Part shown: positions 1 to 64,000 of the stretch, in pieces | Position numbering within the stretch: position 1 is the stretch's first letter | How the letters are laid out: each line of letters opens with the position of its first letter | Assembly (NCBI GenBank): GCA_945861435.1 | Contig: CAMAUX010000009.1 | Location: 62,001-126,000 of the forward strand | DNA length: 64,000 bases | DNA from: Chthoniobacter flavus | GTDB lineage: Bacteria; Verrucomicrobiota; Verrucomicrobiia; Chthoniobacterales; Chthoniobacteraceae | Direction: 5' to 3' | Translations under genes and position numbers: made by a program | The notes under the pieces: generated by a model | Told to the model about the DNA's origin: nothing | The model's database searches: none | Seen by the model: only the letters and a program-made list of their open reading frames with translations

Positions 1-102
1 TTCCTCCGCAACCCCGACAGCGCAGAATCCCGCTGAGGAAGCGCAAATCATCACCCGCGGGAAAACCCGCCAACTGCAGGCCGGGGTGGCTGCCAAGAAG
101 CT

Positions 103-1029
103 CTACAAAGGCGGAGGGGGCGCGTTTCCTGAAGAACCCCAGACGATCGGATACCCGGGCCGCTGCAGCTCAAACCCGCAGTCGAGTCCCATCTTCGTGG
201 CTTTCTCGCGAACCGCCCGGAAGACCTCAAAACTGTCGGGATACACGTACAGCACAATATAGTGATCCGACTTCGACAGCCCGCGCAGCATCGACTCGAC
301 CCTCGCTGCATCAGCGCTGGTGGTCCACCCCGCTTGCTCGATGGGGTTAGACTCCCGGCTGTCGCCCTCCTTGGCCACCCAGCGAATCGAAACCTCATTC
401 CGCCCGCCGCTAGGAAGGTCGAGTGGATAAACACGGTCGAACTTGCAGATGATGTTGAAGGGCCGTTTGGTCTGGGCTCGCTCCTTCGGAAACCGCAACG
501 CCACCGCGCGCGAGCCTGCCTCTTTCTGAATCATACTGCTGATTTCCTTCATCCGCCCCTCGATGCGAGCCAGCTCCTGCTCATACGCCCTGATCTCATT
601 GTTCACTTGCTGCATCTTGCGCTCCAGCGGCCGCAGCTGCTTACCAAGTTTCTCCTCTTCTGCGGAGTAATCGGTCACCACGTTCTTCGGATCACTCTCC
701 GCCTCCCGTTGCGCGCGTGCGCGCTCACCACGGGCCTTTGCCAGCGCCTCTTCCAATTTCCGCTTCTCCTCCAAAAGAGGATTCGAGTCCGGTGCGGGTG
801 CCGCTGCGGCCTGCTCGATCAGCCTTCGGGCATTCGCCAGATCCTCCTCGGCCACCGCCACCCTTCGCTGCAGCATCTCCCCGCCCGCCTGATCCCCCGG
901 GGAATCCTGCTTTCCCGTCTGCGCCATCAGCGCCACCAAAATCGCGATGAGCAGAATCGCTCCAAACATGCTGCACACCGTGTCCAGAAGGAGCTCAAGA
1001 CTGTCACTTCCGTGATGCCTCTTCTTCAT
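103..1029 (-). CDS. ExbD/MotB-like membrane protein, paralogue B of the GTPase operon
   Basis: A 308-residue protein. Residues about 10-34 form one membrane helix that begins with an acidic LLLDTVCSMFG segment, the position where ExbD/TolR/MotB proteins carry their proton-binding Asp. A long charged coiled coil follows (about 45-170). The C-terminal domain contains YIVLYVYPDSFEVF and a KATKMGLDCGFEL segment, like the small alpha/beta extracytoplasmic domain of ExbD. The same layout and C-terminal pattern occur in the gene just upstream, so the two are paralogues. The start ATG overlaps the upstream stop by four bases (ATGA), which suggests translational coupling. The gene is the last of the operon inside the window. 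I infer that it is a stator-like partner of the ExbB-like subunit. Its exact family name is not certain. Confidence 0.72.
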   Translation of the reverse strand: MKKRHHGSDSLELLLDTVCSMFGAILLIAILVALMAQTGKQDSPGDQAGGEMLQRRVAVAEEDLANARRLIEQAAAAPAPDSNPLLEEKRKLEEALAKARGERARAQREAESDPKNVVTDYSAEEEKLGKQLRPLERKMQQVNNEIRAYEQELARIEGRMKEISSMIQKEAGSRAVALRFPKERAQTKRPFNIICKFDRVYPLDLPSGGRNEVSIRWVAKEGDSRESNPIEQAGWTTSADAARVESMLRGLSKSDHYIVLYVYPDSFEVFRAVREKATKMGLDCGFELQRPGYPIVWGSSGNAPPPPL

Positions 1030-1880
1030 GGGGCCTTGAGCTGCACGGACACCTCCTCCCCGACCGCGTCGTAACCAATCTCAAACCCAGCGCTTCTCGC
1101 GCGGTTGGTGAGCTCATCAAAGTGGAAGCAGCCCGAGGGCTTGAAATAAAAGACGATATACTGCTCCAGCTTCGCATACCGCGAGAGCGCATCCCCAAAC
1201 TTCCCCACCAGACCACTGCCGACAAGCTCCTGCTTCTCCGCACTCCCCAGCCTCTGAAGCGTGATCGTACCTCCCGAAACCACCGCCAGCACGGGCTCCT
1301 TCGTCGTGTTCGTCCGGTCCGGAATCAACCACAGCTCATTGCGCTTCTTCTGCTCCGCAAGCAACTGACTCTCCTTCTCCTTCAACTGCTCCTCAACACG
1401 CGCCACCTGCGCCCGCCGGCTCGCCGCCTCCTTCTCCGCATCCGCAATCTGCGCCGTCACCCTCGCGATGCGCGCCTTCGTCTTATCCAGCGACTCCTGC
1501 AGGATCGCCGCACCCCCCTTGCTCCATTGCGCTCCGGAAACCGTCCCTGCGGGCGCAGGCCCCTTCGGCATCCCCGCAAGTTCTGCACGCAGCCACTCGA
1601 CCCGGCCGCGGACGGCGGAGGGATCGTCTCCGGCGGATTTTTCGGCGGCATCGCTCAGCGTGGCATTGGCCTGCGCGAGTGCGTCGAGGAGTTGCTCCAG
1701 CTTTCTGGCAAGGGCGCCGCTGTCGCCCCCTCCGGAGTTCTTGAGAAGGGGATCCCCCATGTCGAGCGCGAGCAGCATCACGATCGTGATGATCACCGCC
1801 ATCGCAGAGGTGATGATGTCTTGGAACGCAAAGAACGGACTCACACCGCCCGCCCCGCCGCGCTGGAATCTGCCCTTCAT
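1026..1880 (-). CDS. ExbD/MotB-like membrane protein, paralogue A of the GTPase operon
   Basis: A 284-residue protein. The N-terminus SPFFAFQDIITSAMAVII leads into one transmembrane helix (about residues 13-40) with an Asp at its start and another at its end. A coiled coil rich in Glu, Arg, Lys and Ala follows (about 55-175). The C-terminal domain contains EQYIVFYFKPSGCFHFDEL and ARSAGFEIGYDAV, which matches the downstream paralogue position by position. This is the architecture of proton-channel partners (ExbD, TolR, MotB, ZorB), but with an unusually long coiled coil between membrane and periplasmic domain. The gene begins 13 bases after the ExbB-like gene, so the two are very likely co-translated. 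The function as an ion-channel partner is inferred from this pairing. Confidence 0.72.
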   Translation of the reverse strand: MKGRFQRGGAGGVSPFFAFQDIITSAMAVIITIVMLLALDMGDPLLKNSGGGDSGALARKLEQLLDALAQANATLSDAAEKSAGDDPSAVRGRVEWLRAELAGMPKGPAPAGTVSGAQWSKGGAAILQESLDKTKARIARVTAQIADAEKEAASRRAQVARVEEQLKEKESQLLAEQKKRNELWLIPDRTNTTKEPVLAVVSGGTITLQRLGSAEKQELVGSGLVGKFGDALSRYAKLEQYIVFYFKPSGCFHFDELTNRARSAGFEIGYDAVGEEVSVQLKAP

Positions 1881-1893
1881 CGGAGAAAAACCA

Positions 1894-2778
1894 TCACAGC
1901 AGCTTCAGCTTCGAGACGACGTGCGCATCGCAGTAATCCTTGCACTCGTCGAGGAACTCCCCCTCCCGCGCCTGCAGGAAGGAAAGCAGCACTTGGATGA
2001 TCACCGCGCACACCAGCGCCACCAGCGTCGTCTCAAACTTCGTCGCAAGACCCGCCGTCACCGCCTGCAAACCCTCGCGAATCGCCGTGAGATCCCCACC
2101 CGAACGCAGCGTCACCCCCAGCGCACCGATGGCCGAGCGCAGACCGATCACCGTCCCGATGAATCCCAGAACCGGGATCACCCATAGAAAGCTGTGGATC
2201 AGCCCGTAGCTGGAAGCCACCTGCTCCTCATCGCTGTCCGACTGATTGCGCAGGATCGTGGAAACATCGCCGATCTGCCCGATGTTCCCGAGGTTCGAGA
2301 GCCCGCGCTCAATCCGGTTCAGCAGCAGGAAGTGGCGCGTGTCGTCCACCAACCCGCGCATCCGCTCCAGCACGGCCCGCGCAGTCTCCCGGTTCAGCAC
2401 AAAATCGGGCTGCTGCGGCACGGCCGCGATCCGCAACGCACGGCGCTGCACGCCAAGCTTCGCATTCTTGAAGTACAGCATCGCCAGCGCCCAAAAGAAA
2501 AAAACCATCGTCGCATAGGGCGCCACACCACGCTCAAGGAACATGTCGCACACCGGCTGCAACCCAGCCCACCGCATCCGAACCCCGAGCACCGCCCCGA
2601 AGAAAAGCGCCGTCGCAAGAACCGCCACGCAAAATGACAGCAGCCGGTTCGCGCAGGTAAAGCGCCCACCACGAAACCCAAGGCGCTGCTCAGGATCCGC
2701 CCGCGCCCAGCACAGGTGAAAGTCGCCGGTTCCAGACGCGGCTTGTTCGGGGACGGCGGAGAAGGGAAGTGCAGCCAT
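1894..2778 (-). CDS. MotA/TolQ/ExbB-family proton-channel subunit
   Basis: A 294-residue membrane protein. Predicted helices lie at about 47-66, 86-104, 192-215 and 248-270. The C-terminal half has the MotA/TolQ/ExbB signature region: SSYGLIHSFLWVIPVLGFIG followed by TVIGLRSAIGAL, and later LQAVTAGLATKFETTLVALV. In characterised relatives this domain forms a pentamer around two ExbD/MotB helices and converts proton flux into movement of a partner. Two ExbD-like genes follow directly, which supports that role. The gene sits inside a GTPase/GAP1/PrsW operon, not beside tonB, tol-pal or flagellar genes, so iron uptake or motility is unlikely. The first 45 residues are poorly conserved-looking and the true start could be internal. 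Confidence 0.8.
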   Translation of the reverse strand: MAALPFSAVPEQAASGTGDFHLCWARADPEQRLGFRGGRFTCANRLLSFCVAVLATALFFGAVLGVRMRWAGLQPVCDMFLERGVAPYATMVFFFWALAMLYFKNAKLGVQRRALRIAAVPQQPDFVLNRETARAVLERMRGLVDDTRHFLLLNRIERGLSNLGNIGQIGDVSTILRNQSDSDEEQVASSYGLIHSFLWVIPVLGFIGTVIGLRSAIGALGVTLRSGGDLTAIREGLQAVTAGLATKFETTLVALVCAVIIQVLLSFLQAREGEFLDECKDYCDAHVVSKLKLL

Positions 2779-2816
2779 GGTTCAGCAGGGGTTGGGGTTT
2801 AGGGACACAGGAAAAT

Positions 2817-4337
2817 TCACCGGGTAGGGACGGGGGCAGGAACAACACGGGCGACAGCGCCGCGCGCGATCGCAATCTCGCGGAGCCCTTCGCGGATCAG
2901 CCCGATGACAATGACCCACGCGGCGAACCCCACAAAGATCATGAACTTCCATGCCCCGCCCTGAAGCGCGTTCCAGAGCGCATGCAGCGCCATCGCGGCG
3001 ATGAACGGGCCCAGAAACTTTTTGCTCATCAAAATATCCAGCACGAAGCCGTGCTCCCGCTTCGCCCTCCAAATCCCCGCCCCCACAATCGCGGTCCACA
3101 CCGCATGGGAACCAAGGGGCTCGATGATCCCCCGCACAAAAAGGGACTGAAACATCCCCACGGCGGCCGCCACAAAAGCCTCCTCCACCGCCTGCCCGCT
3201 CGCCCCGGCGACCATGGCTGCGGTGGCCTTTTGAACCCCGCCCAGCAACTCCTCAAACGCATATCCCGCCGTCTCGAACACAGCGAATCCCGTCCCCACA
3301 GCCGCCCCGAATAACAGTCCGTTCAACGTCCAGTTGTAACGGGGTTTGTTCACCATCCAGATCAGGACCAGCATCTTCGCGGGCTCCTCAATCAACCCGG
3401 CAATCCATCCCAGCCGCTCCCCGTCAGCCGATTGAAGACCCAGCACCGAGACCACGAACTTCAGGATGTGCGGGTGCAGCAGGACCGTGAAGAGCAGCGA
3501 GATCGTCCCTCCCACCACCACCAGCTTGAGCACCAGATAAAGCGAAACGTTGCGCGGCTTGTTGACCTCAAAGAACAACACAAGGATCGCCAGCGGCGTC
3601 GCAAGCGCCCCCAGCACAATCAGCCCAGGAATGAACTTGTCGTTCCCACCCTTCGCCGTCGCGTAGCACAACACCCCAAACGCCGTCAGCGCCAGCCCAA
3701 GGATCCGCACAAACATCCACGGCTGCGGAAATGCCGCGCTCACCTCCGAAAGCCGCGGCGTCGTCGCCGTCGATCCACTCGCCAACAACAACTCCGTCTC
3801 CTCCGCCGGGTGCCGCCGGAACACCTGCGAAAACGTCTCCCAAAAACGAAACCCACCCGCCGAATCCACCCCCGCAAGACCCGACACCGCATCCGCCAGC
3901 GTCCCCACCCCAAGCCCCCCTCCCAGCGCCGGTTCCGCCACCGGATCCGCAACCCCATGGGGCGCCACCCCGTCCGCACCCGCACGCACTTCCTCTCGTT
4001 GCGACGGCCGCTCCGCCACAGCCTCCCCCCGGGTTCCAACCACCCCTCCCACACGCATCTGCTCCACAAGACCGCGCTCCCTCGCCCGAGCCGCCTCCAA
4101 CTGCTCCTCATACCCCCTCTGCATCCGCTGCTCCCGCGCCCGGACCTCGCGCACAGCGCGGTCATCCCCCTGCATCCGGTCAACAAACTCACCCGCCGAT
4201 ATCCACCCCACGCTGGTCTCGATCTGATGCATCCTGCTGACCTCTCCAGACGCCAGCTTCTCCCGAATCTGTGCGGCCGTGAAACGGCCCAGATCCATCC
4301 CCTTCCAAGATAAAGGATACAAAGAGTCCGCGCTCAT
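2817..4337 (-). CDS. GYF_2-PrsW-family intramembrane protease
   Basis: A 506-residue protein with two parts. Residues 1-55 resemble the GYF_2 domain (LYPLSWKGMDLGRFTAAQIR, then a conserved W at about 45). After a charged linker (about 60-200) come roughly eight membrane helices of the PrsW family. The four expected motifs are visible: EEPAK at about 317, FETAGYAFE at about 354, a membrane His at 411 (SHAVWTA) and a His at 452 (ALHALWNAL). PrsW of Bacillus cuts the anti-sigma factor RsiW at site 1. Here the neighbours are a GTPase and a channel-like module, so the substrate is more likely a membrane component of the operon. The start overlaps the upstream stop by four bases. Confidence 0.85.
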   Translation of the reverse strand: MSADSLYPLSWKGMDLGRFTAAQIREKLASGEVSRMHQIETSVGWISAGEFVDRMQGDDRAVREVRAREQRMQRGYEEQLEAARARERGLVEQMRVGGVVGTRGEAVAERPSQREEVRAGADGVAPHGVADPVAEPALGGGLGVGTLADAVSGLAGVDSAGGFRFWETFSQVFRRHPAEETELLLASGSTATTPRLSEVSAAFPQPWMFVRILGLALTAFGVLCYATAKGGNDKFIPGLIVLGALATPLAILVLFFEVNKPRNVSLYLVLKLVVVGGTISLLFTVLLHPHILKFVVSVLGLQSADGERLGWIAGLIEEPAKMLVLIWMVNKPRYNWTLNGLLFGAAVGTGFAVFETAGYAFEELLGGVQKATAAMVAGASGQAVEEAFVAAAVGMFQSLFVRGIIEPLGSHAVWTAIVGAGIWRAKREHGFVLDILMSKKFLGPFIAAMALHALWNALQGGAWKFMIFVGFAAWVIVIGLIREGLREIAIARGAVARVVPAPVPTR

Positions 4338-7300
4338 GGGACGGAGAGGAACGGAATCACAGGCGCCGCGGCCGAGGGGGGCACGGTGTCCTGCTGCTTG
4401 GTCTGCCCGAATGTCCGCCTGTCCAGCGGAACAAAGAAGAGCGGACTGAACACCCGGACACCCTTCACTTCACCTCCCGGACGCACTCCCACCGCCGCTG
4501 TGTTTACCCCCTCACCCACCCCCCAGAGCGCATCCGCCACGGCCGCCTCCGGCAGCAACTGCGCCACACCCGCCTCGTCCACAAACCCGCCATAGCGCAG
4601 CCCCGCGCCAATCACCGCCCGCACAATGTCCCGGTGCACCTGCGCTTCCTGCAGGTATTTGCGCGAGGCGACTTTCTTGAAAAACGCACCATAACATTCA
4701 TTCAAGGAGGCGCTCCGCACCGGAATCATCCAGTCCGCCGACGACGGCCGTTCCCGCTGCACAAGCCGGTCAAAAACCAAAAGGTCGCGCCGCAGCTGCG
4801 CGCTGTGCTGCAGCCCCCACTCGTACGGACGAATCTTCAGCAATCCCATCAGCTGCTGCCACAGGACCGCACGCACCGCAGCCGATGTGCCCGACATCCC
4901 GCTCAACACTTCAAAATAATGCATCAGCGAACGCTCGTACACCTGCCCGTTGGCATCCGTCATCCTGTTCAACTGCAACGCCGCAAGCGCCACCATCGCC
5001 TCCCCGGGCTTCCTGTCCTTCAGCTCATCCCCATCCCGACCCGGATCGGACGGCGGCGTCAACCGGTCATCCATAAAAAGCGCACTCGTGGATTTCGCAT
5101 CGGGGATGAAAAACGACCCCTTCCACGGCCCGCGACTCTCGCCGTTGATCATCCCGCCAAGAGCCTGCGGCACCCCACGACTGTACGCCGTCACCGTGGT
5201 CGCGTTGCCAGACTTCCGCCTCACCAGCTTGTGCACATAAACCTCATCCAAGTTCTTGTCCTGCCGGATACGCAGCAGCGCCGACACCTCCGGATCCAGC
5301 ACCTTCTGCGGCAGAAACCGCCCCCCGCCCAGATCCCCCTTCGCCGCCACCCACGCCTCCGCATCGTCGGGCAGCAGCAGCTTCGGAAGAAATCCCGCGA
5401 CCTCGGGAAAAACCGGCAGCAGCGTGCGCGCATTCACCACCGCCTTCGCCCGGACAAGACGCGATTTTTCAAAGCGCCCAAGCGCCTCCCGGTACGCCTC
5501 CAAGGTCCTTGCATCCCGCATCGCCGTGCTGCCGGCGGCGACCTGTTCAAGCTCCTGCACAAACACGTCCACGCGCTGACGCGCCGTGCGGATCCGTGTC
5601 TGGAGGGCGGCGGGGATTGCGAGCGCCTCGATCGGCGGCTCCAGCCGGCCCTCCAATCCGCGAAGCCTTGGCTGAATCGCCTCGAGCGCCGCACGCAACG
5701 CATCCTCCTCGCGCTCAAACCCAAGACCCTCCGCCACCATCTGGTCCACCTCCTCCACCTCCTTGGAAGCCTGCTGTGCAAGCACCTCCCGCATCGCTGT
5801 GAAGTGCGCGTCCAAACGGTTGCGCAACACCGTCAACCGCCCGTCCGGAGCCGCACGCAGCCCCGGCGCGACCGCCTCCACCAGCTCCACGCAGAGCTTG
5901 AGCTGGGCCGCCCACTGCGACGGCGACTGCACACCAAGATCACCCCCCACCGCCTCCTCCATCTTCCCCAATTCCGCCACCGCCTGCCCAAGCTTGGCGC
6001 GCTCACCAGCCACCCATGCCGCCGCCTCCTCCACCGCCACACGCATCGTCGGCCGCTCCGCAACACCGTCCGCACGCAGCTTCTCCACAAGCTTCTCCGC
6101 CCCATCCACCGCGCGATTCGCACGCAGCTCCTCAAGGCGCCCGCGCTCGTCCCGTTCCCGATAAAAACGCACGGCAAAAAAGATGCCCGCCGACAAAAGA
6201 CCCGCCACCAAAACCACCGTCGACACCGCCCGCAGACGCTTCTGCCGGTGGAGACGCCCAATTTCCAAACGCACCGAATCCGATGCCCTCCGCACCCGCC
6301 CCACCAGCTCCTCCGGAACAGGGCGTCCCCCATGCTCCAACACCCCCCACATCCGCCCCATCTCCGTCAGCATCTCCTCCAGTTCCGCCACCTCGAGACT
6401 CGACCTCGCCAGCAGCCGGTTCTCGCTCTGCTCCACAAACGCCCGCAGCAACTGCACCTGCGCCTCAAACTGACTCTGCGCACGCTCCTCCCGCATCCGC
6501 CCAAGCGCCCATGCCCGGCTCTCCTCACACAAGCCGGTCGCAGCCGGCGGCAGCGTGATGCGGTGCCCAGCCCGCAGCGCCTCAATCCGCTCCACGGTCC
6601 GCAACGCCTCATTCCACAAGCCCGCGCGACGATCATGCGGAAGCCCTTCCAACAACTGCCCGCACAACGTCTCCGCAGCCGCGCGCTCCACACCGCGCCT
6701 CAAATCGGCCCCCCGCTGATAATCGGCGTTTTCCAAATACTGCGCCGGTGTCCCAAGCCGCTCCACCTCCTCCACCGCACGAAGCACCGCATCCTCCCCA
6801 TCCTTCCCATCCTTTGCGGACTCCCCAAGGGCCGTGTGCAAAACCCCGAGCGCCTCCCGAAACAACTTCGCCTCAAGACGCCGGAGTTCCGCCGCGGCGT
6901 TGGTGTCCGCCGGGTTCAGGCGCACAATGCTGCGCACGATCCGCAGCGCCCCCACATCATCGCGCGAACTCACCGCCGCGCGGTATTCTTTGTATAGCGG
7001 ATGATTCGGCGCGATGCCCTTGGCATAAAGCGTATTGAGCATCTGCACCGCCTTCGGATCGAACGCTGGCGGAACCGGCAGTCCGAGTCCCTGGCATTTG
7101 CCCACCCACTGGGGCGCCTCGGCGAAGCTCAGCGCCGAGATCACGTCCATGAGCGCGGGCTCCACCTCCGCCACCTGCAGTGCCTGCAATTCGCTCCCCT
7201 TGGCCAACATCTCCGCGCACTGCTCCAACCGCAGCACCGCCTCCCGCCCCAGTCGCGCATATTCCGCAGCAAGCCCCGCCACATCGCCCCGCCCCTCAAG

Positions 7301-7345
7301 CGCCTCACGCACCTGCCTTACCAACTTTGTCAGGGCGTAGTTCAC
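4334..7345 (-). CDS. Large single-pass coiled-coil protein of the GTPase operon
   Basis: A 1003-residue protein of no family I recognise. Residues 1-370 are mostly helical, with TPR-like stretches, and probably cytoplasmic. One membrane helix lies at about 373-393 (STVVLVAGLLSAGIFFAV). The next 250 or so residues are rich in Glu, Ala, Arg and Leu and look coiled-coil. The last third (about 680-1003) is more globular and contains RIRQDKNLDEVYVHKLV and MNDRL-like acidic loops. Its ends overlap the GAP1 gene and the PrsW gene by four bases each, so it is an integral operon member. With one central helix and large domains on both sides it could carry a signal across the membrane between the GTPase side and the channel side. 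That role is inference. Confidence 0.7.
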   Translation of the reverse strand: MNYALTKLVRQVREALEGRGDVAGLAAEYARLGREAVLRLEQCAEMLAKGSELQALQVAEVEPALMDVISALSFAEAPQWVGKCQGLGLPVPPAFDPKAVQMLNTLYAKGIAPNHPLYKEYRAAVSSRDDVGALRIVRSIVRLNPADTNAAAELRRLEAKLFREALGVLHTALGESAKDGKDGEDAVLRAVEEVERLGTPAQYLENADYQRGADLRRGVERAAAETLCGQLLEGLPHDRRAGLWNEALRTVERIEALRAGHRITLPPAATGLCEESRAWALGRMREERAQSQFEAQVQLLRAFVEQSENRLLARSSLEVAELEEMLTEMGRMWGVLEHGGRPVPEELVGRVRRASDSVRLEIGRLHRQKRLRAVSTVVLVAGLLSAGIFFAVRFYRERDERGRLEELRANRAVDGAEKLVEKLRADGVAERPTMRVAVEEAAAWVAGERAKLGQAVAELGKMEEAVGGDLGVQSPSQWAAQLKLCVELVEAVAPGLRAAPDGRLTVLRNRLDAHFTAMREVLAQQASKEVEEVDQMVAEGLGFEREEDALRAALEAIQPRLRGLEGRLEPPIEALAIPAALQTRIRTARQRVDVFVQELEQVAAGSTAMRDARTLEAYREALGRFEKSRLVRAKAVVNARTLLPVFPEVAGFLPKLLLPDDAEAWVAAKGDLGGGRFLPQKVLDPEVSALLRIRQDKNLDEVYVHKLVRRKSGNATTVTAYSRGVPQALGGMINGESRGPWKGSFFIPDAKSTSALFMDDRLTPPSDPGRDGDELKDRKPGEAMVALAALQLNRMTDANGQVYERSLMHYFEVLSGMSGTSAAVRAVLWQQLMGLLKIRPYEWGLQHSAQLRRDLLVFDRLVQRERPSSADWMIPVRSASLNECYGAFFKKVASRKYLQEAQVHRDIVRAVIGAGLRYGGFVDEAGVAQLLPEAAVADALWGVGEGVNTAAVGVRPGGEVKGVRVFSPLFFVPLDRRTFGQTKQQDTVPPSAAAPVIPFLSVP

Positions 7346-10300
7346 AGTCTCTTCTTGAAGTAAAGAACCCTAGGGAGCGGGGGCGCGCCGTTCTTCGGTT
7401 TCTTGGAAAACACAACCTCATAGTCGATCTGAGGCGGTTGCGCAGTTGGCGACGCCACAGGAGGCAAGAGAGCCGCAGCAGGACGCGGCGGCACCGATTT
7501 CGATTTTTCAATTAAGTGCTTCAACTTATTCGTGAGCGTTTCTTTTGCGCGATCAAACGCATCTTTCTTACCTGGGACGTTATTGTCGTTGCCGTTCAAC
7601 GCCACGGCTTTGGCTGCTTCAAGGGCCTTTTCCAAACACACGCGCAGCTTCTGATCATCATTTCCGGGACAGCTCTTCAACTCCGAACCCGCCGCACCCA
7701 ACTCCTCTCCGCCCGACCCCGCAGCCGTTCCGAGGAGCTCCGCAAACAAACCCACCACCTCCTGCGCTGTCTTCAGATTATTGCCGACTCCCCACTTCCC
7801 TTTTTTATTATTTTTCTTAGAGAAATTACCATCAAGCTTATCGGCGTCCGTATTAAAATACCCCTTCCATTCCCTCGCCTTCCCTCCGTCTGGCATAAAT
7901 AACTGGTGATACTCGTCCGGAGTTGCGGGATTGGGAGTTGGCGGGTTGGCCGGCGTCGTTTGCTGGCTGTCAACAACAGCCTCAGGAATGTTAGCAATCC
8001 ATTTGGCACCGTCCTTTTTGGTTAAGGGGGCTTCCTTTCCATTAAAACGGACCGTCCATACCACATCCGCCAGATAGTCGGGCGGATTAAAGTGTTCGAG
8101 GATCAGTTCTTGGCTCTCGCGCCGCGCCCGAACCTCCTCAGCAACGGCCTTCGGCGCAACCTGGGAAGTTTCCGCCCGCTGTCCCGACTTGGAAGCCACT
8201 AATGGTGGAAACACATGCACCACGAGATGTTTGTGCCCGACTTTATCCTCAACCTCAATGTCCCCATAATCGGTGGATGCAGGCCCGCCATCCCCCCTTG
8301 TAAGTTTGTTCCCTTCTCCGAGTTTGAAAAACGGCTTCAGGTCTAAGCGAGCCTCTGCGATCCGCTCCCCACCCACACCTTCGAGCGGCGGCCAGTAGAT
8401 CAGTTCTTTCCCATCCGATGGACCTTTATTATCCGCCCATTTGAACTTCACCCCCTCCCGCTCTTTGATCGGCGTGAGTTCCTTGATCTCCATGGCAGCA
8501 AGATCCTCCCACCCCACCGCAAAAACTTCGGTGGTATTGAGGATATTCGACGGGCCATCAGCATTAGCTTTCTTCGCTTTTTCCTCCGCAGCGGTCTTCT
8601 CCAAACGCTCTTTTCTTTCTTTCTCCTCTTTCTTTTTATTCGCCGCCCGCTTCTCTTCCAACCACTCAGGCAGCGGCGCCGCCACATCCGCCACCTTCGT
8701 CCCTCCCCTTTCAATCCCCCTCCATGCCTCAACCTGCGCCCTCAGCTTCTTGACCGTCACCATCTCCTGAAATTTCGGCTCCTTCGGCTCCATTCCCGAT
8801 TTGTACCGGCCCGTCTCCTCTTCAATCTCCTTCAGCTTCTTCTCAAAATGCTCCGGCCTCAGTCCTGCGGCCTTTTCCCCGTCCTTCAAATCCTTCTCTA
8901 GCCCGTCCAACGCGACCTCCACCCACCACTTCTGAAATGCACGCGCCACACTTCTGTACTCGCTGAAATCAGCGCTCCACTCATTCTCCCACTTCCACCA
9001 ATCAGCGGGAGGCACGCCCTGCGCAGCATCCGCGGGATGCTCCTTAAACCCTGCAAGCTTCCGAAGGAGTGCGATCTCCCTCCGCGGACGCTGCATCTCG
9101 TCGTCGCCCTCCGGAATTCCATCGAACTTCCCGCTGAATCGACGATCCAATTCCTCGTGCGTCACCAACTCAAAACCGCCGTCTTTTTTGAGTTGCTCAT
9201 CTAATTCTTTCACCTGACTCAGGACCTCTTCTTTCCGGCTCTTAAGCTCCTCCCTCTCTTTATCGCGCCTCACCCCCTCTTGATATTCCTTCCACCCAAA
9301 CACCCCCCCTCCCGCCAGCACCAAGGCCAAGACCGCCATGCCCAGTGCCCACCACTGCCGGCTCCGTCCCGCACCCCGCCGCTCCGCCCCCGTGCTGAAA
9401 TCCATCCGCGCTTCCGCACGGAGCGCAGGCATCGCGGCGGAACCTGTGGACTTCCCAACCCCCGCGTCTTCCTCCACCGGATACGCACGCATGGGCGCCT
9501 GCCAGCCCGCCCTTTCCGCCTCCTCGTAGGACTCCTCGTAGGACGCCTCCTCGCGCCCCCAGGACGCTCCGGCTTCGGAGAAAGGATGCTCCTCGGGCGC
9601 CTCTGCAACGGGCACCTCCGGCAACCGGTGCGGCGCTGTGAGATCCAGCACCGGCAGCGCATCGGAATAGTCGCGCACCGGAGATCCCGCCTCCACTCCG
9701 AGCCATGACAAGGAGCCCCTTTCGTCGCTGGGCTGGAGCGATGTCGTGAAGCTCACACCCCACCCGCGACCCGGATGCAGACTCAGCGCATCGGCCAGCA
9801 GACCAAGCGACGTCAACCGATCGGGAAGCACCAGCCAGCCCCGCCGCGCCACATCGCCGCTGACCAGCAGCCACGCCTTCATCCCATCCCCGCAGAACCG
9901 CTCCCAATGCACTCCGGCAGCCGAACCCACCGCGGGAAAACCGCCCAGCGAGACGGTCTCCGCCCCCTCCAACCAGAGCGGCAGCTGATCCCAGCGCGGA
10001 AGCCACGCCATCCCCAGCAGCACATCCGCCGAGCTGCACGCAAGGCCCGCCACCTCGTGCTCCTCCGCAATCAGATGGTGCGCCACATGATTGGTCCTGC
10101 CCGTGTAATCCGCTCCCGCGTCCCGGATGCACGAAAGCACGTGATAAGACCGCCCCCCTTCCACAACCACCCGGTGCGCACTCACCACACGATCCGGATC
10201 CAAACCGGGTTGCCGCGAAAACTGGCTGAACCGCTCCACCGCCGCCACCACCATCGGCGGCACCTCGCGGTGACGCGCCACCGTCCCAAACCCGCTCCGC

Positions 10301-10350
10301 CCAGCCTCCAAGAGCCGCGGCGCACTGGTGTATACAAGTTGCCAGGCCAT
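7342..10350 (-). CDS. GAP1-type GTPase-associated protein with central membrane helix
   Basis: A 1002-residue protein. The N-terminus (LVYTSAPRLLEAGRSGFGTV, then a GADYTGRTNHVAHHL block at about 79-93) matches what I know of the GAP1-N domain of GTPase-associated protein 1, described in predicted GTPase-centred conflict systems. An acidic, Glu/Ala-rich linker (about 245-325) leads to one membrane helix at about 333-352. A long Lys/Glu coiled coil follows, then a low-complexity C-terminal half that is much richer in Lys and Asn. The segment 7500-8700 is visibly less GC-rich than its surroundings. The gene starts three bases after the GTPase stop and overlaps the next gene by four, as expected of a GTPase partner. 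The N-terminal assignment is from recognition, not from a search. Confidence 0.75.
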   Translation of the reverse strand: MAWQLVYTSAPRLLEAGRSGFGTVARHREVPPMVVAAVERFSQFSRQPGLDPDRVVSAHRVVVEGGRSYHVLSCIRDAGADYTGRTNHVAHHLIAEEHEVAGLACSSADVLLGMAWLPRWDQLPLWLEGAETVSLGGFPAVGSAAGVHWERFCGDGMKAWLLVSGDVARRGWLVLPDRLTSLGLLADALSLHPGRGWGVSFTTSLQPSDERGSLSWLGVEAGSPVRDYSDALPVLDLTAPHRLPEVPVAEAPEEHPFSEAGASWGREEASYEESYEEAERAGWQAPMRAYPVEEDAGVGKSTGSAAMPALRAEARMDFSTGAERRGAGRSRQWWALGMAVLALVLAGGGVFGWKEYQEGVRRDKEREELKSRKEEVLSQVKELDEQLKKDGGFELVTHEELDRRFSGKFDGIPEGDDEMQRPRREIALLRKLAGFKEHPADAAQGVPPADWWKWENEWSADFSEYRSVARAFQKWWVEVALDGLEKDLKDGEKAAGLRPEHFEKKLKEIEEETGRYKSGMEPKEPKFQEMVTVKKLRAQVEAWRGIERGGTKVADVAAPLPEWLEEKRAANKKKEEKERKERLEKTAAEEKAKKANADGPSNILNTTEVFAVGWEDLAAMEIKELTPIKEREGVKFKWADNKGPSDGKELIYWPPLEGVGGERIAEARLDLKPFFKLGEGNKLTRGDGGPASTDYGDIEVEDKVGHKHLVVHVFPPLVASKSGQRAETSQVAPKAVAEEVRARRESQELILEHFNPPDYLADVVWTVRFNGKEAPLTKKDGAKWIANIPEAVVDSQQTTPANPPTPNPATPDEYHQLFMPDGGKAREWKGYFNTDADKLDGNFSKKNNKKGKWGVGNNLKTAQEVVGLFAELLGTAAGSGGEELGAAGSELKSCPGNDDQKLRVCLEKALEAAKAVALNGNDNNVPGKKDAFDRAKETLTNKLKHLIEKSKSVPPRPAAALLPPVASPTAQPPQIDYEVVFSKKPKNGAPPLPRVLYFKKRL

Positions 10351-10353
10351 GGA

Positions 10354-12147
10354 TCAGGAAGGGTGATGGGTTCCCACCAATCCGGGCGTCACCCGCGAAA
10401 GCATCCACAGCGTGGGCACATCCACATACTTGGGCGCCACACGCGCAGGGTCGGGGCCAATCATCCGATTGCCCCTCGCATCCGCAAACTGCACCGGCGC
10501 ACTCCCCAGCGGACTGATGGCAAAGTAACAGACATCCTCGGAGATGGCCTCCGCATTGGCCACAATGGCCGGAACGATCCCCATCAACAGCGTCCGGATT
10601 CTCGCGGAGTTGCGGCGCACCGCCCCTGCATCGAGCGCTCCGGTACGGAGGACGGGCTCCAGCGGCTCAGAGCCGAGCAAATGCCCCCATGCGTCCAGCT
10701 TCCCCACCATCATCGCGAGGGGCGTGCGAATCCTGTCGCGGGCCCGCAATCCCAGGATGTTTTTGATGCGCACCTCCGTCTCCGCAAGAATCACATCCTG
10801 CTGATCGGTCCGGTTCAGACCCAGCTGCGGATCCTCCCCGCCGGCCAGGCGCCTCCGGAACTCAATGTTATAGAGCGGATCGAACAGGAAAAAGATCCCC
10901 GACGCAGCCGCGATGTGCTGTGCGCCCGGCGAATCCGCACTGTTGCTGTTGGGTTCAAAATGCTCGCCCGCGTTGTCGTAAAACACGATCGCCGAGTCGC
11001 TCTGCGGACGGCCCGCCACGGAGAGGTTGAAGATGAAGGGCCGCGGCAGCGCCACCTTGCGCCCAAGGCGCGGAAGCACCTCGTACATCCCCCCCTCCAA
11101 CTCCGTCTTCGCAAGCATCGCCTCCGCAGGCGTCGCAGCCGAAAAAAGCTGGTTCTTCATCGCGTTCAGCAGCGCGTTCGCCGACGGATCCGCATCCCGG
11201 AAAATCACCCCGAAATGTTCGAAGAGCGAATTCTGCAACACCTTCACCAGCACGCTCAGGTAATAGCTCTTGCCGCTCGAAGGCGCTCCCACAATGGAAA
11301 AGATGAAATTGGGCAGGTCCAGAAAACCCTGCGGCAGACGGCGCCGGCAGTGCGGGCACGCGAGGTCGGGAGCTGAAATCCCCATCGCATCCAGAGCCTG
11401 GCCGCGGTCGTTGAAGCGCGTCGCATAAAAACGCTGCATCTCCGAAGTCCCCAGCAGCGGATCCCCGCGCAGCGAAGCATGCACCGCCACGTTCATCACA
11501 TCGCCACGGTCAAACCGCAGCCAGCACACCGGACACGTGAACTCCCCATGCTCGCCCGTGAGCGCCTCCAACGCACCACCCGCCGCCTCCGCTTCCACCG
11601 GAACCGGTGGAGGGCCAGCCGCCGGCCGCCCGCGTCCACCCGGCAGCAACGGCAGGATGTGCTCCACATAAAACCCCATGCTCGTGAGCCCCTGACACGC
11701 AAGGATCAGCCCCACCCCCTGCCCGGGCAGGGACCGCAGATGATCCCCCACCTCCCCCAATGCAAAGGGCCCCGTCACCGCCTGCGTCGCCTTCTGGTAA
11801 GTAAACCACTGGCTCCCGTCCATCCTCTGCAACCACTGCTCAATCTGTGGCGCCCACCGCAGCACCATGCAGCGACTGCCCACGATCAGCGTGTGCTCTT
11901 CATTGGGCGAAATCTCGCCACCCGCGAACGCCATCCCATCCAGAAGAACCTCCACCACCCCGGGAGCCGATGTCAGAAAGTAACTCCCGTTCCGCTGCTG
12001 GATCACGCAGTGCTGCCGCGCCACCCCGTCCTCAGGAATCCGAAGATCGCATCCGGCCGCGGACCCGATCACAAACGGCGTCTTGCTCACAACCACCGCA
12101 CGCCCCTCGAAACAGTCATAAACGCCTAGTTTCGCTATATTAGTCAT
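10354..12147 (-). CDS. FHA/GYF-like/zinc-ribbon GTPase (DO-GTPase2-like)
   Basis: The first gene of the operon (597 residues from the chosen start). Domains in order: an FHA domain at about 8-97 (FVIGSAAGCDLRI, then GVARQHCVI), a GYF_2-like segment at about 112-160 (WFTYQKA, GPFALGEV), two zinc-ribbon knuckles CPVC (205) and CPHC (264), then a GTPase domain. The GTPase has a P-loop GAPSSGKS at about 287, a DNAG switch-II motif at about 391 and GKLD at about 482, equivalent to the base-recognition motif. This fits the TRAFAC-like double-zinc-ribbon GTPases that accompany GAP1. FHA domains bind phosphothreonine, so a phosphorylation signal may feed in. ATG at 12147 was chosen because it lies just before the FHA domain; ATG 12177 and GTG 12186 are also in frame. 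Confidence 0.82.
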   Translation of the reverse strand: MTNIAKLGVYDCFEGRAVVVSKTPFVIGSAAGCDLRIPEDGVARQHCVIQQRNGSYFLTSAPGVVEVLLDGMAFAGGEISPNEEHTLIVGSRCMVLRWAPQIEQWLQRMDGSQWFTYQKATQAVTGPFALGEVGDHLRSLPGQGVGLILACQGLTSMGFYVEHILPLLPGGRGRPAAGPPPVPVEAEAAGGALEALTGEHGEFTCPVCWLRFDRGDVMNVAVHASLRGDPLLGTSEMQRFYATRFNDRGQALDAMGISAPDLACPHCRRRLPQGFLDLPNFIFSIVGAPSSGKSYYLSVLVKVLQNSLFEHFGVIFRDADPSANALLNAMKNQLFSAATPAEAMLAKTELEGGMYEVLPRLGRKVALPRPFIFNLSVAGRPQSDSAIVFYDNAGEHFEPNSNSADSPGAQHIAAASGIFFLFDPLYNIEFRRRLAGGEDPQLGLNRTDQQDVILAETEVRIKNILGLRARDRIRTPLAMMVGKLDAWGHLLGSEPLEPVLRTGALDAGAVRRNSARIRTLLMGIVPAIVANAEAISEDVCYFAISPLGSAPVQFADARGNRMIGPDPARVAPKYVDVPTLWMLSRVTPGLVGTHHPS

Positions 12148-12227
12148 AAACAGGCTTTCACCTTGGACGCTCACCATCCACAGCACCGCCTCCGGAATCG
12201 CCGATCAGCCTCCTACTGACTGCCCGT

Positions 12228-12251
12228 TATCTAGTCAATCTACAATAGATA
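12228..12251. promoter_or_regulatory. AT-rich inverted repeat upstream of the GTPase operon
   Basis: TATCTA (12228-12233) and TAGATA (12246-12251) form a perfect 6-bp inverted repeat separated by 12 bases. It lies about 80 bases upstream of the operon's start codons in an AT-rich patch within otherwise GC-rich DNA. It could be an operator or part of the promoter. No convincing -35/-10 pair was found, so the role is tentative. Confidence 0.35.
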
Positions 12252-12616
12252 CAGCTATCCGGTCTTATCACCGACACAGGTCCGCCTCAGCAGCCCCACA
12301 AGTAATATTCCCGCCAGAAACTCCATCCCGTCCGGGCGCAGAGTGTGGTTGCCAGGGAACAGCGGACCACCAATGGGGACAGGCAAATCTCCTGTCGCAT
12401 CGGAGAGCATCTCCGAGTGCCCATGCACAAGAGTGATGGGAGGAAGGTTGGCCCACGGCACACACGGACAACACGGAAAGAAGGGGGGGATGCGAAGGGT
12501 GAGAGGGTGTTTCATGGTCAATGCATTCCGTGCGTTCCGTAGGCCATTACGCCTACGATGCCGTCTTTGACCCCGCAGTGGATGAGCGCACCACGCCCAC
12601 GGCGCCGCCCCCCGCT
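12252..12616. other. Intergenic region with one small hairpin, no supported gene
   Basis: This lies between the operon promoter region and the regulator gene. Short open frames exist on both strands but none has a start, length or composition that supports a gene. A perfect 6-bp hairpin (GACAGG, 7-base loop, CCTGTC) lies at 12378-12396. Its left part GGGACAGGCAAA recurs at 26222. Confidence 0.5.
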
Positions 12617-13738
12617 CTACTTCATTAGATACGCCCCACAACTCTCCCGCACCATCACGTGCGGGGTCAGCAACATGCTGCGCGCAGGCAGCGACGGCAC
12701 CGCCATACGCTCCCTCATCGCGTGAAAAGCCGTCAACGCAATGTCCCGGCACGGCTGCTGCACCGTCGTCAGCGGCACCGTCAGCAACGTCGCAAAACGC
12801 ACGTCGTCAAACCCCACCAACCGCAGATCCCGCGGCACCCGCACTCCCTGCCGTGTCAGCGTCTGCAACAACTGCGCCGCCGTGTGGTCATTGGCGCAGA
12901 TCACCGCATCGTACGGCCGACCCGCACTCAACCTCCTTACAAACTTCGCATCCCCAGGATCCCCCTCGTGAAAAAAGTCGCGCCCCACCGCCACCCGGTG
13001 CGCCAGCATCGCCGCACGCGCCCCCGCCTGCCGCGCATCCACCGTGCTCGCTGAAAAAGGCCGGGCCACGAAAGCCAGCTTCTGCAGCCCCAGCTTCAGA
13101 AGATGCTCCGCCAGCAAATACCCGCCGGCAAAGTTGTCGATGCCCACGAGGTCAAAATTGCTGCGCTTCGGGAACGGGCACACGTCCCGGTCCAGCAACA
13201 CCACCGGAATCCCTGCATGGCTGAGCTTCTCCGTGATCCGCCGGTTGGCAGCCTCATTGTCCCCCGCGTGCTCAAACGGCGCAAAAAACACCCCCGACAC
13301 TCCACGGGTGATATACCGCGCGCAGAGCTCCTCCGCCTCCCCAATGCTCATGCTCGCACCCTCCATCGGCCCCGCGCTGCCCCCCCAGTGCATCCCCAGC
13401 TCATGCACCCGCGCAAGACTCGCCAGCTCCCCGCAGATCACATCAAAAATCTCCACCTGCCCGAGACCGGGCACGATCAACCCCAGCTGACGCACCCCCC
13501 GTTCGCCCTGCGCCGCACCGCGCTCCCGCCGCAAATAGGTGCCCGAACCCGCACGCCGCTCCAGCAACCCCTGCAGCTTCAGCTCCTGCAAAGCCCGCGC
13601 CACCGTCGGCCGCGATGCCCCGAAACGCTTCACCAACTGCGCCTCACTCGGCAGCCGCGCCGCATGATCGTAATCCCCCGCAAGAATCTCCGAGAGCAGC
13701 TCCTGCTGGATTTTCAGATGGAGAGGTTGGTGTTTCAT
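12617..13738 (-). CDS. GntR/LacI-type carbohydrate-responsive transcription regulator
   Basis: A 373-residue protein from the ATG at 13738, chosen because it sits directly before the helix-turn-helix; a longer frame to 13828 lacks similarity. Residues 5-70 are a GntR winged helix (LPSEAQLVKRFGASRPTVAR, then LLERRAGSGTYL). Residues 85-370 are a LacI-type periplasmic-binding-protein fold (LGLIVPGLGQVEIF, AVICANDHTAAQLL, RLVGFDDVRFA). This hybrid, as in AraR, senses a sugar and represses a neighbouring operon. It is divergent from the sugar-transport operon starting at 13859, with candidate operator repeats between the two, so it probably represses that operon until its substrate arrives. Confidence 0.88.
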   Translation of the reverse strand: MKHQPLHLKIQQELLSEILAGDYDHAARLPSEAQLVKRFGASRPTVARALQELKLQGLLERRAGSGTYLRRERGAAQGERGVRQLGLIVPGLGQVEIFDVICGELASLARVHELGMHWGGSAGPMEGASMSIGEAEELCARYITRGVSGVFFAPFEHAGDNEAANRRITEKLSHAGIPVVLLDRDVCPFPKRSNFDLVGIDNFAGGYLLAEHLLKLGLQKLAFVARPFSASTVDARQAGARAAMLAHRVAVGRDFFHEGDPGDAKFVRRLSAGRPYDAVICANDHTAAQLLQTLTRQGVRVPRDLRLVGFDDVRFATLLTVPLTTVQQPCRDIALTAFHAMRERMAVPSLPARSMLLTPHVMVRESCGAYLMK

Positions 13739-13770
13739 GAAGCAAAACCCGTCCTTACAGGTCCAGATCC

Positions 13771-13806
13771 TGTCATGGCAAGTTTTCGCCTGATTGTCAT
13801 GCCAAC
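13771..13806. promoter_or_regulatory. Candidate operator repeats between regulator and sugar operon
   Basis: TGTCATGGCAA (13771-13781) and TGTCATGCCAA (13795-13805) are near-identical direct repeats 24 bases apart. Their TGGCA and TGCCA cores also form an inverted repeat. They lie in the 120-bp divergent spacer, 33 bases upstream of the regulator start codon. The position and symmetry fit binding by a dimeric GntR/LacI-type protein. Confidence 0.45.
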
Positions 13807-13858
13807 ACTTCCCTCCCGGCACAGACACCCGCTATCCTCCGCCCATCCACCCCCCTCC

Positions 13859-15139
13859 ATGCACCACCGTATCCTCCCCCTCTGCGTCCCCTCACTGGCC
13901 GCCTCCCTGATGATCCTCCCCCTCTCCCCCGCCCCGGGCGCTCCACCCGCCCCGGCCGCCACACCCGCTGCCTCCAAGGACGCCGCACTGCGCTCCTTCC
14001 ACGGCCAGCCCAGCTTCACACTCTCCACCAAGGAGGTCGAGGTCGCCGTCACCCGCCTCGGCGCGCACACGGCCCCGGTCACCTTCTTCCGCGACAGCGC
14101 ACAACCCGTGCAGCCCTACCACATCACCCCGTGGCAGGACGAAGCACCCGCCGCAATGCCTGCTCCCGTGCTCGTTCCCCTGCGCGGCGACTTCTTCTGC
14201 CTGCCCTTCGGCGGCAACAACGACGCCCTCAACGGGGAGAAACATCCGCCGCATGGCGAAATCGTCGGCGACCCGTGGACCCTCGTTGGCACGCGCACCT
14301 CCGGCGATGTCACCACCCTCTCCCTTTCCTTCTCGCCCACCGTCCGCAAAGGGCGCATCACAAAGGATCTCTCGCTCGTTGCGGGCCACAACGTCCTCTA
14401 CTCCAGCCACACCATCGAGGGCTTCGCGGGACGCGCCCCGCTCGGCCACCACGCCACCCTCGCCATGCCGGAAAAGGAAGGCTCCGTGCGCATCGCCACC
14501 AGCCCATTCTCCTTCGGAATGACCTGCCCGGGCCTCTTCAGCGACCCGCGCCAGCGCGAATACCAAGCCCTCCTTCCGGGCACAAAATGGACCGACCTTT
14601 CCAAGGTCCCCTCCGCATGGAAGAACGCGCCGGACGCCGATCTCACCCGCATGCCAGCGCGCCAGGGCTACGCCGACCTCATCCAGATCAACAGCCAGCC
14701 ATGGGACAAAACCGGCGGCCCCGCATGGACCACCGCCACCTATCCGGACGCCGGCTACGTCTGGTTCTCTCTCAAGGATCAGAGCGTCCTCCACAGCACC
14801 GTCTTCTGGATCGAGAACCACGGCCGCCACGGTCACCCATGGAACGGTCGCAACAACTGCCTCGGTCTCGAGGATGTCACCGCCCACTTCGCCGACGGCC
14901 TCGTTGCCTCCACGAGCGACAACGTGCTCACGAAAGAAGGCGTCCCCACCGCGCTCGAACTCTCCGCCACCAAACCCACCGTCGTGAATTACATCCAGGG
15001 CGTCGTCCGCATTCCGCCGGGATTTGAAAACGTCCAGAGCCTCCAGTTCAGCCCGGGCGAAGTCACCTTCCTCTCCACCACCGGCAAGCGCGTCACGGCG
15101 CCCGTTCGCCACGAATTCTTGAAGACCGGCAAACTCTGA
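13859..15139 (+). CDS. Secreted galactose-mutarotase-like protein of the sugar operon
   Basis: A 426-residue protein; the ATG at 13859 begins a clear signal peptide (about residues 1-30, ending near GAPPAPAA). The body is beta-rich, with GDFFCLPFGGNND at about 120 and repeated His/Trp-containing loops (WFSLKDQSVLHSTVFW, ENHGRHGHPW). These resemble the carbohydrate-binding surface of galactose-mutarotase-like folds, including aldose 1-epimerases and DUF4432-like proteins. It is the first gene of the operon with a sugar ABC transporter and a sugar kinase, so it may interconvert anomers or bind the sugar before uptake. The catalytic His/Glu pair of classical mutarotases was not identified with certainty, so the activity remains tentative. 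Confidence 0.6.
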   Translation: MHHRILPLCVPSLAASLMILPLSPAPGAPPAPAATPAASKDAALRSFHGQPSFTLSTKEVEVAVTRLGAHTAPVTFFRDSAQPVQPYHITPWQDEAPAAMPAPVLVPLRGDFFCLPFGGNNDALNGEKHPPHGEIVGDPWTLVGTRTSGDVTTLSLSFSPTVRKGRITKDLSLVAGHNVLYSSHTIEGFAGRAPLGHHATLAMPEKEGSVRIATSPFSFGMTCPGLFSDPRQREYQALLPGTKWTDLSKVPSAWKNAPDADLTRMPARQGYADLIQINSQPWDKTGGPAWTTATYPDAGYVWFSLKDQSVLHSTVFWIENHGRHGHPWNGRNNCLGLEDVTAHFADGLVASTSDNVLTKEGVPTALELSATKPTVVNYIQGVVRIPPGFENVQSLQFSPGEVTFLSTTGKRVTAPVRHEFLKTGKL

Positions 15140-15189
15140 GCCCCGCATCCGTCCACTCCCGCCCACCTCCCGCCCACCTCCCAAAGCCC

Positions 15190-16167
15190 ATGAAAAAGCA
15201 TCTCCCCGCATTCCTCTTCTGCCTCGCGGCCGTCCTGCTCACCAGCTGCGACAAGCCCGCGCAACCCGCATCCACACAGCCCGGCGCCGTCTCCACCAAA
15301 GGCACCATTGGCGTTTCGCTGCTCACGCTCGACAACCCCTTCTTCAAAACCATCGGCGACACCATCGCCGCCGAAGGCAGCAAGCACGGCTACACCACGA
15401 TGCTGGTGAGCGGCGACAAGGACGTCGCCAAGCAGGGCAACCAGATCAAGGATTTCATCGTCAAAAAAGTCAGCGCCATCGTTTTGAGCCCGTGCGATTC
15501 CAAGTCCATCCTCCCCGTTATCCAGGAGGCAAACGCAGCCGGCATCCCCGTCTTCACCGTCGACATCCCCTGCAACGAACCCGGCGTCAAAATCGCCACC
15601 CAGATCGCCACTGACAACCTCGGCGGCGGCAAGGAAGCCGGCCTCGCCATGATCGAGGCCCTCGGCGAAGCGGGCGGCAAAATCGCCGTGCTCCACTTCA
15701 AACAAGTCGAATCCTGCCAGCTGCGCGTCCGCGGCTTCACCGATGTAATCAACGCTCACAACGCTTCCGGCAAGGCCCGCATCGACATCGTCGCCGAACT
15801 CGAAAGCGGCGGCGCCAAGGACGCAGGCTTCAAGGCAGCCGAAGACGTCCTCCAATCCCACGCCGATCTTCGCGGCATCTTCGCCATCAACGACCCCGCA
15901 GCACTCGGCGCTCGCGCCGCTCTCGAAAAAGCAGGCAAGGCCCAGCAGGTCCTCCTCATCGGCTTCGACGGACAACCCGAGGGCAAGCAGGCCATCAAGG
16001 ATGGAAAGATCTACGCCGACCCCATCCAGTTCCCCGACAAAATGGGCGCACAAATCGTCGACTCCATCCTCCGCCATTCCAAGGGCGAGTCCCTTCCCCC
16101 CCAGATCCTCATCCCCACCAGCCTCTATCGGAAGGCCGATGCCGAGAAGGATCCCTCCCTCAAATAA
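15190..16167 (+). CDS. Sugar ABC transporter substrate-binding lipoprotein (RbsB-like)
   Basis: A 325-residue protein with a lipoprotein signal peptide ending in the lipobox LTSC at about 19-22. The rest is a Peripla_BP_4 fold: TIGVSLLTLDNPFFKTIGD at about 37, then ISAIVLSP-like strands, IPVFTVDIPC and DNLGGGKEAG, typical of ribose/fructose/xylose-binding proteins. It binds the transported sugar outside the membrane and delivers it to the permease at 18576. The Asn-Pro-Phe-Phe motif is shared with RbsB and FrcB. The exact ligand cannot be read from the sequence. It is separated from the next gene by only seven bases. Confidence 0.9.
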   Translation: MKKHLPAFLFCLAAVLLTSCDKPAQPASTQPGAVSTKGTIGVSLLTLDNPFFKTIGDTIAAEGSKHGYTTMLVSGDKDVAKQGNQIKDFIVKKVSAIVLSPCDSKSILPVIQEANAAGIPVFTVDIPCNEPGVKIATQIATDNLGGGKEAGLAMIEALGEAGGKIAVLHFKQVESCQLRVRGFTDVINAHNASGKARIDIVAELESGGAKDAGFKAAEDVLQSHADLRGIFAINDPAALGARAALEKAGKAQQVLLIGFDGQPEGKQAIKDGKIYADPIQFPDKMGAQIVDSILRHSKGESLPPQILIPTSLYRKADAEKDPSLK

Positions 16168-16174
16168 CCAAGCC

Positions 16175-17026
16175 ATGAGCGACTCCAGTTTCCTCCACGC
16201 CCTCGTCGGCTCCATGTCCCAGGGCGCCGCGGGCAATCCCACCGTGGCCATGATCGAGGCCGCCTTCGCACACCACGGCCTCCACTGGCGCTACATCAAC
16301 ATGGAGGTCACACCGGAGGACCTCGCCACCGCCGTCCGCGGCGCCAAGGCCATGGGCTTCCGCGGCTTCAACTGCAGCCTCCCACACAAGGTCACCGTCA
16401 TCCCCCATCTCGACGGCCTCGGCGAGTCCGCCGCCGCCATGGGCGCCGTCAACTGCGTGGTCCGCCGTGGCGACCAGCTCATCGGCGAGAACACCGACGG
16501 CAAAGGCTTCCTGCGCTCCCTCCAATCCCTCCAGGATCCCCGCGGAAAATCCGTCGTCCTCTTCGGCGCAGGCGGCGCGGCACGCGCCATCGCCGTCGAA
16601 CTCGCACTCGCCGGCACCCGCAAAATCACCGTAGTCAACCGGGATCAAATCCGCGGCGCAGAACTCACCAACCTCCTGCGCGAGCGGCTTCACATCGACG
16701 CCGAATTTGTCCTCTGGAAAGGCGATTACACCGTGCCCGCCGACACCGATGTCGTCATCAACGGCACCTCCATCGGCCTCTACGATCCGGAGGCCCGCAT
16801 CCCGCTCGACACCGCCTCGCTGCGTCCCGGCATGGTCGTCGCGGATGTCATCTTCAACCCCGTCCGCACACGCCTCCTCGCAGACGCCGCCGCCCGCGGC
16901 TGCCGCCCCCTCGACGGACTCGGCATGCTCGTCAACCAAGGCATCATCTGCGTCCACTACTGGACCGGCATCGAACCGGACGCAGCCGTCATGCGCGCCG
17001 CCCTCGAAGCCGCCATGGGCCTATGA
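16175..17026 (+). CDS. Shikimate dehydrogenase-like (AroE-family) oxidoreductase of the sugar operon
   Basis: A 283-residue protein from the ATG at 16175. The C-terminal half has an NAD(P)-binding GAGGAARA motif at about 130, and the catalytic domain retains the AroE lysine (NCSLPHKVT at about 70), GAVNCVVR and the Asp of ENTDGKG. The usual N-terminal substrate motif S-x-S...HN is replaced by GSMSQGAAGNPTVAM. That substitution, and its place between a sugar-binding protein and the ABC ATPase (ATGA overlap at 17023), suggest it oxidises or reduces a transported polyol, cyclitol or sugar acid in place of shikimate. The assignment to the family is firm; the substrate is unknown. Confidence 0.82.
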   Translation: MSDSSFLHALVGSMSQGAAGNPTVAMIEAAFAHHGLHWRYINMEVTPEDLATAVRGAKAMGFRGFNCSLPHKVTVIPHLDGLGESAAAMGAVNCVVRRGDQLIGENTDGKGFLRSLQSLQDPRGKSVVLFGAGGAARAIAVELALAGTRKITVVNRDQIRGAELTNLLRERLHIDAEFVLWKGDYTVPADTDVVINGTSIGLYDPEARIPLDTASLRPGMVVADVIFNPVRTRLLADAAARGCRPLDGLGMLVNQGIICVHYWTGIEPDAAVMRAALEAAMGL

Positions 17027-18513
17027 TCGACGCCCCCCCCCTTCTCCAGATGCGGGGGATCGTAAAGTCTTTCCCCGGTGTCAAAGCCCTGCGCGGAGTC
17101 GACCTCGAACTGCGCAAAGGCGAGGTGCTCGCTCTCCTCGGGGAAAACGGCGCCGGCAAAAGCACGCTCATGCGCATCCTCGGCGGCGCGCACAAAGCCG
17201 ACGAAGGCTCCATCCTCATCGACGGCCGCGAGACCCCGTTTTCCTCCCCGCAGGATTCCCGCGCAGCCGGCATCGCCGTCATCTATCAGGAGTTCAACCT
17301 CGTGCCGGGCCTCACCGCCGTGGAGAACATCTTCCTCGGCCGCGAGACCACACGTGCCGGGCTCATCGACCAGCGCTCCGAACGCGCAAGCGCAGCCGCA
17401 CTCTTCCAGCGTCTCGGCGCGGAAGTGGATCTCGACACGCCGTGCCGCCGCCTCACCACCGCCCAGCAGCAGCTCGTCGAAATCGCCAAGGCCCTCGCCT
17501 TCGACGCCCGCATCCTCGTGATGGATGAACCCTCCGCAGCCCTCACCTCCCACGAAGTCGCACGCCTCTTCGAAATCATCCGCGACCTCCGCTCCCAAGG
17601 CATCAGCATCATCTACATCAGCCACCGCCTCGACGAAGTCTTCACCATCACCGACCGCGTCACCGTCCTCCGCGACGGACGCCACGTCGGCGGACGCCCC
17701 ACCGCCGAAATCACGCGCTCCCAGATGATCGAGCTCATGGTCGGCCGCGAACTCACCGACGAATTCCCCAGACGCTCCACCACCCCGGGCCCCGTCCGCC
17801 TCGAAGTCTCCGGCCTGCGCCGCGGCCGCGCCGTGCGCGACGTCTCCTTCTCCGTGCGCCGCGGCGAAATCCTCGCACTCACGGGCCTCGTCGGTGCAGG
17901 CCGCACGGAAACCGTCCGCCTCCTCTTCGGCGCGGATCCACGCGAGGCCGGCGAGATCCGTCTCGATGGCAGACTCCTCGCCATCCGATCCCCTTCCGAC
18001 GCCATCGCCGCGGGCATCGGGCTCCTCACGGAAGACCGCAAAATGCAGGGCCTCGTCCTCGGACATTCCGTGCGCGAGAACTTCGGCCTCCCCAACCTCG
18101 AACGTCTTTCCACCAACGGCTTCGTTCAAATGGGCGCCGAACGCGCCGAGTTCGCACGCTACGTCGAACAGCTCCAGATCAAGATCCCGGACCAGGAGCA
18201 GCGCGCAGGCAACCTCTCCGGCGGCAACCAGCAGAAGGTCGTCCTCGCCAAGTGGCTCGCTCGCAACTGCGAGGTCCTCATCTTTGACGAACCCACCCGC
18301 GGCATCGATGTCGGCGCAAAATTCGAGATCTACCTCCTCATGAACGCACTCGTCGCCGCGGGAAAATCCGTCGTCATGATCAGCTCCGAACTTCCCGAAG
18401 TCCTCGGCATGGCCGACCGGATCCTCGTCCTCCACGAAGGCCATGTCACCGGCGAGATCGCCGATGCGCGCTCCGCCACCCAGGAACAGGTGATGCGCCT
18501 CGCCATCGCCTGA
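17023..18513 (+). CDS. Sugar ABC transporter ATP-binding protein (RbsA-like)
   Basis: A 496-residue protein with two fused ABC domains, the normal length for RbsA/XylG/MglA. The first domain has a good Walker A (GENGAGKST at about 44) and Walker B (LVMDEPSAAL) but a degenerate signature (LTTAQQQLVEIAK). The second has the degenerate Walker A typical of this family (LVGAGRTE) with an intact LSGGNQQKV signature and DEPTRGID. It powers uptake of the sugar bound by the lipoprotein at 15190. The start codon overlaps the stop of the AroE-like gene (ATGA), and the permease follows after 62 bases. Confidence 0.93.
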   Translation: MIDAPPLLQMRGIVKSFPGVKALRGVDLELRKGEVLALLGENGAGKSTLMRILGGAHKADEGSILIDGRETPFSSPQDSRAAGIAVIYQEFNLVPGLTAVENIFLGRETTRAGLIDQRSERASAAALFQRLGAEVDLDTPCRRLTTAQQQLVEIAKALAFDARILVMDEPSAALTSHEVARLFEIIRDLRSQGISIIYISHRLDEVFTITDRVTVLRDGRHVGGRPTAEITRSQMIELMVGRELTDEFPRRSTTPGPVRLEVSGLRRGRAVRDVSFSVRRGEILALTGLVGAGRTETVRLLFGADPREAGEIRLDGRLLAIRSPSDAIAAGIGLLTEDRKMQGLVLGHSVRENFGLPNLERLSTNGFVQMGAERAEFARYVEQLQIKIPDQEQRAGNLSGGNQQKVVLAKWLARNCEVLIFDEPTRGIDVGAKFEIYLLMNALVAAGKSVVMISSELPEVLGMADRILVLHEGHVTGEIADARSATQEQVMRLAIA

Positions 18514-18575
18514 CACTCGCCCGCCCAAAGCTCCCCCACCGATCAGCCCCCGGCTCCCGCAGCACTGCTCCGCTT

Positions 18576-19892
18576 ATGAAACCAGCCCGCTTCCTCGCCG
18601 ACTACGGCATGGTCCTCGTGCTCGCGCTCCTGTGCGCACTGTTCAGCGCGCTCACCTTCAGCGACCAGACCCCCACCGGCGAAGCCGCCGCCACACAGGT
18701 CGCTTCCCTGCTCCATCAGCAGTTCGGCCAGAACCCGCGCGTCCTCGTCGCCGTCCGCGACCAACCCGACGACGCAGCCTACGCCGCTGCACTCCAGCGC
18801 CTCCTCAGCGCACCCGGCGCGCAGCCGGCCACCATCATCAAAGGTGAGCCGAAGGATGCGCGCGAAGCGCTCCAGCGCATCGCTGCTGCCGGCAGCCGCC
18901 TCGACGCCATCGCCTGCACCCAGGCCACCGGAGCGTGGCTCGTGTTCTCGGAACTCAAGACCGACTTCCCCGCACTCGGCGAACCACGCGTCATCACGCC
19001 GCGCAGTTACCGATGGCCCAACTTTCTCAAGACGGAGAACCTGCTCAACATCGCCAACCAGATCGCCGTCATCGCCATCGTCGCCATCGGCATGACCATG
19101 GTCATCATCACCGGCGGCATCGACCTCTCCGTCGGCAGCCTCCTCGCTCTCTCCGCCGTCCTCACCGCACGCTTCATCCGCGACTTCGCCGGCGGCACCT
19201 CCGCCTCCCCTGCCGCCATGCTCCTCGCCTGCATCGCCGCCATCGTCCTCTGCGGCGCAGTCGGCGCGTTCTCCGGCACCATGATCACCCGCTTCGCCAT
19301 CCCCCCCTTCATCGTCACCCTCGCCATGATGCTCGTCGGCAGCGGCCTCGCCTACATCCTCGCCAAGGGACAGTCCATCTACCAAATCCCCGAATCCTTT
19401 GTCTGGCTGGGCCGCGGCGCCGATCTCTTCAACCTCCCCAACGCCGTCCTCCTCATGGCGATCCTCTACGGCCTCGCGCACATCCTCATGAGCCGCATGA
19501 AACTTGGCCGCCACCTCTATGCGGTCGGCGGCAACAGCGAGGCCGCACGTCTCTCCGGCGTCCCGGTGAAGCGCGTGCTCCTCTTCGCCTACATCGCGAG
19601 CGCCGTGCTCGCAGGCCTCGGCGGCGTCATCATGGCATCCCAGCTCAAGAGCGGATCCCCCACCTACGGCGGCATGTACGAACTCTACGTCATCGCTGCT
19701 GTCGTCGTCGGCGGCACCAGCCTCAGCGGCGGAGAAGGCCGCATGTTTGGAACCCTCGCAGGCGCGTTCACCATCGCCGTCATCCAGAACGGCATGAACC
19801 TCACCAACGTGGAAAGCTATACACAAAAAGTCGTCCTCGGCCTCGTCATCCTCGGCGCCGTCCTCGTAGACAAAGCGCGCCGCACCCGCTGA
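18576..19892 (+). CDS. Sugar ABC transporter permease (RbsC-like) with an extra extracytoplasmic insert
   Basis: A 438-residue protein, about 110 residues longer than the usual RbsC. The first helix (about 10-28) is followed by an insert at about 30-147 before the second helix. The insert has alternating strands and helices (VLVAVRDQPDDAAYAAALQ, LDAIACTQATGAW), reminiscent of part of a periplasmic-binding-protein lobe. The remainder is a standard BPD_transp_2 permease, with the family signature GGIDLSVGSLLALS at about 180 and GGNSEAARLSGV later. It forms the membrane channel for the ATPase at 17023. The insert would face the periplasm beside the docking site for the binding protein. Confidence 0.9.
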   Translation: MKPARFLADYGMVLVLALLCALFSALTFSDQTPTGEAAATQVASLLHQQFGQNPRVLVAVRDQPDDAAYAAALQRLLSAPGAQPATIIKGEPKDAREALQRIAAAGSRLDAIACTQATGAWLVFSELKTDFPALGEPRVITPRSYRWPNFLKTENLLNIANQIAVIAIVAIGMTMVIITGGIDLSVGSLLALSAVLTARFIRDFAGGTSASPAAMLLACIAAIVLCGAVGAFSGTMITRFAIPPFIVTLAMMLVGSGLAYILAKGQSIYQIPESFVWLGRGADLFNLPNAVLLMAILYGLAHILMSRMKLGRHLYAVGGNSEAARLSGVPVKRVLLFAYIASAVLAGLGGVIMASQLKSGSPTYGGMYELYVIAAVVVGGTSLSGGEGRMFGTLAGAFTIAVIQNGMNLTNVESYTQKVVLGLVILGAVLVDKARRTR

Positions 19893-19894
19893 TC

Positions 19895-20797
19895 ATGCCC
19901 GCTCCCCACATCCTCTCCTGCGGCGAAGTCCTCTGGGACCTCTTCCCAGACGGCCCCTGCTTCGGCGGTGCCCCGGCCAACTTCGCCTGCCACGCCGCAC
20001 TCCTTGGCGCCAGCGTCACCATGCTCAGCGCCGTCGGAAAAGACGCCCGCGGCTCAGAGGCCCTCGCCATCCTGAAGCGCTTCGGCATCGACACCGCTCT
20101 CGTCCAATCCCTTGCCAACGCACCCACCGGCACCGTAGGCGTCGCCGTCGATACGGCCGGCAAGCCCACCTTCGAGATCCACGCCAACTCCGCATGGGAC
20201 CACCTCTCATGGGAGGACGCACTCGAGCAAAAACTCGCCAAAGTCGACGCCGTCTACTTCGGAACCCTCGGCCAGCGCAACTCCCAATCCCGCGCCACCA
20301 TCCATCAAGTGCTCCGCACAGCAGCCTCCCGCGCCATCCCGCGCGTGCTCGATATCAACCTCCGACGCCCTTTCTACGACGACGCACTCCTGCGCGATTC
20401 CATCGCCCTCGCCACCATCCTCAAGCTCAGCGCCGAGGAACTCCCGGAAGTCGCAGCCGCCTGCTCCATCCCCATCGCCCCATCCACGGAAACCACCCTC
20501 CACCACCTGCGATCACACCTCGGGCTCGAAGCCATCGTCATGACCCGTGGTGCGGACGGCGCGCTCATGGTTTCCGCTGCGGGCACCTTCGAACAACCGG
20601 GCATACCCACCGTGGTCGTCGACACCGTCGGCGCCGGGGACTCCTTCACCGCTGCTTTCGTCCTCGGTTTCCTCAGCGGCCATCCGCCGGCAGCCATCCT
20701 TCGCCACGCCTGTGAAACCGCTTCCGCTGCCTGCTCCCATGCGGGTGGCGTACCAGTTCCCGCCGGATCGAAAACCCCGCAAACCCACGCACAATAA
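19895..20797 (+). CDS. PfkB-family carbohydrate kinase, fructokinase-like
   Basis: A 300-residue protein. It has the N-terminal PfkB pattern GGAPANFACHAALLGA at about 24, a central DINLRRPFYDD segment, and the C-terminal PfkB signature DTVGAGDSFTAAF at about 246 with its catalytic Asp. The early GEVLWDLFPDG motif is typical of fructokinases. It starts two bases after the permease stop, so it is the terminal catabolic gene of the uptake operon and phosphorylates the imported sugar. With the RbsABC-like transporter this makes a ketose or pentose a reasonable guess. The precise substrate is not determined. Confidence 0.85.
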   Translation: MPAPHILSCGEVLWDLFPDGPCFGGAPANFACHAALLGASVTMLSAVGKDARGSEALAILKRFGIDTALVQSLANAPTGTVGVAVDTAGKPTFEIHANSAWDHLSWEDALEQKLAKVDAVYFGTLGQRNSQSRATIHQVLRTAASRAIPRVLDINLRRPFYDDALLRDSIALATILKLSAEELPEVAAACSIPIAPSTETTLHHLRSHLGLEAIVMTRGADGALMVSAAGTFEQPGIPTVVVDTVGAGDSFTAAFVLGFLSGHPPAAILRHACETASAACSHAGGVPVPAGSKTPQTHAQ

Positions 20798-20861
20798 AAC
20801 TGCTTCACGGCCCCGGCTTTTTCCCCTTGCGAGAGAGGGCCGCGCTTCCATAGTCGCGCCG

Positions 20862-21290
20862 GTGAATGCACATGACACACCCTCGATCACCTCGGACCAC
20901 CAGGTGATGTTCTTCGACACCGACTGCGCCGCCGTGGTGCACAACATCGCCTACCTCAGGATCATTGAGGTGGCGCGCACCCTGCTGGCCGAGCAGCTCG
21001 GCATGGGGCTCGTGGCCATGGCTCAATCCCAGCTCTACCCCGTGGTCGTCCGCACAGAAATCGATTACCGCCGCCCCGCACGGCTCGGCGATCAACTCCG
21101 CACACACGGCCGCCTCGATTCCGTCGAACGCTCCCGCTTCTGGTGCCGCTTCGAGGTCCACCGCCCCGCCGATGGCACCCTTCTCGCCACCGCACGCCAA
21201 ATGCTCGCCCTCGTGCAAATGCCCTCCGGACGCCCCGCCCGCCTGCCAGCCGACTGGCCCGTGCGCTTCGCCCACCTCTGCCCGGAATAA
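20862..21290 (+). CDS. YbgC/4HBT-type acyl-CoA thioesterase
   Basis: A 142-residue hotdog-fold protein. The active-site region MFFDTDCAAVVHNIAYLRII at about 16-35 matches the 4-hydroxybenzoyl-CoA thioesterase/YbgC family, including the catalytic Asp after FDT and the VHN motif. The middle has VVRTEIDYRRPARLGDQL, the usual second block. A GTG at 20862 was chosen because starting at the ATG of MFFDTD would remove the first strand. No good ribosome-binding site was seen. It lies 64 bases after the sugar kinase and probably belongs to a different transcription unit. In many bacteria YbgC sits with tol genes; here it does not. Confidence 0.8.
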   Translation: MNAHDTPSITSDHQVMFFDTDCAAVVHNIAYLRIIEVARTLLAEQLGMGLVAMAQSQLYPVVVRTEIDYRRPARLGDQLRTHGRLDSVERSRFWCRFEVHRPADGTLLATARQMLALVQMPSGRPARLPADWPVRFAHLCPE

Positions 21291-21344
21291 AATTGCCCGC
21301 GCCCTGCGTCCACAGTAGGTTCCCCCCCTGAAAGGCTCTCTCTT

Positions 21345-21608
21345 ATGCTCGAACTCGAGGTTTATTCCACCGGAGTCCGCGAGACGGCAAAAGTCCTCGC
21401 CTTGGATCGCGAACTCTCCGTCGTCCCGGGTCTGCGGTACAAAATCGACCCCAACCACAGCCTCGTTTATCTCGAACTCGAAGCCCCCACGCTCACCGTC
21501 ACTCAAGTCCGCGAGGTCTTCCGCCGCTGTGGCATGGAGCCACGCATCGTCGGCGCTATTCCACCGGCCATGAACCCAGGCACCAAGACCCAGCGCCTCA
21601 GCAACTGA
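21345..21608 (+). CDS. Small conserved hypothetical protein (87 residues)
   Basis: A small soluble protein with no signal peptide and no family I recognise. It contains YSTGVRETAKVLALDRELSV and RYKIDPNHSLVYLELEAPTL, which suggest an alpha/beta fold resembling a ferredoxin-like or ACT-like unit (beta-alpha-beta-beta-alpha). It ends with QVREVFRRCGMEPRIVG, an amphipathic helix followed by a strand. The layout, about 85 residues with the helix near the C-terminus, resembles small metal- or ligand-binding domains, but no CxxC is present. It lies 47 bases before the Mla-type operon, so they may be co-transcribed. Coding status is supported by its codon composition and tight packing. Confidence 0.7.
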   Translation: MLELEVYSTGVRETAKVLALDRELSVVPGLRYKIDPNHSLVYLELEAPTLTVTQVREVFRRCGMEPRIVGAIPPAMNPGTKTQRLSN

Positions 21609-21654
21609 TTGATCAGCGGCCTCCCCCGCCGCACACGCCGAACGCCTTCCAGCC

Positions 21655-22437
21655 ATGATCCGCTCCATAGGCAGCTTCGCGCTGGGCATTTTCCATTACG
21701 CAGGGGAACTCGCACTCCTCGCCGCCGAAACCGCCCGCTCCCTCTGGTCGGCCCCCGTGCGCTGGAGACTCTGCCTGCGCCAGATCGCCGAGGTCGGCTT
21801 CCGCTCCCAGATGGTCGTCATCGTCACCGGCGGATTCACCGGCGCCGTTTTCGCCGCCCAGACTTATTTCCAATTCCACCGCATCGGCATGGAATCCGCC
21901 GTCGGCGCAGTCGTCGCCGTGTCCATGTTCCGCGAACTCGGCCCTGTCCTCACCGGCCTCATGGTCGCCGGACGCGTCGGCGCCTCCATCGCCGCTGAAA
22001 TCGGCACCATGAAGGTGACCGAACAGGTCGATGCTCTGCGCTCACTCGGCGTCCATCCCATCGACTACCTCGTCGTCCCTCGCTTCCTCGCCCTGATCTT
22101 CTCCATGCCCGTGCTCGTCGCCGAATGCTGCGCACTCGGCATCCTCTCCGCAGTCCTCGTCGGCACCAAGGTTCTCGGCATCCCCCAAGCCTATTTCCTC
22201 AACACCATGGTCAAGTTCACCGGCAGTCGCGACATCAAGATGGCTCTCACCAAGGGCTTCGTGTTCGGCCTCATCGTCGTCTTCGTCAGCTGCCACCAAG
22301 GCCTCAACGCAAAGGACGGCGCCGTCGGCGTCGGCCGCGCCCCCACCGAGGCCGTCGTCAACTCCTCCCTCCTCATCCTCATCATCAACTTCTTCCTCTC
22401 CTTCGCCCTCAACATCGTCTACCCCGCAGGCGTTTGA
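21655..22437 (+). CDS. mlaE: MlaE-family lipid ABC transporter permease
   Basis: A 260-residue inner-membrane permease of normal length for the family. The MlaE signature is clear: GPVLTGLMVAGRVGASIAAE at about 104, then MKVTEQVDALRSLGVHP and VVPRFLALIF. Five or so membrane helices are visible, the last ending FALNIVYPAGV. With the ATPase and MCE protein immediately downstream it forms the core of a phospholipid-transport complex that moves lipids between the inner and outer membranes. One base separates its stop from the next start. Genes for MlaC and MlaB are not present nearby, as is common outside Proteobacteria. Confidence 0.92.
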   Translation: MIRSIGSFALGIFHYAGELALLAAETARSLWSAPVRWRLCLRQIAEVGFRSQMVVIVTGGFTGAVFAAQTYFQFHRIGMESAVGAVVAVSMFRELGPVLTGLMVAGRVGASIAAEIGTMKVTEQVDALRSLGVHPIDYLVVPRFLALIFSMPVLVAECCALGILSAVLVGTKVLGIPQAYFLNTMVKFTGSRDIKMALTKGFVFGLIVVFVSCHQGLNAKDGAVGVGRAPTEAVVNSSLLILIINFFLSFALNIVYPAGV

Positions 22438-22438
22438 C

Positions 22439-23176
22439 GTGATCGCTGTCCATCAACTCCACAAAACCCTCGGCCGCCAGGACGTCCTGCGCGGCGTCGA
22501 TCTCGCCATCCCCACCGGCCAAACCTGCGTCGTCCTCGGTCGCTCAGGCTGCGGAAAAAGCGTCCTCCTCAAACACTTCGTCGGCCTCCTCCAACCCACC
22601 AGCGGCCGCGTCCTGATCGACGGCAAGGACATCGCCCACCTCCCAGAACGCCAGCTCGGCCCCATCCGTAGAAAAATCGGCATCCTCTTCCAAAGCGGCG
22701 CCCTCTTCGACTCCCTCACAGTCGAAGACAACATCGCCTTCCCCCTTCGCGAGGCCGGTATCCGCGACCCCGCGCTCCTCGCAGAAAAAGTCGCGGAAGC
22801 CCTCGAGATGGTCGGCCTCGCCGGCGAACAGAAGAAGATGCCCGAAAATCTCAGCGGCGGCATGCGCAAACGGGTCGGCCTCGCGCGCACCATCGTCGGC
22901 AGACCCGCCTGCCTGCTCTACGACGAACCCACCACAGGTCTCGATCCCGTCGCCACCGACTCCATCAACCACCTCATCCGCCGTTTGCAAAAGCGCCTCT
23001 CCATCACCTCGGTGGTTGTCACGCACGACATGAAGACCGCCTACCACACCGCCGACAGCGTCGTCTTCCTTCACGAAGGCCGCGTCTATTTCCAAGGCAC
23101 CCCGGCAGAACTGCGCGACTCCAAGGACAGCATCCTGCGCGACTTCATCGACGGCCGGTCCGGCGAATCCTCCTGA
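22439..23176 (+). CDS. mlaF: MlaF-family lipid ABC transporter ATPase
   Basis: A 245-residue ABC ATPase starting from GTG at 22439. It has Walker A GRSGCGKSVLLKH at about 33, Q-loop LFQSGALFDSLTVEDN, signature LSGGMRKRVGLARTIV at about 139 and Walker B LLYDEPTTGLDP. The LFQSGALFDSLTV segment is characteristic of MlaF-type ATPases. It energises the MlaE permease encoded just upstream, and the MCE protein follows after 50 bases. The complex should sit at the cytoplasmic face of the inner membrane. Confidence 0.92.
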   Translation: MIAVHQLHKTLGRQDVLRGVDLAIPTGQTCVVLGRSGCGKSVLLKHFVGLLQPTSGRVLIDGKDIAHLPERQLGPIRRKIGILFQSGALFDSLTVEDNIAFPLREAGIRDPALLAEKVAEALEMVGLAGEQKKMPENLSGGMRKRVGLARTIVGRPACLLYDEPTTGLDPVATDSINHLIRRLQKRLSITSVVVTHDMKTAYHTADSVVFLHEGRVYFQGTPAELRDSKDSILRDFIDGRSGESS

Positions 23177-23226
23177 ACCCGCCACGCTTCTCCAAACCAC
23201 CCAACCCCACTCCGACTCTCCATCCC

Positions 23227-24114
23227 ATGGGCGAACGTAAAAATCTCGAACTCCTCGTCGGCCTCTTTGTCCTCGTCGGCTGCGGCGTGATCGCCTCCCT
23301 CGTGATCACCTTCGGCAGGCTCGGTCAGGGCCTCAGCAATTACTACCCCCTCCGCGTTGAATTCCCCAACGCAGGCGGCTTGGTCAAGGACTCGGATGTG
23401 GTGCTCGCCGGCGCCCGCATCGGCTTCGTCAGCGAAGCCCCGAAACTCACGGGCAGCTCCTACGTCGTGGAGGTGAAGCTCAACATCCACGAGCACATCC
23501 GGATCCCGCGCAAATCGAACTTCCTCGTCGGCAGCTCCGGCCTCATGGGGGACCGCTTTGTCGATGTCGTCCCCATGCCCGGCTTCGACCCCAACGACCT
23601 CGCACAACCAGACGAACTCATCCGCGGCTCACGCGGCGCTGGCATCGAGGACCTCACCACCAAGGGTGCCCTTGTCATGGACCAGCTCATCGCTGAACTG
23701 GACGAAATCAAGAAGATGACGTCCGCCATCAACCACCGCCTCCTCCACGAGGAAAACCTCAAGAATCTTGAGGAATCCATCAACAACCTCCGATCCACCA
23801 CCACCGCCCTCTCCGAAGGCACCAAACGTCTGGAACCCGTTCTCACCAACGCCGGCAAAGCCGTCGATTCCGCAAAGGATCTCGTCGACTCCGGAAAAGA
23901 ACTCGTCGATTCAGGCAAGGCGCTCGTCAAAAAAGCCGGCGATGGCCCCGGCCCGCTCGGCACTCTCCTCTCCGACCGCCAAGCCTCCGAGGATCTCAAG
24001 GCTTTCCTCTACAACCTCCGAAAGTCCGGCCCCCTCTTCTACAAGGACCGCCCGCTGCCCCCCACTGCTTCGCAGCCCGAGCCGGCACCTCCCGCCAAAA
24101 AAACCACCCGCTGA
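23227..24114 (+). CDS. mlaD: MlaD-family MCE-domain lipid-transport protein
   Basis: A 295-residue protein with one N-terminal membrane helix (about 8-30) and an MCE domain at about 38-118 (YYPLRVEFPNAGGLVKDSDV, then GSSGLMGDRFVDVVPM). A long helical C-terminal region follows, ending with tandem KDLVDSGKELVDSGKALV repeats and a Pro/Ala-rich tail. MCE proteins form hexameric rings in the periplasm that bind lipid. This one is longer than E. coli MlaD because of the coiled C-terminus, which may extend the channel across the periplasm. It ends the three-gene Mla-type operon. Confidence 0.9.
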   Translation: MGERKNLELLVGLFVLVGCGVIASLVITFGRLGQGLSNYYPLRVEFPNAGGLVKDSDVVLAGARIGFVSEAPKLTGSSYVVEVKLNIHEHIRIPRKSNFLVGSSGLMGDRFVDVVPMPGFDPNDLAQPDELIRGSRGAGIEDLTTKGALVMDQLIAELDEIKKMTSAINHRLLHEENLKNLEESINNLRSTTTALSEGTKRLEPVLTNAGKAVDSAKDLVDSGKELVDSGKALVKKAGDGPGPLGTLLSDRQASEDLKAFLYNLRKSGPLFYKDRPLPPTASQPEPAPPAKKTTR

Positions 24115-24600
24115 AGGGCCGAGGCTGGTCCTTGGACGCAGGTCCGGCGCGCCCAGATCTCAGTGGATGGCGGCGTCACCCACACCACGATGGAGACCAG
24201 GGACTGGTCCGGGAGTTCTTTGTGTGCGCGGCTGACGACGCCGACATCCTGCCTGAGGCACCTCTCGTTTAAGCCTCAATGCGGCGATGAAAACTTGTCG
24301 GATCTGATGTGAGTTTCTGTGGAAACGGAATTTGCAGCTTAAAATCATCCCGTTTCAGTCTCACCCGTTGGGAGAGTCTCTTTCAGCGATCTTCAAAGTC
24401 GGTAACGCCAGGGCTGTTACCCTCAAGTACCCAGGCACTGATAGGACTCAGCAGTCGCCTGAACCCGGAGAGTTCCCAATGGCCCACGGAACGCTCTGAA
24501 TGCACGGACCACACAACAGACTCTCAACCCCCTCATCCCCCCATTCCTTCCGTGCCTGGATTCCATGGGCCGCCCATTCACGTTTTAGGGTTAAGGGCAC
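24115..24600. other. Intergenic region, no supported gene
   Basis: This spacer lies between the Mla operon and the terminator of the PUR-domain gene. The short frames on both strands have no ribosome-binding site and no recognisable product. No tRNA or obvious structured RNA was seen. It may hold decayed sequence. Confidence 0.5.
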
Positions 24601-24629
24601 AAAAAAAGGGACCCCGATGGCGGGGTCTC
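24601..24629 (-). terminator. Rho-independent terminator of the PUR-domain gene
   Basis: On the minus strand a hairpin of GACCCCG and CGGGGTC, extended by a G.T and a G-C pair (24608-24629, 4-base loop), is followed by seven T residues (24601-24607). It lies about 115 bases after the stop of the PUR-domain gene and in the correct orientation for it. Confidence 0.85.
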
Positions 24630-24744
24630 CTTAAGCTGTTCGTTTTCCGATGGGGGACCTTGAAAAATCAACCTTCTGGCCAAAGGCCAGAGGGTTGAGG
24701 GCTAAGATCCAACGGCCTTCGCCAAAAGTCGCTCGATAGGTGAG

Positions 24745-24951
24745 TTAGAGGTTGCCCTCGTACTCCACCAAGCGCTGCAGCGCCTCAAGAAAGTCGCGGA
24801 AAGCGGGTGCCGGCAGCATAATAGTATCCCTCCGGCCTCCCACATCTTCCGTGATCTTCAGAAAACGCCCACGCTGGTTCTCCTTCAAATCGAGGAAGAA
24901 CATTTTCCTGTCGATCAGGACTTTCTCCGAGGCAATCGGCTCGGACCCCAT
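24745..24951 (-). CDS. Bacterial PUR-domain nucleic-acid-binding protein (DUF3276-like)
   Basis: A 68-residue protein from the ATG at 24951, preceded by AGGGG at five bases. A frame from 24975 adds eight residues but lacks such a site. The sequence VLIDRKMFFLDLKENQRGRF followed by LKITEDVGGRRDTIMLPAPA and FRDFLEALQRLVEYE is one PUR repeat, as in the small PUR proteins of spirochetes and Bacteroidetes. Those form dimers that bind single-stranded DNA or RNA. Eukaryotic PurA has three such repeats; this is the single-repeat bacterial form. It is a monocistronic gene with its own terminator at 24601. Confidence 0.85.
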   Translation of the reverse strand: MGSEPIASEKVLIDRKMFFLDLKENQRGRFLKITEDVGGRRDTIMLPAPAFRDFLEALQRLVEYEGNL

Positions 24952-25009
24952 ACGCTCCCCTGAGTTCTGGTTCATGATAGTTACACTCGATTACTTAATG
25001 ATCCCGCCC

Positions 25010-25025
25010 GAGGACCGGGGTCCTC
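25010..25025. repeat. Perfect 7-bp inverted repeat upstream of the PUR-domain gene
   Basis: GAGGACC and GGTCCTC flank a 2-base centre. It lies about 60 bases upstream of the start codon of the PUR-domain gene and downstream of trpS. It could be a regulatory hairpin or operator. No T-tract follows, so it is not an evident terminator. Confidence 0.35.
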
Positions 25026-25159
25026 CACTGCGGAGGCGTCATGCTAAGGAGGATTCGCCCCGGAGCAATACACAAGATCAGAAATCTTCCACCCCCCCTC
25101 AGGGCACCTCCCCATCCTCCGCCCCCACCTAAGATTCGTTTTCCACCATCCCGCCGGCC

Positions 25160-26131
25160 TCAGCGCAATCCCACCGCTTTCCGTACCCGCTCCATCGTGC
25201 GCACCGCCTGCTCCCGCGCCTTCCCCGCACCCTCACGGAGAACCCGTTCCACCTCTCCCAATTCCCCGGCCAATTCCGCCCGGCGCCGCCGCATCGGCCC
25301 GAAATACTCCCACATCGCCTCAAAAAGCCTCTTCTTCAGGTCGCCGTATCCCACCCCACCCCTCCTAAAATCGGCCTCCATCCCCTGCACGGCCTCCTCC
25401 GGCGCAAAAAGCCGGTACAAGCCGACAATGGCCGAACCCTCAGGGTTCTTGGGCTCCTCCACAGGCGTCGAGTCCGTGACGATCCCCATGATCTTTTTTC
25501 GCAGAGCTTTTTCCTCCAGAAAAATCTCCACCGCGTTCTGGTAGCTCTTGCTCATCTTGCGCCCATCAAGACCGGGCACCGTCTGCACCGCCTCCTGGAT
25601 ACTCGCCTCCGGCACCACAAACACGGAACCGAACAGCCCGTTCATCTTCTGCGCCAAGTCCCGGGTCACCTCCACGTGCTGCTTCTGATCGCGCCCGACC
25701 GGCACCACGTTGCTGTCGTACAAGAGAATGTCCGCCGCCATCAGCACCGGATACGCAAACAGCCCATGCGACGGCACCTTCTCCTTCGCAAGATGATCCT
25801 TGTAAGCGTGGCAGTTCTCCAGCATCGGCATCGGCGTCACGCAGCTCAGGATCCAAGCCAGCTCCGTCACCTCCGGCACATCGCTCTGCCGGAAAAGCAC
25901 CGCCCGGCTCGGATCCAGCCCGCACGCGAGGAAATCCAGCGCGATCCCGAGACTGTGCTCTCTCAGCATCCGCGCATCGTGCACCGTCGTGAGCGCGTGA
26001 TAATCCGCGATGAAGTAGTACGCCTCACCCCGCTCCTGCCACTCAATCGCAGGCCGCATCATTCCAAAGTAATTGCCGATATGCGGCATGCCGGTCGGCT
26101 TGATGCCGGAGAGAATGCGGGGCGCAGCCAT
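25160..26131 (-). CDS. trpS: Tryptophanyl-tRNA synthetase
   Basis: A 323-residue class I aminoacyl-tRNA synthetase, normal length for bacterial TrpRS. The ATG at 26131 was chosen because it places the HIGN-class motif early (PTGMPHIGNYFGMM at about 12-25); the longer open frame to 26209 adds a low-complexity stretch. The second signature KMSKSYQNAVEIF is at about 194. GLFAYPVLMAADILLYD and VPVGRDQKQHVEVTRDLA are typical TrpRS substrate-binding segments. It charges tRNA-Trp. It lies downstream of the PHP/NadD-NadK pair on the same strand, but the 205-base spacer suggests its own promoter. Confidence 0.96.
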   Translation of the reverse strand: MAAPRILSGIKPTGMPHIGNYFGMMRPAIEWQERGEAYYFIADYHALTTVHDARMLREHSLGIALDFLACGLDPSRAVLFRQSDVPEVTELAWILSCVTPMPMLENCHAYKDHLAKEKVPSHGLFAYPVLMAADILLYDSNVVPVGRDQKQHVEVTRDLAQKMNGLFGSVFVVPEASIQEAVQTVPGLDGRKMSKSYQNAVEIFLEEKALRKKIMGIVTDSTPVEEPKNPEGSAIVGLYRLFAPEEAVQGMEADFRRGGVGYGDLKKRLFEAMWEYFGPMRRRRAELAGELGEVERVLREGAGKAREQAVRTMERVRKAVGLR

Positions 26132-26336
26132 AAGCGAAGGGGCGGCACCATTGGCTCCCGCAGCTGCACTGTCAAGCGCACGGCACCCTCCCTGCCGCGC
26201 GCATCTCAAATCAATTCAATAGGGACAGGCAAAGTGTCCTCCCTCAATCTCCGCCCCCGCCGCACTCCGGCTCTACAACACAGGCGCAATCCGCTTTTGA
26301 TCGCACCACCCAGCGCACCGCCCCTCCGTCAACAGC

Positions 26337-27185
26337 TCAACGCCGCGCAGCTTTGACCCTCAAGTTCGCCACCGTCTCCGGCGGAACCCGCAGACTTCCA
26401 GTGCCTGTCCCCAAGAAAATGTCCGGCTTAGGGGTCCCGTGAAAATCGCTGCCGCCCGTCGCCACAAGACCGTAGCGTTCTGCCAGCGCAAGATAGAAGG
26501 CAGACATCTCGGCGGTGTGTCGGCTGTACCATACCTCCATCCCACCAAGACCGGCAGCGCAGAGACCCCGGACAATCTCCTCCAAATGCGAGTCCGACGC
26601 CGGCTTCAACTGGTAGGGATGCGCAAGGACCGGCACTCCACCAGCAGCCTTAATCACCCGAATGGCCTCCGCCGGTTCAATCCGGGCTTGCGCCACATAG
26701 GCGGGACGCCCGCGATCGAGCCAGCGGGCGAAGGCGTCGTCGACGCTTTGTGCATATCCCTTGGCCACCATCACCTGCGCAATGTGCGGACGCCCGATAC
26801 TCGATCCCCGGCTGGCCGCGAGCACCTCCTCCATCGTCATCTCAAACCCCAATCCCCGAAGCGCTTCAACGATCCTCGGATTCCGCGTGTTCCTTCTCGC
26901 GCGCATCTCCTCCAGCGCGGAAAGAAGCTCCCCGTTCTCCGGATCAATCAGGTACCCAAGCAGATGCATCGTCCCGGGCGAATACTCCGCCGAAAACTCA
27001 ACTCCCGGGATGATCTCCACCAAACCCGTTGCCGCAGCCGCATCCCGGGCGGCAGCAAGTCCGTCGATAGTGTCGTGATCCGTAATCCCAAGAACCTTCA
27101 CGCCAGCAGCAGCCGCGAGCGCGACCAACTCTGCAGGGGACAGACTCCCATCAGACGCCGTGGTGTGCGAGTGCAGGTCGATCAT
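26337..27185 (-). CDS. PHP-domain phosphoesterase (YciV/RNase AM-like)
   Basis: A 282-residue metal-dependent phosphoesterase. The PHP metal ligands are present: HSHTTASDG at about 5, ITDHDT at about 34, GVEFSAEY at about 61, RPHIAQVM, VLAHPYQL at about 192 and GGSDFHG near 252. The length and motifs match the single-domain family of E. coli YciV (RNase AM), which removes phosphate from 3',5'-bisphosphonucleotides and trims 5' ends of RNA. It starts four bases after the NadD-NadK stop and is probably co-transcribed with it. Nucleoside bisphosphate removal would fit nucleotide metabolism, but the link is inference. Confidence 0.87.
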   Translation of the reverse strand: MIDLHSHTTASDGSLSPAELVALAAAAGVKVLGITDHDTIDGLAAARDAAAATGLVEIIPGVEFSAEYSPGTMHLLGYLIDPENGELLSALEEMRARRNTRNPRIVEALRGLGFEMTMEEVLAASRGSSIGRPHIAQVMVAKGYAQSVDDAFARWLDRGRPAYVAQARIEPAEAIRVIKAAGGVPVLAHPYQLKPASDSHLEEIVRGLCAAGLGGMEVWYSRHTAEMSAFYLALAERYGLVATGGSDFHGTPKPDIFLGTGTGSLRVPPETVANLRVKAARR

Positions 27186-27189
27186 CGCA

Positions 27190-28590
27190 TCAAAGCAAGG
27201 CGTTGCCCTGGGGGAACTGGATCGCCGAAATCTTCTCCGCCATATCCCGCTGGGCGGCGAAAACCATTTCTACCGTGGCAATACGGCTGTGCCGCGCATG
27301 CAGCGACACAGCAGGCCCCAGCGATCTCCCCCCCACATAGGCATTCAACGGGCGCTTCTCACCCCCAACCGAACGCAAAGTGACATCGGCTTCCGGAGAA
27401 AGAAGCGCGCTCTTCCATCCCGGTGGGCTCATCACGTTGGAGCCCGCAAGAATCCATCCCGGCGTGTCCGCTAAAAGCGGCGCAACCCCCATGGACCGGG
27501 CGTAAGCGGTCGAACCCGCAGCAGTGCAGACCAGCGCTCCATCCGCCACCAATTTTGGAATCCGCACCTGGCCGTTCACCTGCACCTCCAGCCATGCCGA
27601 CTGACTCGTGCTCCGCTCCACCCATGCATCGTTGAAAGCCAAATCCGTCTGGCGACTTCCATCGGGCGCCTCCGACTCAATGTAGAGCATCGGCATCAAC
27701 CGAATCACGAACTCCGTCTGCGGCATCGCTTCAGCAGGCACAACGTCTGGCTCGTTGAGAAGAAAGCCGAGGTGCCCCTGATTCACCCCGATGAATGGGA
27801 TCCGCTTGCGCCAGTGCTCATGGATCGCCCGCAGCATCGTCCCATCTCCACCCAAAACCAAAATACCCGCAGGGTTCTCGCGGTCCTCCCACTGCCGGTA
27901 AGTCGCTGCAAGAGCCATGGCCCGCGCGTTGCGCTCATCAGCAAAAATTAGAAGACGCGGATGCTCAAGGAACCAACGTGTCCTTTGCGCAGGAATGCGC
28001 CCCCGATAAAGGCCGTACCGTTCGATGTACGCACCCACCTCAGCCGTCACGAGCGGCGCGTACCCAAGACGCTTGAAGATCCTTTCTCGGATCTGCGAAC
28101 TCGCGCTGAACTCAAGCGGTGAAAGCCTGATCAACTGGTTCATCGGAGGAAGATCTGCAGCCTCAACCTCGTATCCCTCGCGGGCCATGATGCAAAACTT
28201 CAGCGTCCGCCACATCTCGCGCCCTCGCTCCCAATAAAGGTGGATGGGCGACTGCTCCTTTCCACCGCCCTTGCTTAGGTCGGAACCGATGACGTGCCAG
28301 AGCTCCCCCAAATGACCGTAACGCGACTCGAAAACATCGTTCGTCGTGAACGCGGCCGATTCGAGGTCAAACAAGTCCACCTCCACCTTCGGAATGCCGC
28401 GAAAGGTGATATCCGTCAGTGCCGCCCGATGCCATGGCTCCACATCGTTGGTCGTCGGCTTGTCAGGACGGGGCCCGCACGGGACCACGAGAATCTGATC
28501 AAAGTGCGGCACAAGCGCCTCGACCACCGTTCGGTGATGGATGCCCGGGGGGTTGAAGCTCCCTCCAAAAATCGCAATTCGTGGACGCAC
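27190..28590 (-). CDS. Fused nicotinate-nucleotide adenylyltransferase / NAD kinase
   Basis: A 466-residue protein combining two NAD enzymes. Residues 1-195 are NadD-like: GGSFNPPGIHHR at 9-20 is the nucleotidyltransferase HxGH region, WHVIGSDL is at 98, and FSASSQIRER at 161 matches the ISSTxIR block. Residues 205-466 are NadK-like: VLGGDGTMLRAI at 245, LAFNDAWVER at about 326 in place of the usual NE motif, and LVADGALVCTAAGSTAYARS at about 348. One chain would therefore make nicotinate adenine dinucleotide and phosphorylate NAD to NADP. No stop or frameshift separates the halves. It starts upstream of the PHP gene with a four-base gap. Confidence 0.88.
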   Translation of the reverse strand: MRPRIAIFGGSFNPPGIHHRTVVEALVPHFDQILVVPCGPRPDKPTTNDVEPWHRAALTDITFRGIPKVEVDLFDLESAAFTTNDVFESRYGHLGELWHVIGSDLSKGGGKEQSPIHLYWERGREMWRTLKFCIMAREGYEVEAADLPPMNQLIRLSPLEFSASSQIRERIFKRLGYAPLVTAEVGAYIERYGLYRGRIPAQRTRWFLEHPRLLIFADERNARAMALAATYRQWEDRENPAGILVLGGDGTMLRAIHEHWRKRIPFIGVNQGHLGFLLNEPDVVPAEAMPQTEFVIRLMPMLYIESEAPDGSRQTDLAFNDAWVERSTSQSAWLEVQVNGQVRIPKLVADGALVCTAAGSTAYARSMGVAPLLADTPGWILAGSNVMSPPGWKSALLSPEADVTLRSVGGEKRPLNAYVGGRSLGPAVSLHARHSRIATVEMVFAAQRDMAEKISAIQFPQGNALL

Positions 28591-28754
28591 TTTTTGTCCT
28601 TACACGGCCAATTAAACAACTGTCAATGCCATGGCCTGCCCAAACCTTTCCCATCCTCTCCCTTCTTGGAACGTCTGCAAATGGGGGAGCCGATGGGGGC
28701 GTTCCCCATGAATAGCGTTGCAAACCCCTCCATCGCTCCGGAGGCTCTTTGCAC

Positions 28755-29849
28755 ATGGCTCGCACCACCCTGAGCTACTCGGTCGCAGACCAGAGTTTCC
28801 GCCACGGCAAATCGCTCGGCGTCCCCCACCTCGCCCTCCAACTCGGCAACGCACTCGCACACTCCGGCCGCTTCGACTCCCTCACCTTCCTCGCGAACTC
28901 CGAGCTCGCAGACTCCCTGCCAGCCGGCATCCCCATGCGATCCTGCGACTGGGCGGCCGGCAGGCGCGCAAGCCGCATCCTCTGGGACCAATGGGGCTGC
29001 TACGAAACCGCACAGCGCACCCGCAACACATGGCTCCTTCTGCCAAAAGGCTTCGCGTCCTTCCTGCGCCGTCCGCCCATGCGCCTCGCCGCTTACGTCC
29101 ACGATGCCGTGCATTCCTTCTACGCCAGCAAACACCCGCGCGCCCTCCCGCGCCTTGAACTCCACTACTTCCAGCGCTCGCTCCGGGCAACGCTGCAAAC
29201 GGCGGACGTGGTGTTCACCAACACCGAATTCACCCGCTCCGAAGTGCTCCGGCTCGCACGCGAATGGGACATCCCCGCGCCGCGCACCCTTGTGGCCGGC
29301 ATCGGCTTCACACCGCCGCCGGATCCCGCGCCGCAGAAGGAGGACCAGCTCGTCGTGCTCGTAAGCCCCTACCCGCACAAACGCAGCACCCAAGCCCTCT
29401 CATGGATCGCCCGCTGGCAGCAGCAGTCCGGCTACACCGGCAGAGTGCATGTCGTAGGCAGCCTCCCGCCAGACGCCGCACCCCCCTCCGACGCCGGATG
29501 GCAGCTGCACACCCGCCTTTCCACACTCCAATTCCACCACCTCCTTCGCAGCTCCCGCGCCCTGTTTTATTTCTCGGAATACGAGGGCTTCGGCATGCCG
29601 CCGGTCGAGGCAGTGCTCGCGGGCGCATGCCCCGTCTTTTCAAGCACCAAAGCCACCTGCGAGGTGATGCAGGAATGTGGACGCAGCTTCTCCAACGACG
29701 ATTTCCAAGGCTTCTGCACCGCCACAGAATCCGCACTGCAAACGCCCGTCGCAGAACTCCGCACATGGGCGGACCAGCTCCTGCTCCGTCACAACTGGAC
29801 GCGCACCACTGCAACCGTCGCCGACGCCCTCGCCGCGGTTCCGCGCTGA
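28755..29849 (+). CDS. GT4-family glycosyltransferase
   Basis: A 364-residue protein starting from the ATG at 28755, ten bases after a GGAGG; a TTG two codons earlier is an alternative. The C-terminal half has a GT-B fold with the GT4 pattern: RALFYFSEYEGFGMPPVEAV at about 271 contains the EX7E region for donor phosphate binding. The N-terminal half has HDAVHSFYASKHP, typical of the acceptor domain. The Cys-poor, soluble sequence indicates a cytoplasmic enzyme acting on a lipid-linked or nucleotide-sugar acceptor. It is monocistronic and convergent with the gene at 29857. The sugar is unknown. Confidence 0.87.
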   Translation: MARTTLSYSVADQSFRHGKSLGVPHLALQLGNALAHSGRFDSLTFLANSELADSLPAGIPMRSCDWAAGRRASRILWDQWGCYETAQRTRNTWLLLPKGFASFLRRPPMRLAAYVHDAVHSFYASKHPRALPRLELHYFQRSLRATLQTADVVFTNTEFTRSEVLRLAREWDIPAPRTLVAGIGFTPPPDPAPQKEDQLVVLVSPYPHKRSTQALSWIARWQQQSGYTGRVHVVGSLPPDAAPPSDAGWQLHTRLSTLQFHHLLRSSRALFYFSEYEGFGMPPVEAVLAGACPVFSSTKATCEVMQECGRSFSNDDFQGFCTATESALQTPVAELRTWADQLLLRHNWTRTTATVADALAAVPR

Positions 29850-29856
29850 GCCGCTC

Positions 29857-30294
29857 CTACTCGAGCCTGTACGGCTCCCAAAAGTCCCGCCCCGCCACGC
29901 GCCCAAGCGCCGCGGCCGTTCCCACGGGTGTGCTCGGTGGACGGCCCACCGTGAACGTGAGGCGCGTGTAATCACCTCCCACGCCGTTGCGCCCGGTCGT
30001 CGCCAGGGTGCTCGTGGGCTTGAGATAACGCCGCACGGTCTCCCATGGCACCACGGTTCCCTTCGGTTCTCCGGACTCGAACGCGTACTTTTCCAAAGCC
30101 GCCTCAAGGAGCCGCATGTCGTCCATGATCCAGCTCGCCTGATGCGATTTCTTCGCACGCTGCACACGCGGCAGCACCACTCCCAGCAGCAGCACCGCCG
30201 CCGTCAGCGCCACCCATGTGTCCACCCGCATGCATGCCGCACGCAACCACTGCGCCATCACTCGTAACGGTCCTGCTCCTGATTGGGTCTCCAT
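29857..30294 (-). CDS. Pseudopilin-like single-pass membrane protein
   Basis: A 145-residue protein from the ATG at 30294. A single membrane helix lies at about 24-44 (TWVALTAAVLLLGVVLPRVQ). It is followed by KKSHQASWIMDDMRLLEAAL and EKYAFESGEPKGTVVPWETV. This pattern of a helix, a run of helical residues and then a conserved YLKPTS loop is common in Verrucomicrobiota pseudopilin-like proteins related to the GspG/type II secretion fold. A canonical prepilin peptidase site (G before FxxxE) is not visible, so it may not be a true pilin. It has no operon partners in the window. Confidence 0.6.
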   Translation of the reverse strand: METQSGAGPLRVMAQWLRAACMRVDTWVALTAAVLLLGVVLPRVQRAKKSHQASWIMDDMRLLEAALEKYAFESGEPKGTVVPWETVRRYLKPTSTLATTGRNGVGGDYTRLTFTVGRPPSTPVGTAAALGRVAGRDFWEPYRLE

Positions 30295-30438
30295 GCTTCT
30301 CCTTCGGTTTCGACGCCCCGCATTCTCCGGGACACGTGAAGTCTGACCGCTCCCATCCACACAACGCCATCGGGATGAAAGTGCCCGGACACCTCAGCGG
30401 CACAACTTCACCCAATCTCCCGCACTCGGAATCCGGCC

Positions 30439-33400
30439 TCAGCTGAAATAATCGACTCCGCCCTCAAACAGCGGCTGCAGCTTGTTTCCGGGGATGTTCA
30501 CCGCCACGTGCGCACCGCGCCGCTCCGTGTGCCCCATCTTCCCAAGAACCCGTCCGCACGGACTCGTGATCGATTCCACCGCCTCCACGGAACCGTTCGG
30601 ATTGAACCCGATCGCATTCGAGGGACGCCCGCCCGCATCGCAGTATTGGAACGCCACCTGCCCGTTGCGCACCAACTCCGTCATCACCTCCGGCGACGCA
30701 ACGAAACGCCCCTCGCCATGCGAAAGCGGAATCGTGTGCACCTCTCCCACCTCCATCCGCGAAAGCCATGGCGAGAGAACGGATACCACACGCGTGTGCG
30801 CGTACCGCGACAAATGCCGCCCGATGGTGTTGTGAAAGAGCGTCGGCGCCGCAGCGTCCACGTCCCGGATCTCGCCAAAGGGCACCAACCCCAGCTTGAT
30901 CAACGCTTGGAACCCGTTGCAGATCCCAAGCGCAAGCCCGTCCCGCTGCCGCAGCAACTCCATCGTCGCATCCCGCACCACCGGCGCCTTGAACACCGCC
31001 GCGATGAACTTCCCGGAACCGTCCGGCTCGTCCCCGGCTGAGAAACCGCCCGGAAGCATCAGGATCTGCGATCGACGGATCGCGGCCGCAAGCGCACCGA
31101 GCGATTCCGATAGCGCAGACGATCCGATATTCCGCAGCACAAGGATCTCCGGTTCCGCACCCGCCTCGCGGAATGCACGCGCCGTGTCGTACTCGCAGTT
31201 GCTCCCGGGAAACACCGGGATGATCACCCGCGGACGCCCCACCCGCGCCGATCCGCGCGCCGAGGAGCGCGTCCGGAACTCGATCACCGCCGGCTCCCCT
31301 GCAGGCTCGACGGCACGTGTCGGAAACACGGTCTCCAACACCCCCTCATGCGCAGCGAGGAGATCCGCGACGGACACCGCACCCCCGGTCCACGCGATCT
31401 GCGGCGCCACGGTCGTGCGACCCAGCACACGATGCGGCAGCGTCCCGAGATCCTGCGTGGAAGCCACTTCCAGAACCAACGATCCAGGACTCGTCACGAG
31501 GAAGTCCGCGTCAGGCGCTTCCTGAAGCGTGACGCCGATCTGGTTTCCAAAGCTCATCCGGGCCAGTGCATGGCCCACTCCGCCCTGACGAACAGCCGCC
31601 GCCGCGCGCACCTTCCCGGCGCGCATGAGCGCGTGCACCGCCACCCACCTTTCGCGGGCCACAGTCATGTCTGGCAGCAACGCATCCGTCCGCGGAACCT
31701 CGATGAGCACCACCTCCGAACCCGCCGCCTTGAACTCGGCGGAGACCACCTGCGACGCCTTCCCGGGCACAATCGCGAAGGACACCAGTGTCGGCGGCAC
31801 ATCCAGATCCTTGAACGATCCCGACATGCTGTCCTTCCCACCAATCGCCGCCGTGCCGAAGGCCATCTGCGCTTCAAAAGCCCCCAGCAACGCCACCAGC
31901 GGCTTGCCCCAGCGCGCAGGATCGTTCCCGAGCTTCTCAAAATATTCCTGCAGCGTGAGACGCGCCCGCGCCGGATCGCCCCCCGCCGCCGTCAACCGCG
32001 CCAGCGATTCCACCACCGCGCACACCGCGCCGTGACCCGGCGACCACTGCGCCACCTCTGGATGAAATCCGTAGGCCATGATCGTGCAGACGTCCGTGGA
32101 TCCTGAAAGCACGGGGATCTTCGCCGCCATGGCCTCCTGCGGAGTCGTCTGCGTCGCCCCGCCGAACGGATGCAGAACCGTGCCCGCACCGATCGATGCA
32201 TCAAAGCGCTCCACCAGCCCGCGCTGGCCCGCCTGGGGAAGCGCAGACATCGCACGCAAAAACTCTGCGGCACCGGGCCGTCCGTCCGTCCGGAAGGGAT
32301 GATTCACGGGATCCGGCGCCGCGACCCGCGCGGAGGCCTCCTGCGTGACGCCGTTCGTATCAAGAAAAGCGCGGGACACATCCACCACGCGCTGGCCCTG
32401 CCATTCCATCACGAGTCGGCCGGTGTCCGTCACATCGGCCACGAGCACCGCCTCCAGATTCTCCCGAGCCGACGCTGCGAGAAAGGCCGCCACGTCCTTC
32501 GGATCTAGCACCACCGCCATGCGCTCCTGCGATTCCGAAAGCGCGATCTCCGTGCCGTCGAGCCCGTCGTACTTCAGTGGAACGCGATCCAGATGGATGT
32601 GAAGCGAGGGCGCGAGTTCGCCGATCGCCACCGACACGCCACCGGCTCCGAAGTCGTTGCAGCGCTTGATGAGCGCGCTCACCGCCTCATCGCGGAACAG
32701 GCGCTGCAGCTTGCGTTCCGTGGGCGCATCGCCTTTCTGAACCTCCGCCGAATTCTGCAGCGCAGTCTCCGTGTGCTCCTTGGAAGAACCCGTCGCGCCA
32801 CCCACGCCATCGCGCCCAGTGCGTCCGCCGACGAGCACGATCACATCGCCCGGCACTGGTGCCTCGCGGCGCACGCATCGACGCGGCCCCGCGGCCACCA
32901 CAGCGCCGATCTCCATCCGCTTGGCGACATAGCCGGGATGGTAATGCTCCGACACCAGACCCGTCGCGAGTCCGATCTGGTTGCCGTACGAAGAGTACCC
33001 GGCCGCCGCGCCTGTGGTGATCTTGCGCTGGGGCAGCTTGCCCGGAAGAGTCTTCTCGTAGGGAGTCAGCGGATCCGCCGCGCCCGTCACCCGCATGGCC
33101 TGGTACACGTACGAACGTCCGGAGAGCGGATCCCGGATCGCGCCACCGAGACAGGTGGCCGCGCCGCCGAAGGGCTCGATCTCGGTGGGATGGTTGTGCG
33201 TCTCGTTCTTGAACATCACCAGCCACTCCTCCGTGCGGCCGTCGATCTCCACCGGCACAACGATGGACGCCGCATTGACCTCCTCAGACTCCTCAAGGTC
33301 GTCCAGCGCCCCGGTGCGCTTCAACTCACGCCCCGCGAGGGTCGCGACATCCATGAGGCACACCGGTTTCCCTCCGCGCCCCAACCCAAGGCGCACCTGC

Positions 33401-34164
33401 TGATAATGCTCCCATCCCCTGCGGAACGGCTCCAGCAAAGGCGAGGGCTCGAACTCCACCGCCTTCAACTCCGCAAGGAACGTGGTGTGCCGGCAGTGAT
33501 CCGACCAATAGGTGTCCAGCACCTTGATCTCCGTCAGCGTCGGCACCCGTCCAGCATCGTTCCGGAAATGCGTCTGGCAAAACGCGAGGTCCGCCTCCGA
33601 CATCGCCAGCCCCAGCTCCCGACGCAGCGCCGCCAGACCCGCGGAATCCTTTTCCAAAAAACCCTCCAGAACCGGCACGGCAGCGGGCGCGGGCGCGGTG
33701 CGCCTCAACGATGCAGGCCGCTCCAACGAAGCCTCCCGGGAATCGACCGGATTGATGAGGTACGTCTTGATGCGTGCGAGATCCGCAGCGCTGAGCCCAC
33801 CCGAGACCACATACACGCGCGCCGCAGCCACCACCGGCCTCTCACCGCCGCCCACAATCTGGAGGCACTGCGCCGCAGAATCGGCCCGCTGATCGAACTG
33901 ACCCGGCAGATATTCCACCGCGAAAACGCTCTCGCCAGCCGCCACAGGGAAGCTCTCCGCATGGACATCGTCCACGGGCGGCTCAGCGAACACCGTGCCC
34001 ACAGCCCGCTCCAGTGCAGCGTCCTCGAGCCCCTCGACATCGTACCGCTGCAGGATCCGCAGACCCTCGATCGCGGGCAGGTGGAGCGAATCACGCAGGT
34101 CACGCAACAGGTGCCCGGCTTCGGATCGGAACGCAGGCTTCTTCTCGACAAAAAGGCGCTTCAT
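30439..34164 (-). CDS. purL: Phosphoribosylformylglycinamidine synthase (single-chain PurL)
   Basis: A 1241-residue single-chain FGAM synthase, the large type found in gamma-proteobacteria and eukaryotes. The ATG at 34164 (MKRLFVEKK) was chosen over a low-complexity extension to 34236. Motifs in order: YWSDHCRHTTFLAEL at about 228, FKNETHNHPTEIEPFGGAAT at about 320, GGRTGRDGVGGATGSS in the ATP site, a second AIRS-like half, and a C-terminal glutamine amidotransferase domain with nucleophile GICNGFQ at about 1088 preceded by LMLPGGFSAGDE. It catalyses the fourth step of purine synthesis using glutamine. Separate PurQ and PurS are not needed with this form. Confidence 0.96.
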   Translation of the reverse strand: MKRLFVEKKPAFRSEAGHLLRDLRDSLHLPAIEGLRILQRYDVEGLEDAALERAVGTVFAEPPVDDVHAESFPVAAGESVFAVEYLPGQFDQRADSAAQCLQIVGGGERPVVAAARVYVVSGGLSAADLARIKTYLINPVDSREASLERPASLRRTAPAPAAVPVLEGFLEKDSAGLAALRRELGLAMSEADLAFCQTHFRNDAGRVPTLTEIKVLDTYWSDHCRHTTFLAELKAVEFEPSPLLEPFRRGWEHYQQVRLGLGRGGKPVCLMDVATLAGRELKRTGALDDLEESEEVNAASIVVPVEIDGRTEEWLVMFKNETHNHPTEIEPFGGAATCLGGAIRDPLSGRSYVYQAMRVTGAADPLTPYEKTLPGKLPQRKITTGAAAGYSSYGNQIGLATGLVSEHYHPGYVAKRMEIGAVVAAGPRRCVRREAPVPGDVIVLVGGRTGRDGVGGATGSSKEHTETALQNSAEVQKGDAPTERKLQRLFRDEAVSALIKRCNDFGAGGVSVAIGELAPSLHIHLDRVPLKYDGLDGTEIALSESQERMAVVLDPKDVAAFLAASARENLEAVLVADVTDTGRLVMEWQGQRVVDVSRAFLDTNGVTQEASARVAAPDPVNHPFRTDGRPGAAEFLRAMSALPQAGQRGLVERFDASIGAGTVLHPFGGATQTTPQEAMAAKIPVLSGSTDVCTIMAYGFHPEVAQWSPGHGAVCAVVESLARLTAAGGDPARARLTLQEYFEKLGNDPARWGKPLVALLGAFEAQMAFGTAAIGGKDSMSGSFKDLDVPPTLVSFAIVPGKASQVVSAEFKAAGSEVVLIEVPRTDALLPDMTVARERWVAVHALMRAGKVRAAAAVRQGGVGHALARMSFGNQIGVTLQEAPDADFLVTSPGSLVLEVASTQDLGTLPHRVLGRTTVAPQIAWTGGAVSVADLLAAHEGVLETVFPTRAVEPAGEPAVIEFRTRSSARGSARVGRPRVIIPVFPGSNCEYDTARAFREAGAEPEILVLRNIGSSALSESLGALAAAIRRSQILMLPGGFSAGDEPDGSGKFIAAVFKAPVVRDATMELLRQRDGLALGICNGFQALIKLGLVPFGEIRDVDAAAPTLFHNTIGRHLSRYAHTRVVSVLSPWLSRMEVGEVHTIPLSHGEGRFVASPEVMTELVRNGQVAFQYCDAGGRPSNAIGFNPNGSVEAVESITSPCGRVLGKMGHTERRGAHVAVNIPGNKLQPLFEGGVDYFS

Positions 34165-34367
34165 GGAAAACCCCCACCTTGTTCCGCGGCTCCGGCGAGG
34201 GCAAGGAGATGCTGCCCCAGACCACAGCCTCCACACCGCCGCGTGGACATCGCTCGTCCGTTCCAGAACCGCCGCCTTCCTCCGCCCGGCACTCCTCCGT
34301 CTCCACTGGTCCGTTGACTGACCATCGGGACGCGATAGGAATACCGATCACCCCCTCCCCACCCCGC

Positions 34368-35408
34368 ATGCGCCCCACCCTCCTCCTCCCCGCGTTCGTG
34401 TCCCTACTTGCGCTGGTCTCCCCTGCGTCCTCCTTTGCGGCGGATCTTTCGAAACTCAACATCGTCGAACTCGCTGAGAATGACGCGCCCGCCGACCTCG
34501 CCGCACTCCCGGCACTGGTGAAGGCGATGCGTGCGCGGCCGATGACCACCGAAACGCCCGGCCCGGTCTTCCGCCTCAGCAACCTCGACTTCCTCGGAGC
34601 CAAGCGCCGAGAGAAGCTCGATCTCTACATCGCGCACGGCCCGGAACGTCAGGACCGACCCGCCGTCCTCTTCATCCATGGCGGCGGATTCACCGGAGGC
34701 GACAAGGCCGAGTACCGTTCCGCGAGTGTGAGCGCCGACATGGCCCGCGCGGGTTACGTGGTGGTGAGCTGCAACTATGTGCTCGGCTCCAAAACGACCC
34801 CGGGCGTCTGGCCGCAGAACATCCACGACTGCCGGCAGGCCGTCCGCTGGATGCGCCAACACGCACGCGAACTCGGCATCAATCCCGACAAAATCGCCGT
34901 CGCAGGCGGATCCGCGGGCGGTTACCTCGCACTCATGGTGGGCCTTTCCGACGACCGCACCGGCCCCGGCGGCGATCCGCAGGCCAAGTTCCCCGCGAAG
35001 GTCGCCGGCGTCATCGACATGTACGGCGTCACGGATTTCTCCAAGCACGGCAAGGGCGCCGCAGCCGGCATGGATCCTGAAGCGGAGAAGAGTCTGCTCC
35101 CTGCCAACAACATCACCCCAAACAACCCACCCGTGCTGATCCTGCACGGAACGGCGGACACCACCGTGGCCCTCGATCAGTCCGAGATGATCGCCACCGC
35201 GCTGCGCAGCGGGAAGGTGGACAGCGAGTTCATCGTCGTGACCGGCGCGCCGCATACCTTCGACCTCCACCCCAAAGGCACGGGATGGAAAAGCACCCGC
35301 GTCAGCTTCGACGCCACAGGAAAAGAACACGTGGAAACCCGTGTGAACGCCTCCGCCGAACTCACCGACGCCACGATCGCCTTCCTCGCGAGGACCATCG
35401 GCCGTTAG
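34368..35408 (+). CDS. Secreted alpha/beta-hydrolase (BD-FAE-type esterase)
   Basis: A 346-residue exported protein; the ATG at 34368 starts a signal peptide (about 1-24, ending SSFAA). The hydrolase has an oxyanion-hole HGGGFTGGDK at about 103, the nucleophile elbow GGSAGGYLA at about 183 with Ser186, an acidic residue at HGTADTTVALDQ and the catalytic His in GAPHTFDLHP. This is the HSL/BD-FAE family of esterases that deacetylate or de-feruloylate plant polysaccharides. It neighbours sulfatases, which fits a secreted polysaccharide-degrading role. It is convergent with the sulfatase at 35459, and an overlapping reading frame from 34014 is a shadow of purL. Confidence 0.87.
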   Translation: MRPTLLLPAFVSLLALVSPASSFAADLSKLNIVELAENDAPADLAALPALVKAMRARPMTTETPGPVFRLSNLDFLGAKRREKLDLYIAHGPERQDRPAVLFIHGGGFTGGDKAEYRSASVSADMARAGYVVVSCNYVLGSKTTPGVWPQNIHDCRQAVRWMRQHARELGINPDKIAVAGGSAGGYLALMVGLSDDRTGPGGDPQAKFPAKVAGVIDMYGVTDFSKHGKGAAAGMDPEAEKSLLPANNITPNNPPVLILHGTADTTVALDQSEMIATALRSGKVDSEFIVVTGAPHTFDLHPKGTGWKSTRVSFDATGKEHVETRVNASAELTDATIAFLARTIGR

Positions 35409-35458
35409 TTCATCGGCCCGCGATTCATCGACCACTCGTCCCCAAAGGCCCGCCAGCG

Positions 35459-37012
35459 CTACTTTTTCGCCTTCCCGGCCTTCTGCTTTTCCCGGGACGG
35501 ATCGGTGATCTGCACGGGGGTCGTGTTTTCCTGCGGTCCGCCGGGGGTGGAGCGTCCATTGGCGATGTAACGTTCAAGCAGCGCCGTCAGCCTCCGGGCC
35601 ACCTCCGGATTTTCGGCGACCACGTTGTGCGTCTCGCCGATGTCCTTGGAGAGATCGTACAACTGTGTTTCTGGGAGACCCACCGCCTCCTTGGATCCCG
35701 GGGTGGGCGCGCTCCATCCGCCCGACGATGCGCAGAGCTCCAGCTTCCAAGCCCCCTGGCGGATCGCGAAGGAGCCGTTGATGGAATGATGAATCACAGC
35801 CTCGTGGACGGGTTCGCTGGTCTTCCCGGAAAGCACGCCCAGCAGGCTCACAGAATCTTCGCCCGCGTTCTCGGGAAGCTGCGCTCCAGCAAGCGCCGCG
35901 GCCGTGGCCATGAAATCCACGAGGCACACGGGATGCTCATAAACAGAACCCGCGCGGACCTGCGCCGGCCAGCGCACAAGAAACGGCACACGGTGGCCGC
36001 CGTCGAAGATGTCCGCCTTGTGGCCGCGGAACTCGTAGCTGGGGTTGTGACCAAAGCGTGCGAGTTCCTCGAAATTGGCCATGGGCGAGCATCCGTTGTC
36101 GGACGTGAAGAACACGGCGGTGTCGTCCGCAACGCCCGCCTTCTCAAGAGCCTCGAGCACCTGCCCCACCGACCAGTCGGTCTGCATCACAAAGTCCGCG
36201 TACTCACTGATGCCGCTCTTCCCCTTCCACTCCTTGGAAGGCGCGATGGGCGTGTGCGGCGAATTGAGCGGCAGATAAAGAAAGAAGGGCCGCCCGGCCT
36301 TCGACGAGCGCCCCACATAATCCACCGCCCGCTGCGTGAGAAGCGGCAGCACCTCCTCCATCGCCCATCCCGTGATTGCAGGCCCCGGCCGCCCCTTCCA
36401 CAATTCCGCCTCGTGATCGGGCTGCGCGGTGGCCTTTTCGTTCTCGAGATAAACCCACGGCGGCATATCGAGCGATGCGCTGATGCCAAAGTATTCATCG
36501 AAACCCACCGCCGTCGGACCGTTCTGGATGGGCTTCGTCCAGTCCACATTCCTGCTGTCCGGATAACCCTTCGCAGCGCCCCCGCCCTGAAGCGGAAAGT
36601 CCATCCCCAGATGCCATTTTCCAATGCAAGCGGTCTGGTAACCACGATCGCGCAGCATCTGCGCCACGGTGAGCCGCCCCTCCTCGATGAGTCGCTGGGA
36701 GAATCCACCAAGCACGCCCCGCTTCAGCGTCGACCGCCAGTTGTAGCGGCCCGTCATCACCGAGTAACGCGTCGGCGTGCACACGGCCGAAGACGAGTGC
36801 GCATCCTTGAAAATCATCCCGCCCTTCGCCATCCGGTCCAGATGCGGCGTCGGAATCTTGCCCTTCGCGTTCAGGCACTGCAGGTCGCCATAACCAAGGT
36901 CGTCCGCGAGGATGAAGAGGATGTTCGGTTTGTCCTGGGCCGCGCGCGCCCGGACCGGGACGGACAGCAGCGCGAGGGCGATCAACACAACCAGGCAGGG
37001 GAGCTTTCTCAT
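35459..37012 (-). CDS. Secreted arylsulfatase
   Basis: A 517-residue type I sulfatase with a signal peptide (about 1-25, ending RARAA). ILADDLGYGDLQ at about 36 binds the metal. The formylglycine site is the Cys in AVCTPTRYSVMTGRYNW at about 75, a canonical C-x-P-x-R motif. KWHLGMDFPL follows at about 134 and FFTSDNG later. It should remove sulfate esters from polysaccharides in the periplasm or outside the cell. The Cys-type site needs a maturase such as anSME, none of which is in this window. Two further sulfatases lie at 56976 and 58517. Confidence 0.94.
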   Translation of the reverse strand: MRKLPCLVVLIALALLSVPVRARAAQDKPNILFILADDLGYGDLQCLNAKGKIPTPHLDRMAKGGMIFKDAHSSSAVCTPTRYSVMTGRYNWRSTLKRGVLGGFSQRLIEEGRLTVAQMLRDRGYQTACIGKWHLGMDFPLQGGGAAKGYPDSRNVDWTKPIQNGPTAVGFDEYFGISASLDMPPWVYLENEKATAQPDHEAELWKGRPGPAITGWAMEEVLPLLTQRAVDYVGRSSKAGRPFFLYLPLNSPHTPIAPSKEWKGKSGISEYADFVMQTDWSVGQVLEALEKAGVADDTAVFFTSDNGCSPMANFEELARFGHNPSYEFRGHKADIFDGGHRVPFLVRWPAQVRAGSVYEHPVCLVDFMATAAALAGAQLPENAGEDSVSLLGVLSGKTSEPVHEAVIHHSINGSFAIRQGAWKLELCASSGGWSAPTPGSKEAVGLPETQLYDLSKDIGETHNVVAENPEVARRLTALLERYIANGRSTPGGPQENTTPVQITDPSREKQKAGKAKK

Positions 37013-37672
37013 GGGATCGGGGGGTTGGGGAATCAGCGAAGCGTGCACACCGCGGCATCCGGTGAAAAGCGCAGACCTGCGCATCCTCCCCCCACGGTCA
37101 CGCTCCGCAAATCACGCGGTGGCCAGCCACGGGGCCGCGCGATTCACGGCTGACTTCGCAGCCTTGTTCTATTTCACACCGGGCCGAATTGCACGCCGTG
37201 GCCCCCTCGCATCGATTCATTCAAACCGCCGTGTCACGCTCCCCACATGCCCCGATCAGGAGCGCGGGAAGCAGGATGCCATTGAGATTCGCGCAATAGG
37301 GTGACTCTCGAGGGCCGGGAACTGAGGCTTCGATGGGTATCGCTGTAATATGCGAGACTCAATAAGGGGAACCTTTTCCTATCGTGTTCCCATCGGTCTT
37401 GTCGGACTCGTTTGTGCAATTCACACGCTGCTTCGCGACATGACGGAGTCATTTTTGAAGTGGGAACGGGCCCGATTTTTCGGGCACCGCTTCCGCCCCC
37501 ACCTGATCAAAAACGGTGAGAACCCGGAAAGACCTCAGGATTGAAAGGCGCGCAACCCCTCTGAGGAACCACGCGCACCTCCAAGGCGGGCCCAATACGC
37601 GATGCGCCCCATCCGCATTTGGCAACAACTCCCGGTTTTTTTACAGACGGGTTCGATCAGCGGCGGCGCTAT
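37013..37672. other. Intergenic region upstream of the sigma-factor operon, no supported gene
   Basis: This 660-base spacer separates the divergent sulfatase and sigma-factor genes. A 64-codon frame at 37350-37544 and another from 37516 show no family match or ribosome-binding site. It should hold promoters for both flanking genes. No confident -35/-10 pair or ECF-type motif could be assigned. Confidence 0.5.
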
Positions 37673-38197
37673 ATGAGAAAAGATGCCGGTCCCATCGTGC
37701 AAATCTCCCCTCCCAACGAAGTCTGGCAGCGCTGGCTGGCAGAATGTTCCGAGTCCTTTTTCCTCTATGCGCGGCAGCAGCCCCGCTGCACGGCGGATGC
37801 GGAGGATGTGTTGCAGGAGGTGCTTTTCGAGACGTGGCGGAAAGCCGGCGGCATCCCGCCGGACACTGCGCTCGCCTTCGCCACCATTCGTCGGCGAGCC
37901 ATGGACCTCGCCCGCGGCACCCAGCGGCGCGCGATCCGCGAGAATGCATCGATTGACGAAACGGCCGAGCCTTTTTTCCTCCCGGAATTTGGCGCCAGCG
38001 ACACGCACACCCAGTTCGCGCAGGCGGTGGGCGGATTACTGGAGCATCTCCGCGAAGTGCTCACCCTCAGAATCTGGGGCGGGCTCAGCTTTCCCGAAAT
38101 CGGAAGGGTCACTGGCGTCTCGGAGAACACCGCGGCGTCCCGCCATCGCTACGCGCTGGAGCAGCTCCGCGAAACTCTTGGGAAGGTTTTGAAATGA
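37673..38197 (+). CDS. ECF-type RNA polymerase sigma factor
   Basis: A 174-residue protein from the ATG at 37673. Region 2 has FFLYARQQPRCTADAEDVLQ then EVLFETWRKA, the -10 recognition helix. Region 4 has LREVLTLRIWGGLSFPEIGR then VTGVSENTAASRHRYALEQL, the helix-turn-helix. The stop overlaps the anti-sigma start by four bases (ATGA), the usual arrangement for a coupled sigma/anti-sigma pair. The next two genes encode a small exported protein and a PDZ protein, so the regulon probably responds to an envelope signal. The stretch 5' of the ATG up to 37619 lacks similarity and was left out. Confidence 0.88.
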   Translation: MRKDAGPIVQISPPNEVWQRWLAECSESFFLYARQQPRCTADAEDVLQEVLFETWRKAGGIPPDTALAFATIRRRAMDLARGTQRRAIRENASIDETAEPFFLPEFGASDTHTQFAQAVGGLLEHLREVLTLRIWGGLSFPEIGRVTGVSENTAASRHRYALEQLRETLGKVLK

Positions 38198-38604
38198 ACG
38201 ACCCGCTCGAAGATCAGCTCCGCCAGTTACGCCCAGGCGCTCTCCCGGCCCGGCTGCGTGCGCGCATCGCCACACCGCCGGAGCAGGAGAAGATCGTGCA
38301 CTTTCCATGGTGGAAAGTGGCGGCGGGTCTCGCGGCGGCTGCGTGCGTGATACTGTTCGCGTGGTTCCATCAGACGATGCAGCGCACAGAGAATGTCCCG
38401 ATCCTCTTCACTGAGACCCCCAGCAGCGAGGTCTTCCACTCGCGCAGGATGGGCGTGGTGACAGACGGCGGCCAGCGCGCTTGGCAAATCATCAAAGTGG
38501 AGCGCGTCGAGGGGCAGATATTCGTCGCGGATTTCAGCGGCATCACCGTGCTCACCCAGCGCATCCGGCACGAACTGGTGCCGGTCGAGATTCATTTCGA
38601 CTGA
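38194..38604 (+). CDS. Membrane anti-sigma-factor-like protein
   Basis: A 136-residue protein with a short cytoplasmic N-terminus (LEDQLRQLRPGALPARLRAR, then a helical segment), one membrane helix at about 41-60 (VAAGLAAAACVILFAWF) and a periplasmic C-terminus of about 75 residues. The size, topology and ATGA overlap with the sigma gene identify it as a candidate anti-sigma factor. It lacks the His-x3-Cys-x2-Cys zinc motif of ZAS proteins. The C-terminal domain, with SEVFHSRRMGVVTDGGQRAW, has no recognised family. It would hold the sigma factor at the membrane until a periplasmic signal is received. Confidence 0.65.
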   Translation: MNDPLEDQLRQLRPGALPARLRARIATPPEQEKIVHFPWWKVAAGLAAAACVILFAWFHQTMQRTENVPILFTETPSSEVFHSRRMGVVTDGGQRAWQIIKVERVEGQIFVADFSGITVLTQRIRHELVPVEIHFD

Positions 38605-38627
38605 CAGCAACAACAACCCATCCATCC

Positions 38628-38987
38628 ATGAACAAACACATCTCCATCGCCACCATCGCCGCCGCACTCGCCTTCAACGCCACCTTTGCCGACGAGCAAA
38701 AGAAGGAAGTCGTCAAAAGCGAAACGAAGAGCGGCAACGCCACTGCCAATGCGGTTGCGAAGGCCACCAGCACCACGACCAGTATCATCAACGGCAAGCC
38801 CGTCACCGTCGTGGAAGATCAGGACGACAGCGGGAAGAAGCGCATCCGCATGATCACTTACGTGAACGGCAAGCCGAAGGTGAAGGACATCACGCCAAAG
38901 GAAAAGGAGCCGGCGAAAAAGGAGGATCTCTTCGCAAAGAAAAAGCCCGCCAATGACGCGCAGAATCCTGCGGAGGCCGCCAAATGA
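38628..38987 (+). CDS. Small exported protein of the sigma-factor operon
   Basis: A 119-residue protein from the ATG at 38628 with a signal peptide (about 1-22, ending NATFA). The mature part is rich in Lys, Ser, Thr and Ala and contains VTVVEDQDDSGKKRIRMITY and NGKPKVKDITPKEKEPAKKE. It looks unstructured and basic, possibly a membrane- or polymer-associated linker protein. No family is recognised. Its stop overlaps the start of the PDZ gene by four bases, so it is an operon member. An overlapping reading frame starting at 38481 is not needed. Confidence 0.7.
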   Translation: MNKHISIATIAAALAFNATFADEQKKEVVKSETKSGNATANAVAKATSTTTSIINGKPVTVVEDQDDSGKKRIRMITYVNGKPKVKDITPKEKEPAKKEDLFAKKKPANDAQNPAEAAK

Positions 38988-39907
38988 AACGACACCACCT
39001 CGCCTCGCTCGCACTCATTCTCGCGGCGCTGCCGGTATCCGCAGAAGAAAAGCGGCACGCCGCGGTTGGCGCATCCAGCAGCAGCTCAAGCAGCCGCAGC
39101 TCCACCGATGGCAGCGGCAACACCGTCACCATCACCACGACTGAACGCGACGGCAAACGCGAAACACGCCGCACCGTCACCGCGCCGGGAGGCAAAGTCG
39201 TGAGCGAAACCACTGAAGAAGGCGACGCAGCTCCAATGCAGGCGGCAAAGCCCGCCGCAGAGAAGGGTAAACCGGGCGGACCCTGGCTCGGTGTCCACAC
39301 CGCCGAACTCCCGATCGCCATGCGCGAACAACTGGATCTCCCAGTCGGCACAGGACTGCTCGTCGAACACCTTCCGCCCGACAGCCCCGCTGCCAACGCC
39401 GGCATCACGCAGCACGACGTCCTGCTTACGCTGAATCTCACACCAGTCAGCACCCCCGAGCAGCTGCGCGCCGAACTTTCCAGCCGCCGCCCCGGCGACA
39501 AAGTGCTCATCGAATACCTGCGCAAGGGCCGCCGTGAAAAAGCTGCAGTAACGCTCGGCAAGCGCGGAGATCCGGAAGCGGTGGACGCAGCAGCTCCCAT
39601 TGCCGCTCAAGCTGCCGGCCCACAACCCGTGCCACCCGGGCTGAATGCCATGCCTGACTTCCCTAAAGGGACGGCAAATGCTTCCGCGAAAGCCTCCACG
39701 CGAACCGTCATTGTTGGCAGCGACGGCAACACGAAGGTGATCGAGACGGACGGAGACCCCTTTGCGAGCATGCTCCGGGACCCAAATGTCCCCGTAGCGA
39801 TGAAGGAATCGCTGCGCAAAATGCAGGAGCAGATGCGCGATTTTCAAAAGCGAACGGAAGTTGTTGCACCCAACAACACGAAGTCCGGCAAGGGAAACAG
39901 CCAATAG
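38984..39907 (+). CDS. Secreted PDZ-domain protein
   Basis: A 307-residue protein with a signal peptide (about 1-21). After a Ser-rich stretch (about 28-45) and a charged region comes a PDZ domain at about 98-188: GPWLGVHTAELPIAMREQL, then VEHLPPDSPAANAGITQHDV and LLTLNLTPVST. The C-terminal third is low in order, ending QMRDFQKRTEVVAPNN. PDZ domains of this kind occur in HtrA and RseP partners, but no protease domain is present. Together with the ECF sigma and anti-sigma genes it suggests an envelope-stress circuit in which this protein senses or presents misfolded periplasmic peptides. That is inference. Confidence 0.78.
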   Translation: MKRHHLASLALILAALPVSAEEKRHAAVGASSSSSSSRSSTDGSGNTVTITTTERDGKRETRRTVTAPGGKVVSETTEEGDAAPMQAAKPAAEKGKPGGPWLGVHTAELPIAMREQLDLPVGTGLLVEHLPPDSPAANAGITQHDVLLTLNLTPVSTPEQLRAELSSRRPGDKVLIEYLRKGRREKAAVTLGKRGDPEAVDAAAPIAAQAAGPQPVPPGLNAMPDFPKGTANASAKASTRTVIVGSDGNTKVIETDGDPFASMLRDPNVPVAMKESLRKMQEQMRDFQKRTEVVAPNNTKSGKGNSQ

Positions 39908-40288
39908 AGGAAACTGCACTTGCAAGGCAGACCAAGGCTCTGGGGACAAGCACCGCCGAAGCTCCCTTCCCCCGGAGCGAGTGGGGTTCGGCTCCCCGTT
40001 AGACCTTGATGCCCACGCTGTGGAAGGTCGCGTCCGCAGGAGGCGCTGAGAGGAGCTTTTGCATGTCCCGTGCAGGCGCCGAGGAAGAAAATACGAAAGG
40101 CTATTATCTCAGCGCCATTCTTCCCTTTTCTCTTGTGCCAGTGGATTTGAAGGACGCGAGACGGCAGACTACCAAAAGGCGAGTCCGCCATCATCGGATC
40201 GTGAAATTCTGATCGTCGAGACGAAGTCGAGGCGGGCACCGCTTTTTGGATCGCGGGACTCCACACCGCTTGCCAACCTCACGCCTCA
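39908..40288. other. Intergenic region carrying the cysI remnant
   Basis: Apart from the remnant at 39991-40043 this spacer shows no supported gene. Short frames at 40006-40292 have no family match. Part of it probably holds the promoter for the glycosyltransferase at 40289. Confidence 0.5.
39991..40043 (-). pseudogene. Decayed copy of the cysI 3' end
   Basis: Bases 39991-40040 match 42535-42584, the 3' end of cysI, at 45 of 50 positions by eye, in the same orientation. The minus-strand translation reads ADATFHSVGIKV then stop, against ADATFHSVGTKA then stop in cysI. The rest of the gene is missing. Weaker similarity continues to about 40055 after a small deletion. Confidence 0.75.
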
Positions 40289-41464
40289 ATGAGCACGACG
40301 AGTCGCAAAGTCGGTTACGTCACCATAGGAAGCGCTTCGGACGTCCGCGCTTGGTCCGGCTTGAATGCGCACATCTTGCAGGCGCTGCGCGACGCCGGGT
40401 TGGAAGTGGCGGTGGCGGACAATCTCGGGGCGCCCAGGCGCTTCCTCTCCCGCTTGAAGGGCAGGATCTATCGGTCGTTTTCCAACAAGACCTACTCGCT
40501 AGACCGGGACCGGGCCATCGCCCTCCAATGGGCCCAAGAAGCCGCCCGTCGTCTTTCCACACAAGGCGACGTGCCTCTGGTTGTTTCCACCGGAACCATT
40601 CCCATCGCCCAACTGCCCGAGCGTTACTCCACAGCGATCTGGGCGGATGCCACATTCCACTCTCTCCGCACCACGTACCCCGGCTATGACAAACTCTGCC
40701 ACGACAGCGTGACGTCCGGAGAGTGGCTTGAAAAGAGGGCCTTCGACCGTTCGAATTTGATCTGCTTCTCCTCCCAATGGGCCGCTACAGACGCCGCCAA
40801 CTACTACGGGGTGCCTGCACACAAACTCGCGGTCATTCCTTACGGAGCAAACTGCCCGCCGGCCTACCCGGATGAAACGGCTGCCATTGCCGGGGTCCGA
40901 TCACGTTCACGATCGCTCTGCCGGTTGGTATTTGTCGGCGTGGAATGGGAGCGAAAAGGCGGGCCGCTGGTGCTCGAAACCGCGCGGCGCCTTCATGATC
41001 AGGGGATTCCGATTCGCCTGAGCTTGATGGGATGCAATCCCCCGCCGGGCACGGCGCTTCCAGACTACGTCGAGAATGCGGGCTTTCTGAACAAGCAGGT
41101 CCCCGCCGACTGGGAAAAATGGGACACGTTGATGCGCTCAGCCCACTTCTTGATCCTGCCGTCGATTGCTGATTGCACGCCCGTTGCCTTGGCCGAGGCG
41201 TCCGCGTATGCGCTCCCCTCGCTCGCCCGCAATGTCGGCGGCGTTTCCAGTGTGGTGCGTCATGGCACAAACGGCCTCCTCTTCACGCCCGATGCGGATG
41301 CGGGCGCTTACTCAGATGCCATTGCGCGGCTCTGGCAGGACCCCGCTGCGTATGAGGAGCTGGCCTTGTCCAGCCACCGCGAGTGGACCGCTCACCTCCG
41401 TTGGGACGTCGCAGGGAAACGATTTGCCGAACGCCTCACCGCCTCCATGCTTTGCAACGCTTGA
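40289..41464 (+). CDS. GT4-family glycosyltransferase, partner of an FkbM methyltransferase
   Basis: A 391-residue GT-B glycosyltransferase. The C-terminal half has VFVGVEWERKGGPLVLETAR at about 210 and HFLILPSIADCTPVALAEAS at about 288, the latter including the EX7E-type donor site. The N-terminal half carries GSASDVRAWSGLNAHILQAL and a TGTIPIAQLPERY segment typical of acceptor domains. It is followed after 52 bases by the FkbM methyltransferase, so the pair probably builds and methylates a cell-surface or exported glycan. The two genes are bracketed by cysI and a decayed cysI 3' end, which suggests the pair arrived by insertion or rearrangement. Confidence 0.85.
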   Translation: MSTTSRKVGYVTIGSASDVRAWSGLNAHILQALRDAGLEVAVADNLGAPRRFLSRLKGRIYRSFSNKTYSLDRDRAIALQWAQEAARRLSTQGDVPLVVSTGTIPIAQLPERYSTAIWADATFHSLRTTYPGYDKLCHDSVTSGEWLEKRAFDRSNLICFSSQWAATDAANYYGVPAHKLAVIPYGANCPPAYPDETAAIAGVRSRSRSLCRLVFVGVEWERKGGPLVLETARRLHDQGIPIRLSLMGCNPPPGTALPDYVENAGFLNKQVPADWEKWDTLMRSAHFLILPSIADCTPVALAEASAYALPSLARNVGGVSSVVRHGTNGLLFTPDADAGAYSDAIARLWQDPAAYEELALSSHREWTAHLRWDVAGKRFAERLTASMLCNA

Positions 41465-41516
41465 AGCGCGGACAATCTCTCCCCAGAACTCAAACAATCC
41501 CGGCCAAAGCAAACGC

Positions 41517-42335
41517 ATGACAAATAAAGCAACCGCATGGGAACGAATCGCACGGCTGCCGCGGTCCTTGGCACACCGATGGGCGCGCATGCAGCAGCTG
41601 AGCCGGGTGATGCCCGCCAGCGATGCGCTCACGGTGGTTTGCCGCACGACGCGGGATCGCTCCGAACTCCTCCTGGCGCTCACTCCCATCGGCCGTCGCG
41701 TCACTGTGCGGGCCAATACTTCCGATCTCGCGTGCCTTGAAAAAGTGTTCATCGGGCAGGAATACCAGCTCCCCGCGGGCCTCCACCCGGAGTCTCCGTT
41801 CCAACCCAGACTCATCGTGGATGCTGGTGCCAACATCGGGATGGCGACCCTCTATTTCGCCCATGCGTTTCCAGGCGCCAAGATCGTCGCGGTCGAACCG
41901 GAAACATCGAACTTCGAGTTGTTGCGCCGCAACTCTGCAGGAATCCCGAACCTGAGCTTGAAGCAGGCAGCTCTCTGGCCTTCGGAGACGACTCTGCAAC
42001 TCGCCGATCCCATGGCGGACAACTGGTCCTTTTCCGTCCAGCCAGCAGTAACCGATTCGCCGACGGTGCCCGCGGTCACCCTGCCGCAAATCCTTGCAGA
42101 ATCCGGCGAAGACCGGATCGATCTCCTCAAGCTGGACATCGAGGGGGCCGAACGGGAGCTGTTCTCAGAGTCCTGCGAGGAATGGCTGCCCAAGGTCGGC
42201 ATGATCGTGATCGAGTTGCACGACCGCTTCGCAAGTGGCTGCAGCGAGGCGTTCTATTCGCATATGAGGCGGCGCCCGTTCACTGAAGAATCCCGCGGGG
42301 AGAACATTTTCGTCCGACTCACCGGCACCCCGTGA
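41517..42335 (+). CDS. FkbM-family methyltransferase
   Basis: A 272-residue SAM-dependent methyltransferase from the ATG at 41517. The SAM-binding motif I is VDAGANIGMATLYFAHAFPG at about 101, followed by AVEPETSNFELLRRNS. DLLKLDIEGAERELF at about 206 is the characteristic FkbM motif. FkbM enzymes O-methylate sugars on polysaccharides and natural products. It follows a GT4 glycosyltransferase on the same strand, which supports sugar methylation of a surface glycan. The region after its stop holds the heptamer repeat at 42361 and then the cysI stop, so the gene ends convergent with cysI. Confidence 0.87.
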   Translation: MTNKATAWERIARLPRSLAHRWARMQQLSRVMPASDALTVVCRTTRDRSELLLALTPIGRRVTVRANTSDLACLEKVFIGQEYQLPAGLHPESPFQPRLIVDAGANIGMATLYFAHAFPGAKIVAVEPETSNFELLRRNSAGIPNLSLKQAALWPSETTLQLADPMADNWSFSVQPAVTDSPTVPAVTLPQILAESGEDRIDLLKLDIEGAERELFSESCEEWLPKVGMIVIELHDRFASGCSEAFYSHMRRRPFTEESRGENIFVRLTGTP

Positions 42336-42360
42336 TCCGAAAGCGGCGGATGCGCCCGCG

Positions 42361-42395
42361 GTCCCAAGTCCCAAGTCCCAAGTCCCAAGTCCCAG
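42361..42395. repeat. Heptamer tandem repeat (GTCCCAA, five units)
   Basis: Four exact GTCCCAA units and one GTCCCAG unit lie back to back in the short non-coding spacer between the convergent FkbM and cysI genes. A second 7-bp-period repeat family lies at 60414. Repeats of this type can change length by slippage. Confidence 0.9.
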
Positions 42396-42542
42396 TCCAG
42401 TTCACGGCATGCTGGCAGCGAGAGCGCCTGTTTCGTGGCCGCACTTCCCCATCGAGGCACGAACGAAGCACTCAACCTGTGCCATTCGGCACAGGCACCG
42501 TCGAAGATCTTCCGGATCGCGCCGGGCTGTTCCAGCTCCCCG

Positions 42543-44252
42543 CTAGGCCTTGGTGCCCACGCTGTGGAAGGTGGCGTCCGCCGGCAGGACGACCCGCTGA
42601 CAGAAGTCTCCAAACCCTTCGCCCTGCTCCCTCTCGGCGGCGTAACGATGGATCACAGGGGCCAGCATCTCCACCGCACCGTCGATACTCACGCTCGGTG
42701 CCATGAGCCTGTTAAGGCGAGTCCCGTTGTACTTCGCCCCGATGTAGAGCGCGTACTTGTTCGGAGCGCGACCCACCAAGCCGATCTCAGAGAGATACGG
42801 ACGGGCGCAGCCATTCGGGCAGCCGGTGATGCGGATGCTGATGGCGTCGTCGAGCAATCCCGCAGCCTCAAGCACAGTCTCGAGCTTGGAAAGCAGCTCG
42901 GGCAGCGCGCGCTCGCTCTCGGCGAGGGCCAGTCCGCAGGTGGGAAGCGCAACGCAGGAAAGCGCGTTGCGGCGCAGACCGCTGCGGTCGTTCTCATTGG
43001 AAAGACCGTGCTTCGCGAGGATCGCATCAATCACCGGCTTCTGCGCGGGAGTGACTCCGGAGATGGTGAGGTTCTGCGAAGGGGTGAGTCGGAAGTCGCC
43101 CGTGTGCACCGTGGCGATCTCGCGGAGCGCCGCTTTCATGGGCCAGCCCGGCAGGTCCTTGATCCGACCGCTCAGGATGTGGAGTCCGTAGAAGGAGGTG
43201 CCATCGGCGCATGCATGCCAGCCGAGCGGATCCTCGATGGTGGTGAAGTCGTAAGCGCGCGCAGGAGCAAACGCGAAGCCGATCCTCTTCTCCACCTCGC
43301 CGCGGAACCACGCGATGCCGCGGTCCTCGATGGTGTACTTGAGCCGCGCGTGCTTGCGGTTGGTGCGGTCGCCGAAATCGCGCTGGGTGGTGAGGACGGC
43401 CTCGCCGACGGCGTTGACCTTGTCGGGCGGGATGAAGCCGAGGACATCGGCGACGCGGGGGAAAGTTTCTGCGTTGCCATGGCTCATGCCGAGGCCGCCG
43501 CCGACGGTGACATTGTAACCAGCCAGCACGCCGTTCTCGACCACGGCGATGTAGCCGAGGTCTTGGGAGAAAACGTCCACGTCGTTGGAGGGAGGCAGGG
43601 CGAAGGCGCTCTTGAATTTGCGCGGCAGATAAGTGTCGCCGTACATGGGCTCGTGCTCGGGTTCGCCGCCGGCGACGAGTTCCTCGTCGAGCCAGATCTC
43701 GTGATAGGCACGGGTCTTCGGAAGCGCGAATTCGCTCCAGCCGCGCGCGTCGTCGTACACCTGCTGAAGCACCGCGCTGCGCTCGGGATTGGGCGGGGCC
43801 ATGACGTTGCGGTTCACGTCGCCGCATGCGGCGATGGAGTCGAGCAGCGCCTGGTGCATGCCCTGGATGAGCGTCTTGGTGTTGGCCTTGAGGATGCCGT
43901 GGAACTGGAAGGTCTGCCGCGTGGTGAGACGCAGGGCGGGATGAGCGAGCTCGTCAGCGAGGCGGTCGAGCACCAGCCATTGCTGCGGAGTGGCGCGTCC
44001 GCCGGGGAGGCGCACACGGAGCATGAAGGCAAAGGCCTTCTCCTGCTTGGCCTCGTTGCGGGCTTTGCGAAGGTCGCGGTCGTCCTGCATGTAAAGACCG
44101 TGGAACTTGGCGAGCTGGTTGCTCTCCTCGGAGATGGTGCCCGTGGCAGTGTCGGCAACATCAGCGGCAAGCCCCCCGCGCAGGTGATGGGACGCCAGCT
44201 TGATTCCTTCGTTAGCCACCAACGGTTTGGTCTTCTCAGTGTCTTGGCTCAT
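42543..44252 (-). CDS. cysI: Sulfite reductase hemoprotein beta subunit
   Basis: A 569-residue protein of the normal length for CysI. The siroheme/[4Fe-4S] ligands are present: CVALPTC at about 445 and GCPNGC at about 490. The repeat half-domains show LRLTTRQTFQFHGILK at about 100 and TPSQNLTISGV at about 400, the two parasulfite-reductase folds. It reduces sulfite to sulfide during cysteine synthesis, normally with the flavoprotein CysJ. No cysJ or cysH is in the window. A decayed copy of its last 50 bases lies 2.5 kb away at 39991. Confidence 0.94.
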   Translation of the reverse strand: MSQDTEKTKPLVANEGIKLASHHLRGGLAADVADTATGTISEESNQLAKFHGLYMQDDRDLRKARNEAKQEKAFAFMLRVRLPGGRATPQQWLVLDRLADELAHPALRLTTRQTFQFHGILKANTKTLIQGMHQALLDSIAACGDVNRNVMAPPNPERSAVLQQVYDDARGWSEFALPKTRAYHEIWLDEELVAGGEPEHEPMYGDTYLPRKFKSAFALPPSNDVDVFSQDLGYIAVVENGVLAGYNVTVGGGLGMSHGNAETFPRVADVLGFIPPDKVNAVGEAVLTTQRDFGDRTNRKHARLKYTIEDRGIAWFRGEVEKRIGFAFAPARAYDFTTIEDPLGWHACADGTSFYGLHILSGRIKDLPGWPMKAALREIATVHTGDFRLTPSQNLTISGVTPAQKPVIDAILAKHGLSNENDRSGLRRNALSCVALPTCGLALAESERALPELLSKLETVLEAAGLLDDAISIRITGCPNGCARPYLSEIGLVGRAPNKYALYIGAKYNGTRLNRLMAPSVSIDGAVEMLAPVIHRYAAEREQGEGFGDFCQRVVLPADATFHSVGTKA

Positions 44253-44443
44253 ACAGGTTTTCTAATGGATCCCCGACCCCCGGGGAGCCCTCCTCCCTAA
44301 TGCCATGCGGCCGAAATGCAAAGCGCCGCTTTTGCTTTTATTAGCTGAATCCCCCGCTGAAAACACCGCCCGTCCCGATCCCGCAGCCCTTCCAGACCCG
44401 CCTCAAGCAGGCGCAAGCGGGCAAGTGCAACGCGGATGGAAAA

Positions 44444-45469
44444 CTAGAATTGAAAAACAAGGGAGAGTCCGCCGCCGGCATCCAGCTTCCGGTAATCGGC
44501 AATTGAAGAGTCACTGGACTCGCGCGCCTCCCAGCTGACGAAGGAGCGGATCGAGGCCCGGTCCGTCAGCTGGTAAACGACGGAAATCCCGGCCGTGTGA
44601 AGGAGGTCATCGCGCCCGGTGCTTTCGGAGTAATGAGAGTGTTGAATCCGGTAGTAGGGCTGGAGGAGGAGTCGCGGCAGAGCCTCGACGTTGTAGGAGA
44701 GAGCGAGGATGGAATCGAGGCGGTTGCTGCTGTTGGTGTCGGGAGACGCCTCGGTGTAGGTCCAGTGGAAAGACCCCACAAAGGCCAGGGAGATCCACTG
44801 GCTGGGGCTGATCGGAAACTGCCGTTCGAGGCCCCAGACGGGGGAGAGCTCGGTATAGAACTCATGCCACCCATCCTCGTGACTAATGAGGCGGTTGTAA
44901 TCCACCTCAAAGAGCGCGGTCCAGTTCCGGCCAAACGTGTATCGGCCGTTGAGGAAGGCCGTGCCTGAGTCGAAGTCGATGTTGTTGAACTGGTTGGAGG
45001 TCTTATCCAGCCCGTAGTTGTATCTCTGGTGCCGGTAGCCGGCACGAAAGGCGATCTGGCCGTCGCCAGCCGAGAGCGGGCGCGGGGTGAAGGCCGCTTG
45101 CACCGTGTTCACAAGGATTCCGGTCTCCATGGTTGCCCGCTCCGTCAGATAAACGTTTGAAGTGTGGAGATACTGAGAATCAAAGAAGGCCTCGAAAAGG
45201 CGGGGCGCGCCGCCGGTCACGAGGACGGACGGCGTGCCCACGTCCTCAGCCTCCCCCGGGTAGAGCTCCAGCACGGCGCTGGAATCGGCTCTCGGGGTCA
45301 AAGTCCCCTGAAGGCGGACGCTTTGATCCCCCCTCGTTGCACTCTCCATGCGCGCGGCGGCGGTGCCTTGAGCAAAAGCCGGCAGTGCGAGCGAGCACAG
45401 GATTAGGACGACCTTGGCAGGCGAGAGCACAAGGAGTCGCGATAAGGGGGAAAAAGCTGGGTGGTCCAT
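44444..45469 (-). CDS. Putative outer-membrane beta-barrel protein
   Basis: A 341-residue protein with a signal peptide (about 1-34, ending LPAFA). The mature part is beta-rich with alternating aromatic strands, for example GQIAFRAGYRHQRYNYGLD, WTALFEVDYNRLISHEDGW and LPRLLLQPYYRIQHSHYS. It ends with Phe (LSLVFQF), the C-terminal residue needed for barrel insertion. No TonB box or plug domain is visible. It begins 18 bases after the FecR-like gene, so the two form an operon. An outer-membrane pore or a biofilm-associated barrel is plausible; the specific role is unknown. Confidence 0.75.
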   Translation of the reverse strand: MDHPAFSPLSRLLVLSPAKVVLILCSLALPAFAQGTAAARMESATRGDQSVRLQGTLTPRADSSAVLELYPGEAEDVGTPSVLVTGGAPRLFEAFFDSQYLHTSNVYLTERATMETGILVNTVQAAFTPRPLSAGDGQIAFRAGYRHQRYNYGLDKTSNQFNNIDFDSGTAFLNGRYTFGRNWTALFEVDYNRLISHEDGWHEFYTELSPVWGLERQFPISPSQWISLAFVGSFHWTYTEASPDTNSSNRLDSILALSYNVEALPRLLLQPYYRIQHSHYSESTGRDDLLHTAGISVVYQLTDRASIRSFVSWEARESSDSSIADYRKLDAGGGLSLVFQF

Positions 45470-45487
45470 CCCGGAAACAAGAGCGGG

Positions 45488-46471
45488 CTACGGCGCCACG
45501 TGAGGGGGCGCCGGCCGAGTGGGAAAACCGGGGTCGGGATCTCTCCGACCCGAGGGCGGCTTTTGAGGCGGGCCACCGTAGATGGGTCGTTGTCCGTTGG
45601 TGGGGGTGTTATTCGGTTTCATCAGACCCGGGATCCCCTGGTTGGTCTGGGCAGGGCCGGGGCCTCCTAGGCCTCCCGCCCCCCCAGGGCCTCCAGGTAA
45701 AGCCAAGCCAGGTTGACGGCCATGGGAACCCGGGCCACCGGAGGGCGGCGGGCCGTCCTGCCGCGGGGGACCTTGCTCGCCAGGATCACCAGAGTTCGCC
45801 GGGCGCATCTCGCCGCGGGCCATCTGGCGATCCTGATTCCTGCTAGCCGCCTCGATTTTCGGCAGGCTTTTGAGAGAGGTGTGAAAGCCGCTGACCAACT
45901 TTGAGGAGCGGACTTGGTCAGGAATCCGGAAATTGATGGGGGGGCCGAACTGCTGCCCCGGGAGGAGGCAGGTCATCTGGCCGGCGCTGAGATGAAGTGT
46001 GTCGCCCTTGGCATTGGTGACCTTGCCTTGCCCCTCGAGAAGCAGGACCTTGAGGCCGCCCTCCTCCGTCGCGACGACAATGAGGGTGGTGCCGAGAACG
46101 GAGCAGGAGACGGAGGCCGTCTTGATCGTTCCGCCTCCCCTGCCAGCTGGTGAGTTGAAGAGCACGCTCCCCCGCTGAAGGTTGATCTGCCGTTGACCCG
46201 GGACAAAGGAAAAGAGCGAGTTTGCTCCGATGCGGGTGAGGGTCTGGTCCTCGGCAAGCATCTCAGCGCGCGAACTGCGACCGGTGCGCAGGAGTTGTGG
46301 AGCGGCGAAGGCATCGTTGACCCGAGCGGGCCTGATGGCTTTTGAACCGGGATCGATGATGGTCACGTCTGCGACGACTTCGGTGAGGGTCATCCGAGAA
46401 AGATCCGCCGCTCGAAGCCACTGCAGCGGAAGCACGCAGCAGAGGATGATGAAATGGGAAAGCTTGACCAT
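45488..46471 (-). CDS. Exported FecR-domain protein with Gly/Pro-rich tail
   Basis: A 327-residue protein from the ATG at 46471, chosen because the signal peptide (about 1-21, ending LRAAD) begins there. A FecR domain lies at about 60-135: LTRIGANSLFSFVPGQRQIN, then GSVLFNSPAG and VLGTTLIVVATEEGGLKVLL. Residues about 235-327 are a low-complexity stretch with Gly-Pro-Gly and Pro-Gly-Gly runs resembling collagen-like or proline-rich surface tails. FecR domains often sense or scaffold at the envelope. The gene is followed by the beta-barrel gene, so it may present this tail through, or anchor, that barrel. That link is inference. Confidence 0.78.
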   Translation of the reverse strand: MVKLSHFIILCCVLPLQWLRAADLSRMTLTEVVADVTIIDPGSKAIRPARVNDAFAAPQLLRTGRSSRAEMLAEDQTLTRIGANSLFSFVPGQRQINLQRGSVLFNSPAGRGGGTIKTASVSCSVLGTTLIVVATEEGGLKVLLLEGQGKVTNAKGDTLHLSAGQMTCLLPGQQFGPPINFRIPDQVRSSKLVSGFHTSLKSLPKIEAASRNQDRQMARGEMRPANSGDPGEQGPPRQDGPPPSGGPGSHGRQPGLALPGGPGGAGGLGGPGPAQTNQGIPGLMKPNNTPTNGQRPIYGGPPQKPPSGRRDPDPGFPTRPAPPHVAP

Positions 46472-46867
46472 GGTTAAAGTGGAGCCCGGACAAGCAGCCG
46501 TGAAGTGCAGCACCCGGACCGCACCCCCCGTCCGTCAGAGGAAATAACCCGCGCAGACTAGTCGACCGACGATAGACACGCCAGCATCGGCGGCGACCCC
46601 TAATGACCAGCCTGCCCGTACGCAGCCTCGTCCAGGCCTTTTCGCACTGAGAACCTCGCACTTCATGGGACTCTCATTCCGCTGCACCGACTACGGCCGC
46701 AGGATTGCAGCGGTTCATCAACCGCCGGCTCTGCCCCCCGGGGCGGTGTTGATCGCCACCCGCCATGCAGGTGACAGACCGCCCCTGGTGATTACCGGTC
46801 CTTGCGCCCCGTCCTTCACTTAAAATGGCTTTGACCTGCAACCCGTCGTGAACAAACGGTGGGGACG
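46472..46867. other. Intergenic region, no supported gene
   Basis: This spacer lies between divergent genes and should hold promoters for both. A 76-codon frame at 46674-46904 on the minus strand runs into the DUF4256 gene and shows no family match. Nothing else is seen. Confidence 0.5.
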
Positions 46868-47413
46868 ATGAATGCACGGCAACATCGGGAACTGCTGGAC
46901 GCACTGCATGCGCGCTTCACAGACAACATGCATCGTCACCAAGGAATCGCATGGTCCGCCGTGCTGGCCAGACTCGAGGCCAACCCCGGCCATCTTGAAA
47001 CGCTGCGAAAAATGGAGGCGACGGGAGGCGAGCCCGATGTTGTCGGCCATGACGGGAAAACCGGCTGCTACACCTTCTGCGATTGCTCCGCGGAGAGCCC
47101 GGCTGGCCGCAGAAGTGTCTGCTATGATGGTGAGGCTCTTGCGTCGCGAAAAGAGCACAAGCCCGCCCATAGCGCCGTCGAAATGGCCGCCGAGATGGGC
47201 GTCGAACTTCTCACGGAGGCTCAGTACCGGGATCTGCAGACACTCGGCAGCTTTGATACGAAGACATCGAGCTGGGTGAAGACACCGCCCGAAATCAGGG
47301 CGCTCGGCGGGGCGCTCTTCTGTGAGCGACGCTACGGAAGGGTCTTCGCCTTTCACAACGGGGCCCAGTCGTACTACGCGGTCAGGGGCTTCCGCGGATC
47401 ACTGGAGGTTTGA
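46868..47413 (+). CDS. DUF4256-family protein
   Basis: A 181-residue soluble protein from the ATG at 46868. It matches DUF4256: LEANPGHLETLRKMEATGGE at about 36, a CYTFCDCSAESPAGRRSVCY block at about 66 with clustered cysteines, and GGALFCERRYGRVFAFHNGA at about 150. The function of this family is unknown. The protein has no membrane helix or signal peptide. Directly after its stop lies a decayed fragment of the sigma factor encoded at 48686, so the region has been rearranged. Confidence 0.85.
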   Translation: MNARQHRELLDALHARFTDNMHRHQGIAWSAVLARLEANPGHLETLRKMEATGGEPDVVGHDGKTGCYTFCDCSAESPAGRRSVCYDGEALASRKEHKPAHSAVEMAAEMGVELLTEAQYRDLQTLGSFDTKTSSWVKTPPEIRALGGALFCERRYGRVFAFHNGAQSYYAVRGFRGSLEV

Positions 47414-47562
47414 GGAACTCTCGCCCGGGATTTCCGGCGCCGGGATTTCGGCATAGCGAAATTCAAGGCGCTCGCCTTCGCGCGGGACCGAACGCGGGAA
47501 CGGCTGCTGTTTGATGCGGATGTGATGGAGTTGCTCGCGGCTGAGGCCACGGATGAAGCCGG
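47412..47562 (+). pseudogene. Frameshifted fragment of the ECF sigma factor
   Basis: This fragment aligns with 48842-48997, an internal part of the sigma-factor gene at 48686, with most bases identical. Five bases are missing near 47423, after ctctcg, which puts the rest out of frame; a stop then follows quickly. Only region 2 to the linker is represented. The ends of the original gene are absent. Confidence 0.85.
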
Positions 47563-47731
47563 GGAGCGTGGACGCCCGGCATTTTCATCTCACTTTAAGC
47601 CGTTCATTAGGCTTAACATTTGCGGCGTTTATTCCAAACCATTGCCGGGAGGGCATTGCGCCTCCTCCATCCGCAAAGCGCCGGACTAGAAACCAACCGC
47701 GACAAATGACGCGGCCAATCAACGCCCCCTC

Positions 47732-48520
47732 ATGAACCAACGGCCTTCCCTCCCCCCCATGACCCGCGTCCCGTTGCCAGGCTCCCTGCGGGCTCTCCGG
47801 CTTTTATCCGCGTTGCTCCTTGCTCCACTGGCGGCGCTCCATGCCGCAGACTCTGTGGAATCCGCGACTCCCGCACCCGCCACCAAGCCCACCTCCGCGG
47901 GCGTGCTGGCGAAGTACCACAAGGTGCTCGCGGCGGCGAAAGAAGCGCCTCCCGCGCCGGGCGGCATCATCTGCATCGGCAGTTCGCACATGGAGTTTTG
48001 GAAGAGCGTTGCGGAGGATCTGGCGCCGCTCACCATCCACAACTACGGCATTGGTGGAAGCCGGATGCCGGATGCGGCCGACCTCTTCGTCGAACATCTC
48101 GCGATCCCCTTCAAGCCGCGCGCGGTCATCCTTTACGAGGGCAGCAACGACCTCTCCGGCGGCAGCACGCCTGAGGATGTGCTCGCGAGCTTTCGCAAAC
48201 TCCATGGCAAACTTCACGCGGCGCTCCCAGACGCCCGCCTCTACGTGCTCGGCATCGTTCCCAGCCCCGGGAAACGCTTTGAAAAAATCGCCGACATTCG
48301 CAAAACCAACGCATTGCTACGCACGGAATGCGAGGCCCAGCCGTGGATGAAGTTTATCGACACCACCACGCCGCTCATCGGCTCCGACGGCCAGCCAAAA
48401 ACCGAGTGCTTCATCCCGGGAAACATCCACATGCTCCCCGCAGGTTACGCCGTCTGGAAGTCCGTCATCGCACCCGTCGTGATTCCGGCGGAGAAGCCGT
48501 TTGAATTCCCCCGCCCCTGA
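47732..48520 (+). CDS. Secreted SGNH/GDSL-family hydrolase
   Basis: A 262-residue protein with a signal peptide (about 1-37, ending LHAAD). Block I is IICIGSSHMEFWKSVA at about 74 with the nucleophilic Ser, block II is YGIGGSRMPDAA, block III is YEGSNDLSGG at about 136 with the oxyanion-hole Asn, and the C-terminal His is in GNIHMLPAGYAVWK (the DxxH region). Such enzymes act as esterases, often deacetylating polysaccharides. A secreted deacetylase would complement the sulfatases and the esterase elsewhere in the window. It lies between a sigma-factor fragment and the intact sigma-factor gene. Confidence 0.88.
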   Translation: MNQRPSLPPMTRVPLPGSLRALRLLSALLLAPLAALHAADSVESATPAPATKPTSAGVLAKYHKVLAAAKEAPPAPGGIICIGSSHMEFWKSVAEDLAPLTIHNYGIGGSRMPDAADLFVEHLAIPFKPRAVILYEGSNDLSGGSTPEDVLASFRKLHGKLHAALPDARLYVLGIVPSPGKRFEKIADIRKTNALLRTECEAQPWMKFIDTTTPLIGSDGQPKTECFIPGNIHMLPAGYAVWKSVIAPVVIPAEKPFEFPRP

Positions 48521-48685
48521 AAAACCACCGCGCACCTGAACCGCCCCACGCCGGCAGAGCAGCGACGCCACCCTTGCTCCATTCACACGCGCCCCGGCCG
48601 CAAATCGAAGGCCGTCCCGTTGGTGATCTTTTGCTGTGCCAAACTTTTTTCGGCAAACGGGTGTCCGCTGCGGAATGTGTCTGAG

Positions 48686-49219
48686 ATGACGTCTTCGGCA
48701 AATGACCGGCATGACCACTTCCTCCGGCTCTACGTGGAGCATGAGGCGGCGCTCAATGGTTTTGTCCGCACGCTGGTGCCGCTCCGCGAAGACGCGCGCG
48801 AGGTGATGCAGGAGGTGGCCGTGGTGTTGTGGCGCAGGTTCGAGGAACTCTCGGATCCCCGGGATTTCCGGCGCTGGGCTTTCGGCGTCGCGAAATTCAA
48901 GGCGCTCGCTTTCACACGGGACCGGATGCGGGACCGGCTGGTGTTTGATGCGGATGTGATGGAGCTGCTCGCGGCCGAGATCACGGATGAAGCCGGAGCT
49001 TATGAAGCCGAGCGCATGGCCCTGGACGAGTGCCTCGGAAAACTGGATCCGGCCCAGAGAAAGCTCCTCGAAGCGGCGTATGCCCCCGGAGTCCGCATGG
49101 ATGATCTCGCGGCGTCGATGGGTCGCTCCCCCATGTCGTTTTACAAGGCCGTACACCGCATCCGGCTGGCTCTGATGGATTGCACCCAGCGCGTGCTCAG
49201 GCGGGAGGCGCTCGCATGA
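48686..49219 (+). CDS. ECF-type RNA polymerase sigma factor of the cytochrome operon
   Basis: A 177-residue protein from the ATG at 48686, chosen because region 2 starts soon after. Region 2 has EAALNGFVRTLVPLREDARE then VMQEVAVVLWRRFEELSD. Region 4 has LDPAQRKLLEAAYAPGVRMD then DLAASMGRSPMSFYKAVHRI. This matches the ECF sigma factors of planctomycete and verrucomicrobial cytochrome/DUF1552 operons. Its stop overlaps the start of the anti-sigma-like gene by four bases (ATGA). It probably controls the downstream cytochrome operon. A frameshifted copy of its middle lies at 47412. Confidence 0.88.
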   Translation: MTSSANDRHDHFLRLYVEHEAALNGFVRTLVPLREDAREVMQEVAVVLWRRFEELSDPRDFRRWAFGVAKFKALAFTRDRMRDRLVFDADVMELLAAEITDEAGAYEAERMALDECLGKLDPAQRKLLEAAYAPGVRMDDLAASMGRSPMSFYKAVHRIRLALMDCTQRVLRREALA

Positions 49220-50196
49220 ATTCAGACGGCGAACAGCTCGATCTGATCCGTTCCGCCATCGACGGCACAGCCACTCCGGGGGAGATGCAGGCGCTGCAGG
49301 AGCACCTGCGCCAAGACCCCGTCGTCCGCCGCCTCTTCGCCCGGTACGCAAGCCTGGACTCGGCGCTGGGCGATGGACGGCTGGCCGATGTCTCCCCCGC
49401 GACAGCTGTGTCTCCCGTCCACCAGTACGCGGGGTTCAAATGGCTCGCGTGGCCTCCGCTGACTGCGGCTGTCGCCGGTCTGGTGTTTGGAATGTTTTGC
49501 ACCTCGGTGGTTTTTGCCTACGCGCTGCCAAGGCCGCCTGTTGTGGTCACAAGGCTGCTGCCTCTTGCAGATGCAAGCTTTGAAGCGGGTTCGCAGGTTC
49601 CTGCGCTGGGCATCCCTGCGCGGCCGGGGGCGTGGAGCGGTGACTTTTCGCGCGTGGTGGCCGCTGAAAACGGCATCACGCCAAAACAGGGACGGCGCAT
49701 GCTCCGCTTTCTGCGTTCGGATAATGAGCTGCCGTCCCAGGCCGAGCGCAGCTACGTGGGCGAGGTGGCTCAGGTGATCGACCTGCGCCCGCTGCGGACG
49801 GAATTCCCGGGCGCCGTCCAGATGATCGAGCTCACAGCATATTTCAACTCAGTCGCCGCGCCCGCGGGGGTGCGGTATGAATTCACCGTGAAAGCCGCCG
49901 CCTTCCGCGGTGATGTCGCCGACGCGCCGGGGCTTTGGGAGGACCACGAGGCGAACGGGAGTCGTTCGAACCGCTCGGTGGTGGCGGACTCCGATGTGGC
50001 GACATGGCAGCGCGTGGCGGTGCCGCTGGTGGTGCCTGCCGATGCGGACTTTCTCGTCCTCGAATGCGCCGTGGTCCACAAGGGGCCTCAGATGGAGCAC
50101 GGCGCGGCCAAGTTCCCCGGGCATTATGTCGACCAAGTGGAGGTCCGGCTGATCGGCTCCCAAAGAGCGGGGCCGGAAGCCCGCAGCACGGACTGA
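49216..50196 (+). CDS. Membrane anti-sigma-like protein of the cytochrome operon
   Basis: A 326-residue protein whose ATG overlaps the sigma stop. Its N-terminal 70 residues (LDLIRSAIDGTATPGEMQAL, then RRLFARYASLDSALGD) resemble the anti-sigma domain of FecR-type regulators. A membrane region lies at about 72-103, followed by about 220 residues outside the membrane with no CxxC and a beta-rich composition. It should hold the sigma factor at the membrane and sense an external ligand. It lies 49 bases before the cytochrome gene, so the whole group is one operon. The C-terminal domain is not a family I recognise. Confidence 0.72.
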   Translation: MNSDGEQLDLIRSAIDGTATPGEMQALQEHLRQDPVVRRLFARYASLDSALGDGRLADVSPATAVSPVHQYAGFKWLAWPPLTAAVAGLVFGMFCTSVVFAYALPRPPVVVTRLLPLADASFEAGSQVPALGIPARPGAWSGDFSRVVAAENGITPKQGRRMLRFLRSDNELPSQAERSYVGEVAQVIDLRPLRTEFPGAVQMIELTAYFNSVAAPAGVRYEFTVKAAAFRGDVADAPGLWEDHEANGSRSNRSVVADSDVATWQRVAVPLVVPADADFLVLECAVVHKGPQMEHGAAKFPGHYVDQVEVRLIGSQRAGPEARSTD

Positions 50197-50245
50197 ATCA
50201 CCCGGCCAAATTCCCACCCCAGCTTCCTCCCCCGCCCCCCGCCAC

Positions 50246-52675
50246 TTGATGCACCCGAGGACCCTGTTCCAGATCGCGATGATCCTGCCGCTCCTGCTGT
50301 CGGCGCCCGCATGGGCCGCACCGGAGTTTGTGAAGCCATTCATCGAAGCGCACTGCATCGACTGTCACGACAGCGAAACCCACAAGGGCGGGCTCGATCT
50401 GGAGAAACTCGCGTTTCAGCCCTCGCAGCGTGCGAATGCGCTGGCTTGGGAGCATGTCTTCGAGCGTTTGGACAAAGGCGAGATGCCCCCTCGAAACAAG
50501 CGCCAGCCTGCGGGAGATGAAAGGGCGGCATGGCTGAATGACCTGGCCCAAGGGCTGCGTTCGGCCTCCCTTGCGCTGCAGCAAAGGGAGGGACGCGGCC
50601 CCGTGCGCCGGCTGACCCGCGCCGAGCACGAAAACACCATCGCCGACCTGCTCCACATCCGGTGCGATCTCAAGGGGCTGTTCCCGGAGGACGCCGCAAC
50701 GGCTGGTTTTGACAAGATCGGCGAGGGTCTCACGCTTTCGGCCACGCATTTCGCGCGCTATCAGGAGGCCGCGGAGAAAGCGCTCGCGGATGCCGTGTGG
50801 TTCGCGGGCAGCCTGCACTACGCGCAGGATGGAGTTCGCTTCTTCAATGGGAACAAGAAGACGTTTACCGACTACGGCAACTGGATGGAGGACGCCGATT
50901 TCGTCCTGACCTCACAGCTGTTTTATCCCTACACGGTGATCATGGGGCCGTGGGCCCCCTTGAGCGGCAGATACCGCATCCGGATCACTGCGCAGGCCCG
51001 CAACAGCGGCGGGAAGCCCATGCCCATCGCCATCGGCGTGCACAGTCATCACGCGTCCAAGCCGGATGCACCGGAACTCCTCGACTGGCGGGACCTCTCG
51101 GAGACGGAGATGCGCACCGTCACCATGGAGGCGGATCTGCAGCGCGAGGAACAGATCCATGTGTTCGGCCCGACGCTCGCACACCGCGACTCCGTCATTC
51201 CCCTCAGTCGCAAGGGTGAACGCTGGACGAAACAGGCGCTCCTGATCCGGAAGATCGAGATCGAGGGGCCGCTCAACAGCGATGGCAGCGTCCATGAGTG
51301 GCCCTCGCTGGCCTATCGCGGGCTGTTCGACGAACTGCCGCGGCGGTCGCTCTCGGAGATCACCGGTGAACCGGCCGTCAAAGGTGCGCCCAATCCCGCG
51401 CTGCCGGTGTCCGCCCAGCCCAGGGTGGATGGGGAGCGGCTGATCCGGCGGTTTCTTCCAAAGGCGTTTCGCCAGCCCGTGTCCGAGGAGGCCGCGCGCC
51501 CTTATGTGGACCGCGTGCTCAAGGCCCTCGATGCGGGCGTGCATTTCCATCAGGCCATGCTGGATGGATACAAGGCCATCCTCTGCTCACCCCACTTTCT
51601 GCTGCATGAGGAAACGCCGGGACCACTCGGCAGCCATGCCCTCGCGAACCGGCTCGCGTATTTCCTCTGGAACGGTCCGCCGGACGAGGCGCTGCTGGGC
51701 TCCGACCTCCGCACTCCCGCTGAACGCCACGCCCAGGTGGAGCGGATGCTGAAGGATCCAAGATCCGCGCGCTTCGAGAAGTCCTTCACCGACCAGTGGC
51801 TGGATCTGCAGAAGATCAACGCCACCTCGCCCGACGGCAATCTCTACCCGGAATTCAACCCGGCACTGCAGCTCTCCGCCGTGCGCGAGACACAGCTCTT
51901 CTTCCACGAACTCCTCACCGAAAACCGAAGCCTGCTGGAGGGGATCCGATCCGACTGGACCTATCTCAACGAGCCCCTTGGCTGGCTGTACGGACTCCCG
52001 GAGATCAGCGGCCACGAGATGCGCAGGGTTCAGCTTCCGGCCGGCAGCCACCGGGGAGGTTTCCTTACTCAGGCCAGCGTCCTCAAGGTCACCGCCGATG
52101 GCGCAAAGACCTCGCCCATCCTGCGCGGCAACTGGATCAATGAGAAGATCCTCGGCATCCACCCGCCTCCGCCCCCGGGGGACGTGCCGAAGATCGAGCC
52201 CGACATCCGCGGGGCCACCACCATCCGAGCACAGCTGGCGAAGCACCGCAGCACGCCCGCCTGCATGAGCTGCCACACCGTGATCGATCCGCCCGGCTTT
52301 GCGCTGGAGACCTTCGATGTCATCGGCGGCTGGCGCGATCATTACCGCGTGCCGAACAGCACGGGCCAGATCATCGAACTCAAACCCAGCGGCAGGAGGG
52401 TCCATCGCGGACCCGCGGTCGAAACCGGATACACCATGCCCGACGGCCGCGCCTTTGCCGACATCGACGAATACAAGGCCCTGCTGCTGGAGGACGGGGA
52501 CGGCCTCGCCAGGGCCCTCACGGAAAAACTCCTCGCCTACGCCACCGGCGCGCGCGTCCAGTTCGCAGACCGCGAGGACGTGGCCGCGATCGTGAAGTCC
52601 GTCCGCGCGGAGGGCTACGGCCTTCGAAGCCTTGTCCATTCCCTCATCGACAGCCGCCCGTTCCTCAACAAATAA
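50246..52675 (+). CDS. Planctomycete-type cytochrome c protein (DUF1587/1595/1592/1588/1585)
   Basis: An 809-residue exported protein (signal peptide about 1-25). A single heme site CIDCHDSETHKGGLDLE at about 37 marks the PSCyt1 domain. DUF1587 follows with RRLTRAEHENTIADLL at about 117, then DUF1595, DUF1592 (YFLWNGPPDEALLGSDL), DUF1588 (TTIRAQLAKHRSTPACMSCH, a second CxxCH at about 671) and DUF1585 at the C-terminus. This is the standard architecture in Planctomycetes and Verrucomicrobiota, where the function is unknown but degradation or oxidation of polymers is suspected. It is paired with a DUF1552 protein downstream, as in most relatives. Confidence 0.93.
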   Translation: MMHPRTLFQIAMILPLLLSAPAWAAPEFVKPFIEAHCIDCHDSETHKGGLDLEKLAFQPSQRANALAWEHVFERLDKGEMPPRNKRQPAGDERAAWLNDLAQGLRSASLALQQREGRGPVRRLTRAEHENTIADLLHIRCDLKGLFPEDAATAGFDKIGEGLTLSATHFARYQEAAEKALADAVWFAGSLHYAQDGVRFFNGNKKTFTDYGNWMEDADFVLTSQLFYPYTVIMGPWAPLSGRYRIRITAQARNSGGKPMPIAIGVHSHHASKPDAPELLDWRDLSETEMRTVTMEADLQREEQIHVFGPTLAHRDSVIPLSRKGERWTKQALLIRKIEIEGPLNSDGSVHEWPSLAYRGLFDELPRRSLSEITGEPAVKGAPNPALPVSAQPRVDGERLIRRFLPKAFRQPVSEEAARPYVDRVLKALDAGVHFHQAMLDGYKAILCSPHFLLHEETPGPLGSHALANRLAYFLWNGPPDEALLGSDLRTPAERHAQVERMLKDPRSARFEKSFTDQWLDLQKINATSPDGNLYPEFNPALQLSAVRETQLFFHELLTENRSLLEGIRSDWTYLNEPLGWLYGLPEISGHEMRRVQLPAGSHRGGFLTQASVLKVTADGAKTSPILRGNWINEKILGIHPPPPPGDVPKIEPDIRGATTIRAQLAKHRSTPACMSCHTVIDPPGFALETFDVIGGWRDHYRVPNSTGQIIELKPSGRRVHRGPAVETGYTMPDGRAFADIDEYKALLLEDGDGLARALTEKLLAYATGARVQFADREDVAAIVKSVRAEGYGLRSLVHSLIDSRPFLNK

Positions 52676-52686
52676 CCCGATCCGCC

Positions 52687-53964
52687 ATGCACACCGGCCT
52701 CCGCCATCCCGTTTCCCGCCGCCATTTTTTCAAAGCCGGGGCCGTCAGTCTCGCGCTGCCCGCCTTGAATGCGATGTTGCCCCGCGGTCTCCGGGCCGAG
52801 GCACCGGCGTCGCCGAAGCGGCTGCTGCTCATCGGGCGCAACCTCGGCCTCCACGCCCCCTTCCTGTTCCCCGCGACGGCGGGTTTGAACTACGAAAGCA
52901 CCCGGTACCTGCAACATCTGGAGAACCACCGGGGCAAATTCACGCTGTTTTCCGGCGTCTCGCATATCAACTACAACAATCACCACAGCGAGGCCGGGCT
53001 CTTCACCGGGGTGAACTGGGACCGGATCAAGGAACCGGCCAAGCGCCATCACAACGGCATCTCCCTCGACCAATACGCTGCAGAACGGATCAAGGCCGAC
53101 ACGCGCTATCGCAACCTCGTCATCGGGCCGCCCGTGCAGTGGAACTTTTCATGGAACGAAAAGGGCGTGCCCGTGCCCACCGAGCGCAGTCCCTCCCAAG
53201 TCTTCCGGCAGCTGTTCATCAATGGCGGCCAGAACGAGGTCGCCGCCGAAATCCACCGGCTCAAGACCGGGCGCAGCATCCTCGACCAGGTCGGCGAGGA
53301 GGCGAAGTCCTTCGGCAAAAAGCTCGGGGCCGAGGACCGCGAACGGCTGGACCTCATGTTCGGGGCCATTCGCGAGACGGAACAAAACCTCCTGCGTTCC
53401 GAGGCGTGGGTGAACCGGCCCAAGCCGGCCGTCGATTATTCCGCACCGAAGGCTGATCCCAACAGCGAGGAGATCATCGCCCGCGAGACGCTCTGGTTCG
53501 ACATCACGCGGCTGGCGTTCCAAACGGACTCCACGCGCGTCATTCTTCTCACCATGGGCGATGCTGGTCGGGCGAAGATCGACGGGCTGACACTCGGCCA
53601 TCACGACGCGTCCCATCACGGCAAGGACGAAACCAAGATCGAACAGCTCGCCCTCATCGAGGAGACGGAGTTGAAGCAACTCAGCCGCTTCCTCACGACA
53701 ATGGAGGAGGTCAGGGAGGGCGGCGCGAGCCTTCTCGACAGCACCTCCATCCTCAACGTGAGCAACCTCAGCAACGCCTCCGCGCACACCTGCGAGAACC
53801 TCCCCGTCCTCCTCGCCGGCGGCGGCTACAAGCATCAGGGCCATGTCGTCAGGGACCCCAAGAACAACACCCCGCTGAGCAATCTTTTCGTCCGCATGCT
53901 CCAGCAGATCGGCATCGAGGCAGACCGGTTCGGCGCCAGCGAAGGCGTCCTCAACGACGTGTGA
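52687..53964 (+). CDS. DUF1552-family Tat-exported protein
   Basis: A 425-residue protein with a twin-arginine signal SRRHFFKAGAVSLALPAL at about 10-27. The rest is the DUF1552 family, with FLFPATAGLNYESTRYLQHL and SGVSHINYNNHHSEAGLFTG near the N-terminus and LTLGHHDASHHGKDETKIEQ later. It is the usual partner of the cytochrome-type protein encoded 11 bases upstream. Tat export suggests folding or cofactor loading in the cytoplasm. The family's activity is unknown. Codon use and spacing show co-translation with the cytochrome gene. Confidence 0.93.
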   Translation: MHTGLRHPVSRRHFFKAGAVSLALPALNAMLPRGLRAEAPASPKRLLLIGRNLGLHAPFLFPATAGLNYESTRYLQHLENHRGKFTLFSGVSHINYNNHHSEAGLFTGVNWDRIKEPAKRHHNGISLDQYAAERIKADTRYRNLVIGPPVQWNFSWNEKGVPVPTERSPSQVFRQLFINGGQNEVAAEIHRLKTGRSILDQVGEEAKSFGKKLGAEDRERLDLMFGAIRETEQNLLRSEAWVNRPKPAVDYSAPKADPNSEEIIARETLWFDITRLAFQTDSTRVILLTMGDAGRAKIDGLTLGHHDASHHGKDETKIEQLALIEETELKQLSRFLTTMEEVREGGASLLDSTSILNVSNLSNASAHTCENLPVLLAGGGYKHQGHVVRDPKNNTPLSNLFVRMLQQIGIEADRFGASEGVLNDV

Positions 53965-54042
53965 TCCGGAGCGGCCGCGGGTTCGCCACGCGGGCCCGCC
54001 AACCGACACCCGGATCCCAGAGCTGCCCAATCACCGCTGCAG

Positions 54043-54205
54043 TTAGTGCAGGAGAAGCGCCTGGGAGCCGCTCAGGAAGAACGCGTGCACCCAGATGACA
54101 AAGACCTGCATCTTACTGTAACTCCGCGCGCTGGAATTCTCGCTCGGAACCGCCGGGTCCACTCCAAAAAGCCGTTCACTGTTGCGGAACAGATAAAATC
54201 CAGCG
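54043..54205 (-). pseudogene. Truncated copy of the small membrane-protein gene at 56669
   Basis: These 163 bases match 56669-56831 with about six differences by eye. They encode the last 51 or so residues of the 76-residue membrane protein (FYLFRNSERLFGVDP to the stop). The N-terminal helix is absent and upstream sequence is unrelated, so no start with a membrane helix exists. It is a partial duplicate. Confidence 0.85.
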
Positions 54206-54760
54206 GCTGGAAAATGGAGAGGATACCCGTCCAGAATCGCACTGAGACAAGGACATCGGCCATGCCTCGATGGGGTAACTCGGCCACGCAAAAGTCGCTC
54301 TTACCGCCAGCATGCTGGCGGCATGGGAAGCCGGTCGGTGAACACAATCCGCAAAGCGGATGGCGGGAACCACCGGATCGCGTTTGCCCACGCAAAGCGC
54401 CCCGGCAGCGGACGCGAGAAGGACGCCCGCCTGTCCTTATCGGCTCCATTGTTTGCAACATCCGCCCGCAGGCCGCGCCTCGGGAACGAGGCTGGCAGGA
54501 CACCGGAAAACGCCCTCGAGGAGTGACACAGCGCCTCCCTCCGCTGGAGGCGGAGTGGTACTGCTCCCATGGTGCGGCGTCGAAGGCAGGCGCTCCCCCG
54601 CTCAAAGCCAGCGCCACCGGAGTTCTGGGAGAACGCGTCCATTTCATCTAGCAACCAACCCGATCGCTACTGTAATAGTTAAACATAACTCAACGCGCCG
54701 TCGGACTTTCTCCCGCCGCATGCGCGGCTTCGATCCGCTCCAGCGGCTTCATCTCTCCCC
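54206..54760. other. Intergenic region with a small hairpin, no supported gene
   Basis: Overlapping short frames occur on both strands but none is convincing. A hairpin with GCCTCC and GGAGGC arms lies at about 54533-54551. It probably holds the promoter of the TPR gene at 54761. Confidence 0.45.
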
Positions 54761-55249
54761 ATGAAAACAAGCAAGTCCCCCTCCATCCCCCCGCTGCCCG
54801 GTGCAAGGGAGCTTTGGGACGAAAATCAACAGCCCTATGCGCTGCCGGTGTTGGAATTGCCTCCCGCGCTCAAAAAGAAGACGGCTGCCCTGCGGGACGC
54901 GAAGTCATGGGCCGACCACTGGTCCCAGAACCATCGCAAAATGAGCCTCGAGCACCAGATCAGTTGCTTGCAGCAGGCGCTCATGATCGATCCGACCTAT
55001 GCGCGCGCATGGCATTCCCTCGCCTGCACGTATGAACTCCAGGGACGCGACTGGTACGCCGCGACCCATTGTTGGAACCAAGTGGTCTTTCTCACGCCAA
55101 ACAGCGATGTCGCATGGTTCAGCCTCTCCCAATTGTGGGCGGGCCGGGGGATGATGGGTAAAGCGCGGGAATGCCTGGCAGAATATGAGCGCCTGTCGGG
55201 CTCGGGGCCTGAAACAAAGGCCAAAGCATGGTGGGAATTCTGGAAATGA
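54761..55249 (+). CDS. TPR-repeat protein
   Basis: A 162-residue soluble protein. Residues about 60-150 carry two to three tetratricopeptide repeats: LEHQISCLQQALMIDPTYAR, then AWHSLACTYELQGRDWYAAT and AWFSLSQLWAGRGMMGKARE. The N-terminus is proline-rich (PSIPPLPGARELWDENQQPY) and the C-terminus ends WWEFWK. TPRs mediate protein contacts. No signal peptide or membrane helix is present, so it is cytoplasmic. The neighbours give no functional lead: a truncated duplicate lies upstream and a PH-like membrane protein downstream. Confidence 0.82.
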   Translation: MKTSKSPSIPPLPGARELWDENQQPYALPVLELPPALKKKTAALRDAKSWADHWSQNHRKMSLEHQISCLQQALMIDPTYARAWHSLACTYELQGRDWYAATHCWNQVVFLTPNSDVAWFSLSQLWAGRGMMGKARECLAEYERLSGSGPETKAKAWWEFWK

Positions 55250-55408
55250 ACGCGCTCCCCTCCATGCGCTGGAGCAAACAAGACAATCCAATCGCCACGC
55301 CCCCGACTCACATGCAGCGCGGCTGAATCCCGCACGCAGACTTGTTCGGCATCCCCGCACCGCGCGAGTGCGCACGTCCGGGAGAAATCCCGAAACGAGC
55401 GCGGCACC

Positions 55409-56584
55409 TTGCAACCGCTATTCATCCGCCCGTTTCACCTAGCGACCCGCCCGACAGTCCCGTATGACTCCCACCCAGCCCATAATCGACAACGCTGGAT
55501 CACGACGCGGGCCAACAACCGCACTCACCCTCTGAGAACTCATCTCCTCATTCTCTTGTCACTCGCTGCGGGCATCCTTGCCTGCCCGGCGCGCGCCCAT
55601 GCAAACGACCGGGAGTGGCAGGCGAAGGCCGTGGCGAAGTACCCATCCTTGGGTGTCCAAGGCTCCGAACTCAACCAACGTTTCCTCGAACTCCATAACC
55701 AACGAAGAAAATCCGACCCCGGGTTTTTTTTGAATCCTCAATGGCCGCTGATTCTTGCCGACGAGTTGGCCGCCACGCCGCTGCCCTCTTCCACCAAGGT
55801 GCCATCGGAATCACCCCCGCAGCCTTCGAAGACCACTGCGCCCCCGGATCCATCAAGGGACACGCGTGCGAACCCCACGGCTACCAAAACGGCCCCCGCC
55901 TCAGCCAACCCCGCCCCAACACCACCCAACCGGACGAAACCCCAGCCGACACCGCAAGCCGCCAAGCCGCCTGAGTCCCCGTTTCCCGTCAGCCTCGTGG
56001 CGATCGGGGCCGCTGTCGTCGGGATCGTAGTCCTGGTGTCTGCAATGAAAGCCGTCCGCCGTCGAAAACACCGGGCACGCCTGATTGCCGAAGCACACCA
56101 GTTCCTTGAATCCGCACGACGAGACCGGGCATTGCAGCCAGTCCCCGCGCGCATCCTGCTCAAGCCCGGCGAGACTGCCTTTTACTCCGCCCCCTCGATC
56201 CTTTACGAGACCCGGGCAGTCCGTCACTACCAGTCGGGAAGTGTGGGGTTCCGAGTGGCCAAGGGCATTTATGTCGGTGGATCAAAGGGGCGGTCCATTA
56301 GCAGTCAGGAATGGAGCCAGATTGACGCCGGCACGCTCACCATCACGAACAAGAGGCTCATCTTCGACGGCGGCGGCGCGGACCGCACCGTTGCGCTCAA
56401 CAAGGTCCTGTCCGCCGAATCTCGGATGGATGGCGTTGAGGTGTCAGCCGAGAGCCGTCAAAAAAGCATGGTCTTCGCTGCTGAAAACCCCCTGATTCTC
56501 GCAACGGTCATTCACATTTGCTGTCAAATCCCGGACCCCCTCAATCTCTCCGAGACACAGCTTCAAATTACCTTCACCGAGTGA
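55409..56584 (+). CDS. Single-pass membrane protein with PH/GRAM-like C-terminal domain
   Basis: The open frame from a TTG at 55409 gives 391 residues; the true start is uncertain because no ATG lies before the signal-like segment LRTHLLILLSLAAGILACPA at about 44. A Pro/Thr/Ala-rich linker (about 130-190) precedes a membrane helix at about 196-213 (VSLVAIGAAVVGIVVLVSA). The C-terminal part (about 245-391) has a PH/GRAM-like pattern: LLKPGETAFYSAPSILYETR, DAGTLTITNKRLIFDGGGAD and a final helix ICCQIPDPLNLSE. In that family the domain sits on the cytoplasmic face and binds lipid. The role here is unknown. Confidence 0.7.
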   Translation: MQPLFIRPFHLATRPTVPYDSHPAHNRQRWITTRANNRTHPLRTHLLILLSLAAGILACPARAHANDREWQAKAVAKYPSLGVQGSELNQRFLELHNQRRKSDPGFFLNPQWPLILADELAATPLPSSTKVPSESPPQPSKTTAPPDPSRDTRANPTATKTAPASANPAPTPPNRTKPQPTPQAAKPPESPFPVSLVAIGAAVVGIVVLVSAMKAVRRRKHRARLIAEAHQFLESARRDRALQPVPARILLKPGETAFYSAPSILYETRAVRHYQSGSVGFRVAKGIYVGGSKGRSISSQEWSQIDAGTLTITNKRLIFDGGGADRTVALNKVLSAESRMDGVEVSAESRQKSMVFAAENPLILATVIHICCQIPDPLNLSETQLQITFTE

Positions 56585-56668
56585 CCGCAAGCGTGATGGG
56601 CGCTCGTCCAAGACCGGTCCGAAATCCTTGGACCAGACAGGCTGCCCCTGCCCTGCACGCCCCCGCAC

Positions 56669-56899
56669 TTAGTGCAGGAGAAGCGCCAGGGAACCGCTCA
56701 GGAAGAACGCGTGCACCCAGATGACAAACACCTGCATCTTACTGTAACTCCGCGCGCTGGAATTCTCGCTCGGAACCGCCGGGTCCACGCCAAAAAGCCG
56801 TTCACTGTTGCGGAACAGGTAAAATCCAGCGCAGAGGACGAGGATGAAAAGACCGCTGAATATGCTCTGAATCACCAGCTTGGCGGAGTCCGTGTTCAT
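56669..56899 (-). CDS. Small two-helix membrane protein (76 residues)
   Basis: A 76-residue protein with two membrane helices at about 9-27 (IQSIFSGLFILVLCAGFYL) and 55-74 (MQVFVIWVHAFFLSGSLALL), joined by a loop RNSERLFGVDPAVPSENSSA. No family is recognised. A near-identical but truncated copy of its 3' two thirds lies at 54043, so this locus has been duplicated. It is convergent with the PH-like gene and lies upstream of the sulfatase genes. The intact first helix and start codon identify this as the functional copy. Confidence 0.75.
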   Translation of the reverse strand: MNTDSAKLVIQSIFSGLFILVLCAGFYLFRNSERLFGVDPAVPSENSSARSYSKMQVFVIWVHAFFLSGSLALLLH

Positions 56900-56975
56900 A
56901 ATGTGTGGGGATAGCTCATAGCAGGGCTCTGATCCGGTGTCAGCACCACAGCCCCGTCCCGCCGAACGCTCCCGC

Positions 56976-58511
56976 TCACGGCTTGGTCAGGTTCGGCGCC
57001 CACAGCTCCGGCTTCAGATCCGGCGTCTTGCCATCGGCCGGGAAGGTGGTCTTCACCGCTGCGCGAATCTGCGTGGAAAGATCCGCGACGGTGGCGGCGT
57101 GTTCGGGACGCTCCGCGAGGTTGGTGAGTTCACCAGCATCCGCGTCGTGATCGTAGAGTTCGCGACCCTGCCGGCCCTCGTCCCATTCCGTGTACCGCCA
57201 GCGCGCGGTGCGCAGGGTGTACCCGAAGAAACGCGAACCATTGTCCCCCACGGCCGCACTCGCACCGAAACGCTTGATGCCGCCGCCGCGCACCACCTGG
57301 CTGAGCGCCCAGCCGCGTCCGCTCGTGGAGACATCCTTGAGCACGGGAGCGAGGCTCTGTCCCTGAAGACTGGCGGGTGCCTTGACCCCGCAGAGCTGGG
57401 TGAGCGTCGGGTAGAGGTCGACGTGGCTCACGGGCGTCCTCGCCACGCTGCCGGGGGCGCTCACGCCGGGACCCGCCACGATGAAGGGAACGCGGGTGCT
57501 GCCTTCAAAAAGGCTCTGCTTCTGCCAGAGGCCGTGCTCGCCGGTGTGGTAGCCGTGGTCGCTCGTGAACACGACGATGGTGTCCTTTGCGAGGCCCAGA
57601 CGGTCCAGCGCGTCCAGCACACGGCCCGCCTGCGCGTCCATGAAACTAATGCTCGCATAATAAGCCTGGAGCGCCTCGCGACGCAGGTCGTCCGTCAGCT
57701 TGTCCTGCTCCTTTTTATAACTCATGAGCGCCGCAGGCGGGATGTCCTTCTGGTCCTCCGCCACGTTCTGCACCACGCGCATCTTTTCCCTCGGATAAAG
57801 GTCGAAGTATTTCTCCGGCGCAACGTACGGGGTGTGCGGACGGAAGAATCCGAGGGCGAGAAAGAACGGGCGGTCCTTCTGCTTGGCACACCGCTCAAGG
57901 ATCCACTCCGCATCGGCGGCCTCGAGACCGTCGGTGTGCTTTTCATCAGGCGCCTTGGAGGCATGCCAGCTGAGCGTGCCGCCAAACTGGCCCGGGGTGA
58001 GGCTGTAAATCAGAGGCTCCTCGTCCAGTCGGTCCACTCCCGCCGGATTGGTCTCCACCTCCCAAGAAGCCGGGTCGTCGTGCCCGTTGGTGCCGATCGA
58101 ATTAGGCACGTTGTAATGATAAAGCTTGCCGATCCGCGCCGCGAAATAGCCGTCCAACCGGAACGCCTGCGAGAGACTCACCGCCGAGGGAATGGTCTGC
58201 CGGAAAATCTGCGCATTGGCTAAGATCCCCGTGCTGTTCGGATAAAGCCCGGTGAGCAGCGAATTACGGCTCGGCCCGCACAGCGGAAAGGAGCAGTAGG
58301 CACGGTCAAAGCGCACACCGCGGCCAGCCAGTTTGTCGATGTTCGGAGTCTTCACCTGCGGATGCCCGTAACAGCCCATGTCCGTGTTCAGGTCGTCGGC
58401 GATGATGAAAAGGACGTTGGGCCGCTTCGTCTTGGCGTCAGCAGCTTGCACCCACGCCGGTGCCGCAAGCGGAAGAAGGAGGAGCGCGGCGCTCAGGAAA
58501 AAACGTTTCAT
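56976..58511 (-). CDS. Secreted sulfatase (iduronate-2-sulfatase-like)
   Basis: A 511-residue sulfatase from the ATG at 58511, with a signal peptide (about 1-24, ending VQAAD). The metal site is FIIADDLNTDMGCYGHPQ at about 35 and the formylglycine site is the Cys in SFPLCGPSRNSLLTGLYPN at about 73, canonical C-x-P-x-R. The DLNTDMGCYGHP pattern and the later YKKEQDKL insertion resemble iduronate-2-sulfatases of Bacteroidetes and Verrucomicrobiota. It should desulfate glycosaminoglycan- or fucan-like polysaccharide. It begins five bases after the stop of the sulfatase at 58517, so the two are co-transcribed. Confidence 0.93.
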   Translation of the reverse strand: MKRFFLSAALLLLPLAAPAWVQAADAKTKRPNVLFIIADDLNTDMGCYGHPQVKTPNIDKLAGRGVRFDRAYCSFPLCGPSRNSLLTGLYPNSTGILANAQIFRQTIPSAVSLSQAFRLDGYFAARIGKLYHYNVPNSIGTNGHDDPASWEVETNPAGVDRLDEEPLIYSLTPGQFGGTLSWHASKAPDEKHTDGLEAADAEWILERCAKQKDRPFFLALGFFRPHTPYVAPEKYFDLYPREKMRVVQNVAEDQKDIPPAALMSYKKEQDKLTDDLRREALQAYYASISFMDAQAGRVLDALDRLGLAKDTIVVFTSDHGYHTGEHGLWQKQSLFEGSTRVPFIVAGPGVSAPGSVARTPVSHVDLYPTLTQLCGVKAPASLQGQSLAPVLKDVSTSGRGWALSQVVRGGGIKRFGASAAVGDNGSRFFGYTLRTARWRYTEWDEGRQGRELYDHDADAGELTNLAERPEHAATVADLSTQIRAAVKTTFPADGKTPDLKPELWAPNLTKP

Positions 58512-58516
58512 GGGGG

Positions 58517-60244
58517 TCAATTGGACTTGGTGGACTGGGTGGATCGGGTCGCTTTGATGGCTTCGGCGACGGTCATCGTGCCGGCGGGTTTCTTGTCGTC
58601 AAAAGGCCCGTCCGCACTCGTGTTCGGCCACTGCGCGGGATCGGCGAACTGGCCGTCGTCCCTGTACTGCTTCTGGAGCCGCACGATCTCCGCCTTGAGT
58701 TCGGCGAACTTGGCGGCCACGGCCTGATCGCCGCCCCTGTCAAAGAGGAGGTTGTGCTGCTCGGCCGGGTCCTTGGTGAGGTCGAACATCTCGTAGGCAT
58801 CCTTCTTCCAGTAATAGATGAGCTTGTGCGTGGCCGTCCGCACACCGAGATGCGCGGCCGTGTTATGATGGCCCGGGTCGTGGTAATAGCGGTAATAGAC
58901 GGAATTACGCCACCCGGCCGGCGATTCCCCGCGCAGCAGCGGCGCCATCGAGACACCCTGCATCGATTCCGGCACAGGAAGCCCGGCGAGATCGAGAAAG
59001 GTGGGCGCAAGATCGATGTTCGCCACAAACTGGCCCGGCACCGCCCCCGGCTTGATCCCCGGTCCGCTCGCAAGAAGCGGCACGCGCAGGCCCGGCTCGT
59101 ACATGAACCTCTTGTCGTAAAGCCCGAGGTCGCCAAGGTACCAGCCGTTGTCGGCCGAGTAGAGGACGATGGTGTTCTTATCGAGACCGGATTCCTTCAG
59201 ATAATCCAGCACCCTCCCCACGCTGTCATCGAGCCCCTGCACACAGGCGAGGTAATCCTGCATGTAACGCTGGTACTTCCACTGCACGAGTTCGCGCCCC
59301 TTCAGCAGCTTCTTCGTGCCGTCGGGCTGTGTCACCTCCACCTCCATCGGCTTCGCATTCAACCACTGGTTGCGCGCCGGCCCCTTCAGATCAGCGGGCG
59401 GCTCCAGCTTCAGGTCGCGCCGCGTAAGATCGCGCGCCACGGTCTGCTCATTGGCCGGCAGCGCCGCGGGCCGCGTGGCGTAATCGTCCCAGAGCGTGGC
59501 CGACTCCGGAATCACCTTGTCCTTGAAGAGAGCCTTGTTGCGCTCATCCGGTTCCCAGCCGCGATGAGGCGCCTTCTGGTGGAGCATCAGGAAGAAGGGC
59601 TTGTCCGTGGGCCGCGTCTTCATCCACTCGATGCCAAGATCCCCGGTGATCTCGGTGCAGTGCCCCTCAATCGTCAGCTTGCGCCCCTCGATCAGAAACG
59701 AAGGGCTCCAGTAGGCGCCCTGCCCAGGCAGGACGATCCAACGGTCAAACCCGGTCGGGTCCGAGCCGAGGTGCCATTTTCCAATGATCCCCGTGTGGTA
59801 ACCACCCGCTTGGAGGCGCTTGGCCACGTGGTCGCGGGACCCGTCAAACTTGTTGAACACCGGGACCCCGTTGAGGTGGGAGTACTGCCCGGTGAGCAGC
59901 GTGGCGCGGCTCGGCGTGCAGATGGAATTGGTCACAAAGGCGTTGGTAAAACGCACCCCCCCCGCCGCGATCCGGTCGAGGTTCGGCGTCTGATTCACCT
60001 TCGATCCGTAGCAGGAAAGCGCGTGCTGCGCGTGGTCGTCGGAGAAGATGAAGAGGATGTTGGGTTTGCCGCCAGTGCCGACGCCAGCGCCAGTGCCGAC
60101 GCCAGATCTGGATGACTGCACATCCGCAGCGACTCCTCGCGAGAAAACCACAAGGAGGATGGCCAGAAGCGGAACCCAAGGACCGAAGGCACGCGGAAGG
60201 AAACGCGGCGACTCAGAACGAATGAGAACAAGGGAGATAGGCAT
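58517..60244 (-). CDS. Secreted sulfatase with Gly-rich linker
   Basis: A 575-residue sulfatase from the ATG at 60244 with a signal peptide (about 1-40). A short GVGTGAGVGTGG linker, encoded by an 18-bp tandem repeat, follows. FIFSDDHAQHALSCYGSKVN at about 64 is the metal site and SICTPSRATLLTGQYSHLNG at about 109 carries the formylglycine Cys. KWHLGSDPTGFDRW is typical of the S1 family. It is the first gene of the two-sulfatase operon. The longer frame up to 60769 crosses repeat DNA and is not supported. The substrate is a sulfated polysaccharide, not further specified. Confidence 0.92.
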   Translation of the reverse strand: MPISLVLIRSESPRFLPRAFGPWVPLLAILLVVFSRGVAADVQSSRSGVGTGAGVGTGGKPNILFIFSDDHAQHALSCYGSKVNQTPNLDRIAAGGVRFTNAFVTNSICTPSRATLLTGQYSHLNGVPVFNKFDGSRDHVAKRLQAGGYHTGIIGKWHLGSDPTGFDRWIVLPGQGAYWSPSFLIEGRKLTIEGHCTEITGDLGIEWMKTRPTDKPFFLMLHQKAPHRGWEPDERNKALFKDKVIPESATLWDDYATRPAALPANEQTVARDLTRRDLKLEPPADLKGPARNQWLNAKPMEVEVTQPDGTKKLLKGRELVQWKYQRYMQDYLACVQGLDDSVGRVLDYLKESGLDKNTIVLYSADNGWYLGDLGLYDKRFMYEPGLRVPLLASGPGIKPGAVPGQFVANIDLAPTFLDLAGLPVPESMQGVSMAPLLRGESPAGWRNSVYYRYYHDPGHHNTAAHLGVRTATHKLIYYWKKDAYEMFDLTKDPAEQHNLLFDRGGDQAVAAKFAELKAEIVRLQKQYRDDGQFADPAQWPNTSADGPFDDKKPAGTMTVAEAIKATRSTQSTKSN

Positions 60245-60605
60245 GGTCTTGAGCGTGGGAGGTGCAGGGAGGCGATGGGTTGACGCGACAGGCGTCCATC
60301 CGCGGAAAAACGGCAGAGGCAGGAACTGCGAGCCGGGGAACCGGGGGTGGAAGACTGGCTGCCTTTTTAGGAGGCCCGTGCGGGACCGTGCTGTCAAGGA
60401 CGCAACCCCATGCCACCGACCACCGACCACCGACCACCGGGATCGAGGCAGGAGACATGGTACACGGGATATGGGGCACAGGATATGGGGCATCATCCGC
60501 CCCTCCCACGCCCTCCCGCCTGTCTGGGCCTGAAAAGCGTGGCCGCCGCCATGGAGCGACCGCCGCGCAAGCCACTCCCGATTCCGATGGCACAGAGACA
60601 ATCCT
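60245..60605. repeat. Intergenic region with 7- and 14-bp tandem repeats
   Basis: CACCGAC is repeated three times at 60414-60434, with CACCG following. A 14-bp unit, CACGGGATATGGGG then CACAGGATATGGGG, lies at 60463-60490. Both have a period of seven or twice seven. No gene is supported here; the promoters of the divergent sulfatase and SYLF genes should be present. Confidence 0.8.
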
Positions 60606-61298
60606 ATGAAACTCATCATCACATGCTTCAGCGCAGCGGTCCTTGGACTGCTCGTACCGGGAACAGCGCGCGCCATTGACGAACGGGAGGAGGTGCTGCG
60701 TTCAGCGCAAATCCTCAACCGGCTGGAATCCATACCCGAGCGCGGGATTCCGCAGGAGATCATCCGCAACGCACGCGGGTTGGCGATCCTGCGGGTTTAC
60801 AAAGTAGGGCTGGGCATCAGCGGACGCGGCGGGAAGGGAGTCGTGGTTTCGCGCACGCCGCGCGGAGGCTGGTCGGGTCCTGCGTTCATCCGGACGGGCG
60901 GCGCCGGGTACGGACCGCAAGTGGGGGCGAAAGTAACGGACTTCGTCTTGGTGCTTAACACGCAGCAGGCCGTGGATGCATTTGCGCGCGGCGGCAATAT
61001 CACGCTCGGCGGCGCGTTGAGCGCAGCAATCGGGCCAGTCGGACGCACCGCGGAACTCGACATCGCGCCGATCGCCGCAGTCTACACCTACAGCCAGAGC
61101 CGCGGACTGTTCATCGGCGCCTCCTTGGAGGGGACGGTGCTCACCGCGAGTCCTCGCTCCAACACCGCCTTCTACGGACGGCCGGTCAGCCCGCACGCCA
61201 TCCTCAACGGCTCCGTGCGCCCACCGCAGGGCGCAGCACCGCTACTGGGCGCCCTGCCCAGCCGTGGCCGCGGAGCGAAGGGCTACGCGATGCGGTAG
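60606..61298 (+). CDS. Exported SYLF-domain (Ysc84-like) lipid-binding protein
   Basis: A 230-residue protein with a signal peptide (about 1-23, ending ARAID). The SYLF domain spans about 28-200, with IIRNARGLAILRVYKVGLGI at about 58, GKGVVVSRTPRGGWSGPAFI at about 78 and SQSRGLFIGASLEGTVLTAS at about 160, the core of the SYLF fold. SYLF domains of eukaryotic Ysc84/SH3YL1 bind phosphoinositides; bacterial ones are exported and bind phospholipid, with roles in outer-membrane homeostasis suspected. A terminator follows at 61332. It is monocistronic. Confidence 0.9.
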   Translation: MKLIITCFSAAVLGLLVPGTARAIDEREEVLRSAQILNRLESIPERGIPQEIIRNARGLAILRVYKVGLGISGRGGKGVVVSRTPRGGWSGPAFIRTGGAGYGPQVGAKVTDFVLVLNTQQAVDAFARGGNITLGGALSAAIGPVGRTAELDIAPIAAVYTYSQSRGLFIGASLEGTVLTASPRSNTAFYGRPVSPHAILNGSVRPPQGAAPLLGALPSRGRGAKGYAMR

Positions 61299-61331
61299 CA
61301 AACGGCCTCCAAAACTGGGGGGAAAAACAGA

Positions 61332-61370
61332 GGGCGCTTCCCGCAAACGCAGGAGGCGCCCCCTTTTGAT
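61332..61370. terminator. Bidirectional rho-independent terminator between SYLF and gnd
   Basis: GGGCGCTTCC (61332-61341) pairs with GGAGGCGCCC (61352-61361), with one G.T wobble. A T-rich tract follows on the plus strand, and a matching T tract (CTCTGTTTTT) follows on the minus strand. It serves both convergent genes. Confidence 0.85.
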
Positions 61371-61409
61371 TTTACCACGCCCATCCGCAGGGCGCTTTCC
61401 GAATGCCGA

Positions 61410-62831
61410 CTACTGCAGCCAGTTGAAGTGGAAGAACTCGCCAGCCGGCTTGTCGGTGCGCTCGAAGGTGTGAGCGCCGAAGTAATCGCGCTGCGCCTGC
61501 AACAGATTGGCAGGGAGACGTTCCTGACGATAGCTGTCGAAGTACGCGAGCGCCGCGCCAAACGCCGGCACAGCCACGCCATGGGAAATGGCCGCCTGAA
61601 CGGCCGTGCGCCAGTTGGCCTGGGTGCGCATGAGGATGTCGCGGAAGAACGGATCCAGAATCAGGTTCTTGAGCTGCGCGTCGCGACGGTAAGCCTCGGT
61701 GATGTGGTTGAGGAACTGCGCGCGAATGATGCAACCGCCGCGCCAGATGCTCGCGATGTCGCCGAAATTGAGGGTCCAGCCATACTGGGCCGCCGCGGCG
61801 CCGAGCTGCACGAAGCCCTGCGCATAGCTGATGATCTTGCTCGCGTAGAGCGCGTCGCGCACCGCCTCGATCATCTGCTGGCGCGAACCACTGAACGCTG
61901 CGGGCGCGGGAATGTTGAACTCCTTGCTCGCCGCCACGCGCTCACTCTTGAGCGAAGAGAGGATCCGAGCCTCGACCGCACTGCCAATGACGCTGAGCGG
62001 CACACCCATCTCCACCGCATGACCGACCGTCCACTTGCCCGTGCCCTTCTGACCCGCTTTGTCCAGAATCACATCCACCATCGGCTTGCCAGTCTCTGCA
62101 TCCTTCTTGCCGAAAATGTTGGCGGTGATCTCGATCAGGAACGAGTTGAGTTCGCCCCGGTTCCAATCCCCGAAGATCTGCGCAAATTCCTCCGCCGTCG
62201 GATTCAGGGTCGCCTTCAGGATCGCGTAGGCTTCGCAGATGAGCTGCATGTCACCGTACTCGATGCCGTTGTGCACCATCTTCACGTAGTGCCCGGCGCC
62301 GTCCGGCCCCATGTGCCTGCAGCAAGGCTCGCCCTCGGCCACGGCCGCAATCTTCGTGTAAATAGGGGCGATCGACTCCCATCCTTCCTTCGATCCACCG
62401 GGCATGATCGACGGCCCCTTGAGCGCACCCTCTTCTCCGCCGGACACACCCACCCCAAAGAAATGAATGCCCTTTTCCTTCAAATACTTCTCGCGGCGCT
62501 GGGTGTCGGTCCACAGCGAGTTGCCGCCGTCGATGATCACATCGCCCGCCTCCAAAAGCGGGATCAGCTGCTCGATCACCGCGTCGACCGGCGCACCGGC
62601 CTTGACCATGATCTGCGCACGACGGGGACGCTTGAGCGATCCCACAAACTCCTCAAGAGTGGCTGCCGCCACGAAATTCTTCCCCTTGCCACGACCCGCC
62701 GCGAACTTCTCCGTCACAGAGGTGGTGCGGTTGTAAACAGCCACATGAAATCCGCGGCTCTCCATGTTCAAAACGAGATTTTCGCCCATCACGGCGAGTC
62801 CGATCAGGCCGATGTCACAGGTAGGGGTCAT
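61410..62831 (-). CDS. gnd: 6-phosphogluconate dehydrogenase
   Basis: A 473-residue protein, the normal length for bacterial Gnd. The NADP site is IGLIGLAVMGENLVLNMESR at about 7, SGGEEGALKGPSIMPGG at about 128, and the substrate site is KMVHNGIEYGDMQLICEAYA at about 183 with the catalytic Lys and Glu. It oxidises 6-phosphogluconate to ribulose 5-phosphate in the oxidative pentose phosphate pathway. The ATG at 62831 (MTPTCDIGLIG) was preferred to an extension to 62939 because the coenzyme fold begins immediately. It is convergent with the SYLF gene and divergent from the pgsA-like gene. Confidence 0.96.
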   Translation of the reverse strand: MTPTCDIGLIGLAVMGENLVLNMESRGFHVAVYNRTTSVTEKFAAGRGKGKNFVAAATLEEFVGSLKRPRRAQIMVKAGAPVDAVIEQLIPLLEAGDVIIDGGNSLWTDTQRREKYLKEKGIHFFGVGVSGGEEGALKGPSIMPGGSKEGWESIAPIYTKIAAVAEGEPCCRHMGPDGAGHYVKMVHNGIEYGDMQLICEAYAILKATLNPTAEEFAQIFGDWNRGELNSFLIEITANIFGKKDAETGKPMVDVILDKAGQKGTGKWTVGHAVEMGVPLSVIGSAVEARILSSLKSERVAASKEFNIPAPAAFSGSRQQMIEAVRDALYASKIISYAQGFVQLGAAAAQYGWTLNFGDIASIWRGGCIIRAQFLNHITEAYRRDAQLKNLILDPFFRDILMRTQANWRTAVQAAISHGVAVPAFGAALAYFDSYRQERLPANLLQAQRDYFGAHTFERTDKPAGEFFHFNWLQ

Positions 62832-62957
62832 GGTAATAGTTATTCTTGATTTTTGGGTTTGAGAGACAGCGGACCCTATCGGCAAAGTGCAATCAATGGC
62901 AAACGTGATTTCCTCAGCCCGAACAGCAGCCATGACCATCCTCGCCCACGAGGCTCA

Positions 62958-63545
62958 ATGAACCTCCCCAACCAACTCACCGTCGCACGCTTGCTCCTGA
63001 CAGGCTGCTTCGTGGCCGTCCTCTCCACCCCCCTCCCCTTCGCAGCCACCATCGCCCTCGCTCTCTTCTCCCTCGCCAGTATCAGCGACTATCTCGACGG
63101 CGAGATCGCCCGCAGGCGCCAGCTCATCACCGACTTCGGCAAACTCATGGACCCCCTGGCCGACAAGGTGATGATGGCCGCCGCCTTCATCATGCTCGTC
63201 CCCCACGGCGCATTCCCCGCATGGGTACCCATCGCCATGATCAGTCGCGAGTTTCTCATCACCGGCCTGCGCTCCCTGGCGGCCGGCAAGGGGGTGGTCC
63301 TGCCCGCAGACAACCTCGGCAAACACAAGACCATCTGGCAGATCATCATGGTCCTCTACTTCCTCCTCCTGCTCTCCCTGCGCGAAGGGCAGGCCGCAGG
63401 CTGGTTCTCGATGGAACACATCGATCGTTACGCATGGACCTACGGCGGCCCCGTCCTCATCGCAGTCGCCCTCTGGCTCACCCTCTTCTCCGGCATCGGC
63501 TATGTGCGCCGCAACTGGAGCCTCATCACCAGCCATTCGCTCTAA
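62958..63545 (+). CDS. pgsA: CDP-alcohol phosphatidyltransferase (PgsA-like)
   Basis: A 195-residue membrane enzyme from the ATG at 62958. The family motif DGxxAR(x8)Gx3Dx3D is intact at about 38-65: SDYLDGEIARRRQLITDFGK then LMDPLADK. About five or six membrane helices follow. The length and early NQLTVARLLL pattern match phosphatidylglycerophosphate synthase, which makes phosphatidylglycerol phosphate from CDP-diacylglycerol and glycerol 3-phosphate. Other CDP-alcohol transferases share the motif, so the acceptor is assigned by overall similarity. It is divergent from gnd. Confidence 0.9.
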   Translation: MNLPNQLTVARLLLTGCFVAVLSTPLPFAATIALALFSLASISDYLDGEIARRRQLITDFGKLMDPLADKVMMAAAFIMLVPHGAFPAWVPIAMISREFLITGLRSLAAGKGVVLPADNLGKHKTIWQIIMVLYFLLLLSLREGQAAGWFSMEHIDRYAWTYGGPVLIAVALWLTLFSGIGYVRRNWSLITSHSL

Positions 63546-63797
63546 AACAGCGGCACCGGCCCAAGGCTTTCAGGTCCACCGGGGGAAAGGCGCCCCCAGC
63601 CTGTCTCGCCACCAGACGTGCCACCCCGCATCAGGACCTCAAGCGCACCATGACGATGCGCATCGAAGGAGTTACCACCCAATCAGTTCATTGCGGAGCA
63701 GTGGAAATTCCCTGCCTTTGAGAGGTCTCCGTTTCGACGCCTCGCCCCATCACCGTTTTTAGACTCAACCCAGAGCGCCCCCACCCGCACGCACCGC

Positions 63798-64000
63798 CTA
63801 CGCAAAGAGCTTCGCCACCGCACGCCCGTTGTCGGTGACAGGCACCGGCCGCTCCCCGTCCATCAACTTCCTCGCAGGATCCACCCCCATCGCGTTCAGG
63901 ATCGTTGCAAAAAGATCCGGCACCGACACGGGATCCACCACCGGATTCATCGCCAGCGCGTCACTCTCCCCGACACACTGTCCGGTCCGCATCCCGCCTC
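63798..64000 (-). CDS. DUF1501-family protein, C-terminal part only
   Basis: The minus-strand frame runs from a stop at 63798 to the window edge with no start codon required at 63992. It encodes the C-terminus of a DUF1501 protein: DPVSVPDLFATILNAMGVDP then ARKLMDGERPVPVTDNGR. DUF1501 proteins are Tat-exported partners of PSCyt1/DUF1549/DUF1553 cytochrome proteins in planctomycetes and Verrucomicrobiota. The rest lies beyond the right edge, so the upstream partner genes cannot be seen. Confidence 0.85.
   Translation of the reverse strand, partial: GGMRTGQCVGESDALAMNPVVDPVSVPDLFATILNAMGVDPARKLMDGERPVPVTDNGRAVAKLFA

Follow-up and report, generated by a model that had tools for sequence, protein, structure and literature searches.

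What kind of system brings together a GTPase, a GAP1-type protein, an intramembrane protease, and a putative ion channel with two partner subunits is the question raised by a seven-gene operon on the minus strand (positions 103-12147) of the window, the whole 64,000-nucleotide stretch of Chthoniobacter flavus DNA that was analyzed. The preliminary description of this DNA had taken the operon for a candidate conflict system with a parallel in the anti-phage system Zorya and had remarked that a GTPase switch, a regulated intramembrane protease, and a proton-channel module in one operon matched no known system; our literature searches indeed retrieved no published description of such a system.

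Layout of the operon and its distribution across genomes

The tight packing on one strand with 4-base overlaps or gaps of 3-38 bases was reproduced when the spacings were recomputed from the open reading frames (3, -4, -4, 38, 13, and -4 bases from gene 1 to gene 7; Table 1). The genes adjoining the operon encode a sulfatase-esterase and a GntR-type regulator. No nuclease or toxin is encoded by the seven genes, and the earlier suggestion of an effector gene beyond the left edge fell away because the next gene there is the convergent sulfatase-esterase. A 996-aa minus-strand open reading frame left of the window was considered as an eighth effector gene and discarded: It has no Pfam match and lies antisense to the convergent sulfatase-esterase.

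Table 1. Genes of the operon, with positions given along the window.
Gene	Position	Strand	Start	Product and features
1	10354-12147	-	ATG at 12147 (open upstream to GTG 12186)	Soluble protein with FHA, GYF-like, split zinc-ribbon, and DO-GTPase parts in this order
2	7342-10350	-		Single-pass GAP1-N2 protein (TM helix at residues 334-352) with rapidly evolving ectodomain
3	4334-7345	-		1003-aa helical/coiled-coil protein; single-pass (TM helix 374-392) with cytoplasmic N-terminal side
4	2817-4337	-		GYF-like adaptor; PrsW intramembrane protease as exchangeable tail
5	1894-2778	-		MotA/TolQ/ExbB-like channel subunit; four TM segments
6	1026-1880	-		ExbD-like 1 (D1); single TM bearing Asp21, coiled coil, periplasmic domain of alpha/beta type
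7	103-1029	-		ExbD-like 2 (D2); single TM bearing Asp16, coiled coil, periplasmic domain

The seven-gene module is real and old. Of 74 complete loci from Verrucomicrobiota (with Lentisphaerota), Planctomycetota, and Thermodesulfobacteriota, 69 share its order of GTPase, GAP1, coiled-coil protein, an optional GYF adaptor, ExbB-like subunit, ExbD-like 1, and ExbD-like 2, which bears out the conserved co-occurrence that the preliminary description had expected from a gene-neighborhood analysis. Close relatives of the ExbB-like gene are patchily distributed (35/388 genomes), and GAP1-N2 is found in 33 of these 35 genomes versus 72 of 388 overall (hypergeometric P 2e-25), and in the 33 genomes that have both, the two nearly always share a contig and lie no more than about 10 kb apart. 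At L118 and L125, the halves of the operon are divergent or convergent yet still together, so the linkage outlives the operon order. Locus L123 belongs to a cultured species, Brevifollis gellanilyticus NBRC 108608. Seventeen loci consist of GTPase-GAP1-coiled coil-ExbB-D-D with gene 4 not detected. Since GTPase-GAP1-coiled-coil cores without ExbB/D exist as well (L106, L107, and L109-L111), the GTPase switch does not always require the motor. Judged by eye, the core-only loci L110 and L111 adjoin apparent yidC, rnpA, and yebC, and L109 adjoins pilM-like genes. The ExbB tree mostly tracks phyla (7 label changes vs 24.5 when shuffled), and close relatives have their synteny in common. A GTPase-free sister motor, present in eight genomes, is also composed of one ExbB-like and two ExbD-like subunits.

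Protein families encoded by the operon

The description of gene 1 as an FHA/zinc-ribbon GTPase held: FHA clears its Pfam cut-off and DO-GTPase2 narrowly misses its own (26.0 bits, cut-off 27), while the GTPase motifs (G300, G305-K306-S307, D404..G407-E408, and K496..D498), including the DxxGE glutamate of the Walker B region (D404-x-x-G407-E408), are invariant in 79/79 homologues. The same is true of the zinc cysteines C218, C221, C277, and C280, whose two CxxC pairs form one split zinc ribbon rather than two separate ribbons. As for the GYF-like part, the stretches in the window proteins of genes 1 and 4 stay below Pfam thresholds, but GYF_2 passes in relatives (9 of 41 GTPase/GAP1 homologues, scanned together, and 39 of 76 gene-4 homologues).

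Gene 2, which adjoins the GTPase gene, was confirmed as GAP1-type by its GAP1-N2 domain (PF20013; 67 bits, cut-off 24). GAP1-M is matched by 15 of the 41 GTPase/GAP1 homologues, with the window protein giving no match at E 1, and GAP1-C by none of the 41 proteins scanned; the C-terminal part of gene 2 is taken up by a transmembrane helix and an ectodomain. The protein spans the membrane once, in an orientation for which charge gives moderate support (58/84 homologues agree). Among close relatives, the ectodomain is 57% identical versus 80-90% for the GTPase, the ExbB-like protein, and the cytoplasmic part of GAP1, and its dN is 0.33 versus 0.05 for the GTPase. Positive selection on the ectodomain was considered and rejected: Its evolution is fast, but dN/dS is below 1.

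The gene 3 product is indeed a large single-pass coiled-coil protein, with a single transmembrane helix in 95/96 homologues and a more positive N-terminal flank of that helix in 89/94. It has no Pfam match (scattered weak ones occur among 25 family members), and its AlphaFold2 model (mean pLDDT 78, pTM 0.39) found no Foldseek match at E ≤ 0.001.

The PrsW assignment of gene 4 stood as a family assignment (PF13367, 82 bits), with the motifs EExxK, FAxxE, and HxxW intact (EEPAK 317, FAVFE 351, HAVW 411, and HALW 452), but not as a part of the core. Only 7 of 76 gene-4 homologues carry PrsW, as identified from sequences and Pfam given that a PRSW profile drifts onto the shared GYF domain, and the tails exchanged in this slot comprise PrsW, trypsin, rhomboid, RDD, TM2, DUF805, and DUF4190. 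PrsW is thus one of several interchangeable tails of a GYF adaptor and lies outside the core. That it could be the center of a GTPase-controlled pathway of regulated proteolysis, with ExbB/D as a mere passenger, would agree with its intact motifs, but this idea is largely ruled out by the comparative data and highly improbable in our view: Other homologues carry different tails, and the 17 loci without a detected gene 4 keep all remaining components.

Gene 5 is confirmed as a MotA/TolQ/ExbB-like subunit by MotA_ExbB (PF01618; 36.8 bits, cut-off 22.9). P202, G205, G208, T209, T241, T250, T251, and Q262 are invariant in 29 homologues, and the invariant Pro, Gly, and Thr are channel-lining residues of ExbB. 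Genes 6 and 7, previously described as two ExbD/MotB-like paralogues, are homologous to each other (hhalign 99.2%) and share a membrane-helix aspartate (D1 Asp21 in 33/33 homologues, D2 Asp16 in 32/33, the latter within the D2 family motif LLLDTxCNxFGG). However, neither reaches the cut-off of any Pfam family, ExbD (PF02472) included, and comparing the two by hhalign with five aligned ordinary ExbD proteins of the same genome gave just 1.9% and 0.3%. The C-terminal domain of D1 is modeled by AlphaFold2 with a pLDDT of about 90-98, and Foldseek places TolR (5by4) at rank 3 (prob 1.00, TMt 0.49, E 8e-3) with unrelated folds scoring alike. Sequence searches of the PDB with the profiles of the ExbB-like and both ExbD-like proteins returned just weak TolQ matches or coiled-coil noise. 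The putative ExbD/MotB-like label therefore draws on gene position, the conserved membrane aspartate, and the weak TolR-like fold match. In 6 of the 8 genomes with the sister motor, the Asp of D1 is replaced by Ser while D2 retains its own, so D1 homodimers are hard to reconcile with these data and a D1/D2 pair is favored.

Comparison with known systems

DO-GTPase/GAP1-N2 systems, enriched in multicellular bacteria, were predicted by Burroughs et al. (2020, PMC7159879) to act in conflict, and the literature that we searched contains just this prediction and one passing mention instead of a validated example. The systems of that paper share with our operon the DxxGE glutamate, an N-terminal zinc ribbon, an adjoining GAP1-N2, and membrane components, as well as GYF proteins, which in planctomycetes carry a fused trypsin or "TM-rich region". 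Unlike there, neither GAP1-C nor an FNIII-repeat protein was detected here (for the latter, in the seven proteins and the adjoining genes scanned), while the 1000-aa single-pass protein and the motor of ExbB and two ExbD-like subunits are extra components that its main text does not name.

One alternative that builds on this prediction is a Zorya-like anti-phage system in which phage damage to the envelope would be sensed and the GTPase would free the motor or the protease, so that ion leakage or proteolysis stops or kills the infected cell. Zorya, too, is a small operon with a MotA-like ion motor, the ExbB-like protein shows a weak local match to ZorA3 models (E 2e-7), and the fast-evolving GAP1 ectodomain, swappable proteolytic tails, and patchy distribution would all suit a role in conflict. 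Beyond this weak match, little of the comparison with Zorya survived: ZorA has a long cytoplasmic tail, whereas the ExbB-like protein (294 aa) ends 26 residues past its last transmembrane segment; ZorB carries a peptidoglycan-binding OmpA-type domain, which is neither matched in genes 6 and 7 nor listed among 22 gene-6 homologues; and Zorya has one D subunit instead of two. PADLOC finds no ZorC/D or ZorE in the seven proteins, the operon's neighbors are the genes named above, and a GTPase is present but no nuclease, helicase, or toxin. The genomic context also speaks against conflict. The sampled flanks are not defense islands (116 flanking genes with few PADLOC families and no restriction cluster among the families listed), a search of plasmids, phages, and viral contigs turned up nothing closely related to the ExbB gene, and both the largely phylum-wise ExbB tree and the shared synteny point the same way. 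The idea of a conflict system derives from the published prediction, and we consider it possible rather than likely.

Alternatively, the operon might encode a force-generating machine for surface behavior, polarity, or envelope upkeep, akin to AglRQS-MglA-Glt or Tol-Pal. In Myxococcus xanthus, AglR works with AglQ and AglS, each bearing a conserved Asp (PMC9389320, which treats the choice between AglQ/AglS hetero- and homodimers as an open question), MglA binds the Agl motor (PMC9120999), and GltG is an FHA protein (PMC3169522). One MotA/TolQ-like subunit with two transmembrane-Asp subunits, GTPase control (there MglA/MglB), and FHA-bearing and bitopic envelope partners are thus common to both by layout, as are long single-pass periplasmic proteins; GYF and zinc-ribbon parts fit the same picture. 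MglA, however, is a small Ras-like GTPase rather than a DO-GTPase, AglQ/S match Pfam ExbD whereas D1 and D2 do not, and there is neither a GAP1 nor a PrsW slot in the Agl system. ExbBD-TonB and TolQR-TolA resemble the operon in their PF01618 channel subunit, membrane Asp, bitopic partner, and possibly a TolR-like periplasmic fold, but their ExbB/TolQ has three transmembrane segments instead of four, and the coiled-coil insert of both D proteins sets our operon apart, which also lacks TonB, TolB, and Pal. Linkage of the ExbB-like genes to a TonB or Tol system, which the preliminary description had named as speaking against its proposal, was not found. An envelope role would further agree with the apparent neighbors of the core-only loci and with the link of DO-GTPases elsewhere to membrane stress (PMC11237479). 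Against it stand the patchy distribution within the phylum and an operon without an outer-membrane partner, TonB box, or adhesin, and we regard it as possible yet somewhat doubtful.

A proposed GTPase-gated machine

As judged from sequence comparison, one conserved unit is formed by a soluble DO-GTPase whose motifs are intact, GAP1 and the coiled-coil protein, which each pass the membrane once, a MotA-like channel subunit, and two different membrane-Asp ExbD-like subunits. We lean towards the view that the operon's products form a machine, gated by the GTPase and driven by ions, across inner membrane and periplasm, and the best reading by analogy likens its build to the Myxococcus Agl gliding motor placed on the published DO-GTPase/GAP1-N2 switch. 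Five ExbB-like subunits would form a ring around a heterodimeric D1/D2 axle and let protons pass. An envelope event might be sensed by the fast-evolving GAP1 ectodomain, and the motor would be switched by the state of the GTPase as read via GAP1 together with the coiled-coil protein's cytoplasmic portion. The outer part of the latter (roughly 600 residues) could transmit force or signal to the cell wall in a role like that of TonB, TolA, or GltG/GltJ in other systems, while the GYF adaptor may recruit a tail such as PrsW, whose cleavage of a membrane protein would be an output.

More broadly and more tentatively, we suggest that there may be a widespread class of ion-driven rotary motors with an obligatory heterodimeric D1+D2 axle, part of which would be controlled by a DO-GTPase/GAP1 switch whose GYF-linked outputs are interchangeable and thus constitute a previously undescribed kind of GTPase-gated trans-envelope machine. 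The pairing of a GTPase switch with a proton motor that has two different axle proteins is absent from the literature searched. Motors that have lost the Asp from one axle paralogue make the question of hetero- versus homodimers testable. If our proposal is correct, several phyla without a good model of envelope mechanics or immunity would have a GTPase switch coupled directly to a proton-driven motor, and the predicted GAP1-N2 systems would gain a concrete output.

Operon boundaries and conservation

The genome behind the window (G000:C9:62001-126000) comprises 5.35 Mb in 105 contigs, and a genome search found a single GAP1-N2 copy in it, gene 2 of the operon. The seven same-strand genes are as tightly packed as the preliminary description had it, with spacings of 3, -4, -4, 38, 13 and -4 bases in operon order. 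Its suggestion of an effector gene past the left edge did not hold: the neighbour there, outside the window, is a sulfatase-esterase gene pointing at the operon, whose end lies about 67 bases short of the operon's last stop codon. With this convergent gene on the left and a GntR-type regulator 431 bases off on the right, the operon is thus complete within 103-12147.

Coordinates of the operon, the neighbouring regulator and the sister motor in the same genome
Feature	Position	Strand
Seven-gene operon	12147 (frame open to 12186) to 103	minus
GntR/LacI-type regulator	12617-13828	same as operon, upstream
Three-gene motor without GTPase, contig 44	L192:7445-11268	

Co-occurrence and gene order proved to be conserved in other genomes. 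In an evenly drawn, non-exhaustive sample of 388 Verrucomicrobiota genomes, 35 encode a close ExbB relative, and GAP1-N2 is also present in 33 of these vs 72 of 388 overall (P = 2e-25). An ExbB profile scan of 84,980 species genomes yielded 510 relatives, of which the best 80 loci, picked by ExbB similarity, belong to Verrucomicrobiota, Planctomycetota, Thermodesulfobacteriota and Lentisphaerota. Of the 47 loci with at least 9 kb upstream, all but three carry GTPase and GAP1 (44) and all but two the coiled-coil gene (45); two ExbD-like genes stand in 61 of 66 loci. The order GTPase, GAP1, coiled coil, optional adaptor, ExbB, D1, D2 is kept in 69 of 74 complete loci from two slightly overlapping samples (L073/L129 and L076/L170 look like the same loci), and the operon halves are divergent in L118 and convergent in L125, adjacent in both.

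Five loci consist of the GTPase-GAP1-coiled-coil core and lack ExbB/D (L106, L107, L109-L111); pilM-like genes adjoin the core in L109, and apparent yidC, rnpA and yebC, identified by eye, lie beside it in L110 and L111. Parts of the set are absent or far apart in several Desulfamplus loci (over 10 kb, no ExbD was detected in L145 or L166; L161 and L162 each have a single one, and L160 has two that lie about 4 kb downstream). Genes with a vWA motif, reminiscent of the vWA proteins that lie outside the cell in other GAP1-N2 systems, were seen in 13 loci (L076, L077, L079, L080, L088, L089, L096, L097, L105, L133, L140, L146, L170), directly adjoining the operon in most.

Putative switch proteins, exchangeable adaptor and proposed motor subunits

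Gene 1 encodes a soluble DO-GTPase with FHA, GYF-like and zinc-ribbon parts, whose four zinc cysteines, P-loop GKS, DxxGE and KxD are invariant in 79 homologues. Gene 2 has a GAP1-N2 domain (Pfam, 67 bits) and, beyond its membrane helix, a large ectodomain, which is the fastest-evolving part (57% identity vs 90% for the GTPase among the same relatives; dN 0.33 vs 0.05). A Pfam search with gene 3 gave no match; in its homologues, the simple hydropathy scan used to predict transmembrane segments places a single helix near residue 350-400 in 95 of 96, with the N side more positive in 89 of 94.

PrsW had been named as an operon member, and gene 4 indeed begins with a GYF-like stretch and continues into a PrsW protease in which every motif is present, but only 7 of 76 homologues share this tail. 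The others include RDD (12), DUF4190 (11), trypsin-like (8), TM2 (3), DUF805 (2) and one each of rhomboid, CD225 and vWA, while GYF_2 was recognised in 39 of the 76. Judged by these homologues, gene 4 is a slot with varying tails, in agreement with PMC7159879, which notes fusions of GYF proteins to a trypsin or a TM-rich region in planctomycetes.

The profile assignments stood for GAP1 and for gene 5, a MotA/TolQ/ExbB subunit, whereas genes 6 and 7 fell below every Pfam cut-off. These two are homologous to one another (hhalign, 99.2%), each with one membrane helix whose aspartate is kept in 33/33 (gene 6) and 32/33 (gene 7) homologues. The predicted gene 6 model has a well-ordered outer alpha/beta domain, for which TolR ranks third among solved structures, at weak significance.

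A three-gene sister motor without GTPase (own genome and counterparts L193-L199, eight genomes together) follows the same one-plus-two plan, combining an ExbB with N-terminal zinc ribbon with D1-like and D2-like coiled-coil subunits; we counted 38 long-ExbB matches in the phylum sample. There, D2 keeps the membrane aspartate in 8/8 while D1 has serine instead in 6/8, and D1 and D2 each pair best with their own counterpart, which argues from sequence that D1 and D2 probably make up one axle.

Defence, envelope function and a possible mechanism

That the operon is a conflict system, as PMC7159879 predicts for GAP1 systems, would suit the proteases exchangeable in the slot and the fast-evolving GAP1 ectodomain, but is less likely than not. 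Against it, searches of phages and viral contigs did not turn up the ExbB gene, and plasmids yield distant ExbBs only; the ExbB tree clusters by phylum (7 label changes vs 24.5 shuffled) with a few cross-phylum placements, close relatives share synteny, and core-only loci lie near the apparent yidC, rnpA and yebC. A weak point on the same side is that few PADLOC families occur in 116 flanking genes, a count of the operon flanks alone. A role in envelope or surface machinery, slightly more probable, is a reading that we hold tentatively.

ExbB/D in these operons may already be listed in the figures or data files of PMC7159879. The parts could form a motor of ExbB around a mixed D1/D2 axle, driven by ions and switched by the GTPase, with two bitopic proteins and the exchangeable adaptor completing the parts list. 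The layout is similar to that of AglR and its partners AglQ and AglS, both of which have a conserved aspartate, in a motor bound by the GTPase MglA (PMC9389320, PMC9120999); by inference, the motor described here would turn, conduct protons and respond to its GTPase.

Follow-up and report, generated by a model that had tools for sequence, protein, structure and literature searches.

The window analysed here is a stretch of 64,000 nucleotides from Chthoniobacter flavus (contig CAMAUX010000009.1, positions 62,001 to 126,000). Reading of its frames revealed a protein of 466 aa on the minus strand (28590-27190), encoded by one open frame with a GTG start and without an internal stop, in which a complete NadD-type domain is followed by a complete NAD kinase (NadK) domain. 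The features of the locus are listed below by their positions in the window.

28597-28601, minus strand: AAGGA ribosome-binding site, six bases 5' of the GTG (from the sequence)
27190-28590, minus strand: NadD-NadK fusion protein, 466 aa, GTG start (open frame; 31-row alignment of homologous fusions; AlphaFold2 model)
27991-28590, minus strand: NadD domain, about aa 1-200 (TIGR00482 at aa 7-195; fold match of the domain model)
28534-28566, minus strand: GGSFNPPGIHH, NadD nucleotide-binding motif, aa 9-19 (His19 invariant; Gly replaces the first His of HxGH)
28087-28107, minus strand: SASSQIR, ISSTxIR-like motif, aa 162-168 (Arg168 invariant)
27199-27963, minus strand: NAD kinase domain, about aa 210-464 (PRK04761 at aa 220-459; fold match to solved NAD kinases)
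27832-27852, minus strand: GGDGTML, aa 247-253, with the catalytic Asp249 (GGDG invariant in the 31-row alignment)
27628-27633, minus strand: ND, the NE/D short motif, aa 320-321 (Asn320 invariant; FNDAW in 38 of 41 fusions)
27493-27543, minus strand: DGALVCTAAGSTAYARS, conserved region II, aa 350-366 (Asp350, Gly359, Ser360 and Tyr363 invariant)
26337-27185, minus strand: PHP-family phosphoesterase, 4 bases downstream of the fusion (PF02811; NF041577 at 208 bits, cut-off 400)

Pfam searches placed CTP_transf_like at aa 7-170 and NAD_kinase (PF01513) at aa 242-277, both above the cut-off, and NAD_kinase_C matched weakly. Among the NCBIfam models, the NadD model TIGR00482 matched aa 7-195 (2.7e-17) with 63.4 bits against a curated cut-off of 112.45, and the alphaproteobacterial-type NadK model PRK04761 (NF003406) matched aa 220-459 (1.4e-40) with 139.1 bits against a curated cut-off of 211. 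As both scores fall below the curated cut-offs, the two domains are divergent members of their families and were not assigned to these equivalogs. These results agree with the original prediction that NadD and NadK are joined in one uninterrupted frame, and all the motifs it had named (GGSFNPPGIHH, SASSQIRER, GGDGTMLRAI, ND and GSTAYARS) were present in the fusion.

In the 31-row alignment, His19, Arg168, GGDG at 247-250, Asn320, Asp350, Gly359, Ser360 and Tyr363 were invariant among the fusions. The second His of the NadD (H/T)xGH motif was always kept, and the first position was Gly in most fusions, also in those of family f18, which have no other recognised NadD, and Thr in some. Arg168 of the NadD ISSTxIR motif was found in 31 of 31 fusions, with the Ser positions differing in a few. 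In region II of the NAD kinase (D...TAY), Asp350 and Tyr363 were invariant and Thr361 was present in most fusions. It has been documented that the equivalent Asp, Asn and Tyr are vital in the M. tuberculosis NAD kinase, where mutation kills the activity (PMC8553519). The ND of the short motif had been taken for a departure from the usual NE, but this view did not hold: the published motif is NE/D (PMC8553519), and ND occurred in 38 of the 41 fusions (as FNDAW) and likewise in the separate NadK of the window genome, so a degenerate motif was rejected. The GGDGT form of the NAD kinase motif has been linked to polyphosphate use (PMC8553519), and its presence in the fusion serves only as a lead in that direction.

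The AlphaFold2 model of the full-length fusion had a pLDDT of 89.8 and a pTM of 0.90, and structure comparison of this model matched the kinase half to solved NAD kinases with Z of 24-26 over 235-266 residues. Because the comparison of the whole model chiefly probed the kinase half, a separate model of the NadD half was built and searched. The results showed a pLDDT of 93.0 and Z of 19-21 (about 20) to solved NaMN/NMN adenylyltransferases, with CoaD at about 15. Solved NadD structures with bound NADP (4s1o, 4ymi) were in the match list of the NadD half, and they make NADP feedback on this half conceivable.

We then looked for the fusion in other genomes, a check suggested by the original prediction, and found 41 homologous fusions in several phyla. 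Full-length homologues with 38-76% identity occurred in Verrucomicrobiota, Acidobacteriota, Myxococcota/Deltaproteobacteria, Planctomycetota and Latescibacterota, and a scan with one genome per species recovered 18 fusion loci in these five phyla and one uncultured proteobacterium. Two fusions from the same genus (G002, G003) were 68-69% identical to that of the window, and G038, a genome of the same order, carried a fusion at 54% identity. The fusion is rare in even phylum samples, being found in 8 of 388 genomes of Verrucomicrobiota, 7 of 195 of the phylum of G068 and 8 of 396 of the phylum of G062. The NadD tree grouped the 41 fusion domains in a single clade (support 96/89) adjoining two NadE-NadD proteins, at a clear distance from the 12 rows of ordinary NadD. 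The NadK tree likewise united the 41 kinase domains (100/100) and separated them from 35 rows of ordinary NadK. A single supported clade for each domain is consistent with one fusion event and subsequent vertical descent, and the patchy distribution suggests that the fusion has probably been transferred horizontally.

Whether a genome also keeps the ordinary genes varied in a graded series. The window genome carries a separate NadK (C22, a frame of 325 aa) and also a separate NadD (C48, 157 bits), with intact motifs in both, and in its genus the fusion comes in addition to ordinary nadD and nadK. G038 kept a separate NadD, and a profile search found no NadK there besides the fusion. Neither separate gene was found in family f18, which was sampled with 59 genomes, two of them closed (G455, G462). 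No separate NadD reached the TIGR00482 cut-off in profile searches of these 59 genomes; in 54 of them the full-length match was the frame of the fusion or a shortened part of it, and the others were fragmented assemblies. The PF01513 search of f18 returned the fusion and otherwise just short weak matches, which lay in longer frames such as other kinase families have, and the single PF01513 match in the closed genome G462 was the fusion. Searches of 11 f18 genomes with PF01467, which covers the NadD, NadM, NadR and CoaD types, gave as full genes CoaD, an RfaE2-PurN protein and the fusion, with weak partial matches in three besides. The fusion therefore appears to be the sole NadD and the sole NAD kinase of f18, as judged by profile searches that could miss a strongly divergent isozyme. 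Both reactions are essential in bacteria, and the f18 fusion most likely performs both because it is the only NadD and NadK found. As a separate observation, the RfaE2-like nucleotidyltransferase and PurN-like formyltransferase of f18, identified by eye, share one frame at L171:745-1929, L170:745-2049, L176:505-2031 and L178:847-1950, all on the minus strand.

To describe the surroundings of the fusion, we begin with the PHP gene of the window, whose predicted four-base gap to the fusion was confirmed by the coordinates (27190 and 27185). This short distance suggests that the two genes are probably co-transcribed, in the window genome only. No PHP homologue was found beside the other fusions at the loci searched, and the phosphoesterase was rejected as a functional partner for this reason. 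Genes of NAD metabolism accompany the fusion elsewhere, and some relatives share an operon with NadE: the fusion is followed by PncB and NadE at L043 and by NadE and an NrtR-type regulator at L044, and an NrtR-type gene lies about 3 kb from it at L042 and L052. In a Planctomycetia genome (L045:384-4474), nicotinamidase, KptA, ADP-ribosylglycohydrolase, NADAR, PARG-like and Nudix genes form a cluster that ends in the fusion and resembles a locus of NAD/ADP-ribose turnover or repair. Two radical SAM proteins and an adenylyl/cytidylyltransferase-like protein directly precede the fusion at L042:3063-5956 and L052:3066-5959. Upstream of the L043 fusion (L043:2798-4048) lies a divergent cysteine-hydrolase-like protein that had no Pfam or NCBIfam match and whose likeness to nicotinamidase was seen by eye only. 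Moreover, the phylum sample of Acidobacteriota contained two NadE-NadD fusions, L195:1-2118 (G1046) and L196:1-2088 (G1043), in which NadD is C-terminal to NadE, and G1043 carries a NadD-NadK fusion as well.

The computations establish the architecture, conservation, folds, single clade per domain and genomic complementation. From these we infer with a probability of about 0.85 that the window gene encodes a bifunctional enzyme that would adenylate NaMN and phosphorylate NAD, with a separate NadE acting between the two steps; both activities, the preference for NaMN and any coupling are predictions. The single-chain NadD-NadK fusion itself is genuine, and both of its halves are most likely active. 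The N-terminal half would convert NaMN and ATP to NaAD and PPi, the separate NadE would amidate NaAD to NAD, and the C-terminal half would phosphorylate NAD at the 2' position with ATP, or perhaps polyphosphate, to yield NADP. The likely benefit would be fixed stoichiometry and co-expression of two steps, the one that commits to NAD and the one at which NAD and NADP part, and both a loose complex of the fusion with NadE and product feedback between the halves may exist. The original prediction had coupled NAD formation to NADP formation. In the deamido pathway, however, NadD produces NaAD rather than NAD, and amidation by NadE is needed before NadK can act; NadE was present in 20 of 20 genomes tested, so this coupling would not be direct, and channelling straight from NadD to NadK is unsupported. 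The presence of NadE in the tested genomes, the NadE and PncB neighbours and the NadE-NadD fusions favour NaMN as the substrate and disfavour channelling of NAD between the halves.

Since the window genome has intact separate nadD and nadK, the activity of its fusion is not forced by necessity, and the fusion there could be an acquired, redundant copy that contributes little or nothing while the separate genes do the work. This would agree with the absence of conserved neighbours of the fusion and with its distribution in family f1, where it was confined to the window's genus among the genomes searched. However, the fusions of the genus, at 67-75% identity in the alignment, have kept the frame and the key residues, and the window gene has a good ribosome-binding site. 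We consider a redundant copy unlikely. It had been anticipated that separate functional genes combined with lost catalytic residues would speak against the fusion as an enzyme; the separate genes do exist, but no loss of catalytic residues was seen except at the first His of HxGH in the NadD half, where Gly stands.

Another possibility is that the N-terminal half is an NMN adenylyltransferase that makes NAD, which the C-terminal half then phosphorylates, so that the two steps would be consecutive and NAD truly channelled. Human NMN/NaMN adenylyltransferases matched the NadD-half model with Z of 19.6-20.1, nearly as well as bacterial NadD (Z 20-21), and the fold therefore does not decide between NMN and NaMN. 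The genomic evidence points the other way: NadE was present in every genome tested, the fusion stands beside NadE at L044 and beside both NadE and the NaMN-forming PncB at L043, and in L195 and L196 a NadD of this very subfamily is joined to NadE, indicating the deamido route. We regard an N-terminal half that acts on NMN as quite improbable. It is less plausible still that one or both domains act on another nucleotide, in a pyridine-nucleotide side pathway or in repair, instead of on NaMN and NAD. The variation of the NadD motif, the divergence below the curated cut-offs and the ADP-ribose turnover genes at L045 would fit such a role, but the NadK active site is conserved and the f18 fusion is the only protein found there for two essential reactions. 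Finally, the concern that a frameshift or an assembly error had joined two genes was rejected as having a negligible chance of being right, because the 41 homologous fusions across several phyla come from independent assemblies.

The bifunctional reading can be extended to a three-enzyme NADP assembly, in which NadD-NadK would bind NadE, NaAD and NAD would pass between the sites, and NADP would feed back on the N-terminal half. We consider this extension speculative and rather improbable, and we hold equally tentative its corollary that G1043, with a NadE-NadD and a NadD-NadK fusion, would preserve such an assembly in two covalent traces. The two kinds of fusion together do suggest that the enzymes of the last steps in NADP synthesis associate physically.

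The component domains are already known. In the open literature that was searched, we found no description of the NadD-NadK architecture or of its sole-copy status in a family. Here one chain would carry two essential, non-consecutive steps of cofactor synthesis, and in f18 neither activity seems to have another source. A stoichiometric or allosteric link between the supply of NAD and that of NADP thereby becomes directly testable. The fusion also offers a natural NadD active site without one motif histidine, and its recognition would avert false calls of missing nadD or nadK in metabolic models.

We compared the fusion with the known systems it most resembles. It shares with bacterial NadD (TIGR00482) the fold (Z about 20), the second His of HxGH and the Arg of the ISSTxIR type, but has Gly for the first His, is fused to NadK and belongs to a well-supported clade separate from the host's own NadD. 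The NAD kinase model PRK04761 / NF003406 gave the best profile match, with a near full-length alignment, a compact N-terminus and the WRGAL and KRP C-terminal blocks in common, whereas the fusion is only about 30% identical, has ND instead of NE and has NadD attached. NadD-YqeK and the MJ0917-type NADP phosphatase/NAD kinase fusions (NF005519, NF010678) also contain NadD or NadK but, judged by the NCBIfam model names alone, have other partner domains, and neither combines NadD with NadK. The NadE-NadD proteins of L195 and L196 have a NadD of the same subfamily, 40-42% identical to the NadD half of the window fusion, but their partner is the intervening NadE, N-terminal to NadD. Alphaproteobacterial plasmids carried standalone full-length NadK relatives with about 30% identity. 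In addition, Sinorhizobium phage Phosso (PV764938.1, 31941-32633) encodes a NAD kinase with 33% identity to the fusion's kinase half.
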